Assembly (NCBI GenBank): GCA_945882995.1
Contig: CAMCXE010000004.1
Span: 1-48,237 of the forward strand
DNA from: Thalassocella blandensis
Lineage (GTDB): Bacteria; Pseudomonadota; Gammaproteobacteria; Pseudomonadales; Cellvibrionaceae
Reading direction: 5' to 3'
Length of the DNA stretch: 48,237 bases
Part shown: positions 1-48,237 of the stretch, one piece after another
Numbering within the stretch: the first letter of the stretch is position 1
Layout: every line of letters begins with the position of its first letter
Position numbers and translations under genes: made by a program
Notes under the pieces: model-generated
What the model was told of the DNA's origin: nothing
The model's input: the letters and a program-made list of their open reading frames with translations, nothing else
The model's database searches: none

Positions 1-89
1 GGGACTCGGTTTGTGAAAATTTGTGGGTTTGGGTGCGTTCAGATCACGGTTTAGAAGCCGCGCAACAGCGGTTAGCCATGGGCAAGTTT

Positions 90-255
90 GAACCTAGAAA
101 CCCCAGTTGGATCACCAAAGTCTGCGCAACCCTCGGGCAGCGCCTAGCAAAAGTTAAAAACCACCAACAACCCATCCGGTTGCCCGTGATTTTTAACTTT
201 CACTGATTATGCCAATGGATTACACAGCCATTTCGTGTCCAACTGGGGCTTCCAA
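90..255 (-). repeat. Dispersed palindromic repeat, copy 1
   Basis: This is an inverted copy of the element at 12069-12237. It begins with GAACCTAGAAACCCCAGTTGG and ends with CCAACTGGGGCTTCC, which form terminal inverted repeats. Inside lies a second palindrome built on AAAGTTAAAAA and its complement. Bases 1-307 hold no convincing gene; a 61-codon open frame here lies mostly inside the repeat and is rejected. Short size, nested palindromes and lack of coding capacity suggest a REP/MITE-like non-autonomous element. Confidence 0.75.
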
Positions 256-307
256 GATAGTGCTAGATGAAGGTGTGTAGCGGCTCATCGAGTGGGTTGA
301 TAAACGG

Positions 308-1801
308 CTAGGGCAAAGCACTCGTCAACGCTAAGCTGCCGGTAAATATGGCATTAAGGTAGGTGGCCGTGGACGTTGCGCAGTCCGCCGTACAAGCACC
401 TTTGCCTGTTGCAATAGACCTGGCTGACATGCGGTTAACAATAGTGGTAGTAATCTGGTCGATTGTTGCTGTCTTGGCGCGAAATATTGCGTCTCCAGTA
501 TTGGCCAAGTTATGGCAGCCGCTGCACTTCATGCTGAAGTTAACCTTGCCCTGCTGGACCAGTGAAGAGCCTGCCGATGAGCTGCTGGAGCTTGAGCCGG
601 CTAAGAATTTAGCGCCGATGCCGCCGTCAACCACGACTGGCATGGTTAGGCCAGTCAGACTTTTACCTGTATTCGTCAGGTTGCCGGTGATTGGGTCCAC
701 CTTAAATAGGATGAGGTTTCCGGAATCCTGGTTGGCCACAACCAGTAAACCAGCCGCATCGAACAGTTTAAAGCCGCGAGGCGTCCTGCCGCCGGTAAGG
801 GTAAAGTTTGGCGCACTCGGCTTGCCTTGCGCATCCAAATCAAATTTGGCAATAGAGTCGTGACCGCGGTTAGAAACGTAAACATGTTTGCCGTCGGCCG
901 AAACTTGAATATGCGCCACTTTTTTGGCCGCCCCAGAGCCTGCAGGCAAGGTGCTCATGGTGCTCATGACTGTAAAGGTGCCGTCCGCATTGATTGCCGC
1001 GGTAACTAAAAACGCCGCCAGCTCATCGGCCACATAGGCAATGGGTAAAGTGGGATGGAACGCCAAATGCCGCGGGCCATCAGCCGCCGGCACCGTAAGG
1101 GCGGTGAATGGCGCTTCAAAACCGCCGGTACCGTTGGGCTTGTAGCCGTAAACCTTGCCCGCACCCAAGTCGACTTGATAAAGAATATTGTTAGTTTTAT
1201 TCCAGCCTACCCAGTGGGCATGAGTGTTCCCCGCGCTGGGATGGAATGTTTGAGAAGCAATGCCCGCTAATTGGCCTTGTGCATTTAAAGAGTAGATGCC
1301 CACGTCCCCTGAATTGTAGTTGGCCACGGCCAGCTTCTTGCCGTCGGGGCTTAGCGCTAAGTGGGTAGGGTTTTGGCCTGTACTGTTTTGCTCGGCGATT
1401 AATGCGCCTGTGGTGGTGGATAGCTGACGCACTTTACCGGCCGCAACTTCTTGGGTTGCATAGATGCTGTTGCCGTCAGGACTGATTATCACAAACGATG
1501 CGTCAGGGCTGGGTATATTTTGATTGCGTAACGTGATTGCCTGACTGGCCAGATCGATATCCGCCAGCACTATGGCCGAAGTATAGCCGCCAACTATGAG
1601 GCTCAATGTGCCGCTGGTCATGCTCGAAGATGAAGAGCTTGAAGAGCTTGAAGAGCTTGAAGAGCTTGAAGAAGGCAGGCTGGCGGGTGTAGGCGTCGAG
1701 CCTCCCCCACTGCCACAACCGCTCAACAATAAAACAGCAAGTAACATTACGCTGCACATACACGAGCGGTTTACGGTTCGAAATTTTTGGCGAGGGAACA
1801 T
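308..1801 (-). CDS. Polyserine lipoprotein with lactonase-type beta-propeller and C-terminal cytochrome c domain
   Basis: Predicted 497-residue exported lipoprotein. I chose the ATG at 1801 because AAGGA lies about 10 bases upstream and the protein then starts with a signal peptide and lipobox LSGC (Cys29); a longer frame reaches 1945 but adds an unlikely leader. A 17-serine linker (about 44-60) follows. Residues about 65-415 carry propeller repeats of the 6-phosphogluconolactonase/YVTN kind (SPDG, HPTLPIAYV, SADGKHVYVSN). The C-terminal 80 residues hold a haem motif CSGCH (C426, C429, H430) and a later CxxxC (CTADC). By analogy with polyserine-cytochrome proteins of cellulolytic Cellvibrionaceae it may move electrons at the cell surface, but that is inference. 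It is divergent from the AraC-type gene at 2125. The substrate of the propeller cannot be told. Confidence 0.82.
   Translation of the reverse strand: MFPRQKFRTVNRSCMCSVMLLAVLLLSGCGSGGGSTPTPASLPSSSSSSSSSSSSSSSSSMTSGTLSLIVGGYTSAIVLADIDLASQAITLRNQNIPSPDASFVIISPDGNSIYATQEVAAGKVRQLSTTTGALIAEQNSTGQNPTHLALSPDGKKLAVANYNSGDVGIYSLNAQGQLAGIASQTFHPSAGNTHAHWVGWNKTNNILYQVDLGAGKVYGYKPNGTGGFEAPFTALTVPAADGPRHLAFHPTLPIAYVADELAAFLVTAAINADGTFTVMSTMSTLPAGSGAAKKVAHIQVSADGKHVYVSNRGHDSIAKFDLDAQGKPSAPNFTLTGGRTPRGFKLFDAAGLLVVANQDSGNLILFKVDPITGNLTNTGKSLTGLTMPVVVDGGIGAKFLAGSSSSSSSAGSSLVQQGKVNFSMKCSGCHNLANTGDAIFRAKTATIDQITTTIVNRMSARSIATGKGACTADCATSTATYLNAIFTGSLALTSALP
1632..1673 (-). repeat. 9-bp minisatellite encoding the polyserine linker
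   Basis: Four exact tandem copies of GAAGAGCTT on the plus strand (TCTTCAAGC as read on the minus strand, Ser-Ser-Ser), followed by a partial unit. Because the unit is nine bases, copy-number change would lengthen or shorten the serine linker without shifting the frame. Confidence 0.85.
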
Positions 1802-2124
1802 TGTGAATATCCTTGCGCGGCGTTTTAAATACATCAGCAGGGTGAATATGGCGCCATTGTAGCGAACCCAGGGGGCCCAAGCGACAACTTTACGCTGTCG
1901 GCCCTCGCTGGCGTGCAGGGTAAAAATAGGTCTAATCAATTCCATGCATGGTGTCGGATTACATTCATAGAATTGGGCTCACTAAAGGCACCCCAAACTA
2001 CTCCATTGCTCGCAGTTTTTAAGATGCTATAGCGCAGTCGCGCTAAAGCGGGTGCTGCCCCCAAAGTTTGGCTGCTATGCTCCAGCATAATTCCTGTTTT
2101 ACCCGCTCCTAAGGCACCCATCCC
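1802..2124. promoter_or_regulatory. Divergent intergenic region between the lipoprotein and AraC genes
   Basis: This 323-base gap must contain both promoters of the divergent pair. The 5' end of each gene is marked by a ribosome binding site: AAGGA before the lipoprotein ATG and TAAGG before the ATG at 2125. I could not identify convincing -10/-35 boxes or an operator. Its position makes it the natural target of the adjacent AraC-family regulator. Confidence 0.35.
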
Positions 2125-3135
2125 ATGACCATTTTGGCATTGTTACTGATTGGCTTTTCTGTGTTCAGTGCGCTGAGTTTAGCGCTGACGCATGTGTGCG
2201 CTGGCCAGTACCGGGGGATTTCGATGGCTTTTGGGTTGGTGTTGTTGGCCGCGTTGGCGTTTTTGCAGGGCGCTCATTTTGCGTTGTTGTATGCGGATGT
2301 GAGTTGGGTTGAAACGGTTATCTATCGGCTGGCTTTGTTTGCTGTGGCGCCGGCGTTTTGTTTGTTTATTCAGCCTTTATTGCGCGAAGGGGCAACGCCT
2401 GCCGGGTGGAGATTGGTGTGGCATGCCGCTCCACTGGCAGCCAGTTTGTGGCTGCCAGTGGCGGTTAGTTTGCCCTTGGCATTTATTGTCGGGGCGGGTT
2501 ATTTGGTTTGGCTGGGTAGCGCCCTAGTGGGCTTGCGCCGCGAGCGGGCGCGGTTTGGGTTGGAAATACGGCTGCTGGGCGCGGTGTTTTGCGTAGCCAT
2601 TGGCGTGGCGGTAATGGGGTTTTTCCAAACGTTATTGCCGCATAAGCTGTTTTATAGCCTTTACGCTTGCGCCATTGGCGTGGCGTTTTTGGGCGTGCAG
2701 GTGGGGTTGAGCTTACGGCCTACGCTGGCCGCCGAAGTGAGTGAAACCCTGCAGACCGCCGCTTACGCCAATTCCTCCCTGAACACTTTAGATTGCGATG
2801 CGGCGCTGGGGCGGTTGGCGGCCTTAATGGCCGAGGGGCATATTTACACCCAGTCCAGCCTAACACTGCCGCAGTTGGCCGAGCGGGTGGGCGTGACTAC
2901 GCACCAGTTGTCGGAGTTGCTCAATGCCCGCTTAGGCAAAGGGTTTGCGCGTTATTTGCGAGAGGCGCGAGTGGCGGCGGCTAAAACCCTGTTGCTAAAG
3001 GAGGCAAACGCATCGGTGTTATCCATAGGGTTGAGTGTAGGGTTTACCTCGCAATCCACCTTTTATGACGCCTTTCGAGAAATCGAAGGTATGACACCAG
3101 GGCAATTTCGCAGGCTACACATGATGGAAAAGTAG
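2125..3135 (+). CDS. Membrane-anchored AraC-family transcriptional regulator
   Basis: 336 residues. Roughly the first 200 residues are a run of about six to seven hydrophobic segments, starting at the very N-terminus, with no recognisable sugar-binding cupin. The last 100 residues are an AraC/XylS double helix-turn-helix domain: LPQLAERVGVTTHQLSELLN is the first helix-turn-helix, and IGLSVGFTSQSTFYDAFREI followed by GMTPGQFRR is the typical second one. A multi-pass membrane sensor joined to an AraC output suggests that it senses a membrane or periplasmic signal. It is divergent from the cytochrome lipoprotein gene, its likely target. The stop codon is only five bases before a MITE-like element. 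The ligand is unknown. Confidence 0.85.
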   Translation: MTILALLLIGFSVFSALSLALTHVCAGQYRGISMAFGLVLLAALAFLQGAHFALLYADVSWVETVIYRLALFAVAPAFCLFIQPLLREGATPAGWRLVWHAAPLAASLWLPVAVSLPLAFIVGAGYLVWLGSALVGLRRERARFGLEIRLLGAVFCVAIGVAVMGFFQTLLPHKLFYSLYACAIGVAFLGVQVGLSLRPTLAAEVSETLQTAAYANSSLNTLDCDAALGRLAALMAEGHIYTQSSLTLPQLAERVGVTTHQLSELLNARLGKGFARYLREARVAAAKTLLLKEANASVLSIGLSVGFTSQSTFYDAFREIEGMTPGQFRRLHMMEK

Positions 3136-3140
3136 GCTTG

Positions 3141-3505
3141 GGGGCAATGTCATTAAGTTAAGCGCAAAGCTGATTTTTCGAGTGATTTTTAGCCTCTATT
3201 TCGCCCTCCTGGGCGAGTAACTTTTTCTTTGCGTGGCCAAAGAAAAAGTCACCAAAAAGAAAGGCCACCCGACTTTTTGGTTTTTGCTACGCAAAAATAC
3301 CCTCCCTTCGAGGCGATTTTGAGGGTCGCCGTGGCGTGACATCCTGTCCCGTCACGGCTCAAATGGACGTCCTGTCCATTTGAGCCTAAAAATCGCCTCT
3401 CCACTCGGCCAAAAAACGGGCTTGTCCCGCTTCGGCAGGACAATGGCTGTAACCTGGAAAAACGTTTTGAAAGGCTAAAATCCTTAATTTAATGACATTG
3501 CCCCC
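3141..3505. mobile_element. MITE-like palindromic element, copy 1
   Basis: About 365 bases bounded by imperfect inverted ends: GGGGCAATGTCATTAAGTTA on the left and AATTTAATGACATTGCCCC on the right. It fills the whole gap between the AraC-type gene (stop at 3135) and the convergent guaA (stop codon starts at 3505). Inside are nested palindromes, including a perfect 12-bp stem at 3357-3385 (GCTCAAATGGAC, loop GTCCT) and a purine-rich block around AAGTCACCAAAAAGAAAGGC. An open frame at 3249-3443 has no credible start signal or protein features. A homologous inverted copy lies at 15411-15712 and a truncated one at 48018-48070. The hairpins may also end transcription from both sides. Confidence 0.75.
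3357..3385. terminator. Strong hairpin inside the MITE-like element
   Basis: Perfect 12-bp stem with a five-base loop (GCTCAAATGGAC / GTCCATTTGAGC). It has no T-run, so it is not a textbook intrinsic terminator, but it sits between two convergent genes and could limit read-through in both directions. Confidence 0.3.
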
Positions 3506-5082
3506 TACTCCCACTCTATCGTCGCCGGCGGTTTGCTGGAAACGTCGTAGGTCACCCGCGAGACACCCGCAATTTCATTAATGATGCGATTGGATACGGT
3601 TTCCAACAGTTCGTAGGGCAAGTGCGCCCAGCGGGCGGTCATGAAGTCGATGGTTTCTACGGCGCGCAGGGCGATTACCCATGCATAGCGGCGCGCGTCC
3701 CCCACCACACCCACGGATTTAACCGGCAAAAACACGGCAAAGGCTTGGCTGGTTTTGTGGTACCAACCCGCTTTATGCAGCTCTTCCAAAAATATGGCGT
3801 CGGCCTCGCGCAAAATATCGGCGTACTCGGGTTTTACTTCACCCAAAATACGCACACCTAAACCCGGGCCGGGAAATGGGTGGCGGTAGACCATGTCGTA
3901 GGGCAGGCCCAATTCCAGCCCAATTTTGCGCACTTCATCTTTAAATAATTCGCGCAGGGGTTCCACCAACTGCATTTTCATGGTGTCGGGCAAACCACCC
4001 ACATTGTGGTGCGATTTAATTACGTGGGCTTTGCCAGTTTTAGCGGCGGCAGATTCAATCACATCGGGATAAATGGTGCCTTGCGCTAACCAATTAATGC
4101 CTTGTAATTTGGTGGCTTCGGCGTCGAATACCTCAATAAAACTACCACCAATAATTTTACGTTTTTGTTCTGGGTCTTGAACGCCCGCCAATTTGCCTAA
4201 AAATAATTCCTGCGCGTCCGCCCGAATAACTTTTACGCCCATGTTTTTAGCGAACATTTCCATCACCTGATCGCCTTCGTTTTTGCGCAGCAGGCCATTG
4301 TCCACAAATACACAGGTTAACTGGTTGCCAATGGCTTTGTGTAGAAGCGCGGCCACTACGGAGGAATCCACACCGCCGGACAAGCCCAATAGAACTTGGT
4401 CGGAACCCACTTGTGCGCGCACTTTTTGTATGGCGTCTTCCACAATATTGGCGGGCGTCCACAAGGGGGAGCAGCCGCAAATTTGCAGCACAAAATGTTC
4501 GAAGATGCGTTTGCCTTGTTGGGTGTGGGTCACCTCGGGGTGGAATTGCACACCAAACAAGGGTTTGCTGGGGTGATACATGCCAGCAATGGCGCAGCTA
4601 GGCGTAGATGCCATTACCTGAAAGCCTTCCGGCAGGGTCACCACTTTATCGCCATGGCTCATCCACACATCCAACAGGCTAGCGCCTTCAGGGCTTAAGT
4701 GGTCTTTAATGTCGGCCAGTAGACTGCTGGTGCCTTCCACTTGTACCTGCGCATAACCAAACTCACGGATGTTGGAGCCGGCCACCTTGCCGCCTAACTG
4801 CTCGGCCATGGTTTGCATGCCGTAACAAATACCCAGCACCGGCACCCCCAATTCAAACACCACCTGCGGCGCGCGGGGGGAAAAGCCGGCGGTTACGGAT
4901 TCAGGCCCACCCGCAAGCACTATGCCGGCGGGCTGATACGCGCGAATGTCATCGTCGCTCATGTCAAAGGCGCGAATTTCGCTGAACACGCCGATTTCCC
5001 GCACACGACGGGCGATTAGCTGGGTGTATTGAGATCCGAAATCGAGGATCAGGATGCGCTGGGAGTGGATGTTGTGGCTCAT
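3505..5082 (-). CDS. guaA: GMP synthase (glutamine-hydrolysing)
   Basis: 525 residues, the usual full length. It converts XMP, ATP and glutamine to GMP, the last step of guanine nucleotide synthesis. The N-terminal class I glutamine amidotransferase domain (about 8-200) has the nucleophile elbow GICYGMQ with Cys86 and the His-Glu pair in FHPEVTH. The ATP-pyrophosphatase domain carries the P-loop SGGVDSS near residue 235. The C-terminal dimerisation domain ends in the typical IEWE. It lies 93 bases downstream of guaB on the same strand, the classic guaBA order. The stop codon touches the MITE-like element. Confidence 0.98.
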
Positions 5083-5117
5083 GGTGCGATATTCCTCGGC
5101 AACTCTTAAACAAACTA

Positions 5118-5150
5118 GAAAAAAGAAAACCCGCTAAAGCAGTGGGTTTA
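5118..5150 (-). terminator. Weak hairpin plus T-rich tract between guaB and guaA
   Basis: Read on the minus strand, AACCC...GGGTT forms an imperfect stem around a short loop and is followed by TTTTCTTTTTT. It could partly terminate guaB transcripts and lower guaA expression. The stem has mismatches, so this is tentative. Confidence 0.3.
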
Positions 5151-5175
5151 TAGGGTTATGGGGCTATTAGGAAGT

Positions 5176-6651
5176 TTAGCGCCCGCTAATTGGGTAGTTG
5201 GGCGCCTCTTTGGTAATACTCACGTCGTGCACATGGCTCTCGCTCATACCCGCCGAGGTTACGCGCACAAATTCGGGTTTGGTGCGCATGGCCTGAATGT
5301 CCACTGACCCCGTATAGCCCATGGCGGCGCGCAGGCCACCCATCAGCTGATGCACTATGGCTTGCAATGGGCCTTTGTAAGCCACGCGGCCTTCGATACC
5401 TTCCGGCACCAGTTTTTCGGCGCCTTGGCCGGAGTCTTGAAAGTAACGGTCGGAAGAACCCTGAGTTTTGGACATAGCGCCCAGCGAGCCCATGCCGCGA
5501 TAGGACTTATAGGTGCGGCCTTGATACAACTCCACTTCACCGGGGGCTTCTTCGGTACCGGCAAACATAGAACCCATCATCACCACATGGGCACCGGCCA
5601 CTATGGCTTTGGCCAAATCGCCGGAGAAGCGAATGCCGCCGTCGGCAATCACGGGCACATCAGTGCCCACGAGAGCAGCCGCCACATTGGCAATGGCGCT
5701 GATCTGCGGTACGCCCACACCAGTGACAATGCGCGTAGTACAAATTGAGCCTGGGCCTATGCCCACTTTTACGCCGTCGGCGCCGGCTTCCACCAGCGCC
5801 AGTGCGGCTTCGGCGCTGGCGATGTTGCCGCCAATCACTTGCATGTTGGGGAAGTCTTGTTTGATTTTACGCACGCGATCCAGCACGTTTTTGGAGTGTC
5901 CGTGGGCGGTATCCACCACTATCACATCTACCCCTGCCGCCACTAAAGCCGCGACGCGGGCGTCGGTGTCTGGGCTGGTGCCCACACTGGCGCCTACGCG
6001 CAAACTGCCGTTTTCGTCTTTGCAGGCGTTGGGGTAGGTTTCGGCTTTGTTCATGTCTTTGACGGTAATCAGGCCGGTGAGCTTGAAGGCTTCGTCCACA
6101 ACCAAGACTTTTTCAATACGATGTTTGTGCAACAGGCTACGCACTTCGTCCGCGCTGGCGCCTTCTTGTACTGTCACCAGCTTGGTTTTGGGGGTCATGA
6201 TGCTGGCCACGCTGGCCGCCAGATTGGATTCAAACCGCACGTCGCGGCCGGTAACTATACCCACCAGTTCACCAGCTTCCATCACTGGCACGCCGGAAAT
6301 GTTGTGGCGGCGGGTCAGGCTGATCAGGTCGCTAATGGTGGCGGAGGACTCGATGGTGATTGGGTCCCGCACCACGCCGGCTTCGAACTTTTTAACCGCA
6401 TGCACAGCAGCAGCTTGCTGCTCGATGGTCATGCTTTTGTGAATGATGCCAATGCCGCCTTCTTGCGCCAAGGCAATGGCCAAACGCGACTCGGTTACCG
6501 TGTCCATGGCGGCGGAAACCAGAGGGATATTTAAGTTGATTTTGCGTGTTAACGGGGTTTTTAGCGTTACGTCTTTAGCGGTAACAGCGGAATAACCGGG
6601 AATTAGCAACACGTCGTCGAACGTCAAGGCTTCTTGAGCGATTCGTAACAT
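5176..6651 (-). CDS. guaB: Inosine-5'-monophosphate dehydrogenase
   Basis: 491 residues, normal for bacterial IMPDH. It oxidises IMP to XMP with NAD+, the committed step toward GMP. The TIM barrel is split by two CBS domains (about 93-205; [21 protein letters not shown] is in the first). The catalytic loop GPGSICTTR places the active cysteine at residue 304. The flap ends in a region with SSDRYFQD, also typical. First gene of the guaBA pair. Upstream (6652-6925) lies a small tandem repeat and the divergent start of the histidine kinase. Confidence 0.98.
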
Positions 6652-6742
6652 AACTACACCTCACCTGTGGGGGGCTTGCGAAAATAAAACCGCCGATTAT
6701 AGGCGCTTGGTGCGCATCGGTAAACCAAGGGCTGCGGCGGAA

Positions 6743-6795
6743 CGGCTAGGCCCTGCGCGCATAGCGGCTAGGCCCTGCGCGCATAGCGGCTAGGG
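6743..6795. repeat. 22-bp tandem repeat in the guaB upstream region
   Basis: Two exact 22-base units (6743-6764 and 6765-6786, beginning CGGCTAGGCCCTGCG) and a 9-base partial third. It lies between divergent guaB and the hybrid kinase gene. It might be a small polymorphic repeat or a duplicated protein site; no known operator is recognised. Confidence 0.8.
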
Positions 6796-6925
6796 CGCCT
6801 CAAGCCCGGTCACACAGGTGCCGACACGTCCACAAACGCCACGTCAAACCGCTGTTCTAAAACCTTGTCTACACTGAAGCTGGGCCTTGCTACCTTGTAA
6901 CGCCTGAATCATTTAATCAAGAGGC

Positions 6926-9900
6926 ATGAATGCCGCCAAAACTAACCTCCCGGCCGCACGGACCATGCCAGCCGAGTCGCCGCCCATGAAGCCGCCCAGT
7001 CGCCTAACTGCCCAACGCTGGCAACTTGCCGCGCCAGCCACCTTGGTATTGGGGTTGCTCGCCACGGTGTTTTTTGCGGATTTTACGCATCGCGCAATTC
7101 TAGAAAAAGCGCGGGCTCAATTCGTCCAAGCGGTCGATGCCACTGAATGGGATGTGCGGGATCGCCTAGAGGGGCCGATTGATGGTTTGCGGGGTGCACT
7201 CGGTGCGGCCGCGGCGGCGCAAGGGCTAAACCGCGCCGCCTTTAAACGTTTTATGAGCACACACAATCTGCACGCGGAGTTCCCTGGGGTGCGTGGCTTA
7301 GGGTTTATAGAGCGAGTGGCGCGCGACCAGCTGCCGGCATTACTGGACCGTGAACGCGCTGACGAGGCGCCAGACTTCTCCGTAAAAACCAAGGGGGATG
7401 CTGCCGACCTGCTTGTCATCAAATATATCGAACCCCTGGACAACAACCGACGCGCGTGGGGGTATGACGTAGGCCAAGAAGCCCGGCGGCGGGCCGCCAC
7501 CGAACGGGCTATCAACACGGGCGAGCCCGCGCTCACGCGCCGCGTCACGCTGGTACAGGATGCCACTCAGGGCCCAGGCTTTTTGCTGTTTGTACCCAGC
7601 TACCGCCCGGGTGCCAGCCTCGCCACACCCGAGCAGCGCCGCGCCGCACTGGAAGGCCTGTTCTACTCCCCCATTGTAGCGGCGGAAATTTTGGCCCCGC
7701 TGGCCCATAAAACGCGTGAACGCGTGGAGTTTGCAATATATGACGATGCCGATTTAACCCCCGCCAACCGAATTTACCCGCCGCACGCCGGCCCTTGGCC
7801 GAACCGCAAAACCTTGCTAAGCGACACCCGAACCATTGAAGTCGCCGGGCAGACGCTGATATTGACGAGTTACAGCTCACCAGCATTCGAAGCCAGTGTG
7901 GATCGCAGCCCAGTATTTATTGTGTTAATCGGCGGCGCCCTGCTTAGCCTAACCTTGGCACTAACCCTGGGGGCGTTAGTTTCCGGCCGTTCCCGGGCCG
8001 AAGCCCTAGCCCGCGCTATGACGGCAGACCTTGATCGGCTGGCCAAGGTGGCCCGGTACACCACTAGCGCGGTCTTGATCACCGATGCCGAGATGCGTAT
8101 TACCTGGGCCAATCGAGCCGGCGAAATGGCCAGTGGTTACCCACTTCACGAATTATTGGGTGTTAAGCCTGGGCTATTAGCCGCAAGCGCCGGCGCCGAT
8201 GACTCCGGTCGTGCATTACTAAGGGCCATTGAAGCCGTGAAAGCGTTTCGCGGCGAAGTGCTGGCCTTAGGTAAGGAGGGCTCCCAATGGTGGGATGTTG
8301 ATTTACAACCCCAGTACAACACCGAGGGTGAGCATTGCGGTTTTGTGATTATTCAAACCGATATTACCCAGCGCAAACAAGAACAGGAAACCTTGCATAT
8401 TGCCTTGGAAAAAAGCGACGCGCTACTGGCCAGTATTAACCAGCTCACTATTGTGTCCATGAGTGATGGCTCGGGTGTTATCACCGAAGCCAATGAAGCC
8501 TTCTGCGCCATTAGTGGCTACAGCCGCAACGAACTGCTTGGCAACCGCCACAGTCTGCTCGACGCAGGCGTGCAACCGCGCGAGTTTTTTGCCCAGCTCT
8601 GGCAAACCATCGCCACAGGCAAACCCTGGCGCGGGGAAATATGCAACCGCACTAAACAGGGTGAGTTGTATTGGGTGGACACCATTATTGCCCCGGTGAA
8701 TGATGGGCAGGAGGGCGCCATTAACTTCATTTCCTTTGCCTTCGACATCACCCGCCAGAAGCAAGTGCAAACCCAGCTGCACGCCAGCGAGCGGTTGCTG
8801 GACCGCGCAGGCAAGATAGCCAGTTTTGGCGCTTGGGAAATTGACGTGCCCCATCACAGCTTGCGTTGGTCCAACGAGATGCGCGCTTTACACGAGTTAG
8901 ACGCGCAGTTCCAGCCCGCCATGGCGGGCTTCCTGCGGTTTTATGCGCCGGAATCGCGGCTGATTATTGGCCCTGCCTTTAAGCAAGCCTTAGCCACCGG
9001 CATCGGTTGGGATTTAGAGCTAGAAGTCATCACTGCCCAAGGCAACCGGCGGTGGGTGCGCTCCGTCGCAGAAGCCGACGGCCCGGAACGCCTAGTGGGC
9101 ACCTTGCAAGACATCACCGCCATGCGTGAAGTCCAGCAAACGCAACAACAGTTATTACGCCGTTTAGATGTTGCCACCGCCTCCGCCGGCATAGGTATTT
9201 GGGAATTCGACCCCGCCACACGCAAATTAGTGGGGGACGAGCGCATGTTCGGCATGTACGGCCTAAGCGGCGAGCAGGACCGAGACGCCTATCAGCTGTG
9301 GGACCATTGCCTAGGCAGTGACCACAGTGAGCGCGTCAAGCAGGAGCTGCTGCTCGCACTGCGCGGCACCAAAGATTTTGCCACCGAATGCCGTACGGTT
9401 TGGCCCAATGGCCAGCAGCGCCACCTAAAATCCTTCGCCCGCGTGATCCGCGACGAGCAGGGCCGTCCGCAACGCGTGTACGGCGTAAATCTCGATATCA
9501 CCGACCTTAAAAAGGCCGAACAAGACCAGCGCGACACCTCGGCATTTTTGGGCACGGTGCTGGACTCAGCCTCCGAAATTGCCATCATCGGCACCGACCT
9601 TGCGCTCAACATCACCGTATTTAACCGGGGCGCCGAGCGCTTGTTAGGGTATCGGGCCGACGAACTATTGGACGTCTGTACCCCCGCGACCTTTCACCTA
9701 GCCAGCGAGATGGAAGCGCGCGGCCGTGAGCTGAGCGCCCAGTACGGCTATGAAATTAGCGGCCCCGCCGTATTTAACGACCCGCACCTCTTAGGCAACG
9801 CCTGCGAGTGGACCTACGTTCACAAAAATGGCCACCAGATCGCGGTTTCACTCTGCGTGACCCAAATGCTGGGCGCAAACGGCGAGCCATTAGGCTACTT

Positions 9901-11884
9901 GGGAATAGCCACCGATATCACACAGCTCAAACAGTTTGAACGCAGCATGCGTTTGGCCGCGGAATTGGCCGAGCAGGGCAGCCTAGCTAAAAGCCGGTTT
10001 TTGTCTAATATGAGCCATGAAATCCGCACCCCCATGAATGCCATTTTGGGCATGCTCACACTGCTAAACCGCACCGACCTGAACGCCAAGCAGCAGGACT
10101 ATCTCAGCAAAACCCAAGGTGCCGCACAATCCCTCCTCGGCCTGATCAACGACATTCTCGATTTTTCTAAAATTGAGGCTGGCAAGCTCAACCTGGACCC
10201 GCGCCCCTTTAGTCTAAATACCTTGCTAAGCAATTTGTCGGTAATTATGGCCGCCAACCTGCACGACAAACCCTTGGAGCTATTGTTCGACCTAGACGCT
10301 GAATTGCCCGACCAGTTAAACGGCGACGATACGCGCTTGCAGCAGGTACTTATTAACTTAGCGGGCAACGCCGTTAAGTTTACAGCCAGCGGTGAGGTGT
10401 GTATTACCCTGCGCCTACTCGCCCAGCAACCGGGTGCGGTGCACGTTGAAATAGCGGTAACTGACACCGGTATTGGTATAGCCGTCGATCAACAAGCCCA
10501 TGTCTTCGCCGGGTTTTCGCAAGCGGAAGCCGCCACTACGCGGCGCTATGGTGGCACCGGCTTAGGGTTGGCCATTAGCCAAAAACTCATTAGCCTTATG
10601 GGCGGAGAACTCACCTTAACCAGTGAGCTAGGGCGTGGCAGCTGTTTTAGTTTCAGCTTATGGCTGCGCACCGCACCGCAAGCCTATAGCCAGCCCGCAG
10701 GGCCAGCGCGGCGCGTGCTGATTGTGGACGACCACGCCAAAGCCCTAGACCTATTCGGGCGCATGACACACAGCCTCAACTGGCAGGCCAGCCTAGTGGG
10801 CAGTGGCACGCAAGCACTGAGCCTGTTTTGTGAAACCCAGCGGCCGCCCCACTTCGACGCCCTGATCATCGACTACGCCATGCCCGGGCTGGATGGTTTA
10901 CAAACCCACCAGGGGTTGGCCGCACTCAGTGTGGATGCCCTGCCTCCGGTGATTTTTTTAGGTCACCAACAAAGCGACATGCCAACACACACCGAGTCCG
11001 CCGTTCACTGGTTAGCCAAGCCGCTCACCGCCAGCATGCTAAGCGCCGCGGTGGAGCGTGCCCTCAACCCAAACCGGCAAACCGCGCTGGCACCTAGTCA
11101 GCGCCTAACCGGCTTACATTTACTGCTGGTAGAAGACAACCTCAACAACCAACAAGTGGCCTTCGAATTACTGACAGAACAAGGAGCTGTAGTCACCTTG
11201 GCCAATAATGGGCAAGAAGGTGTAGAGGCCGTTATGCATGCGCGGTTTGATGCGGTGCTTATGGACCTGCAAATGCCGGTAATGGACGGTTACACCGCCA
11301 CGCAACAGATCCGCCAGCGCTATAGGCTAGAGCAGCTGGTGGTTATTGCCATGACAGCCAATGCCCTAACCATCGACCGCGACTCCTGCATTGAGGCGGG
11401 AATGAACGATCACGTGGGCAAACCCTTCGTACTTGAACAGTTAATAGCCTGCATCCTCCAGCACACTCGCCCCAATATACAGCAGGCGCTAAGCGACCCG
11501 ATGCCCGAACCCCTCGCAGTTGAAGCGCCCAGCGTTGATTTGGCCATTGAAATGGACAAAGCCGTGGCCATGATGGGCGGCCGTCAAAGCCTATACACAC
11601 GGTTGTTCAAACGCTTTTTGAGCGAGTTGGCAGCTACACTGATTGAGTTCCAACAGCTGCTGCAAGCCGAACAGTTCGTAGATGCCCACCGCCAAATGCA
11701 CACCCTGAAAGGGCTCTGCGCGACGCTAGGGCTTACCCACCTGAACCACGTGGCCGCCGAGCTGGAGCACGAACTCAAAACCCCCATAACCTCTGAACAA
11801 TCCACCCTTATGCTGAAGCGCTGGGGCACAGCCATTGAGGAAGCTTCGCCCGGCATGGTGGCGTTAGGGGAAACACTGGCTTAG
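6926..11884 (+). CDS. Hybrid sensor histidine kinase: CHASE, five PAS, HisKA, HATPase, two REC, HPt
   Basis: 1652 residues. A transmembrane helix near 36-56, an extracytoplasmic CHASE domain (about 57-320) and a second helix (about 325-350) anchor it in the inner membrane. Five PAS-like domains follow (about 370-495, 497-620, 624-740, 742-865, 874-1005). HisKA has phospho-acceptor His1031 in SHEIRTPMNA. The ATPase domain has the N-box LINLAGNAVKFT and a G-box in RRYGGTGLGLAI. Receiver 1 has Asp1316 and receiver 2 Asp1447 (MDLQMPVMDG); the C-terminal HPt has His1592 in QMHTLKG. A complete BarA/ArcB-like phosphorelay in one chain. No cognate regulator is adjacent, so the output is unknown. GAGG is only one base from the ATG at 6926, so the true start may be a little downstream (for example ATG 6965). 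Confidence 0.95.
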   Translation: MNAAKTNLPAARTMPAESPPMKPPSRLTAQRWQLAAPATLVLGLLATVFFADFTHRAILEKARAQFVQAVDATEWDVRDRLEGPIDGLRGALGAAAAAQGLNRAAFKRFMSTHNLHAEFPGVRGLGFIERVARDQLPALLDRERADEAPDFSVKTKGDAADLLVIKYIEPLDNNRRAWGYDVGQEARRRAATERAINTGEPALTRRVTLVQDATQGPGFLLFVPSYRPGASLATPEQRRAALEGLFYSPIVAAEILAPLAHKTRERVEFAIYDDADLTPANRIYPPHAGPWPNRKTLLSDTRTIEVAGQTLILTSYSSPAFEASVDRSPVFIVLIGGALLSLTLALTLGALVSGRSRAEALARAMTADLDRLAKVARYTTSAVLITDAEMRITWANRAGEMASGYPLHELLGVKPGLLAASAGADDSGRALLRAIEAVKAFRGEVLALGKEGSQWWDVDLQPQYNTEGEHCGFVIIQTDITQRKQEQETLHIALEKSDALLASINQLTIVSMSDGSGVITEANEAFCAISGYSRNELLGNRHSLLDAGVQPREFFAQLWQTIATGKPWRGEICNRTKQGELYWVDTIIAPVNDGQEGAINFISFAFDITRQKQVQTQLHASERLLDRAGKIASFGAWEIDVPHHSLRWSNEMRALHELDAQFQPAMAGFLRFYAPESRLIIGPAFKQALATGIGWDLELEVITAQGNRRWVRSVAEADGPERLVGTLQDITAMREVQQTQQQLLRRLDVATASAGIGIWEFDPATRKLVGDERMFGMYGLSGEQDRDAYQLWDHCLGSDHSERVKQELLLALRGTKDFATECRTVWPNGQQRHLKSFARVIRDEQGRPQRVYGVNLDITDLKKAEQDQRDTSAFLGTVLDSASEIAIIGTDLALNITVFNRGAERLLGYRADELLDVCTPATFHLASEMEARGRELSAQYGYEISGPAVFNDPHLLGNACEWTYVHKNGHQIAVSLCVTQMLGANGEPLGYLGIATDITQLKQFERSMRLAAELAEQGSLAKSRFLSNMSHEIRTPMNAILGMLTLLNRTDLNAKQQDYLSKTQGAAQSLLGLINDILDFSKIEAGKLNLDPRPFSLNTLLSNLSVIMAANLHDKPLELLFDLDAELPDQLNGDDTRLQQVLINLAGNAVKFTASGEVCITLRLLAQQPGAVHVEIAVTDTGIGIAVDQQAHVFAGFSQAEAATTRRYGGTGLGLAISQKLISLMGGELTLTSELGRGSCFSFSLWLRTAPQAYSQPAGPARRVLIVDDHAKALDLFGRMTHSLNWQASLVGSGTQALSLFCETQRPPHFDALIIDYAMPGLDGLQTHQGLAALSVDALPPVIFLGHQQSDMPTHTESAVHWLAKPLTASMLSAAVERALNPNRQTALAPSQRLTGLHLLLVEDNLNNQQVAFELLTEQGAVVTLANNGQEGVEAVMHARFDAVLMDLQMPVMDGYTATQQIRQRYRLEQLVVIAMTANALTIDRDSCIEAGMNDHVGKPFVLEQLIACILQHTRPNIQQALSDPMPEPLAVEAPSVDLAIEMDKAVAMMGGRQSLYTRLFKRFLSELAATLIEFQQLLQAEQFVDAHRQMHTLKGLCATLGLTHLNHVAAELEHELKTPITSEQSTLMLKRWGTAIEEASPGMVALGETLA

Positions 11885-12068
11885 TAGTTTTCGGCAGTGG
11901 CGGCTGGCACTGGTCTCGCTACATCCGCTGTATCCTCTGTGTATTTTACCGGTTTGGCCCGCGCCCTTTGTGGGTTTGGCATGCTTCATCCCATAGGAAA
12001 GCTGGCCCATGGTGGCCATAGACCTCGGCTCTCAACATCCTCCTTCACCCACCACTTCCAAGCGCGTT

Positions 12069-12237
12069 GAACCTAGAAACCTCAATTAAGCGCCAAAAAG
12101 CTGTGTAATCCATTGGTGTGATGAGTGAAAGTTAAAAACACGGGCAACCGGGTTGGTTGTTCGTGATTTTTAACTTTTTGCTAGGCGCTGCCCCGGGGGG
12201 CGCAGACTTTGGTGATTCAACTGAGGTTTCTAGGTTC
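12069..12237 (+). repeat. Dispersed palindromic repeat, copy 2 (best preserved)
   Basis: 169 bases with perfect 16-bp terminal inverted repeats: GAACCTAGAAACCTCA at 12069-12084 and its exact complement at 12222-12237. A nearly perfect inner palindrome is centred near 12155 (AAAGTTAAAAA...TTTTTAACTTT). There is no coding capacity. Other copies: 90-255 (inverted), 32449-32625 (same orientation) and a degenerate one immediately downstream. Confidence 0.88.
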
Positions 12238-12250
12238 ACTTGCCCCTCGC

Positions 12251-12367
12251 CCTAGAAATCTCAGTTGCACTTAAAAAAACCCCGTGCCTCGTTGGCTTCG
12301 CGTGCAACTTCCGCTAAGCGCACATTTGGGTTTGCGCAAACCTTAGTGATCCACTAGAGGTTGCTAG
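12251..12367 (+). repeat. Degenerate, shortened copy of the palindromic repeat
   Basis: Starts CCTAGAAATCTCAGTTG and ends around CACTAGAGGTTGCTAG, matching both ends of copy 2 with several changes. The inner palindrome is largely lost. It lies 13 bases after copy 2, suggesting insertion next to, or duplication of, an older copy. Confidence 0.55.
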
Positions 12368-12762
12368 TTAATTGTGCGCGGCAATTTTTTACTCAAGCCG
12401 AACCCAACCAGACTCTAAACACTAATTATTTATCACGAGTTATTACTGAAAAAACTAACACTTTAGTATGAGATTTTTTTTGCCGATTTAATTATTTTTC
12501 TAATAATTTAGCGGGCCGGCCTTAATTAATCGCGCTACAACAGGATTCGAAGAATTTTCTGATAATTTTTGCGGCAGAAATTCAATCCAAAAAACTAAAA
12601 ATTGGCTTAACAGCAAGCAAAACAGGTACACTCCTGCCAGCCAACAATTAACCAAACACAAAACACTCCAAAACAAATCTCAGTGGTTTCCCGCCGGTAT
12701 TTTTAGCAACCACAAATAACAAATTAAAAACAGTTTTGGCAAAACCATCCTAGGAGAACCGT

Positions 12763-13797
12763 ATGACTCAATTACCACAAAGCACTCACAAACCACTGCT
12801 CCAGAAATCCACCATAGGTCTTAGCGCAGCTTTGGCCGCGCTGCTCCTGAGCGGCGCAACACAGGCCGCCAGCCTCACCCCCACCACGTTAAACGTTAAA
12901 TTCGCAGTGATCTGGGACCAATCCAACATTAGCCCTAACGCTCAGTCATTCGGGCTAGCCACTGACCAGGAAACCTGGACAACCACCCTAAAATTGGGCA
13001 ACGAACCCTTCGTCGCAAGTGCCAATTGCACCGGCGCAACTTGCCCCACCAGCCTTACCACCACTGAAACTAGCGAAGCCAGTACCCTATTCAATATTGT
13101 GTCTAGTAGCGAAATTCCCTCCACCAGCGACGCCGCCATGTTTGACACGCTCACTAGCCGTGACGTTTTCGAGTACTCCTCCAATATCGCCAATTCCAAC
13201 AGTGAATATTTCAGCATCACCGACGAAACATTTGGCCGCTACGTGCCAACAGTTGGCAACCAAATGGTTACCTGGGGCAAAACACGCACCATCACCACCC
13301 CCAATTTACCCCTTGGCACGATTGCTAAATCTTCTGCGGGTGTTTTCAACACCTTGTCCAATACCAGCATTACCTATGCCGTAACGGACTATTTCGTGAA
13401 CAACGTGTTGCAGGTGGCATACGGTAAAACCGGTCGAGCCCATGTGGTATCCATCACCCAAGTGAACCCAACCACGCCTCCACCAGTTGCGCCGGCCACC
13501 TGTAGCTATCAAGTATTTTCCGACTGGGGCACCGGCTTCACCGCACAAGTCACCATTAAAAATGAAACCAGTTCGCCCATTACGGGCTGGCAACTCGCGT
13601 TTAATTTCCCGAGCGGTGCAGCCATTGGGCAGTATTGGAGCGCGGCAATAAAGGGCACCGCCCCCGCCTATAGCGCCAGCCCTGCGTCTTGGAATACAAC
13701 TATTCTGCCCGGCCAACAAATTAACTTTGGTTTTAATGGCGTTAAACAAACCGGGCAATCCCCCGCCGCCAAAATTAGCAGCAGCCTTTGCCGCTAA
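12763..13797 (+). CDS. Secreted protein with unrecognised N-terminal domain and C-terminal CBM2
   Basis: 344 residues, preceded by TAGGAGAA at good spacing. A Sec signal peptide (about 1-35) ends near TQAAS. Residues about 37-235 form a domain I do not recognise, rich in Thr, Ser and Asn. A short PTTPPPVAPAT linker leads to a family 2 carbohydrate-binding module (about 245-344): CSYQVFSDWGTGFTAQVTI, GWQLAFNF, SWNTTILPGQQINFGFNG, with framing cysteines near both ends and exposed-type tryptophans. It should be secreted and bind cellulose or chitin. The N-terminal domain has no visible hydrolase or LPMO signature (no His after signal cleavage). It is followed by a long hairpin and then xseA. Confidence 0.88.
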   Translation: MTQLPQSTHKPLLQKSTIGLSAALAALLLSGATQAASLTPTTLNVKFAVIWDQSNISPNAQSFGLATDQETWTTTLKLGNEPFVASANCTGATCPTSLTTTETSEASTLFNIVSSSEIPSTSDAAMFDTLTSRDVFEYSSNIANSNSEYFSITDETFGRYVPTVGNQMVTWGKTRTITTPNLPLGTIAKSSAGVFNTLSNTSITYAVTDYFVNNVLQVAYGKTGRAHVVSITQVNPTTPPPVAPATCSYQVFSDWGTGFTAQVTIKNETSSPITGWQLAFNFPSGAAIGQYWSAAIKGTAPAYSASPASWNTTILPGQQINFGFNGVKQTGQSPAAKISSSLCR

Positions 13798-13812
13798 TCA
13801 CCCGGCCACACC

Positions 13813-13851
13813 CATTCGGCGCCCAAAGGTTTTCCTTTGTGGTGCCGAATG
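13813..13851 (+). terminator. Long hairpin after the CBM2 gene
   Basis: CATTCGGCGCC pairs with GGTGCCGAATG (one mismatch), continued by AAAGG/CCTTT around a TTTT loop. Only a short T-run follows, so it may be an imperfect intrinsic terminator or an mRNA-stabilising stem separating the CBM2 gene from xseA. Confidence 0.5.
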
Positions 13852-13917
13852 TTTCATCCCCTGCAATCAAAGCCCAGACCTAGCGTACACTGCCCACTTT
13901 TTAGCGGGAGCCCCGTC

Positions 13918-15243
13918 ATGCTTGCACCGCCTAATGACCGCGTAATTTACAGCGTCAGCCAGCTCAACAACCAAATCCGCCAAATGCTGGAAGGTCTGCC
14001 GTTGCTTTGGATTGAAGGCGAAATCAGCAATCTGTCTCGGCCGTCTTCTGGCCATTGGTACTTCACCCTCAAAGACGCCCAAGCCCAGGTGCGCTGCGCC
14101 ATGTTCCGCAACCGCAATGGCGGTCTACGGTTTGCTGCACAAGACGGGCAGAAGGTGTTAGTACGCGCCAAGGTGAGCCTGTATGAAGGCCGGGGCGACT
14201 ATCAGCTCATCGTGGAACACATGGAACCCGCCGGGCTTGGGGACTTGCAGCGCCAATTCGAGCTACTCAAAGCGCAACTGGACGCCGAAGGCCTTTTCGC
14301 CAGCGCCAATAAAAAGCCGTTGCCGTTTCTGCCCCAGCGCATTGGCCTCATCACCTCGCCCACCGGCGCGGCCATCCGCGACCTGATCCAGGTGCTCGGC
14401 CGCCGTTTCCCCGCCGTGCCCTTAGTCGTTTTACCCGTGGCGGTACAGGGCAAAGACGCCGCTGGAGAAATCGCCCAAGCCATCGCCAAGGCTAATACCC
14501 TCAGCCTGTGCGATTTATTGATCGTGGGGCGCGGTGGTGGCTCGTTGGAAGATTTATGGGCGTTCAATGAAGAAATTGTGGCGCGCGCCATAGTGGCCAG
14601 CCGCATTCCCATCATCAGCGCCGTAGGCCATGAAACCGATGTCACCATCGCCGATTTTGTAGCCGACCTCCGCGCGCCCACCCCCTCTGCCGCTGCGGAA
14701 TTGGCCGTGCCTCATCACGATGAATTAGCGCAGATGTTTGCCGGTCGCCTCACCCAGCTAAAGCGCGCACTGGCGCGAAGGCTGGATAAACATCACTACC
14801 GGCTTGAAGCGCTCAATGCCCGCCTACGCCACCCCGGCCAACGAGTACGAATGCACCAACAACGGGTGGACATGTTAGAACTGCGCCTGCGCAATGCCTG
14901 GCAAAAGCGCTACCAACAGGCACACCAGCAGCTGGCAAAGCAACAGGCGCTGCTGCACCAACACAACCCCAAAAGAAAGCTGGCCTTGCGCCAACAGCAA
15001 TTGCAACAACTGCAGGCCCGCTTGCCCCTAGCCTGGGCCCGACTGCTCCACAACCACCAGCAACGCCTAGCGCAAAACGCGGCATTACTGCACAGCCTAA
15101 GCCCCCTGCCAACACTACAGCGCGGCTACACCCTGGCACTGAATAGCCAAGGCCAGTTGATTCGCTCTGTCACGGCGGTGGCTAGCCAACAAGAAATTAG
15201 GCTGCGTTTTCATGATGGTGAAGCGAGCGTTAAAGTGCTGTAG
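13918..15243 (+). CDS. xseA: Exodeoxyribonuclease VII large subunit
   Basis: 441 residues, normal length. The start ATG 13918 is preceded by GGGAG and gives the expected N-terminus (NDRVIYSVSQLNNQIRQML); a longer frame from 13837 is unlikely. The N-terminal OB-fold (about 10-110) includes WIEGEISNLSRPSSGHWYF. The catalytic core contains RIGLITSPTGAAIRD, LLIVGRGGGSLEDLWAFNEE and SAVGHETDVTIADFVADLRA, all XseA signatures. A long coiled, Gln-rich helical region follows and the C-terminus has LQRGYTLAL. With XseB it degrades single-stranded DNA to oligonucleotides. In many gammaproteobacteria xseA sits directly divergent from guaB; here about 7 kb separates them. Confidence 0.97.
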   Translation: MLAPPNDRVIYSVSQLNNQIRQMLEGLPLLWIEGEISNLSRPSSGHWYFTLKDAQAQVRCAMFRNRNGGLRFAAQDGQKVLVRAKVSLYEGRGDYQLIVEHMEPAGLGDLQRQFELLKAQLDAEGLFASANKKPLPFLPQRIGLITSPTGAAIRDLIQVLGRRFPAVPLVVLPVAVQGKDAAGEIAQAIAKANTLSLCDLLIVGRGGGSLEDLWAFNEEIVARAIVASRIPIISAVGHETDVTIADFVADLRAPTPSAAAELAVPHHDELAQMFAGRLTQLKRALARRLDKHHYRLEALNARLRHPGQRVRMHQQRVDMLELRLRNAWQKRYQQAHQQLAKQQALLHQHNPKRKLALRQQQLQQLQARLPLAWARLLHNHQQRLAQNAALLHSLSPLPTLQRGYTLALNSQGQLIRSVTAVASQQEIRLRFHDGEASVKVL

Positions 15244-15899
15244 TGCGTGAAGCCTAGTGCTTCGCGCCGCGTAGGGTTCTCGTTGCGCTGCCGAAGCGGC
15301 TCAGTCAACCCTAATTAGGAACGCGATCGGTCCAGCCGGCGCAGCCACCAGCGTGAATAAGTGAAGAATTTTCGCCCTCCCAAAATAAATGCTTACCAAC
15401 GCTACAGTCACGTTCCTGCCGAAGCGGGACCAGCCCGTTTTTTGGCCGAGTGGAGAGGTGATTTTTAGGGGCAAATGGACAGGACGTCCAGTTGAGCCGT
15501 GACGGGACAGGATGTCACGCCACGGCGACCCTCAAAATTGCCTCGGAGGGAGGGGATTTTTGCGTAGCAAAAACCAAAAAGTCGGGTGGCCTTTCTTTTT
15601 GGTGACTTTTTCTTTGGCCACGCAAAGAAAAAGTTACTCGCCCAGGAGGGCGAAATAGAGGCTAGAAATCACTCGAAAAATCAACTTTGCCCTTAGCTTG
15701 ATGACATTGGCAACGCAACCCCGCGCACTTACCAGATCCAATCTAGGTTAAGCAATCACCCCACACACGTGAGCTATGGCGCACAAGCAACAACGCAACA
15801 GCCTACAGACGCACTTGATACCAAACTTTAACCTTAGCGCCACGAACAAGCGTTCGTTTTTGACCAAACTTTATTAAATTGACTATTCAGAGGTATCAA
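15244..15899. other. Intergenic region between xseA and comEA-like gene
   Basis: 656 bases without a credible gene. Nearly half is the inverted MITE-like element at 15411-15712. The remainder ends in an AT-richer stretch (TTTATTAAATTGACTATTC) before the AGAGG ribosome binding site, probably the promoter/leader of the next gene. Confidence 0.6.
15411..15712. mobile_element. MITE-like palindromic element, copy 2 (inverted)
   Basis: About 300 bases matching the reverse complement of 3141-3505: it shares the blocks GAAGCGGGACCAGCCCGTTT, GTGACGGGACAGGATGTCAC and AAAAACCAAAAAGTCGGGTG. The right end keeps a recognisable terminal motif (CTTAGCTTGATGACATTGGC). The left terminal repeat is diverged or missing. 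It follows xseA by about 170 bases. Confidence 0.75.
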
Positions 15900-16298
15900 A
15901 TGGAGATTGTTATGACCACTCGTGAAACTCAAGCCATCAGCCAAACCAACCAAGCCCGTCGCCATGCCATGCTACTGGTCGTGAGCGTATTGGCACTGCT
16001 GCTAGCGGTTATCGCCGTGCCGCGCAGTTTTGCGCTGGAACCAGCCGCCGCGCCGCCTGCCAAAACGGCTCCCGCCGCCGCTAAGGCGGCATCAACGCAA
16101 AGTGCTACCCTCAACATCAACACCGCTGACGCCGCCGCACTGGCGGCGGGCTTAGTAGGTGTTGGCCCAGCCAAGGCGGATGCCATTGTGGCCTATCGCA
16201 CCGAGAAGGGTAAATTCACCTCTATCGACCAACTGCTGGATGTAAAAGGCATTGGTCAAGCCACGCTGGAGAAAAATCGGGAGAAAATCAGCCTCTAA
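15900..16298 (+). CDS. ComEA-like helix-hairpin-helix DNA-binding protein
   Basis: 132 residues from ATG 15900 (AGAGG upstream); ATG 15912, with GGAG seven bases before it, is an equally possible start. A hydrophobic segment (about 22-40) is a signal peptide or anchor. An Ala/Pro/Lys-rich linker follows. The C-terminal 65 residues are a ComEA-type tandem helix-hairpin-helix domain: LNINTADAAALAAGLVGVGP, KADAIVAYRTEKGKFTSIDQ and LLDVKGIGQATLEKNREKI. ComEA proteins bind incoming DNA in the periplasm during natural transformation; small standalone versions are widespread, also in species not known to be competent. Confidence 0.9.
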   Translation: MEIVMTTRETQAISQTNQARRHAMLLVVSVLALLLAVIAVPRSFALEPAAAPPAKTAPAAAKAASTQSATLNINTADAAALAAGLVGVGPAKADAIVAYRTEKGKFTSIDQLLDVKGIGQATLEKNREKISL

Positions 16299-16485
16299 AC
16301 TTATCCAATCTTTACCCCGGGTCACTCAGTGATCCGGGCGTTTGACGCCACCCTTACCGAGAAGCCCAAATAACCCCGCCCGCAATGGATAGACTCTAAA
16401 CCTGCTAGAATCCGTTACTGGCCGTCACCCCTCGCGCGCCCAATTAGCCACTCCACCGAACATATCCCTCCCCGCAGGTTCTCTC

Positions 16486-17538
16486 GTGCGCACTACTGTT
16501 ACTCTATTATTCGGCCTGTGCTGCTTCAGCTCATTCAGTCAAGGCGCCGAGCGCCCAGCTTCCCCCGTATTTATCTACCAACTAGCCGCAGGCGATGTGG
16601 AGCAACCGGTCAATTTAATGGGGCATGTGTCGGCGCTGGAAACCACCAACATTACCGCCTCCGTCACCGAGCTAGTTTCCGCCATCCATTTCAGTGACGG
16701 CCAAACCGTGCAAGCCGGCGATCTTCTACTTGAAATGACCAGCGCCGAAGAGCATGCACAACTCAGCCAATTGCGCGCCCAAACGCTGGACGCGCAGCAG
16801 CAATATGACCGTTTACGCGCATTAAAAGCCGCCAAACTCACCAGCGATGCCTCCTTGGATCAGCAGCGTGCAAGCTACGAGTCCCTGCAAGCACAGTTGA
16901 AAGCCGTACAAGCGCGCCTAGCTGACCGGCTCATATTGGCCCCATTCACCGGCAGACTCGGGCTGCGACGCATAAGTGTCGGCAGTTTGATCCGCCCCGG
17001 CGACCTCATCGCCACACTTGAAGATGACAGCCGCGTAAACCTCGATATTGAAGTACCCGAAGCGCTGCGCAACTTGATTACCGAACGAGCGCCGTTTGAA
17101 GCGCAAACTCTCGACGGTGTGGTACACATTCAGGGCCAGCTCGACCATTTTGACCGACGCTCCAACCCCACCACCCACAATCTTCTAGCCCGCAGCACCC
17201 TGCCCAACGCCAAGGGCGAGCTGCTCAGCGGTATGAGCCTGAAGGTGCAAATTCGTCGACACCGCCACAACCAGCTCATGGTGCCGGAATCGGCGCTCAT
17301 TCAAGAAGGCACCCGTAGCTATGTGTTTGTGTTGCTGCCAGACGCTAAGGTGAAGCGCCAAAGTATCCAGGTAGACCTCCGCCAAAACGGCTGGGTTACC
17401 ATTAGCAGCGGCTTGGCCTTGGGCGACAAAATTGTCACCCAAGGCGCCGCGCGTCTAACGCCTGGGGCCAGTGTCAAAATCATGGGCGAAGATCACGGGC
17501 AGCCATTGCATGACATTCTGCAGCAGGCCAAACCCTAA
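16486..17538 (+). CDS. RND efflux periplasmic adaptor (membrane fusion protein)
   Basis: 350 residues, GTG start at 16486. N-terminal signal peptide (about 1-20). It has the HlyD/AcrA layout: a first biotinyl-lipoyl half (VSALETTNITASVTELVSAI), a coiled-coil hairpin (about 85-140, Gln/Leu-rich), a second lipoyl half (LADRLILAPFTGRLGLRRIS), then beta-barrel and membrane-proximal parts (VPESALIQEGTRSYVFVL). It joins the inner-membrane RND pump to an outer-membrane channel. Its stop codon overlaps the start of the pump gene by one base (TAATG), showing translational coupling. No TolC-type channel gene lies in the window. Confidence 0.95.
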   Translation: MRTTVTLLFGLCCFSSFSQGAERPASPVFIYQLAAGDVEQPVNLMGHVSALETTNITASVTELVSAIHFSDGQTVQAGDLLLEMTSAEEHAQLSQLRAQTLDAQQQYDRLRALKAAKLTSDASLDQQRASYESLQAQLKAVQARLADRLILAPFTGRLGLRRISVGSLIRPGDLIATLEDDSRVNLDIEVPEALRNLITERAPFEAQTLDGVVHIQGQLDHFDRRSNPTTHNLLARSTLPNAKGELLSGMSLKVQIRRHRHNQLMVPESALIQEGTRSYVFVLLPDAKVKRQSIQVDLRQNGWVTISSGLALGDKIVTQGAARLTPGASVKIMGEDHGQPLHDILQQAKP

Positions 17539-20500
17539 TGTGGTTGTCCGACACCAGTATTAAACGGCCCGTTTTTGCTTCGGTAATTGCGTTGCTGTTA
17601 TTAGTTGCCGGTACAGCGGCCTTCAACAGCCTACCGCTGCGCGAATACCCGAACATCGATGCACCCGTGGTATCGGTGCAAACCGACTACACGGGGGCGG
17701 CGGCCGCGGTGGTGGACAGTCGCATCACCCAAGTTATTGAAAACCGCGTAGCCGGCATCGAAGGTATTCGCTTCATCGAATCCAATTCCGAGGATGGGCG
17801 CTCCACCATCAAGCTGGAGTTTAGCCTCAGCCGCAACATGGACGACGCCGCCAACGATGTGCGTGATCGCGTCAACCGCGCCCTCCCCAGCCTGCCACCG
17901 GAAGCCAAAACGCCGGACATTCAAAAGGTGGACGCCAATGAAGACGCCATTATCTGGTTTAACTTCGCTAGCGATACCCTAAGCATTCCCCAACTCACCG
18001 ACTACGCCAACCGCCACTTGGTGGATCAATACGCCACACTACCCGGCGTAGCGCGGGTACGAGTAGGCGGCGGGCAAACCTATGCCATGCGTGTCTGGCT
18101 GGACGTGGACAAACTCAACGCTTGGCAACTCACCGCGGATGACGTGGAACAAGCCCTGCGCCGTGAAAACGTAGAGCTACCCGCCGGCGCCATCGAATCC
18201 GTCCACCGGCAATTCACATTGCGGGTAGAGCGGCGCTTCTCCAGCGCCGAATCCTTCGCGCAGCTGGTGGTGCAGCGTGACCCTAAGGGTGGTTTGGTGC
18301 GCTTAGGCGATATCGCCACCATCGAAAAAGGCACGGTGGAATACCGCAGTATGTTTCGCGGTAACGGCAGCAACATGGTGGGCATAGGGATTATCAAACA
18401 GTCCACCGCCAATACCCTGTTGGTGGCCCGAGAGGCCAAAACCAAAACCGCGCAACTGAACAAAACCCTGCCCAAGGGTTTAGCGCTATTTAATAGTTAC
18501 GACTCCTCCGTTTTTATTGAAGAAGCTATCAGCGAGGTCTACCGCACCTTCGCTATAGCCGCTGCCCTCGTGATCTTAGTAATTTACCTGTTTCTGGGTA
18601 GTGCGCGCGCCACGCTTATCCCTGCGATTACCGTTCCCGTCAGCTTAATTGCCACCTTTACGGTGCTTAAAGTCATGGGCTACAGCTTGAATATGCTCAC
18701 GCTGCTCGCCCTCATTTTGAGTGTGGGCCTAGTGGTAGACGACGCCATTGTGGTGCTCGAAAATATTCACCGGCGCATGCGCGAACTCGGCGAGTCCACT
18801 ATGGTGGCAGCGTTTCGCGGCACCCGTGAAGTGGGGTTTGCCGTCATAGCCACCACCTTGGTGCTAGCGGCTGTGTTTGTGCCCATTGCGTTTGTGGAAG
18901 GCGATTTGGGCCGTTTGTTCGCCGAATTTGCCGTGACCATGAGTACCGCGGTGCTGTTTTCGGCACTGATCGCGCTCACGCTAGCGCCCGTCATCGCCTG
19001 CCGGCTGCTGCCCAACACACCCATGCACAACCCTCGCGGCCCTGCGCGCTGGACTAACCAAGCCTTCCTTGCCACCAGCCGTGGCTATCAGCGGCTGCTG
19101 GACAAAACCCTGCACAGGCCCTGGCTGGCGGCCGGTGTGGTGTTGCTCAGCGTTATCTTGGCCGGCCTGTTGTTTAACGCCCTGCCCAAGGAATATGCAC
19201 CCAACGAAGATCGCGGCAATTTCACCATTATGGTCAATGGGCCGGAAGGTGCGTCCTACAGTTACATGGAGCAGTATCTGCTGGAAATTGAAGCGCGCCT
19301 CATGCCGTTTGTGGACCGCCAAGAAGCAGACCGCATTCTCATGCGCGCCCCGCGCAGCGCCTCGGCCACCGCCGCCAGTTTTAACACCGGCATGGCCATA
19401 GTATCGCTGCGTCCCTGGCATGAGCGTCGCGACGGCTGGGCCATCATGGCCGATATGCGCAAAGCCCTAGCCGACTTACCGGGGGTGCAAGTGGTACCCG
19501 TCATGCGACAAGGCTTATCCAGCAGCGCCAGCAAACCCGTGGCCGTAGTCCTAGCCGGCGGCACCTACCAAGAACTCGCCCAATGGCGCGACACGCTATT
19601 CGCCGCCATCAACGATGATAACCCCGGTTTTTCAGGGTTGGATTCCGACTACAAACAAACCAGCCCACAGCTCAAAGTGGACATTCAATATGAACGCGCC
19701 GCCGAACTCGGCGTATCCATCCAAACCATTGGCCGCACCCTTGAAACCTTGCTGGCCTCCCGCCGCGTCACCACGTTTATGGACGCCGGTGAAGAATACG
19801 ATCTGCTCCTAGAAGGTAACCGCGAGCAACACCGCAACCCACAAGACATCCACCGCATTCAAGTGCGCTCGGAAACCACAGGGCAGCTCATCTCTCTAGC
19901 CAACCTAGTGAAACTCAGTGATTTCGCGGATTCCAAAACCCTCAACCGCTTTAACCGCAACCGAGCCATTACCATCGACGCCAACCTCGAAGGCAGTTAC
20001 ACCCTCGACAAAGCCTTAGCCCACCTTGAACAACTGGTTAAAACTCGCCTGCCAGAAACCGCCGTGCTGGACTACAAAGGCCGCTCACGAACCTTCAAGG
20101 ATTCCAGTCAGGCCAGCTACTGGGCCTTTGCCTTAGGGATTCTGGTGATGTTTCTGGTGCTGGCCGCACAATTTGAAAGCTACATCAACCCGCTAGTCAT
20201 CACATTGACGCTGCCCCTCGCCATCGCTGGCGGCCTCCTAGGGCTGTGGCTAACCCACGGCTCCCTCAATCTCTACAGTCAAATTGGCTTGATTATGCTG
20301 CTCGGACTGGCCGCCAAAAACGGCATTCTGATTGTGGAATTCGCCAACCAAAAACGCGACCAAGGCCTGCCGCTAGACCAAGCCATCCGCACCGCTGCGG
20401 CCGTGCGCCTGCGCCCCATTATCATGACCAACATCACCGCACTGGCTGGCGCCGTGCCGCTTATTTTAACGTCCGGCGCCGGCGCCGAAACCCGCAATGT

Positions 20501-20660
20501 GCTGGGCGTTACGCTATTTTCCGGTGTATTAGCCGCTACCCTTTTTACCCTGTTTGTGGTGCCAGTCGTCTACCGGCTGCTGGCGCCCTTCACCCAATCC
20601 CCCACTGCTACCAGCCGCCAACTCCAACACGCACTCCAGGAAGACACCACAGATGTATAG
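17538..20660 (+). CDS. RND-family efflux transporter permease (HAE1/AcrB-like)
   Basis: 1040 residues, full length. It has the RND plan of twelve transmembrane helices with two large periplasmic loops: helix 1 near residues 10-30, first loop to about 330, helices 2-6, a second loop about 550-850, then helices 8-12. The proton-relay aspartates are in helix 4 (GLVVDDAIVVLENIHRRM; Asp401 and Asp402). RPVFASVIALLLLVAG near the start and GLAAKNGILIVEFAN near the end are typical of HAE1 drug exporters rather than metal exporters. With the adaptor encoded just upstream it would export amphiphilic compounds. The stop overlaps the next gene's start. Confidence 0.96.
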   Translation: MWLSDTSIKRPVFASVIALLLLVAGTAAFNSLPLREYPNIDAPVVSVQTDYTGAAAAVVDSRITQVIENRVAGIEGIRFIESNSEDGRSTIKLEFSLSRNMDDAANDVRDRVNRALPSLPPEAKTPDIQKVDANEDAIIWFNFASDTLSIPQLTDYANRHLVDQYATLPGVARVRVGGGQTYAMRVWLDVDKLNAWQLTADDVEQALRRENVELPAGAIESVHRQFTLRVERRFSSAESFAQLVVQRDPKGGLVRLGDIATIEKGTVEYRSMFRGNGSNMVGIGIIKQSTANTLLVAREAKTKTAQLNKTLPKGLALFNSYDSSVFIEEAISEVYRTFAIAAALVILVIYLFLGSARATLIPAITVPVSLIATFTVLKVMGYSLNMLTLLALILSVGLVVDDAIVVLENIHRRMRELGESTMVAAFRGTREVGFAVIATTLVLAAVFVPIAFVEGDLGRLFAEFAVTMSTAVLFSALIALTLAPVIACRLLPNTPMHNPRGPARWTNQAFLATSRGYQRLLDKTLHRPWLAAGVVLLSVILAGLLFNALPKEYAPNEDRGNFTIMVNGPEGASYSYMEQYLLEIEARLMPFVDRQEADRILMRAPRSASATAASFNTGMAIVSLRPWHERRDGWAIMADMRKALADLPGVQVVPVMRQGLSSSASKPVAVVLAGGTYQELAQWRDTLFAAINDDNPGFSGLDSDYKQTSPQLKVDIQYERAAELGVSIQTIGRTLETLLASRRVTTFMDAGEEYDLLLEGNREQHRNPQDIHRIQVRSETTGQLISLANLVKLSDFADSKTLNRFNRNRAITIDANLEGSYTLDKALAHLEQLVKTRLPETAVLDYKGRSRTFKDSSQASYWAFALGILVMFLVLAAQFESYINPLVITLTLPLAIAGGLLGLWLTHGSLNLYSQIGLIMLLGLAAKNGILIVEFANQKRDQGLPLDQAIRTAAAVRLRPIIMTNITALAGAVPLILTSGAGAETRNVLGVTLFSGVLAATLFTLFVVPVVYRLLAPFTQSPTATSRQLQHALQEDTTDV

Positions 20661-22302
20661 CGCCGCCCCAAGCCCCACACGCACCTACCATTACGGGCAA
20701 CTTTTACGCACCAAGCTGCACATAACCGCACTCAGTCTCGGCCTGAGCTTGGCTACGCTCGCACAGGCCGAGCTACCCGCATTGCTGGCGCCCTTAGCCA
20801 CAGATACCCCTAGCCAAGTCCTGGGCGAAACACTCGTCGCCAGCAGCGATCTCCTCGAGGTATACCAAACCAACACCAATTTTTGGCTGATCGACGGGCA
20901 GCTCGCGCCACAGACCGGGGCAATGCTCGACGCCATAGCGCAGGTAGAAATCGAAGGCCTGTTGCCCACGGACTACCATCAAAGCGCTTTACAAGCCCAT
21001 TGCACGCCTACCACATTCACCCCGCCGGATGCCCCCGCCTGCGAACTCCTGTTCAGCGACGCCTTTTTAACCCTGGCCCACCATTTGGCCAGCGGTAAAG
21101 TGGCGCCCGAATCCCTAACGCCGGAGTGGAAACGTAAATCCCCGCCCATCCAAGCTGCACCGCTGATGCAGCAGCTTAAAGGCGGCAAAACCGTAGCCGA
21201 ACTTCTTAGCCTCCTCAGGCCCAAAGCGCCGGAATACGCCGCACTGATGGCTGAACTCAAAATCATGCGCGAACGCAGTACCCGCGCACCCGAATGGCCG
21301 GCCATGGCAAACACACCCGCCATCAAAGCCCAAATGGAAGACCCCCGCCTCCCGCTCATCACCGAACGCCTCAAGTTCTGGGGTGACCTTCCTCAGGACT
21401 ATGTCGGTACCCAGAGCTACGACGCCACACTACAAGCCGGCATAAAACACTTCCAACAGCGCAACGGCCTGGATGACGACGGCGTCATTGGCAAATCCAG
21501 CTTGCAAGCGCTTAACCTCGGGCCCAGCCATCGCGTCAAACAACTCATCGGCAATTTGGAGCGCTGGCGTTGGCTACCGGAGGATCTTGGCCAAAAATAC
21601 ATCATGGTCAACATCCCCAGTTTTGAACTTAAGGTCGTCGTCGGCAACCAAGTAGTCCTGCACAAGCCGGTCATTGTGGGGCGCAGTGCACGCCATACCC
21701 CCATTTTCAGCAGCCGCATCAACCGGCTGATTTTCAACCCAACATGGACCGTACCCACCAAAATTGCGGTAGAGGACAAACTGCCAGAAATTCGCCGCGA
21801 CCCCGACTTCCTGCAGAAACTGGGCATTGTGGTTTACGAACGCGACCGAGTAGTAGACCCCGCGGGGGTGAACTGGCGGCGCTTGAACAAAAATAATTTC
21901 CCGTTCCGACTGGTGCAACAACCGGGACCTCAAAACGCATTAGGCCAAGTGAAATTTGTGATTCCCAATACCGACGACATCTATATGCACGACACCCCCA
22001 CCCGTAACCTGTTCAGCCGCGCCGAACGCGCTTTTAGCTCGGGCTGTATACGCGTGCACAAACCATTGGAGCTGGTGGAGTGGCTACTCGCCGCACAAGA
22101 CTGGGACATGGCCAAAATCGAAGCGGCTATCGCCACTGGCGAGACACAAGCCATTGAACTTAAAATCCCCGTGCCCGTACACCTCGAATACTGGACCGCC
22201 ATCCTTGACGGCACAGGCGCCATTGCCTTCCGCACCGACCTTTACGACCGCGACCTCAGCCTCTGGCAAGCGCTTCAATCACCGGCGAGCAACCTGCACT
22301 GA
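20653..22302 (+). CDS. ycbB: L,D-transpeptidase of the YcbB/LdtD type
   Basis: 549 residues. ATG 20653 is preceded by AGGAAG and lies eight bases inside the end of the pump gene; a longer frame starts at 20554 but lies within that gene. Signal peptide about 15-40 (ends LAQA). A peptidoglycan-binding domain follows (YDATLQAGIKHFQQRNGLDD, residues about 255-290), then a YkuD catalytic domain from about 315 with an inserted lid region. The active-site signature is present: His446 in MHDTP and Cys465 in SSGCIRVHKP. Such enzymes form 3-3 cross-links between diaminopimelate residues in peptidoglycan. It is paired with the MepK-like peptidase encoded next, as in the E. coli ycbB-ycbK order. Confidence 0.95.
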   Translation: MYSAAPSPTRTYHYGQLLRTKLHITALSLGLSLATLAQAELPALLAPLATDTPSQVLGETLVASSDLLEVYQTNTNFWLIDGQLAPQTGAMLDAIAQVEIEGLLPTDYHQSALQAHCTPTTFTPPDAPACELLFSDAFLTLAHHLASGKVAPESLTPEWKRKSPPIQAAPLMQQLKGGKTVAELLSLLRPKAPEYAALMAELKIMRERSTRAPEWPAMANTPAIKAQMEDPRLPLITERLKFWGDLPQDYVGTQSYDATLQAGIKHFQQRNGLDDDGVIGKSSLQALNLGPSHRVKQLIGNLERWRWLPEDLGQKYIMVNIPSFELKVVVGNQVVLHKPVIVGRSARHTPIFSSRINRLIFNPTWTVPTKIAVEDKLPEIRRDPDFLQKLGIVVYERDRVVDPAGVNWRRLNKNNFPFRLVQQPGPQNALGQVKFVIPNTDDIYMHDTPTRNLFSRAERAFSSGCIRVHKPLELVEWLLAAQDWDMAKIEAAIATGETQAIELKIPVPVHLEYWTAILDGTGAIAFRTDLYDRDLSLWQALQSPASNLH

Positions 22303-22307
22303 CTCTC

Positions 22308-23510
22308 ATGATGAATTCACACAAAACGACTTCCGCTGGCCGCATCGGCCTGCTAATCACCAGCCTCTGGTTCTCCGGCCTCGCTTTGGCGGCAACACCG
22401 CCGGCGGCAAACAGCGCACTAGATTCGCCGGCCACACAAAATACCTCACCACCGCAGCGCACCCATAAGAAGGGTCGCAGCACGCCAAACGCCCAGAGCA
22501 CAGCGGCCACCGATAGCGGGACTAAAGCCGTGTCCCCCAAAAAACGCCCTGTAAAAACACGCAGCGCCAAAACCAAACAGAGGCAAAAGGCACCCAAACT
22601 CGCAACCCCTACCGCCACAGCTAGCCTTCCCAGCAGCGGCCCACACTTCACCTCAGCCAAAGCCAGTCTGCAGCTCACCGTCAACGGTAAAGCCATACCC
22701 TACCAGCGCTTTTTTTATACGCTTTCACCCAAGCAGCAACTGCGTTTTGCACTAGGCAACAACAATGACCCCTACGAACTCAGCATTAATGGACAAATTC
22801 TAAAGGAGGAACATCGCACCTGGCAGTGGCAAGCACCGGACAAACCCGGTCAGTATCAGCTGCAATTAATGGAGAAACTGACCCACAAAACACTCACCCT
22901 CGCGCTCTTCGTATTAACCCCGCTAAAAGGTAAAGCGCAGGCGATTAACGGTTTCCAAATTGGTCGCTACCCGCCAGCCAAAGACGGCAAAAAAGAATAC
23001 GAAGCACCCAAAGGCTTTATAGAAGTCACCGCCAAAAACGCCGGCTACTATGTGTCGCCGCATTTCCAATTAGCGCAATTTACCTGCAAACAAAAATGCA
23101 CCTTTCCCGCCTATGTAGCCCTACAGCCCGACCTAATTGAAAAGCTCGAACTACTGCTGGAAGAAGTTAACAAACGCGGCTTGCGGCTGGACAAGTTTGA
23201 AGTTATGAGCGGATTCCGCACCCCCTATTACAACAAATCCATTCGCAACGTCACCCACTCCCGCCACATTTACGGCGGCGCCGCCGATATTTTTATCGAC
23301 GTCAGCCCCAAAGACGGAGTAATGGACGACCTCAATGGCGACCGCAAATACGACAAACAAGACGCCGCCCTACTCTATGACATCGCCGACAAAATCAGCA
23401 CCCGCCACCCCGACCTAGCCGGCGGCATCGGGCAATATTCTTCCACAGGAGCCCACGGCCCCTTCGTGCACGTGGACGTGCGCGGCACTCAAGCCCGCTG
23501 GGGCAAATAA
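22308..23510 (+). CDS. MepK/YcbK-like M15 peptidase with long N-terminal extension
   Basis: 400 residues, five bases after the L,D-transpeptidase. ATG 22308 or 22311; no strong ribosome binding site, consistent with coupling. Signal peptide about 1-28, then a Lys/Ala/Pro/Thr-rich low-complexity segment to about 110 and a beta-rich region. The last 170 residues are an M15-type zinc peptidase: SGFRTPYYN, SRHIYGGAADIF (His320, Asp327) and FVHVDVRG (His388) supply the zinc ligands. E. coli MepK, much shorter, cuts the 3-3 cross-links that L,D-transpeptidases make, so this gene and its neighbour look like a make-and-cut pair. The extension may be a wall-binding spacer. Confidence 0.88.
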   Translation: MMNSHKTTSAGRIGLLITSLWFSGLALAATPPAANSALDSPATQNTSPPQRTHKKGRSTPNAQSTAATDSGTKAVSPKKRPVKTRSAKTKQRQKAPKLATPTATASLPSSGPHFTSAKASLQLTVNGKAIPYQRFFYTLSPKQQLRFALGNNNDPYELSINGQILKEEHRTWQWQAPDKPGQYQLQLMEKLTHKTLTLALFVLTPLKGKAQAINGFQIGRYPPAKDGKKEYEAPKGFIEVTAKNAGYYVSPHFQLAQFTCKQKCTFPAYVALQPDLIEKLELLLEEVNKRGLRLDKFEVMSGFRTPYYNKSIRNVTHSRHIYGGAADIFIDVSPKDGVMDDLNGDRKYDKQDAALLYDIADKISTRHPDLAGGIGQYSSTGAHGPFVHVDVRGTQARWGK

Positions 23511-23606
23511 CAACCCAACCCAATTCATAGATTTTGTAGCTCAGTCTGGTTAATCTAGCTATGCTTGGACGTCATACTTCACACCAATAACAATAAGGGG
23601 CACTCA

Positions 23607-25007
23607 GTGACCGCACCAACTGCATCCACCACCGTGGAACCAGAAGCCTTAGCCAAACTCAGCTGGCGGGAAAAAATCAGCTACGGAATGGGGGATTTTG
23701 GCTTCAATCTGTACTGGACCAATATTTCCGCGTTTTTGTTGTTTTTTTATACCGACGTATTCGGCATTACCGCCGCCGCCGCCGGCTTCATGATGACCTT
23801 CATCAAACTCGTTAACGCCTTCACAGACCCGCTGATCGGCGCCTTGTCCGACCGCACCAAAACCCGACACGGTAAATTCCGCCCTTTTCTACTCTGGTTT
23901 GCGGCGCCACTCACAGTCTCCGCCGTACTCGTCTACACCACACCCAATCTTGATGGCGACGGCAAACTCATCTGGGCCTATTGCACCTACCTCTTCATGA
24001 TGGTGTCCTACACCTGCATCAATATCCCCTACGGCGCCCTGTCGGGCGTATTAACCGCCGAACCGCAAGAACGCGTTACCATCAACGCCGTGCGTTTTGT
24101 GGGCGGTTTTACCGGGGGCACCTTGGTAACTTGGGCCACACCTAAGCTCGTGCTCTGGCTGGGTGATGGCAACACACAAACCGGCTGGCAGCTAGCCATG
24201 GTATTTTGGGGCATTTGTGCCACCGTACTGTTCGTTAATACCTTTCTGAACACCAAAGAGCGCGTCGAACCCATCAGTGAAAAACAATCCAAAGTTGTCG
24301 AGGACCTTAAAGACCTCTGCGGCAACGGCCCTTGGTTGGTACTGTTTTTCCTCGCTTTGGTCATCATGATTACCATCAACATTCGCACCGCATCGGCTAT
24401 TTACTACACCAAATACGTGGCTGAACCCTCTTACTTGCTCAGTGATTTTTTCCTACCCTCCTACTTGATTGCATCGGCCTGCGGCGCCGCGCTCACACCA
24501 TTTCTCACTAGGTTCCTAGATAAAAAAATCCTCATGATGGTGCTGCTTACACTCACCGGCGTGTTTTCCATCGGTTTCTATTTTGTACCCCGCGACCAAC
24601 CCCTGCTGATGCTGGCACTGCAAATTGGCATGGGTTTGGCGCTTGGCCCCAAGTCACCCCTAGCTTTTTCCATGTATGCCGACACTGCTGACTACAACGA
24701 ATGGCGCACCGGCCGCCGCGCCACAGCCATGACGTTTGCCGCCGCCACCTTCTCACAAAAGCTGGGAACCGCTTTAGCCACGGCGGTCATCGGCTCAGTA
24801 TTTGCCGCCATGGGTTATGTGGCCAACGCCACCCAAACCCCTGACTCGCTAGACGGTATAGTGATGTTAATGTCCATAATCCCCGGCATTTGTGCCTTCG
24901 GCGCCGCCGCTATCCTTACTTTTTACACCCTCGACAAAAAACAACTTGCGGCAATTCAAATCGAATTGGCGGAACGCAAAGCCGAACAAGAAGCAAAACA
25001 CTACTAA
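23607..25007 (+). CDS. GPH-family sugar:cation symporter (MFS)
   Basis: 466 residues from GTG 23607, chosen because AAGGGG lies six bases upstream; an alternative TTG at 23565 lacks such a site. About twelve hydrophobic helices. The N-terminal motif WREKISYGMGDFGFNLYW and the loop DPLIGALSDRTKTRHGKFRP identify the glycoside-pentoside-hexuronide (MelB-like) family of cation-coupled inner-membrane symporters. The second half carries MYADTADYNEWRTGRRATAM, another family signature. It is directly upstream of the GH94 phosphorylase, so the likely cargo is that enzyme's substrate, a beta-glucosyl disaccharide or its aldonic acid (cellobionate). Confidence 0.93.
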   Translation: MTAPTASTTVEPEALAKLSWREKISYGMGDFGFNLYWTNISAFLLFFYTDVFGITAAAAGFMMTFIKLVNAFTDPLIGALSDRTKTRHGKFRPFLLWFAAPLTVSAVLVYTTPNLDGDGKLIWAYCTYLFMMVSYTCINIPYGALSGVLTAEPQERVTINAVRFVGGFTGGTLVTWATPKLVLWLGDGNTQTGWQLAMVFWGICATVLFVNTFLNTKERVEPISEKQSKVVEDLKDLCGNGPWLVLFFLALVIMITINIRTASAIYYTKYVAEPSYLLSDFFLPSYLIASACGAALTPFLTRFLDKKILMMVLLTLTGVFSIGFYFVPRDQPLLMLALQIGMGLALGPKSPLAFSMYADTADYNEWRTGRRATAMTFAAATFSQKLGTALATAVIGSVFAAMGYVANATQTPDSLDGIVMLMSIIPGICAFGAAAILTFYTLDKKQLAAIQIELAERKAEQEAKHY

Positions 25008-25024
25008 TTGCAGCCCAACCCATC

Positions 25025-25049
25025 AGGCGCCTACTGAGGCGCCTTTTTT
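25025..25049 (+). terminator. Intrinsic terminator between symporter and GH94 gene
   Basis: A perfect 7-bp GC stem (AGGCGCC / GGCGCCT) with a six-base loop and a T-run. It lies 15 bases after the symporter stop and just before the AGGAG ribosome binding site of the GH94 gene. It probably ends part of the symporter transcript and implies attenuation or a separate promoter for the phosphorylase. Confidence 0.75.
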
Positions 25050-25064
25050 ATTACAGGAGCCCCC

Positions 25065-27440
25065 ATGTCCGCCCCAACTACCAGCCCGCTGCGCCCCACC
25101 CACAATGGCGCGCGCTTTGAACTCAACGACCCCACCGTAATGCCCCGCGCCGCCGGCTTCCTTTGGAACCAGCGCATGATGATCCAAGTGACCTGCCGTG
25201 GTTACGCCATTGCGCAGTTCATGCAGCCCGAACCCGCCAAATACGCCTACGCCCCCAACCTTGAAGCCAAAACCTTCATGCAGCCCGAACAGCCCTACTA
25301 TAGCCATCACCCTGGCCGCTTTTTCTATGTGAAAGACGAAGACACCGGCGAGATTTTTTCTGCACCCTACGAACCTGTGCGGGCCAAACCCGATACCTGG
25401 ACATTCTCCCTAGGCAAAAGCGACATTCAATGGCACCTTGAGAAAAATGGCATAGCGCTGGATATCACCCTAGGCGTACCCACTGAAGATGTGGTGGAAC
25501 TCTGGCAACTGAAAGTCAGTAACATCTCCGGTCGCCCGCGCAACATCAGCGTTTACACCTACTTCCCCGTGGGTTACATGAGCTGGATGAACCAAGGCGG
25601 ACAATACCGTCCCGACCTCGGCGGCATAGTGGCCAAATGTATTACGCCCTACCAAAAAGTGGCCGACCACTTTAAAAACAAATACTTCAAAGACAACACC
25701 TACTTTTTAGCGGACCAAATTCCCACCGCGTGGGAAGTGAAACAAGAGGCCTTTGAAGGTGAAGGCGGCCTGCACAACCCCACCGGCGTGCAACAAACCC
25801 AACTCAATAACGGCGATGCACTCTACGAAACCCCCGCCGCCGTATTGCAATACCGCCTCAATTTAGCGGCCGATCAACAACAAACCTACCACTTTATATT
25901 CGGCCCCGCCTTTGATGATGCCGAAATTCAGAGCATGCGCCAACGCTACCTCGGCGCCGACGCCTTCGCACGCACCGCCAACGAATACGCCGCCTATGTA
26001 GCGCAAGGCAGCGGCTGCTTAGAAATCCACACCCCCGATGCCGCACTGGACAACTTCGTCAACCAGTGGCTGCCGCGCCAAATTTTTTACCACGGCGACG
26101 TCAACCGCCTCACCACCGACCCCCAAACCCGCAATTATTTGCAAGACAACATGGGCATGAGCTACATCAAGCCCCAAGTCACTCGCGCCGCCTTTTTACA
26201 CGCCCTTAGCCAGCAAGAAGTCAACGGCGCCATGCCCGACGGCATCCTCCTCACCGAAGGTGCCGAACTCAAATACATCAACCAAATCCCCCACACCGAC
26301 CACTGCGTCTGGCTGCCGGTCTGCCTCAAAGCCTATCTTGACGAAACCAACGACTACGCGATTCTCCACGAAATAGTCACCGACAGCGAAGGTCACAGTC
26401 GCAGTGTTTTCGAACGCATCACCAACGCCATGCGCTGGTTATTAACCGCCCGGGACCATCGCGGCCTCAGCTTCATCGCCCAAGGCGATTGGTGCGACCC
26501 CATGAACATGGTGGGTTATAAAGGTAAAGGTGTCTCCGGCTGGCTGTCAGTCGCCAGTGCCTACGCACTCAACCTTTGGTCCGACATTGCGAAAAGCGAA
26601 CACCAAGGGTCCGTTGCCGAAGAAATGAAAGCCGGCGCAGACAACCTCAATACCGCCGTCAACGACCACATTTGGGATGGCAACTGGTTTGCACGCGGCA
26701 TCACTGACGACAACGTAATTTTTGGCATCAGCCGCGACCCCGAAGGCCGCATTTACCTTAACCCACAAAGCTGGGCCATTTTAGGCGGCGCCGCCGGCCC
26801 CGAGCAGCGCAGGCTCATGATTAACGCCATTGCAGAACAACTGGAAACCCCTTACGGCGTAACCATGTTCGCCCCCGCCTACACCGCCATGCGCGACGAC
26901 GTCGGCCGCGTCACCCAAAAATTCCCCGGCTCGGCGGAAAATGGCTCGGTTTACAATCACGCCGCGGTTTTCTATATCTACAGCCTTTACACCATTGGCG
27001 AACACGACCGCGCCTTCCGCTTATTGCGCAGCATGGTTCCTGGGCCAGACACGGCCGACTACCTGCAACGCGGCCAGCTACCCGTTTACATCCCCAACTA
27101 CTATCGCGGTGCCTATCACCAACACCCACGCACAGCAGGCCGCTCCAGCCAGCTTTTCAACACCGGCACAGTATCCTGGGTTTACCGCTGCCTAGTTGAA
27201 GGACTTTTCGGCGTTAAAGGCTGCACCGAAGGCCTGCGCATTGAGCCTCAATTACCTTCCGACTGGAATGAGGCCAGCATTACACGTCGCTTTCGGGGCG
27301 CAACGTTTAAAGTCCAGTACAGCCGCAACCCCGCACTCAGCCAATTACACATTACAGTAGATGGCCAAGTGCAAAACGATAATCTCGTCCGCAACATTGA
27401 ACCGGGCAAACATTACAACCTTGAGGTTGTGCTGCCGTAG
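25065..27440 (+). CDS. GH94 phosphorylase, probably cellobionic acid phosphorylase
   Basis: 791 residues, AGGAG upstream. Cytoplasmic GH94 family: N-terminal beta-sandwich (about 1-270), linker and (alpha/alpha)6 catalytic barrel. The catalytic acid is Asp478 in [11 protein letters not shown]. In the cellobionic acid phosphorylase of Saccharophagus degradans the catalytic Asp is residue 472, and Arg609 and Lys613 bind the gluconate carboxylate (recalled from the literature). Here, with a constant offset of six, Arg615 and Lys619 (GRVTQKFPG) are present. This favours phosphorolysis of 4-O-beta-glucosyl-gluconate to glucose-1-phosphate and gluconate (EC 2.4.1.321) over plain cellobiose phosphorylase. 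The substrate arises when LPMO-made oxidised cello-oligomers are trimmed. The adjacent symporter would supply it. Confidence 0.85.
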
Positions 27441-28139
27441 GTCAAAAGAGCGGCCCCCATAAAAGGGGCTGCTCTCTCACTCAAAAAAAATCTCTTGCAA
27501 ATTTACATGCGCGCAGGCGAAGCCCCGCAACCTCATCTACACTCACCTTGCGCTCAGAATTTAACCGATCAACTAGTCACTGCAGAGTATTTCCACACCG
27601 CGTCATGACACTGGTTAATAATCAAATGGATCGAATCGAGCTTATTAAAGAGCAGGCTTGGTGGCAGCCACAGTCGGCCGCTACCATTTTCAACACTAAA
27701 GCTGGGCAAGTTTGTCACTAAAACCAACCCGGTTATTGCAAAGCAGCAATTTCCAATCAGTAAAGAAACGCAAATATTCGCACCAACTGCTGTCTATTTT
27801 TTGTGCAGAACTTTAAAAATAACCTCAAAAACCCGTGCAAATTAAATGAAAATAAGACTTTTCTTGAACAAACTCAGACGCTACAATGCCGGCGCTGCGC
27901 TGAACAGGCGGAATTTCCGGCTTTGTCATCAAACAATAAAATTCTCAGCAGCAGCACTATTTCAACTGGCAATTCGCAGGCGAATAGAATAGTAAGTATC
28001 CAACCGCTTCGACAAACTCAGTTAAAAAATTCGACAACACAAACTCAAGGCTTAACGTGTAGCCCCACCTTGGTATCCCTCAGGTTGGTTCGTGTTAAAT
28101 TTCAGGCAAATCTTGATTTATAAGGTGGCGACTTAGGTT
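27441..28139. other. Intergenic region between GH94 gene and tonB cluster
   Basis: 699 bases. A GC-rich hairpin at 27447-27475 follows the GH94 stop. The rest is AT-rich and contains no convincing gene; a 106-codon frame at 27803-28123 is Asn/Gln/Ser-rich, lacks a good ribosome binding site and looks spurious. The promoter of the tonB cluster is probably here, but I could not mark boxes. Confidence 0.6.
27447..27475 (+). terminator. Hairpin after the GH94 gene
   Basis: AGAGCGGCCCC and GGGGCTGCTCT form an 11-bp stem with one mismatch, seven bases after the stop codon. There is no T-run on the plus strand, so it may end transcription weakly or protect the 3' end. Confidence 0.45.
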
Positions 28140-28754
28140 ATGTCATATCACGCAAAGAAGAGCTTTGCTCAGCGATTTTCCGGATTATTTTTTGTAATAG
28201 GGCTGCACTTAGTAGTGCTCACTGGCTTGATCATGGGCCTAAAGCCCAAAGGCGAAATGGAAATAATTGAAAATGTTAAGGTAGAAACAAAAGAAGACAT
28301 ACAGACGGAGGCAGAAGCTCCCCCGCCACCACCGCCGGATTTCGTGCCGCCACCACCGCCTACAGCATCGTTGCCGGATTTTAATGTTGCCGATGCCCCT
28401 GTTGCGCCGGTTAACTCCATTAGGACCGAAGCACCTAAAGCAGCGCCCCCTCCTCCCTCCGTCAAGACCGCCGCAGGGTTGCCGCCGGGCATGAAGGGCA
28501 TCACAAAACCGAACTACCCTTCTGAATCCTTAAAATTAGGCGAAGAGGGATCAGTACTCATAGCGGTTTTGGTGGGCACCAACGGGAAAGTAGAAGATTC
28601 CAAAATCGAGCGTTCAAGCGGGTTTGAGCGATTGGATCAAGCGGTCCTCAAAGAGTCTAAACGATGGAAAAACTTTATACCGTGTAAGGATGGCGAGACC
28701 CTAGGGACTTGTTGGGTATCATTTAAAATGACAATGAAAGTTAAAGAACAGTAG
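28140..28754 (+). CDS. tonB: TonB energy-transducer protein
   Basis: 204 residues. An N-terminal transmembrane anchor (about 15-35) is followed by an acidic/proline-rich spacer with PPPPPPDFVPPPPP (about 62-80) that would span the periplasm. The C-terminal TonB domain (about 118-204) has YPSESLKLGEEGSVLIAVLV, a conserved core, and an unusual Cys pair (PCKDGETLGTCW). TonB carries energy from the ExbB-ExbD motor to outer-membrane receptors. First gene of a five-gene cluster on this strand. No receptor gene is within the window, so the transported substrate is unknown. Confidence 0.92.
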   Translation: MSYHAKKSFAQRFSGLFFVIGLHLVVLTGLIMGLKPKGEMEIIENVKVETKEDIQTEAEAPPPPPPDFVPPPPPTASLPDFNVADAPVAPVNSIRTEAPKAAPPPPSVKTAAGLPPGMKGITKPNYPSESLKLGEEGSVLIAVLVGTNGKVEDSKIERSSGFERLDQAVLKESKRWKNFIPCKDGETLGTCWVSFKMTMKVKEQ

Positions 28755-28845
28755 ATCGCGCAATTTCTTAACATGGCTGGCCCTATGGGTCGGCTTGAGC
28801 AAACACCAAATCCATAGGCCTTTCTGTTAATTGTAGGATTTTCAA

Positions 28846-29733
28846 ATGATTAATAAACTTACCTCCACCCTAGTGTTACAAGTGGCATTAGCTTTAGGGG
28901 GCCAGCTGGCTCTCAGCACTTATGCTTTCGCCGAAGAAATGGCGCCTGCGCCGACCGCAGTCGCCGATCCGGCAACTGCCCCTGCTGAGCCGGTGGCTGC
29001 CGACCCTGCAGCTGCGGCGCCAGCCACTAGCGCGGTTGATGCCGCCGAAGCCGAAACCGCCAGTGAAGCCCATGAATACGGCCTAGGAGCGCTCTGGAAG
29101 CAAGGCGACATTATTGCCCGCGGCAACCTGATAATTATGGTCATCATGTCAGCCTTCACTTGGTACATTCTGGCTACCAAACTATGGCAACAACAAACGG
29201 TTTACGGCCAACACAAAGCCTCGCGCCGTTTGTGGGAAGCTAAAAGCCTACCCGAAGGCATTAACAGCCTCGAAGCCAACAGCGCCTTCCGCATGATTGC
29301 CGAAGACGCCACCGCCGCCTACAAACAATACGAAGCGCGCCAGGGCGAAAAAATTCACCTGGGTGAATGGGTGCACATGTCAATTACGCGCGCTGTTGCC
29401 AGCGTTAACTCCGACTTGCAAAACGGCATGGCGTTTTTGGCCACGGTGGGTTCGGTTTCGCCTTTCGTTGGATTGTTCGGTACCGTGTGGGGTATTTACC
29501 ACGCCCTTATCGCCATCGCCGTGTCCGGTCAAGCCAGCATCGACAAAATAGCCGGCCCTTTGGGTGAAGCCCTCATCATGACCGCCATCGGTCTGGCCGT
29601 AGCCGTTCCCGCGGTACTTGGCTACAACTGGATGACGCGCCGCAACAAAGTGGCCTCCGAGCAATTGAATTCATTCGGTTCAGACCTGCACGCCTACCTA
29701 TCAATGGGTGTACGCGGCGGCAAAAAAGACTAA
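28846..29733 (+). CDS. exbB: ExbB/MotA/TolQ proton channel with cleavable-looking N-terminal extension
   Basis: 295 residues, AGGA seven to eight bases before the ATG. Unlike short ExbB, it begins with a signal-peptide-like segment (about 1-30, ending TYAFAEE) and an Ala/Pro-rich stretch (about 30-75). Three transmembrane segments follow (near 95-115, 200-220 and 240-265). The core motif SVSPFVGLFGTVWGIYHALI and the final GEALIMTAIGLAVAVPAVLGYNWMTRR in the third helix region identify the ExbB family. It forms the pentameric inner-membrane channel that powers TonB. It is followed by a terminator-like stem and then two exbD genes. Confidence 0.93.
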   Translation: MINKLTSTLVLQVALALGGQLALSTYAFAEEMAPAPTAVADPATAPAEPVAADPAAAAPATSAVDAAEAETASEAHEYGLGALWKQGDIIARGNLIIMVIMSAFTWYILATKLWQQQTVYGQHKASRRLWEAKSLPEGINSLEANSAFRMIAEDATAAYKQYEARQGEKIHLGEWVHMSITRAVASVNSDLQNGMAFLATVGSVSPFVGLFGTVWGIYHALIAIAVSGQASIDKIAGPLGEALIMTAIGLAVAVPAVLGYNWMTRRNKVASEQLNSFGSDLHAYLSMGVRGGKKD

Positions 29734-29741
29734 TTGAAAGC

Positions 29742-29772
29742 ACAAGGCGCAGCACCGGCAGCGCCTTGTTTT
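29742..29772 (+). terminator. Terminator-like stem between exbB and exbD
   Basis: ACAAGGCGC and GCGCCTTGT pair as a perfect 9-bp stem with a ten-base loop, then TTTT. It begins eight bases after the exbB stop. It could reduce exbD transcripts relative to exbB, matching the higher ExbB stoichiometry in the motor. Confidence 0.6.
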
Positions 29773-29799
29773 CCCTGACACAACCCGAGGTAGACCTCA

Positions 29800-30213
29800 A
29801 TGTCAATGAATGTTGGCGGCAGTGATGACGAGTTCAACTCGACCATCAACACCACCCCGCTCGTAGATGTTATGTTAGTACTGCTGATCATCTTTTTGAT
29901 CACGGTGCCCGTGGCAGCTAAAATCGTGAAAGTCGACTTGCCCAACGTAACCAACAAAGCACTGCAAACCAAACCCGAAAACATCGTGATTACCGTGGAT
30001 GCCGAAGGCAAGGTTTATTGGAACCAAATTTTGGTTCCCGATAAAGCTCAACTTCTGCAAAGACTTGCCAAAACAGGGGCCATAAAACCTCAGCCAGAAG
30101 TGCACGTGCGCGGCGACTTGAATACACGTTATGAACACGTTGGCCGTGTTGTGAATTACTGCCAAAAAGCTGGAATAGTCAAGGTTGGCTTTATCACCTT
30201 GCCGGTTCGATAA
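29800..30213 (+). CDS. exbD: ExbD biopolymer transport protein, first copy
   Basis: 137 residues, GAGGT upstream. One N-terminal transmembrane helix (about 22-42) with the conserved aspartate just at its start (NTTPLVDVMLVLLIIFLITV), followed by a periplasmic domain (VDAEGKVYWNQ). ExbD sits inside the ExbB pentamer and its aspartate carries the proton relay. It differs considerably from the second copy 30 bases downstream, so they are not a recent duplication. Confidence 0.94.
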   Translation: MSMNVGGSDDEFNSTINTTPLVDVMLVLLIIFLITVPVAAKIVKVDLPNVTNKALQTKPENIVITVDAEGKVYWNQILVPDKAQLLQRLAKTGAIKPQPEVHVRGDLNTRYEHVGRVVNYCQKAGIVKVGFITLPVR

Positions 30214-30243
30214 TCGTTAAAACGTTTTTAATTAGGTGACTCC

Positions 30244-30660
30244 ATGTCAATGAACGTAAGTCAAGGTGGTGAAGATGAAGTGATGGTGGACATTAACACC
30301 ACCCCACTCATTGACGTATTACTTGTACTCATCATCATGTTAATCCTTAGCATACCCGTGCAAACACACGCAGTAAAAATGGATATGCCCGTGGGCTCCC
30401 CACCGCCAAAAGAAATTGAGCCGGAAAAAGTCGACATATTTGTGGATTTTGACGGATCGGTTAAGTGGAACGGCAACGAAATCAACGGCGACCAGTTGCG
30501 CTCTTACCTAAAACAGGCCGCTACCGCGAATCCAAAGCCGGAACTGCATTTACGCCCCCATAAACTGGCAAAATATGACATGGTGGCAAAGATTCTGGCG
30601 ACCTCTCAACGGTTAGGGGTTGTTACCATTGGGATTGTCGGTAACGATCAGTTCGATTAA
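30244..30660 (+). CDS. exbD: ExbD biopolymer transport protein, second copy
   Basis: 138 residues. Same plan as the first copy: one transmembrane helix with NTTPLIDVLLVLIIMLILSI and a periplasmic domain (VDFDGSVKWNGNEINGDQLR). GGTGAC lies shortly before the ATG. Two different ExbD proteins with one ExbB suggest a heteromeric ExbD dimer or a partner for an extra motor role, as is often seen in TonB clusters of marine gammaproteobacteria. Confidence 0.93.
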   Translation: MSMNVSQGGEDEVMVDINTTPLIDVLLVLIIMLILSIPVQTHAVKMDMPVGSPPPKEIEPEKVDIFVDFDGSVKWNGNEINGDQLRSYLKQAATANPKPELHLRPHKLAKYDMVAKILATSQRLGVVTIGIVGNDQFD

Positions 30661-30685
30661 TTAACAATTTGAAGAGTAGTTTTCT

Positions 30686-31927
30686 ATGCGCGTTTCTTTA
30701 GCTGTTCGCAAATCTTTACAGAGTTCATTAATAGCCTTTGCCTCCGCCTCCTGCCTATTATTGGCTGCGCCGCAAGCCGTTTATGCCAAGGAAAAATCAG
30801 AAATTTCTAACAAAGTCGGCAAACCTTTGAAAGAAGCCCAACAGCTGATTACTAGTAAAAACTTTAAAGACGCTTTAGCCAAAGTGAAAGAAGTTGATGC
30901 AATGCCAGGCAAAAACGCGGCCGAAGAACAAATCGTCAACGACATGTACGCGGTGATTTACTCACAGACCAAAGACTTCCCAAGTCTGTTGGCGCATTAC
31001 GAAACCATGATGAATAAAAATCAGTTTGCGCCAGATGTTAAAAAAACGCGCATCAAGGAAATGTCTCAGGGTTATCTATACATTAAAAACTACCCTAAAG
31101 CCCTGACCTACTCGGAAATGTACCTGAAGGAAGTTGGGCCAGACGCCGCTATCTCCATGCAGATCGCGCAAATTTACATGGTACAAAAAGATAATGCGAA
31201 AGCCGCAGACTACGCCGGAAAACACATAAAAGCAGCGGCGGCGGCCGGCAAGCCGGCCTCAGAAGATTGGTATAAGGTATGGAAAAGCGCGATCCATCAA
31301 CAAAATAAAATTCCCGAATACACCGACGCGCTAGAGCAAACACTGGCTGCCTATCCAACGGCTGATTATTGGGCAGAGATGATCAATTACGTCAACAAGG
31401 AAAGCACGTTCAACGATCGGCAGAGCCTGATACAGATGCGTCTGATTGACGCGGCTGGTTTGGCGACGGAAAAAACCTACATCGCCATGGCAGAGTTATC
31501 CCTTGCTGCCGCTAACCCTGGAGACGCCAAAGCCGCCTTAGAAAAAGGTATGGCCAAAGGTCTAATCAAAGGCGAGCGCGAGAAAAAATTGTTAGCCAAA
31601 GCCACCGCAGATGCCGCTGGCGAAGTAGCCCTTTTGGCCTCCATTGAGAAACAAGCCGCAGCAGCAGCCAACGGTGAGGCCCTCGTTAAGGTGGGTGAAG
31701 GTTATCTGGGTCAAAGCCAATTCGACAAGGCGATTGAACTGATTAGCAAAGGCTTAACCAAAGGCGGTGTGAGCTTTAAAGATGAAGCCACCCTAAATTT
31801 GGGTATTGCTTATCTGGGCGCCAAAAAGCAAGCTGATGCGATCAAAGCCTTCAAATCAGTGCCCGCAAGCTCAAAAGTCGCCAGATTGTCGCGCCTTTGG
31901 GCTATTCAATCTGCAAAAACTAAGTAA
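30686..31927 (+). CDS. Periplasmic TPR protein of the tonB cluster
   Basis: 413 residues. Signal peptide about 1-35 (cleavage near VYA-KEK). The rest is almost wholly alpha-helical, Ala/Lys-rich, with tetratricopeptide-like pairs, for example GYLYIKNYPKALTYSEMYLK, IYMVQKDNAKAADYAGKHIK and GEGYLGQSQFDKAIELISKG. It lies 25 bases after the second exbD and before a strong terminator, so it closes the operon. TPR proteins of this kind accompany TonB/ExbB/ExbD sets in several gammaproteobacteria and are thought to aid energy coupling; its exact role here is inferred. Confidence 0.87.
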   Translation: MRVSLAVRKSLQSSLIAFASASCLLLAAPQAVYAKEKSEISNKVGKPLKEAQQLITSKNFKDALAKVKEVDAMPGKNAAEEQIVNDMYAVIYSQTKDFPSLLAHYETMMNKNQFAPDVKKTRIKEMSQGYLYIKNYPKALTYSEMYLKEVGPDAAISMQIAQIYMVQKDNAKAADYAGKHIKAAAAAGKPASEDWYKVWKSAIHQQNKIPEYTDALEQTLAAYPTADYWAEMINYVNKESTFNDRQSLIQMRLIDAAGLATEKTYIAMAELSLAAANPGDAKAALEKGMAKGLIKGEREKKLLAKATADAAGEVALLASIEKQAAAAANGEALVKVGEGYLGQSQFDKAIELISKGLTKGGVSFKDEATLNLGIAYLGAKKQADAIKAFKSVPASSKVARLSRLWAIQSAKTK

Positions 31928-31937
31928 TTCAGTCCGG

Positions 31938-31974
31938 AAGCCGCTGGCTAGCGTGTTTAGCCAGCGGCTTTTTT
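31938..31974 (+). terminator. Strong intrinsic terminator of the tonB cluster
   Basis: A perfect 13-bp stem (AAGCCGCTGGCTA / TAGCCAGCGGCTT) with a seven-base loop and a T-run, eleven bases after the TPR gene. Confidence 0.93.
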
Positions 31975-32030
31975 ATGCATGAATCTATCACCACCCTCCC
32001 CTCTCTTAAACACCCAACTAGGGTGCTCCC

Positions 32031-32354
32031 GTGACTAGCAACTCCAGACTCGTCTACTCTACCGAACAGGGCAGAATCAAAAACCAATCGCAAGAACCAC
32101 CAGTACCTGTGTCTGACGGGAATGTACGCATTTTCCGTGAGACCAAGGGTCGCGGCGGCAAGAGTGTGTCGGTGATTAAAGGACTGGGATTGTCTTTGCC
32201 CGAAACGACTCAAATGGCTAAAGAGCTGAAACAGCTTTGTGGCACCGGTGGGACACAAAAGGATTTCGACATAGAAATCCAAGGTGATCACCGTGAGAAA
32301 ATCAAAATATTTCTGGAAAAAAAAGGCTTTAAGGTCAAGCTGGCGGGGGGGTAA
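32031..32354 (+). CDS. yciH: SUI1/eIF1-family translation factor YciH
   Basis: 107 residues with a GTG start. The C-terminal two thirds is the SUI1 fold: [20 protein letters not shown], then [20 protein letters not shown] and [20 protein letters not shown]. The family resembles eukaryotic eIF1 and in bacteria can influence initiation fidelity, but is not essential. It stands alone after the tonB cluster terminator. The N-terminal 30 residues ([12 protein letters not shown]) also match YciH. Confidence 0.93.
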
Positions 32355-32763
32355 TCAACAGGACGCCCTTCGCAGACAGGGCTAAAGCCCAAACCCCGAA
32401 ACCCCAAACAACTTATGGGCGCCTCTCACCAAGCATTGGATCCCAAATTTAACCTGGAAACCTTGCTTGGCCGCCAAAAAGCGGGGTAATCCATTGGTGC
32501 GATTGGTGAAAGTTAAAATTGACGGGCCCCGAGTTGGTTGTTCGCCATTTTAGCTTTTGCTTGACGCTGCCCCTGGGTTGGACAGACGCTGGCGATCCAA
32601 CTGAGGTTTCTAACCCAGAGCTTGCCGTGAACAAAACGTCCACTGCTCACAATCTCTTCTAGCCAACCACACAACCAGATAGCTCTTAGGTCTTGGAACG
32701 TCCACCACGCACACCCAAATAACCTTGTCTAGCCACCTCCAATGGGTGCTACAGGGAATTAGC
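32355..32763. other. Gene-free region holding palindromic repeat copy 3
   Basis: 409 bases between yciH and the sensor pseudogene. Apart from the repeat at 32449-32625 I see no gene, RNA or terminator. Confidence 0.6.
32449..32625 (+). repeat. Dispersed palindromic repeat, copy 3
   Basis: Same orientation and order of blocks as 12069-12237: CCGCCAAAAAGC, GGTAATCCATTGGTGCGAT, GAAAGTTAAAATTGACGGGC, GAGTTGGTTGTTCGCC and CCAACTGAGGTTTCTA. The terminal repeats are more diverged (AACCTGGAAACCTTG on the left). It lies in a decayed region. Confidence 0.8.
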
Positions 32764-33737
32764 CTAGGGCTGAGGTGGCGTTGGCCGACGAGCCTGAGCC
32801 ACTGCTCTTCTAGCCTTATCTACAATGGCTTCCGCGGCCGAACGCGCCTCGCGCATCTTTTGAATGGCTAACTGTGTGCTAATTTTCAATCGGCCCAGAG
32901 CCGACGTCAGTTGATCGACTTCATTGCTTGTATCGGCGTCTAAGGTATCCACCCCACGGAGATACCGTGCGCTGCGGCCGTGAGGAATCGAATGGGTTTG
33001 ATGATGGTGATTTTCACGAAGACCAGCGCGACTACAATGGATGCCAACACCAACCCTAATTCCACAGGGCCAATGAATCGTAGAATGCTTTCTGTCAACG
33101 ATGCCCTAGGAATGGTCACGCTGATAACGCCGGCCACCTCGCCCTCCTTGAAACCAAACCCATTCTTATCGCCATAGCGCGCAATAACATCAGCTGGCGC
33201 TTTTTCCGGCTCCCCGTGCCAACTAATGCAGGAAGCCTTGTGATAAACCGCCTACGCGTAACGAAAATTGCCCTCAGAAAATTCTGAGAACTCCTTTAGA
33301 TTTTCGCTCCGAATGGCCTTCAAGGCTCGCGTTTCAAAAGCGTCCGGCGCGTTTATTGGGTTCATCACGTTGTGTGAAGTCATGCGAAATTTGGCCGGCG
33401 ATGGAGATTGCATAACCGCTTCAAAAAACTCGCGTTGAGCCAGCGCCGGATTTTTAGAGAAAAAGTGCACCACCTTCTGCTCTGGACCCTTAAGGTTGAC
33501 CAACTCCTCCTCACCCAGATAGCTGGTGGAAGAGTCGGCTTTCACCCAAACCCGTCCATTACTCGCCACCCAGGCGCCAAACGCCTCCACGTTGCCCACA
33601 ACCGTCTGTGCCTGAGCCTTTAGCTCATGAGTGTAAACATTGGTGAGCAGCAGATAAAAAGCAGCGCCATTCAAGCCCAACACCAATGCCAACAACAACG
33701 AGAATTTTGCGCTTATGGACGCGCGTTTTTTGGACAT
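32764..33737 (-). pseudogene. Broken Tll0287-like (DUF3365) and HAMP sensor protein
   Basis: Read on the minus strand, one ancestral protein can be followed through two lesions. Residues 1-161 (from ATG 33737) hold a transmembrane helix and the start of a Tll0287-like haem-sensing domain. An in-frame TAG at 33252-33254 interrupts it; the same frame continues with ASCISWHGEPEKAPADVIAR, where the haem motif SCxxCHG has become SCISWHG (Trp codon at 33219-33221). A second transmembrane helix (GPVELGLVLASIVVALVFVK) and a HAMP domain follow. At the G-run 32952-32955 the frame is lost by one base and resumes with VDTLDADTSNEVDQL to the end at 32764. Sequencing error could explain one lesion but hardly all three. 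Confidence 0.85.
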
Positions 33738-33988
33738 GACAAGAACCTAATAATTTGGGAGAAAGCTTAAGATCTGTTGAGGGGTCAACCGGACAAGCCG
33801 TTGAATGACGGTCTCTATAGCCGAAAAAAGGCCAAACCCGTCCGAAGGCGTAATTTACGCCAGACGCCCCCAAATACCTAAATAAAAATAAGCTTACCCA
33901 ACACACGCCACCCACGGGTGTGGTGCTGGGCTTACACGTAGCCATGATGTAAATCAGAACCGATAGGTACAGGCCTGAGGAAAGAACC

Positions 33989-34261
33989 TCACACCGCGGC
34001 GAGGAATCCTGTTTGCAAGCCCATCAACACCGAGTTGGCGCGGGTCATGAACAGTTTTCTGCGGTTGGAATCATCGATATTCGCAGCCAAAATCTCCGCG
34101 TAATAGCGCATATCCGAAGGCCGCGTCCGGCCAGACGTCTGCCATTTTCTATAGGCCTCTAATGACAGCTCAGCCGCTATAGGGCCAGCAAACTCCAGCA
34201 ACAACTTATCCAAATGTACCAAACCTCTCTTAACCACGGGTAACAGAGTTTTCTCTAACAT
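33989..34261 (-). CDS. Small protein of unknown function
   Basis: 90 residues. GAGGG lies about eight bases before the ATG, which supports a real gene. It is predicted to be mostly helical, with no signal peptide: LVHLDKLLLEFAGPIAAELS and RYYAEILAANIDDSNRRKLF are the most distinctive stretches. I do not recognise the family. It lies between clpX and a sensor pseudogene on the same strand and might be a remnant or a small partner of the broken sensor. Confidence 0.55.
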   Translation of the reverse strand: MLEKTLLPVVKRGLVHLDKLLLEFAGPIAAELSLEAYRKWQTSGRTRPSDMRYYAEILAANIDDSNRRKLFMTRANSVLMGLQTGFLAAV

Positions 34262-34532
34262 TGATATGCCCTCAACATTGCATGTCTTATTCAGGCCTTA
34301 GGGCGCCTGTAGTCCGACAATGCAAAGCATTAATTAAGATACCAGCTAGCGCTCAAAGCTTGGGCGCTCACTATTTTTAGAATCAGCCCTACACACTCGA
34401 ATATAGAAACTTAATGGCCTATGTCAATCATGGATAAACGGCAATGTGCGGTGGCTTGCATTTTTGAGGCTAAAAGCTCATGTATTAGCCGCCAGCACCG
34501 CTGTACAGGCCGCAGGCAACCGCCCGCTGCAG
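34262..34532. other. Gene-free stretch upstream of the small unknown gene
   Basis: About 270 bases (320 including the clpX terminator). It contains no convincing coding region. Presumably it includes the promoter of the minus-strand gene ending at 33989. Confidence 0.45.
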
Positions 34533-34570
34533 CGCAACAAAAAAGGCCCCTTGGGGCCTTTTTTGTTGCG
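34533..34570. terminator. Bidirectional intrinsic terminator after clpX
   Basis: A perfect 18-bp inverted repeat with a two-base gap: CGCAACAAAAAAGGCCCC and its complement. On either strand a GC stem is followed by a T6 run. It lies 12 bases after the clpX stop codon and closes the clp operon. Confidence 0.93.
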
Positions 34571-34581
34571 TTTTCTGGTCA

Positions 34582-35871
34582 CTATTCGCCCCCAGAGGCC
34601 TTGTCGTGGGCGACTCCTTCATACACCAGCAAAGGGACTGAGTCGCCTTTTATAACCGACTCATCAACTACACCTTTGACTACGCCCTTCTCGGAAGGGA
34701 TTTTATACATGGTATCGAGTAACACAGACTCCATGATGGAGCGCAGACCTCGTGCACCCGTCTTGCGCTCCATGGCCTTAACAGCCACCGCCTCAAGGGC
34801 ATCATCTCGAAAATCCACCTCGACCCCTTCCATTTCGAAGAGCTTTTTATATTGCTTGACCAAGGAGTTTTTAGGCTCACTTAAGATGGCAACCAACGCC
34901 GCTTTATCTAATTCCTCCAGTGTTGCCACTACAGGCAAACGCCCTACAAATTCAGGAATTAAACCAAAGCGCACCAAATCGTCTGTTTCTAGCGACTTAA
35001 GTGCTGCGCCAATATTTTTGCCATTATCCTTACTTTTCACTTCAGCCGAGAAGCCGATACCGCCTTTCTCAGAACGCTCGCGAATAATCTTATCCAACCC
35101 GGCAAATGCACCACCGCAGATAAACAAAATATTGGAGGTGTCTACCTGCAAAAATTCTTGCTGAGGGTGCTTACGACCACCTTGTGGGGGGACCGATGCA
35201 ATAGTGCCTTCAATCAACTTTAGGAGCGCCTGCTGCACACCTTCGCCGGAAACATCTCGGGTGATAGAAGGGTTGTCCGATTTTCGCGAAATCTTATCGA
35301 TTTCGTCAATGTAGACGATACCCTGCTGGGCTTTTTCTACATCGTAATCGCATTTTTGTAGCAGTTTCTGAATGATATTTTCGACGTCCTCTCCCACATA
35401 TCCCGCTTCGGTAAGCGTAGTGGCATCGGCGATGGTAAAAGGCACGTTTAACAACCGGGCTAAAGTCTCCGCCAAGAGCGTTTTACCGCTGCCGGTTGGC
35501 CCCACCAGCAAAATATTACTTTTGCCCAGCTCTACATCTTCCTTACCTTTCTTTTTGCCGCCAAAACGCAAGCGCTTGTAATGATTGTAAACAGCCACGG
35601 CAAGAACCTTCTTGGCTGCCGACTGACCAATAACATATTCATCAAGCGTGCTGGAAATTTCTTTAGGGGTAGGCAGTTTGTCGCCAGTGGATTCACTAGT
35701 GCTCTCTTGAACCTCTTCGCGAATGATGTCGTTGCACAAGTCAACACACTCATCACAAATGAAGACCGAAGGACCGGCAATCAACTTGCGCACTTCGTGC
35801 TGACTCTTGCCGCAAAATGAGCAATACAACAGCTTGCCACTGTCATCGCTATTACTATTGTGGTCGGTCAT
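34582..35871 (-). CDS. clpX: ATP-dependent Clp protease ATP-binding subunit ClpX
   Basis: 429 residues. GGAGAGG lies upstream of ATG 35871. An N-terminal C4 zinc-binding domain ([11 protein letters not shown] and [10 protein letters not shown], about 17-45) recognises adaptors. The AAA+ module has Walker A GPTGSGKT, the pore loop GYVGED, Walker [11 protein letters not shown] and the sensor motif [10 protein letters not shown]. The IGF-type loop region for ClpP docking reads RFGLIPEF. It unfolds tagged proteins and feeds them to ClpP. It lies 113 bases downstream of clpP. Unlike the usual clpX-lon order, a terminator follows and no lon gene is present in the window. Confidence 0.98.
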
Positions 35872-35984
35872 TAAACCTCTCCGCCAATGTTCAAAAACAT
35901 AACCAACACCGGATTCTGAACCTTGAAAGCCCTATCATAAAGTGTCGGCGACTATGGCTTGGGCTATGTTTGCCCATTACCGTT

Positions 35985-36632
35985 TTATTTTTTATCCAGC
36001 TTTATTGCGTCGCGACTTACAAGCACTTCGTCGATGAGCCCATAACGCTTAGATTCTTCAGCGCTCATAAAATTATCGCGTTCAGTATCTCGCCCAATTT
36101 CTTCAACGGTGCGGCCTGAGTGCAGCGCCATTAGGCTATTGAGTCGCTCGCGGATTTTGAGTATTTCTTGCGCTTGAATATGAATATCCGAAGCCTGACC
36201 CTGAGCACCGCCTGAAGGTTGGTGAATCATAGTGCGCGCATTCGCCAACGCAAAGCGCTTGCCCTTAGCGCCGGCATTTAATAAAAATGCCCCCATACTG
36301 CAGGCCTGACCAATACACATGGTGCTCACGTCCGGCTTGATAAATTGCATGGTGTCATAAATGGACATTCCAGCCGTTACCGAGCCTCCGGGAGAATTGA
36401 TATACAGATGGATGTCTTTATCGGGGTTCTCAGCTTCCAAAAACAACAACTGAGCAACGACTAAGTTGGCCATATGATCTTCCACTTGGCCAACCATAAA
36501 AATAACACGTTCTTTTAGCAGCCGAGAATAAATGTCATAGGAGCGTTCACCCCGTGCGGTTTGCTCAATAACCATGGGGACCAGAGCGGCGGTAGGCGAG
36601 CTGACGGATGTGCTAGGGAATTGATTAAACAT
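35985..36632 (-). CDS. clpP: ATP-dependent Clp protease proteolytic subunit ClpP
   Basis: 215 residues from ATG 36632; the frame could extend to a TTG at 36653 but ATG fits the family length. The mature enzyme probably begins near [20 protein letters not shown] after self-processing. The catalytic triad is visible: Ser in [11 protein letters not shown], His in TMIHQPSGG, and an Asp further on ([14 protein letters not shown]). It forms the 14-subunit protease chamber. It is flanked by tig upstream and clpX downstream, the standard order. Confidence 0.97.
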
Positions 36633-36828
36633 AGTGTGGGAGTCCAAGTGCAAGTCAATGTTTGTTAACAGGCCCGACTATTGGCGGGTCGTCCTGTCGG
36701 CTCGATCCTGCTGATTCGACTGGGCTTCCAACAAACGTCCGGGCAGATGTTAAGCTCGGGGGCCGGCCTCTGTTCAGAGCTTAACTCGAGAACCAAAGAT
36801 ATTCCAGCCAACCCCTATGAAACAAATC

Positions 36829-38148
36829 TTATACGGCTTCCGCGGTTGTTGGGCGAATCAATTCTTGATAAGGCACAGTTTTTTCAACAACGTTCATTGT
36901 GCCCAACAAAACTTCCATAACCTGCTCTTCCATGGCGGCAGCTTCAACACCGGCTAACAGCTCTTGGTTTGAGTAGTAATAACTCACAACGCCCTGCGGG
37001 TCTTCATAGGTTGCTGCAGCACTTTCGATCAGCCCACGCACGCGGTCTTTTTCGGGTTTAATCTCATGTTTCACAATGACTTCTGAGATTAACAGACCCA
37101 ACGCTGTACGACGCTCTGCTTGAGCTTTGAAGAGCTCGTCAGGCAGCAAACTTTTGACGTCTAGCTTGGCGCTGAGCTGACCATATTGTTGCAAAGCCTG
37201 CGAACGCAGTGCTTCGATTTCTTCACCAACAAGGCTGTTGGGAATATCGCACTGATTCGCGCTGAGCAAAGCGTCAAATACGGCGGATTTCAGTCGGTTT
37301 TTAGTGGCCTTGATTTGCTCATTTTCCATGTTAACTTTGACTTCCTGACGGAAGCGCTCAAGGTCACCATCACGGATCCCGAATACGGCAAAAAGCTCTT
37401 CGTTAATTTCCGGCAGGACTTCTGCAGAAACGCCGTGCAACGCAACTGCAAAGTTTGCGCCAGTACCTTTTAGCGCTTCGTTTTGGTAATCGGCTGGGAA
37501 AGTCACGGCCACATCGCGGGTTTCACCAGCAACCATGCCTTCGATTCCGGCTTCAAAGCCAGGAATCATGGTGTTTGAACCCAAGGTCAACGTGTGCCCA
37601 GTCGCCGCCCCGCCTTCGAATGCCACACCACCTTGGGTGCCGACAAAATCGATAACCACTCGATCACCACTCGCGGCCGCACGGGTCACGTCTTCCCATT
37701 TGGCTTGGCTTTTGCGCAGTGTTTCAATCATGTCATCCACATCGCTCTCACCAATTTCAGCAGATAAGCGAGTGATCTCAATACCTTCGAGGCCCTTCAG
37801 CTCTATCGCTGGATACACTTCGAAAGTGGCTACGTATTCTAGGTCTTTACCTTCCGCCAGTTGTTTAGGCTCTACGTTAGGGCGGCCGGCTGGGCGAAGG
37901 TTTTCTTTGCGGAATGCGTCATTCAGCGAACGGTTTATCACGTCACCGAGCACTTCCTGGCGGACACCCTCACCGAACCGCTGACGGACAACGCTCATGG
38001 GCACTTTGCCTTTGCGAAAACCGTTGATGCGAACGTTTTTGGCGGCGTCCAGCAAACGGCGCTTAACTTCGCCATCAATGACGTCCGCAGGAATTCCCAC
38101 GGTGAGACGACGCTCCAGACCTGATGTTGTTTCAAGCGAAACTTGCAT
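36829..38148 (-). CDS. tig: Trigger factor, ribosome-associated chaperone
   Basis: 439 residues. AAGAGG lies about seven bases before the ATG. The N-terminal ribosome-binding domain has the signature GFRKGKVPMSVVRQRFG (about 43-60). The FKBP-type peptidyl-prolyl isomerase domain follows (about 150-245; SGDRVVIDFVGT). The long C-terminal helical arms complete the family plan. It receives nascent chains at the exit tunnel. It is just downstream of tRNA-Leu and upstream of clpP, a well-known gammaproteobacterial neighbourhood. Confidence 0.98.
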   Translation of the reverse strand: MQVSLETTSGLERRLTVGIPADVIDGEVKRRLLDAAKNVRINGFRKGKVPMSVVRQRFGEGVRQEVLGDVINRSLNDAFRKENLRPAGRPNVEPKQLAEGKDLEYVATFEVYPAIELKGLEGIEITRLSAEIGESDVDDMIETLRKSQAKWEDVTRAAASGDRVVIDFVGTQGGVAFEGGAATGHTLTLGSNTMIPGFEAGIEGMVAGETRDVAVTFPADYQNEALKGTGANFAVALHGVSAEVLPEINEELFAVFGIRDGDLERFRQEVKVNMENEQIKATKNRLKSAVFDALLSANQCDIPNSLVGEEIEALRSQALQQYGQLSAKLDVKSLLPDELFKAQAERRTALGLLISEVIVKHEIKPEKDRVRGLIESAAATYEDPQGVVSYYYSNQELLAGVEAAAMEEQVMEVLLGTMNVVEKTVPYQELIRPTTAEAV

Positions 38149-38207
38149 GATGTGCCTCTTAAATTTTTAGTGCTTTATGCAGGGGAAATGACTGCTGAGG
38201 GTAATAG

Positions 38208-38291
38208 TGGTGCGGTCGGAGAGACTCGAACTCTCACACCAAAGGCGCTGGAACCTAAATCCAGTGCGTCTACCAATTCCGCCACGACCGC
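38208..38291 (-). tRNA. tRNA-Leu (anticodon UAG)
   Basis: Minus strand cloverleaf: acceptor stem GCGGTCG/CGACCGC, D-arm GGCGGAATTGGTAGACGC, anticodon stem CTGGA/TCCAG with loop TTTAGGT (anticodon TAG), a long class II variable arm, and T-arm AGAGTTCGAGTCTCT. Discriminator A at 38211 and an encoded CCA at 38208-38210. The long variable arm and anticodon both indicate leucine. It lies 59 bases upstream of tig and may be co-transcribed. Confidence 0.97.
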
Positions 38292-38468
38292 AAACTCTTA
38301 CCGACCCAACACAACGACTAAGGGGCTATTACCAAGGGGACCTTGAAATACCACCCCAAAACTGAGGGAGCGGGATTCTGCCACAGGTTATTTGGGCAGG
38401 CAAGCCTAGTTGCTAACATTGCACGTAACTAACCCTTGGCGAACCTAAATTCCTGAACACCCCTACAG

Positions 38469-38489
38469 AAAAAGGGCCCTAAGGCCCTT
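38469..38489 (-). terminator. Intrinsic terminator of the giant lipoprotein gene
   Basis: On the minus strand AAGGGCC and GGCCCTT form a 7-bp stem with loop TTAG and a T-run. It is about 18 bases past the stop of the giant gene, so it ends that transcript before tRNA-Leu. Confidence 0.8.
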
Positions 38490-38506
38490 GTTACGCTTTG
38501 CTAGCC

Positions 38507-41500
38507 CTACAACGGTTTTGGAGGCGGCATGTTGGGGTCAATCATATCTGGCAACCCATGGAAAGCCGCGAGTATGTCAATCCGTGCTTGGGTATTGTAG
38601 GTAAGGTGGCGTTCTGCACTGCCCTTAAGGCGCATAAACCCTTTGCGCACCACTGTTTTCCCTTCGAGGCCGCTTTCCTCAAACAAGGCCACGGCGGAAT
38701 TGGCGGAGTCCCAATCGCTGATTGCCTTAACACCGTCTGGCACATTCACCAACAGAAGCTTCATGCCGCCCAGAGTGCGTAAAGATACGACGTCTTTACC
38801 TACATCTCTGATTTCACCGGTGACGGTGTTACGGATTTTGAAATAGCCAATCACGTCGGCATCATTCGCATTGCCCGTGCTGGAACCGAGGAACAACTGC
38901 ACTTCAGACACACCGCCCTGCGCATCGCTAGCGTGCGCGATGGTAATGCCGATCGGTTTAGCTGCGGCATCGTTGAGGTCTCCAACAATGTCGTCCAGTT
39001 GGCTGGCCATCACGGGTATTGGGGGCACAAAAGCGTCTTTAGAAGATAGCCAGCTGGCGATAACCGCGTTATCACACACTAGACCGCCTGCCATTGCGCC
39101 TTGCTGTGTGGGGCAGTGGAATTCCAGCTGATTTTGGTCAGCTTGAGTTCGTGCCACATAGGCTTTGGCGCCGGCCGAAAACTTGGCCATCCCGTCGATG
39201 CCTTGACCGAGTCCCGGCCCCACCAATTCCCGCACGGCGGCGCCACTGAGATCGAACTCCGCCAATTCCAAGGTTTCCGAGGCAAAGGGTACAGGTGTGC
39301 CCTTATAGCTTGCCGCAACTTGTACACCTTCACCCATGTCGCCAAAAGCGCCTAACGCGATGAGGTCGTCAGCATTTTTCACACCCATATCCGTAACGAA
39401 GTAACGCGAACCAAAGCGACTGGAGGAGATGTCTTGCCAGCTTTTAGCTGTAGCGTCCCACTGCGACAGTACCTCAGCGGCGGCACTGGAAACGGTGCCA
39501 TAACGGAGCTGTGAATGGCCGCCTTGGGCATCCCGCTCCCGGCTTGTTTCAAACCAGTTAATGGTGTTGCTAGTGAATGCACTTTTCTCGTTAATGTCCA
39601 TGGGTGTGGCAGCGGCTACCCGGCGAACGGATTTACAGACACCGCCTTGAGTCGCGAGCACCGTAAACTTCAGCGTTTTAGTGGCAGCATCAACTGCGCC
39701 CAGCACAGCTTCAACACCCGGCTTGTCGCCGCGCAATGAGAAGTTACCCTTGTCGTCCACCACACCACGCAACTCGCCCTGACCCAACAGCTCCGGCCCG
39801 CCGTAGGTAGCCACCAGATAGAGTTGGTTGCCTTCTGCGCGCAGATCAAAGAAAAAAGCTCCCTGCTGCATATCCGTTACGCAGGTTTTGGCGGAGGGGT
39901 CGAACACCGTGCTGCCCATTGCCGCCGAGTAATTAGCAAGGTACATACCCTGCGCCATAGGTGCAGGCCGGTCACACACGTTGCCTAACTGGTTTTGATT
40001 GTCATCTTCCTGCATGGGATTGGGGATGAGCCGGCAGTTATCCACACTGTCGGGCACGCCATCCTGATCCAAATCCGATTCCATGAACGCAAAACTACTG
40101 CCTGAACTGCTAGTGCTTGAGCTACTGGCGCCGGCTGAACCGCTGGAGCTACTCGCTCCACCTGTGCTGCCCGGAGGCGTATTGTCATCCGGGTCTTTAT
40201 TGTCACCAATGCCGTCGTGGTCCGCATCGAACTGCTCGCCAGGGTCTTTCGGGAAGGCATCCTTACTGTCCGAAACGCCGTCTTGGTCGCTGTCCATATC
40301 CGGCGTTGGGCCAGGTTTAGGCGCTGTAAAGTTGGCCAGAATGGCCTCTAGCGCAACGTCATTGAACACCAAACCCTGCTCCTGCTTATCCGCCAAAGTC
40401 TTGCGGCCATGGCGAACCAACGCCGTGCCGTCGAGGCTGCTTTCCTCAAACAGGATCGGCATGTAACTTTCACCGTCATGCCCCGACAACCATGGCTGCA
40501 GTTTTTCGGGGATTGGCAATTCCAGCACTAGGGTTGCACCCAGTTGCACCTTGCCGAGGTCACCATCGCCCACCACTTGCAAATCTCCCGTGGCGGCTCT
40601 GCCGGCAAAATAGACGGCGTGGATTTTCTCAGCGCTGGCGGTACCATCAACAGACGTTAAATAAGCTTTCAACTCAGCCCCGGAGGCGTCATTGCGGCCC
40701 AGCCAAATAGCGCCGGCTGGAGATGCTTTTAATTCGTCCGGTGTGTAGATCAACTCATCCAAATGTGCTGCGGGAACTGGCGTACTGATGCTGGGGCTGT
40801 CTGATAAAAATGCTCCCACCATGGGCATTACCACCATATCCATAACCGACGGGTCCTTAGTGTCCGTCATGCTGCCGGTTCCATCGCTGGGCGGCAGACT
40901 GGGGTCAGGCTTAGCACCGCCTTCCCAAGCGACTGGCACCATGTTGTCGCAGGTTAGATGGCTATCAAACCAAGGAGAGCTCCCACCCTGACAATCGAAC
41001 TGATACTGGTTGCCGCCACCCGTTAAGGTGGCAACATAGGCTTCGGAACCGGTTGGAAATACTTTACCTTCAGGAATGCCCTTAGCGAAAGCGGGATCGA
41101 TCAGACCATGGATACGCGCCCCGGCCACATTGAAGACGGCAAGTTCTACCTGACGCTTCTCGAGACCGCTGAGCTCACCATTTTTGGTCAGATCCAGAGT
41201 GGCCACTTCACCACCCTCGCCAAAGCCGCTGATCCGCACCCGATCCTGCGCAGTTTGCACGCCAGTTGCGGTTAGGTAGTAATTCAGCCTGCTTTTGTCC
41301 GCGGGTACTGGCGCCCAGGCTGGGCCCTCTGGGCTCCAGCGGTAGCGAGTTTCTGCGGCGCCGGTTTGCAGGTCGGTATACTCAAAATCCATGTGTGTTT
41401 GAGCAGCAGTGCTGAAATTTTGCTGTGCGTCCAGCCAGTGCACACCCAAATCAAACACGGCCTTTTCGTTAACATCCACCGGTAATTCGCCTTTCGCATG

Positions 41501-44500
41501 GCGTTTTTGCACACACTCCAGCGTTGGATCCATAGATTTTGGCTTAGCACTTTCTTCAAAGTCGAATTCAAAGACCCCGTCAGCCGCACTAAATAGCCCG
41601 TTGGAGGCCACAAAATGGTCGCCGCCGGTCAAGGTGAAGCTGCCATCTTTGAGCATGATACCCACCAAACCTTCGTCGTCAGCGGTGTTACCCTGTTGCT
41701 CCTCGAGTTTGTCTAAGAAGATCTGCGAGCCGATTTGTTTGGCGTCAACAAAGAACATTTCACTGTGCACATCGTCCACACAGCCCATGCCGTCTGGGCT
41801 AACAACCTGACTACCCATTTCCGGCGTAAGCGTAACTTGGTAGATGCCACTCATGTTCAGCCCGTCAAGTTCACAGGCGTCGCCGATGCCGTTGGTATTT
41901 GAATCCTTTTGATCACCGTTAGGTACAAGCACGCAGTTGTCCTGTAGATCGATCACCATGTCCTTATCACGATCCCGCGCGGCTGGATTTTCGTCAACAT
42001 CGGGGACGCCGTTGTTGTTGTTATCGAAATCCTTGTCATCGGGGATACCGTCGTGGTCTTTATCGCCAACCATCGGGTTTGTGCCTTCTTTATCGTCAGG
42101 GATGCCATTGTTGTTGTCATCGAGATCCTGATTGTCGCCCATACCGTCATGGTCGCGATCGAACTGCTCTTTGGGGTCCATGGGGAAAGCATCTTTGTCA
42201 TCGGGCACACCATCTTTATCGGTGTCTTTCACACCATTGGGTACCAAAGGGTTAAAAGGCTCAGGATCCATGTTGTCTAGCACACTGTCGTTGTCGTCGT
42301 CCTCATCGAGGTTGTCCGCAATACCATCACGATCGGCGTCGCCGGGCATGGGGTTGCTAGGCTGCTGACTGCGCAAAAAGGCGGTAATGTCGAGGGCGCA
42401 TTTTTGATCACACTTATCCGCGCTGCCTTTAGGCATCATTTTGTCGATGAACACTTCCAACACCACAGTCTCCATTCCCATGGCATAGGCATTTTTAAGC
42501 GGAAAGATAGCGGGCGCAAAACCGATGCCCGCACCTTTGTCGCCATGACAATTCACACACATGGCTTGGAAGTTGAATTTGCCGCGACCTGGGTCACCCA
42601 TATTCATGGGGCCGGTGTTGGTGCCGCCGCCCGCGTTGAATACAAAGGGATCCACGTCTAGTCCATCAGGAATTTTGTCATTGTCGTCGTCCATGTCCAC
42701 GCGGTCGCCAATGCCATCATGGTCATTGTCGCCCTGCTCCTGCGGGTTGAAGCGGAAGGCGTCAGCGTTATCGCCGGTGCCATCGCGGTCGCTGTCCAAC
42801 TGCTCTTTGGGGTCCGTAGGGAAGGCGTCCGACGTATCGGGCACGCCGTCATTGTCGGTATCCGCAGGCGGGTTGTAATCGAAGTTGTCTAGTGCGTCAC
42901 CCAGCGCCGGTTGGTTCAAACCCGACTCGCGGTGCAGTGTGCCGGCCATTTGATAGTGGCCAATGCGCAGGTAGGTTTTACCATCGGAACTATCAGCAAT
43001 AGGGGCTAAAAACAGGTTGCCGTCGCCCAAGCCAAAACCCTTGCGCAAGTAATCGGGCAGCTTAGCGGCCAGCAAGCGTGCATCGCCCAGCGGTGCCACA
43101 ATTTTCCAGCTGCCTACAATCGCGTTACCCATTGCGTCTTTGAGTGGTGTAAAGTTTTGGCCAGTGCCGCCAAACGTCTTCGCGTAAAAGGTAATAACAC
43201 CCTCGGTATTTAAGTTGCCGCTGGCGTCTGCACCTTCGAAGTAGGCAAAAATTTGACCGTTAAAACCCGGCGCAACCCACAAGCCTTGTGTGTCGTCGGT
43301 CATAACGCTGCCGGGGGTGTGAATCACATCCTCAAAACCGTCCGCTAGGCTGATCACCCCTTTGGCGTCTATGGCGGTTACCACGCCATTCGCACAATCG
43401 AGGTTGCCTATAGAAAGGTTGCCACACTCCACCTGGTAGGTATCCACAGTGCTTTCAGCACTAATTGCCAGAGCTGCCGCATTCGCATTGGTGAATTTCG
43501 CCTTGCGGTTAATCAGGCCGGATTCCACCCAGAGTTTGTCCACCAGTTGATCCATCGGTTTGTCGAATACAGGCAAGCGGTACATGGACAGCTTCCAGTT
43601 TTCTAACACCTGACCCTTGGTATCGCGCGATTGCACTTGAACCTTGCCGTCTTGCACATTCACACTCAAGCTGCCGTCGGCTTGTACCCAGCCGCTAGCG
43701 GTAAGGTTAAAGTTGCCGCCGCTGGCGTCTGCGCTGCTGGCACTTTTCCAGCTATTGCCCGCCGCATCCCAGCTGAAGCGCGTTTCGCCGGCGGTATTGA
43801 CAATGCCGTAACCAAATTTCAGTAAGTTGGAATGGCTGGTGGGGTCAAAGCGTAGGTCGCCGAAGCTGGTGGCAAAACCGCCGTCTACACCCTCAGCCGC
43901 CGCCATCACTTGCGGGGCTTCCGCCTCGGGCATTAGGGTGAAGGTAACGGTGGAGCTGAACTTACACGACAACAAGGTTACGCTGCCGCCGTTGGCGTTT
44001 TTCACCACCGAGCGCTCTTCGTTCAAAATGCCGCTCAGGCGCCCTTCTGCGTTGAGTTTGCCGTTGAAGATCATGTTTTCGCGGGTAAATAATTGATTGT
44101 CCGCATGCTCGCTGCGTTTTTCAAAACCCACTTGGCCGAAGCTGTTGGTGCGCGCCACTATGCCTTGACTGAGGTCGAAACCGTCGTCACTGGAGGCTAT
44201 GCGCAACTCGGCATCTTTTTGGCTGATGAACAACACGCGTTCCGTCAGGTCACCTTGCGCGCCGCTGCACACATCGGGCACTGGCTGCTCGGCGGGTTTA
44301 GCGCCCGGCAGTTCAAAGCGGGCCAAACCACCCGGCAGGGGCGAAGCGCCGGTTGCACTGGGTTTATAGACTGACGCACTCACCACTTTGAACTCGGCCA
44401 TATAAAAGCCAGTTACCTTCGGTGGATCATCGCACAGGTTGCCTTTGCCATCTAAATCCGTATCCGCTTGGTCCACATTCGGCACTAGGGCGCAGTTATC

Positions 44501-47455
44501 GCGCTGGTCCATAATGGAATCGTGGTCGCTGTCGCGGTCATTGGGGTTGGTGCCGCGCTCTACTTCTTCCAGGTCGGTTACGCCATCGCCGTCGTCATCC
44601 GCGTCACTATTGTTGCCTTTGCCGTCGCCGTCAAAGTCTTTGCTTTCCGCCGAGTTGAAGGGGAAGGCGTCCAAGTAGTCCTGCACGGCATCGCCATCGT
44701 CGTCATCGTCACACACATCGCCTTTGCCGTCTTTGTCGAAGTCGCCTTGTGGGCCGGGCACTGTGGGGCAATTATCGGAGCCGTCGCCCAGGCCGTCACG
44801 GTCAGTATCGGCAGACTCCAGCGCATTCAAGGGGAAGCGATCCTTATCATCGGGCACGCCATCGTTGTCATCGTCTAGGTCGGCGCGGTCACCCGTGCCG
44901 TCCTTATCAATGTCAAATTGCTCGGTTTTATCCAGCGGGAAGGCGTCTTTATCGTCCGTCAAGCCGTCGTTATCATCGTCGCTGTCGGGCTCTAAACCGC
45001 CGCTATTGGCGCGGCCGTCTTTGTCGGTGTCCACAAAAGTGGTTTCGGGAATGGCGCTGTTGGTATCGTCTGGGTCCTGCCCTTTTAACCAGCCGTCGTT
45101 ATCACCATCAGTAGCCGAGGACACTTTCTTGTCGAGCGGCGCGGCATCTTTATCGTCGGCCACGCCGTCGTTATCGTCGTCCATATCGCAGGCGTCGCCA
45201 ATTGTGTCTAAATCGGTGTCCACCTGATTGGCATTGCGCTGGAATTTGCAGTTGTCTTTATTGTTGCCCACGCCATCAAAATCGTTGTCGATAGACTCGG
45301 TTTTGTCTGCGGGGAAGGCATCTTTACCATCGCGCACACCATCACCATCGGTATCGCGGTTGCGGGCGTCAGGGTCGCGGTCATCGGGCAGGTCGTCACC
45401 GTCTGCGTCCGGGTCTTTATTGTTGCCTACACCATCGCGGTCCAAGTCCTCCGTCTCGGTGGCATCAAAGGGGAAGGCATCGGCTTTGCCCGCGCGATTT
45501 TCGGGGGTATTGAGCTCGGTATCGCCACCGGTATTGTTGGGCGCCTTGTCGCCGTCAATGTCATCGTCCGTATTGTCGCCGAAGCCGTCATGGTCGGTAT
45601 CTTTCGAGGCTTTGGGGTCCAGCGGCAAATCATCTAACTCATCGGCCACGCCGTCGTTATCGTCGTCTTCGTCCACCAAGTTGCTGGTGCCATCTTTGTC
45701 CGAATCCACAAACGGAATGCCGGGGGCTTTGTCATTGGTGTCGTCTGGGTCTTGCCCTGCTGGCCAGCCGTCGTTGTCTTGGTCGTTGCGGTCGCTGCGC
45801 GTTTTATCCAGCGGGAAGGCGTCGCTAACATCCAGCACTTTATCGCCGTCATCGTCACCGTCCACATTGTCGCCCATGCCATCGCTATCCGTGTCGGCGG
45901 TTTCTTTAGCATTTAAGGGGAAAGCATCTTGATCATCGGTTACGCCGTCACCGTCGTCGTCTACGTCGGCGTTATCGCCAACGCTGTCTTTATCGGTGTC
46001 TTTACTTTCCGACGCGTCTTCGGGGAAGGCGTCGTCACTGTTTAATACCGTGTCACCGTCTTTATCCGTGTTAACCACGGCAGGCTGAATATCCACCACA
46101 ATGGAGTCGTTGGCCAATTCCATGGTGTTGCTGCTAGTGCCGGTATCCTTCGCCTCGGACACCAGCAGGTCTTGCACCTCACTCACTTTTGTATTGGTGC
46201 CCGGTATCACCAGCTGGGCGGGGTCGGTTTCCACAATAATGGCCGCGGCATCCGAGTCGTAGGTGGTCAGTGTTTGGTTCTTGCTGTCTTTACCGTCGAT
46301 GTTGCCGTCGGTTAAATCCTGCGCCAAGGCGCCCATAATATCGCCGGTTGAACTGCCTTCCGTATTCTGGCTAATGCCATAAATAATCGCCGCCGCGCCA
46401 GCAATGGCCGTGCGGTAGGCCGCCAAATCTTTCAGCTCGCCGGTGGTATTGGTGTCATCGGTCACCAACGGTGGCGCGCTAAAAATATCGATGTCACTGT
46501 CCATGCCCATGCCAAGGGCCGAAACCACCTTGTCCGAGGCATCTCCCAAGCCATCCACCAGCTCGTCAGCTGTTGCGCCCATTCCCACGCTGGCCGAGGC
46601 CAAAGACACCGCCATAGAGGTGAGGGGCGTGGCGTACACCGGTTTCGCGGCACCGTCTTTGGTGATAATCGTCCGTACCGCGCCAATAGCGGGCTTGGTT
46701 TTGGTATTCAAGTCAATGGTTTTTTCGTCGGAGGTAATGACCACCAAAAACGGCCCCATTTCTGCGGTGGGGATAACTAAGCCGGCAAAATTGGCCTGCT
46801 CATCAGTACGGCCCGTGGTGATCAACATACCTTGCAGGTCGGGCTGGGTTGGATCCAAGCGGTACACATTCACCACCGCATGGGCCAAAGGACCGTCAAC
46901 CGCAGCCCCCTTCAGCGCCAAGCCTGAAGAACTCGAGCTGGCGTTCGAACTGGACGATGATGAAATGCTGGAAGACGAGCTTTTACTGGAGGATCCGCCG
47001 GATGAAGACGTGCTGCTAGAGCTACCACTGGACGAGGTGCTACTGCTAGAAGCGGCGCCACTGGACGATGTGCTGCTGTTTGAAGAGCCGCTGCCAGACG
47101 AAGAACTGCCGCCGGAAGCCGACTTACCACTCGATGACGCGCCGCTACTAGACGATGCGCTGCCACTAGACGACTTACCACTGGATGATGAGCCGCCGCT
47201 AGACGACTTACCACTGGATGATGAGCCGCCGCTAGACGAGGATTTTCCAGCGGATGACGAACTTGAGCTACTGCTAGAAGACGACTTACCGGGGGATGAT
47301 GAACTGCTGTTCGATGTAGAACCCGTGTTCGCTGGCGGCGTAGAAGTTGATTTACTGCCACAGCCCGCGACGGTTAATAGGGATACCACCAAGGGTACCA
47401 ATGTCACTTTTGTTGTCGTCTTCACAAACGACCCAAAATACGATTTTCTTTTCAT
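38507..47455 (-). CDS. Giant multidomain lipoprotein: polyserine stalk, TSP3 arrays, cytochrome c domain, triplicated module
   Basis: 2982 residues; GGGA lies about six bases before ATG 47455. Lipobox VAGC (Cys32) ends the signal peptide. Ser/Gly/Lys-rich stalk about 40-170. A transthyretin-like and helical N-region (about 175-455; GAAVDGPLAHAVVNVYRL). A first thrombospondin type 3 array (about 461-1010) with DxDxDG calcium loops and repeated DAFP. Then module 1 (about 1012-1525), short TSP3, a cytochrome c domain (about 1620-1700; CVNCH with H1637, later Met-Pro and CDQKC), more TSP3 (about 1700-1860), module 2 (about 1862-2375), TSP3 with a second serine linker, and module 3 (about 2495-2975). 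The modules share patterns such as YRW/SQW, ELAxF and EESxLxGxxxVR. Likely an outer-membrane, calcium-stiffened redox protein at the cell surface; the modules' function is unknown. Confidence 0.9.
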   Translation of the reverse strand: MKRKSYFGSFVKTTTKVTLVPLVVSLLTVAGCGSKSTSTPPANTGSTSNSSSSSPGKSSSSSSSSSSSAGKSSSSGGSSSSGKSSSGGSSSSGKSSSGSASSSSGASSSGKSASGGSSSSGSGSSNSSTSSSGAASSSSTSSSGSSSSTSSSGGSSSKSSSSSISSSSSSNASSSSSGLALKGAAVDGPLAHAVVNVYRLDPTQPDLQGMLITTGRTDEQANFAGLVIPTAEMGPFLVVITSDEKTIDLNTKTKPAIGAVRTIITKDGAAKPVYATPLTSMAVSLASASVGMGATADELVDGLGDASDKVVSALGMGMDSDIDIFSAPPLVTDDTNTTGELKDLAAYRTAIAGAAAIIYGISQNTEGSSTGDIMGALAQDLTDGNIDGKDSKNQTLTTYDSDAAAIIVETDPAQLVIPGTNTKVSEVQDLLVSEAKDTGTSSNTMELANDSIVVDIQPAVVNTDKDGDTVLNSDDAFPEDASESKDTDKDSVGDNADVDDDGDGVTDDQDAFPLNAKETADTDSDGMGDNVDGDDDGDKVLDVSDAFPLDKTRSDRNDQDNDGWPAGQDPDDTNDKAPGIPFVDSDKDGTSNLVDEDDDNDGVADELDDLPLDPKASKDTDHDGFGDNTDDDIDGDKAPNNTGGDTELNTPENRAGKADAFPFDATETEDLDRDGVGNNKDPDADGDDLPDDRDPDARNRDTDGDGVRDGKDAFPADKTESIDNDFDGVGNNKDNCKFQRNANQVDTDLDTIGDACDMDDDNDGVADDKDAAPLDKKVSSATDGDNDGWLKGQDPDDTNSAIPETTFVDTDKDGRANSGGLEPDSDDDNDGLTDDKDAFPLDKTEQFDIDKDGTGDRADLDDDNDGVPDDKDRFPLNALESADTDRDGLGDGSDNCPTVPGPQGDFDKDGKGDVCDDDDDGDAVQDYLDAFPFNSAESKDFDGDGKGNNSDADDDGDGVTDLEEVERGTNPNDRDSDHDSIMDQRDNCALVPNVDQADTDLDGKGNLCDDPPKVTGFYMAEFKVVSASVYKPSATGASPLPGGLARFELPGAKPAEQPVPDVCSGAQGDLTERVLFISQKDAELRIASSDDGFDLSQGIVARTNSFGQVGFEKRSEHADNQLFTRENMIFNGKLNAEGRLSGILNEERSVVKNANGGSVTLLSCKFSSTVTFTLMPEAEAPQVMAAAEGVDGGFATSFGDLRFDPTSHSNLLKFGYGIVNTAGETRFSWDAAGNSWKSASSADASGGNFNLTASGWVQADGSLSVNVQDGKVQVQSRDTKGQVLENWKLSMYRLPVFDKPMDQLVDKLWVESGLINRKAKFTNANAAALAISAESTVDTYQVECGNLSIGNLDCANGVVTAIDAKGVISLADGFEDVIHTPGSVMTDDTQGLWVAPGFNGQIFAYFEGADASGNLNTEGVITFYAKTFGGTGQNFTPLKDAMGNAIVGSWKIVAPLGDARLLAAKLPDYLRKGFGLGDGNLFLAPIADSSDGKTYLRIGHYQMAGTLHRESGLNQPALGDALDNFDYNPPADTDNDGVPDTSDAFPTDPKEQLDSDRDGTGDNADAFRFNPQEQGDNDHDGIGDRVDMDDDNDKIPDGLDVDPFVFNAGGGTNTGPMNMGDPGRGKFNFQAMCVNCHGDKGAGIGFAPAIFPLKNAYAMGMETVVLEVFIDKMMPKGSADKCDQKCALDITAFLRSQQPSNPMPGDADRDGIADNLDEDDDNDSVLDNMDPEPFNPLVPNGVKDTDKDGVPDDKDAFPMDPKEQFDRDHDGMGDNQDLDDNNNGIPDDKEGTNPMVGDKDHDGIPDDKDFDNNNNGVPDVDENPAARDRDKDMVIDLQDNCVLVPNGDQKDSNTNGIGDACELDGLNMSGIYQVTLTPEMGSQVVSPDGMGCVDDVHSEMFFVDAKQIGSQIFLDKLEEQQGNTADDEGLVGIMLKDGSFTLTGGDHFVASNGLFSAADGVFEFDFEESAKPKSMDPTLECVQKRHAKGELPVDVNEKAVFDLGVHWLDAQQNFSTAAQTHMDFEYTDLQTGAAETRYRWSPEGPAWAPVPADKSRLNYYLTATGVQTAQDRVRISGFGEGGEVATLDLTKNGELSGLEKRQVELAVFNVAGARIHGLIDPAFAKGIPEGKVFPTGSEAYVATLTGGGNQYQFDCQGGSSPWFDSHLTCDNMVPVAWEGGAKPDPSLPPSDGTGSMTDTKDPSVMDMVVMPMVGAFLSDSPSISTPVPAAHLDELIYTPDELKASPAGAIWLGRNDASGAELKAYLTSVDGTASAEKIHAVYFAGRAATGDLQVVGDGDLGKVQLGATLVLELPIPEKLQPWLSGHDGESYMPILFEESSLDGTALVRHGRKTLADKQEQGLVFNDVALEAILANFTAPKPGPTPDMDSDQDGVSDSKDAFPKDPGEQFDADHDGIGDNKDPDDNTPPGSTGGASSSSGSAGASSSSTSSSGSSFAFMESDLDQDGVPDSVDNCRLIPNPMQEDDNQNQLGNVCDRPAPMAQGMYLANYSAAMGSTVFDPSAKTCVTDMQQGAFFFDLRAEGNQLYLVATYGGPELLGQGELRGVVDDKGNFSLRGDKPGVEAVLGAVDAATKTLKFTVLATQGGVCKSVRRVAAATPMDINEKSAFTSNTINWFETSRERDAQGGHSQLRYGTVSSAAAEVLSQWDATAKSWQDISSSRFGSRYFVTDMGVKNADDLIALGAFGDMGEGVQVAASYKGTPVPFASETLELAEFDLSGAAVRELVGPGLGQGIDGMAKFSAGAKAYVARTQADQNQLEFHCPTQQGAMAGGLVCDNAVIASWLSSKDAFVPPIPVMASQLDDIVGDLNDAAAKPIGITIAHASDAQGGVSEVQLFLGSSTGNANDADVIGYFKIRNTVTGEIRDVGKDVVSLRTLGGMKLLLVNVPDGVKAISDWDSANSAVALFEESGLEGKTVVRKGFMRLKGSAERHLTYNTQARIDILAAFHGLPDMIDPNMPPPKPL
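42357..42600 (-). other. Cytochrome c domain within the giant lipoprotein
   Basis: Encodes residues about 1619-1700. CVNCH (Cys1633, Cys1636, His1637) is a covalent haem c site; MMPKG supplies a plausible axial methionine. Next comes CDQKC, a CxxxC pair also seen (CTADC) after the haem site of the lipoprotein at 308-1801. The domain ends in ITAFLRSQQP, typical of small cytochromes c. It lies between modules 1 and 2. Confidence 0.85.
44430..46075 (-). repeat. Main thrombospondin type 3 repeat array
   Basis: Roughly 550 residues of near-periodic Asp-rich repeats of the kind DTDKDGxxDxxDDDDDxDGV, with recurring DAFPLD and several DNC / GDxCD elements. They bind calcium and form rigid rods in the TSP3 family. 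The DNA is visibly repetitive (many GTCGTC/ATCGTC blocks) but codon differences show it is old rather than freshly amplified. Confidence 0.88.
47171..47236 (-). repeat. 33-bp tandem repeat in the Ser/Gly stalk
   Basis: Two exact 33-base units, each beginning CGACTTACCACTGG, encode Ser/Gly/Lys-rich stalk segments (SSGGSSSSGKS type). Imperfect related units lie on both sides. The unit is a multiple of three, so slippage would only alter stalk length. Confidence 0.85.
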
Positions 47456-48017
47456 GCGAAGTCCCGTATCAAATTAAAACACTTGGTAGTTCAAGTCACA
47501 CCAGCAACCCAAACTCGTACGAAGTGGATTATAGACACGCATTTTTCAGGGTGATTTTTCCATCTAAACGCCAAAATGAGTAGCAAACCCAGCCGAAATG
47601 GCCAGAGTATTCTTATATCCATTTCTAGCAAAAACACCGAGTACAAACAGCAAAAATCGATTAATCTCGCCGCGTTACGTCAAATTTCAGTAACCACCAA
47701 CGTCAAATTTTTCAAGCCGGAATAATGCGTCAACTTCTGCACGCAAATTTTCGTAAATTTCTGACAACGAAAATAAATCGATGAATGGTTCAGCGGTTTT
47801 CATACAGATAGTCAATTAAATTCACTGTCCAATCTGCTTAATCGGCATAAGACGTTAAACGCCGATTGCCGGCACTAAGCGCCTAAGCGGTAAAAAATCC
47901 AACAGCGACAAAGGGCTAGCAAGCCCGACACAAAAATCCTCGCCATAGACGAAGCCCAAACAATCGTTCGAATGCTGTATTAAGCGCCTAAACCGCGAGA
48001 AAATAAGCCTAGTCGGG
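47456..48017. promoter_or_regulatory. Upstream region of the giant lipoprotein gene
   Basis: 562 bases without a credible gene, clearly more AT-rich than the surroundings (for example around TCAAATTTTTCAAGCC). It should hold the minus-strand promoter of the giant gene. I found no clear operator or boxes. Confidence 0.45.
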
Positions 48018-48070
48018 TGGGCAATGCCATTAAGTTAAGGGTTGCGAGCTAATTTTTCAGGTAATTTTCT
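48018..48070. mobile_element. Truncated fragment of the MITE-like element (copy 3)
   Basis: GGGCAATGCCATTAAGTTAA followed by sequence resembling the first 50 bases of the element at 3141 (GCGAGCTAATTTTTC against GCAAAGCTGATTTTTC). The match fades after about 48072, just before a second terminal motif begins, as if something had inserted or deleted the rest. Confidence 0.6.
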
Positions 48071-48093
48071 CTTGTCCAGAAATCCCTCCCCAG

Positions 48094-48237
48094 CCAATGT
48101 CATTAAGTTAAGAAAAATCCCTTTTAAAAACAGCACACTAAAGGCATAATCCACACCAGACTTTATTGGAGCCCCCCCATGAACTGTACACAAACCGCCC
48201 CAAATTGTACAAAATTTGTACAGCCGCCTAGCTCACC
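48094..48237 (+). mobile_element. Left end of a probable insertion sequence, cut by the window edge
   Basis: Begins with CCAATGTCATTAAGTTAAG, the same terminal motif as the MITE-like elements, followed by a short leader and then an open frame with a ribosome binding site. A terminal repeat some 85 bases before a start codon is the usual layout of an insertion sequence. The right end is outside the window. Confidence 0.5.
48179..48237 (+). CDS. N-terminal fragment of a possible transposase
   Basis: ATG 48179 with TGGAG about ten bases upstream starts an open frame that runs off the window after 19 codons (MNCTQTAPNCTKFVQPPSS). The paired CT motifs remind me of the first residues of some IS1380/IS4-type transposases, but 19 residues are too few to assign a family. 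Its position after the terminal motif at 48094 supports a transposase. Confidence 0.35.
   Translation, partial: MNCTQTAPNCTKFVQPPSS

Follow-up and report, generated by a model that had tools for sequence, protein, structure and literature searches.

The window analysed here is a 48,237-nucleotide stretch of Thalassocella blandensis DNA (Cellvibrionaceae) that makes up a whole contig. Its minus strand carries, at 38507-47455, a single uninterrupted reading frame for a 2982-residue lipoprotein (P0001), as had been proposed in a first-pass annotation made from the letters alone. The neighbourhood of this giant gene can be read on its downstream side only, where tig, clpP and clpX lie on the same strand. 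Coordinates of the parts of P0001, and the contigs of seven other host proteins discussed below, are collected in Table 1.

Table 1. Features of P0001 in the window, and related host proteins on other contigs.
Feature	Position	Strand	Basis
Signal peptide, lipobox-like LTVAGC	47360..47455	-	sequence
Polyserine stalk, residues 36-177 (142 residues), 65% Ser	46925..47350	-	sequence composition
N-terminal domain, AVDGP type, residues ~178-462	46070..46924	-	52-56% identity in seven relatives
Main TSP3 array, residues 463-1008, 33% Asp+Glu	44432..46069	-	Pfam and composition
Module 1 barrel, residues 1009-1171	43943..44431	-	hhalign, M1-type vs C-type barrels: 87.5%, E 3.6e-6
Module 1 core, residues 1172-1527	42875..43942	-	model pLDDT 93.6, pTM 0.87
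Short TSP3 stretch, residues 1531-1623	42587..42865	-	motif positions
c-type cytochrome domain, residues 1624-1694	42374..42586	-	CVNCH motif, PF13442, kin in two relatives
Second TSP3 stretch, residues 1695-1861	41873..42373	-	motif positions
Module 2 barrel	41492..41872	-	sequence comparison of modules
Module 2 core	40322..41491	-	sequence comparison of modules
TSP3 and Ser-rich linker, residues 2379-2494	39974..40321	-	sequence
Module 3 barrel, lipocalin/TbpB-like	39614..39973	-	VIA Z 10.5 with 3rwx
Module 3 core and C-terminal tail	38510..39613	-	whole-module model pLDDT 89.1, pTM 0.87
L149-L155	host contigs C172, C70, C11, C13, C107, C42, C105

Anatomy of P0001 and history of its modules

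The signal peptide of P0001 contains VAGC at residues 29-32, in agreement with a lipobox; the lipid is expected on Cys32, and glycine is the next residue. With the serine-rich segment that follows, the lipid tether and polyserine stalk described earlier are both present in the sequence. Two parts had been missed, a conserved N-terminal domain beyond the stalk (~178-462) and a cytochrome c between the first and second modules (1624-1694). The N-terminal domain has no Pfam match, and a scan of named genomes found it in Teredinibacter waterburyi, Exilibacterium tricleocarpae, strain Bs31 and an uncultured member of the Alteromonadaceae. In T. waterburyi the orthologous gene is truncated at a contig end, and its available part has no cytochrome.

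The assignment of TSP3 arrays between the modules is confirmed by Pfam (PF02412, E 8.4e-21, 73.8 bits against a cut-off of 25), with 14 matching stretches at E <=1 and 6 at E <=0.01. A long array precedes module 1 (M1) and shorter ones separate the modules. Stiffening of TSP3 by calcium and anchoring of lipoproteins by their lipid are established for such sequences in general, and by analogy with this general TSP3 behaviour the arrays may form calcium-stiffened rods. TSP3 repeats are also shared with MtsC (NF047638, a cell-cell cohesion MYXO-CTERM protein); P0001 scores 202.6 bits against that model, below its cut-off of 350, and the best stretch lies within the TSP3 array.

The first-pass annotation had recognized a module present three times, with M2 and M3 most alike, from landmarks in a common order. 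The landmarks hold in part: EES is found in M2 and M3 but is absent from M1. The repetition itself is clear from self-comparison with module limits of 1009-1530 (M1), 1862-2378 (M2) and 2495-2982 (M3). Pairwise BLASTP gave E 1.3e-40 for M2-M3, 1.6e-5 for M1-M3 and 6.2e-5 for M1-M2, and Smith-Waterman scores were 61, 13.5 and 10 standard deviations, respectively, above 500 shuffles each. Reversed module sequences scored near background, and chance likeness of the three segments is ruled out by the shuffled and reversed controls. The best BLAST matches of M1 to M2 and M3 fall within the larger, C-terminal part of the module (the core).

Searched against the 29 module copies cut out at that stage, M1 appeared more weakly related (E 7e-4 to M3, 0.002 to M2), yet its homology is settled by a comparison of M1-type with C-type profiles, which gave E 1.5e-35 for the whole module, 3.1e-33 for the core and 3.6e-6 for the N-terminal barrel (probability 87.5%). 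The profiles comprised eight M1-type and eighteen C-type copies, realigned apart, or 26 of the 27 rows of alignment A4; the second copy of L060, truncated at a contig end, was excluded, and the cut points between barrel and core were taken from the joint alignment. As judged by these comparisons the three segments of P0001 are homologous, and the M1 barrel is probably homologous to the C-type barrels, on weaker evidence than that for the core.

A tree of 46 module copies resolved two groups, seventeen of M1 type and 29 of C type (100/100), within which M2 and M3 are sisters (95/86). M3 was marked as a long branch, which makes its position somewhat uncertain. In two of the 31 relatives examined (L101 and L104, whose genomes belong to a single genus outside the family), three modules were produced by doubling of the M1 type. 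On this tree the three-module state arose at least twice, by different duplications.

Structure and distribution of the barrel and core

In structural models the module consists of a lipocalin/TbpB-type barrel of ~120 residues followed by a core of ~345 residues. The whole M3 module was modelled from 27 aligned copies (pLDDT 89.1, pTM 0.87) and the M1 core from 47 (pLDDT 93.6, pTM 0.87), and the order of strands and helices in the M1 core parallels that in the M3 core when element lists are compared by eye. Residues 2-125 of M3, in module numbering, align with lipocalin/TbpB-type barrels in VIA. The best match is 3rwx (Z 10.5, 2.7 A, 104 residues), a likeness at the level of fold only, followed by 1jju_A (Z 10.3, 2.9 A, 100 residues), and TbpB chains score at Z about 5-8. 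The likeness to TbpB/lipocalin barrels and to 1jju_A covers the fold of the first ~120 module residues, whereas the core has no match there. The barrel parts of P0001 have no Pfam or NCBIfam match, and the module profile has no PDB sequence match. Quinohemoprotein amine dehydrogenase also joins a cytochrome c and a beta barrel. Kinship with this enzyme (1jju_A) was considered and set aside; as no sequence relation was shown, the match is read as barrel likeness alone.

For the M1 core, the best VIA score among 995 Foldseek-ranked PDB chains was Z 3.4 (3.1 A, 50 residues), and none of the 995 reached Z >=5; the typical best Z of 7-8 for unmatched models comes from a larger chain set and is not a like-for-like standard. 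The best Foldseek match of the core by E-value, a possible mutarotase, has E 2.5e-4 and TM 0.16. TM values are at most 0.19 among the 50 matches listed, and values under 0.2 argue that the core shares no fold with them. A beta-propeller, first suggested by the strand pattern and weak hits, is supported by no alignment across the domain. Whole-module Foldseek matches, mostly to propeller-type chains with TMq <0.2, were likewise set aside, and a viral structure library gave no helpful match. Since solely Foldseek-ranked chains were re-aligned, the missing PDB match is weak evidence of novelty, and the core is a candidate new fold. The structure prediction proposed earlier as a check gave the same strand order in the M3 module and the M1 core, and the barrel half resembles lipocalin/TbpB. 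The “unknown beta-rich domain” of the first-pass annotation survives as the core, which belongs to no named family; the barrel is of a known fold kind, and the repeating unit is two domains. A confidently modelled all-beta core with no Pfam match and no clear solved fold is a target for structure work and family naming.

Profile searches identify the core as a new domain family. None of its 47 copies matches Pfam at E <=0.01, one of the 47 matches NCBIfam (at E 0.01), and a single PDB sequence match at E 0.46 was taken as chance. Across the 47 copies only Phe, Cys and Arg residues are invariant, and Gly, Trp and Asn are near-invariant. No acidic residue is invariant; the position of E1224 holds Glu or Asp in 42 copies, and there is no pair of acidic positions at 90% or above.

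A first scan of genome contigs with a three-row alignment found no relatives. Later tallies, which all count the window's own genome and are sampled for the larger groups, found the module or core in 19 of the 144 genomes searched within the family. The figures were 23 of 390 for the order, 6 of 369 and 7 of 321 for the class (with two profiles) and 6 of 349 for the phylum, where one of the six lies outside the class. Across the rest of the phylum the module or core is rarer than in the family. Relatives with one, two or three modules occur in the family and beyond it, so P0001 does not stand alone. A lipobox-like start was found in 23 of 31 relatives with a permissive pattern; some of the other eight are cut or have no sure start, and contig ends truncate several of the 31 genes. 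The core is also found in proteins of 379-842 residues that have no TSP3, most with a lipobox-like start when inspected by eye. No partner gene recurs widely near the relatives or the stand-alone core lipoproteins in the neighbourhoods compared. Genes of purA and hisZ type, named by eye from their starts, lie near the gene in several close relatives, which we read as shared descent, not function.

Several further architectures were seen. Members of a second giant class (L050:3439-11796, L051, L053, L054, L057, L058, L059 and L099) have about 1900-2400 residues followed by one or two barrel-core modules on the C-terminal side. L050 has no Pfam match, and the 11 members scanned (L099 excluded) gave TSP3 (3), cytochrome (2), one PARP-like match and nothing else. 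Two stand-alone core proteins (L063:6230-8584 and L064:6733-9090) have a further C-terminal domain, with a weak Lipocalin_4 match in L063 (E 0.017) and none at E 0.01 in either. A transporter-like gene (RND-type by eye, one BLAST cluster) is the neighbour of a stand-alone core lipoprotein gene in two genomes that share a genus, and in a genome from another family a gene of this cluster lies next to a giant module protein (loci L119, L120 and L099); this may be chance. Beside and opposite a two-module relative, a 2409-residue frame (L052:11066-18292, minus strand) BLAST-clusters with the giant proteins.

Cytochrome domains of P0001 and the host genome

The cytochrome domain of P0001 has the heme motif CVNCH at 1633-1637 and, beyond KMMPKG, a Cys pair at 1682/1686; the Met of KMMPKG is a candidate axial ligand. 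PF13442 (CBB3-like, cut-off 27) scored 23.8 bits with hmmscan and 30.4 bits in the genome search. The closest kin are in L054 (E 1e-16) and L059 (E 4e-14), where the domain is C-terminal to the modules. A more distant match (E 8e-6) lies in the lactonase-like protein encoded at 308-1945 of the window. That protein, on the minus strand, combines a polyserine stretch with a lactonase-type propeller of seven blades (PF10282) and carries a c-type cytochrome at its C-terminal side. Cytochrome c was found in just 3 of the 32 module genes, the window's included and several cut by contig ends, which argues that redox activity is not a function shared by module genes.

The host genome holds 25 matches to the P0001-type cytochrome family. 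Eight further host contigs were opened because they carry large frames with such a match, and they yielded L149-L155, seven polyserine cytochrome proteins 771-1417 residues long, and L157, which has no polyserine. Five of the seven have a lipobox by pattern (L149, L151, L153, L154 and L155); L150 has LTAC, seen by eye behind an over-long start, and L152 has LANC. DUF1592/DUF1588/DUF1595 scored above cut-off in four (L149-L152), as did CBM4_9 or malectin in L149, L151, L152 and L154. L150 has a CBM60 match under the cut-off, L154 additionally has a Cip1-like domain, and L153 and L155 have none of DUF1592/1588/1595, CBM4_9, malectin or Cip1-like above cut-off. No AA10 LPMO was detected in the host genome (97% completeness), and a control run detected AA10 in 1 of 14 genomes. 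The usual electron acceptor of such cytochromes would thus be missing in the host.

Possible role of P0001

We put roughly even odds (0.5) on P0001 being an outer-membrane-anchored, calcium-rigidified display or binding scaffold, here with an electron-transfer domain. The lipid and polyserine stalk would hold it to the membrane, and calcium-stiffened TSP3 would keep the N-terminal domain and the three modules away from the membrane, where the modules would bind a ligand or partner, most likely an extracellular polymer or protein. With a c-type cytochrome added to the chain in the host, the scaffold could also pass electrons, as the other polyserine cytochrome proteins of the genome probably do. 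Presence of one to three modules through different duplications is as expected of avidity-type binding units, and a type II-like export route is conceivable, since three secretins are present in the host genome. Against the scaffold stand the lack of a widely recurring partner gene and the position of the P0001 gene next to tig-clpP-clpX, as do the presence of a cytochrome in only 3 of 32 genes and the lack of a detected AA10 LPMO in the host. A bolder version, which we regard as speculative, holds that the core is a new fold of phylum-wide surface lipoproteins, duplicated, paired with a barrel and mounted on TSP3, and that with the cytochrome it would form a calcium-tuned, LPMO-free surface electron conduit.

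The absence of any invariant acidic residue from the 47 core copies speaks more for a unit of binding or structure than for a hydrolase, although it is not proof. That the core is instead an enzyme, for example one acting on carbohydrate and displayed in three copies, is suggested by the weak likeness to the possible mutarotase and by the largely Glu/Asp position; the TM values below 0.2 among the matches listed, the restriction of invariance to Phe, Cys and Arg and the missing acidic pair make this very unlikely. P0001 might also be a calcium-dependent adhesin or biofilm matrix protein in which the cytochrome is a minor passenger, a reading in keeping with the 29 of 32 genes in which no cytochrome was found, several of them cut by contig ends. 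Calcium-binding megaproteins of Saccharophagus with more than 2000 residues have been suggested to attach the bacterium to algae (PMC2386152), and in a marine gammaproteobacterium the large calcium-dependent protein BapP takes part in forming biofilms (PMC12153261). P0001 has no known adhesin domain in Pfam, however, the domains of BapP differ, and the cytochrome retains its CxxCH and MP motifs in three genes, so that an adhesin seems rather doubtful.

These comparisons extend to details of the known proteins. The megaproteins of Saccharophagus degradans resemble P0001 in being very large, acidic and secreted, with calcium-binding motifs, and enzymes of that species contain TSP3 and polyserine linkers; no barrel-core module is described in the available text, where the word “cytochrome” occurs 0 times (PMC2386152). 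BapP, from the marine gammaproteobacterium Pseudoalteromonas tunicata, is likewise large, calcium-related and located at the surface, but it has a five-bladed propeller and Ig-like repeats and is possibly type I secreted, and the available text mentions TSP3 and thrombospondin 0 times (PMC12153261). The Calx-beta and BIg_9 repeats of BapP adhesins were not found in P0001 (Pfam, E <=1). Among open-licence PMC papers, no title in the matches listed concerned the barrel-core module or TSP3-cytochrome lipoproteins, and no paper brought Cellvibrionaceae together with thrombospondin.

A last alternative makes P0001 an electron-transfer partner of extracellular oxidative enzymes, like Cbp2D and Cbp2E and the redox proteins of Teredinibacter. 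Large secreted proteins of this group bear flexible linkers and c-type cytochromes (PMC10916295), Cbp2D and Cbp2E are required for growth on insoluble cellulose (PMC12542752), and L154 of the host is a polyserine protein that combines CBM4_9, cytochrome c and a Cip1-like domain. Cbp2D of Cellvibrio japonicus and TERTU_2913/TERTU_3803 of Teredinibacter turnerae, a species placed in the Cellvibrionaceae (PMC11632262), resemble P0001 as secreted proteins of large size and several domains that bear c-type cytochrome motifs and come from the same bacterial group. They carry X122, X132, X183 and in part CBMs, however, whereas in P0001 one CBB3-type cytochrome is combined with TSP3 and barrel-core modules; neither a Cip1-like domain (X122) nor a CBM was found beside this cytochrome (Pfam, E <=1). 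Most relatives have no cytochrome, isolated Teredinibacter cytochrome domains did not drive LPMO (PMC10916295), and the reading is lowered further by the failure of the genome search to find an AA10 LPMO. We consider it distinctly unlikely.

The host is related to cellulose-digesting shipworm symbionts. A heme domain on a TSP3 scaffold, together with seven polyserine cytochrome proteins in a genome where no AA10 LPMO was detected, makes the electron-acceptor question testable for the extracellular cytochromes of Cellvibrionaceae. On another host contig (C87), the minus strand encodes a further Ser-rich protein (L156:2146-4413); its 756 residues include a TSP3 repeat, and its CBM4_9 match falls slightly short of the cut-off.
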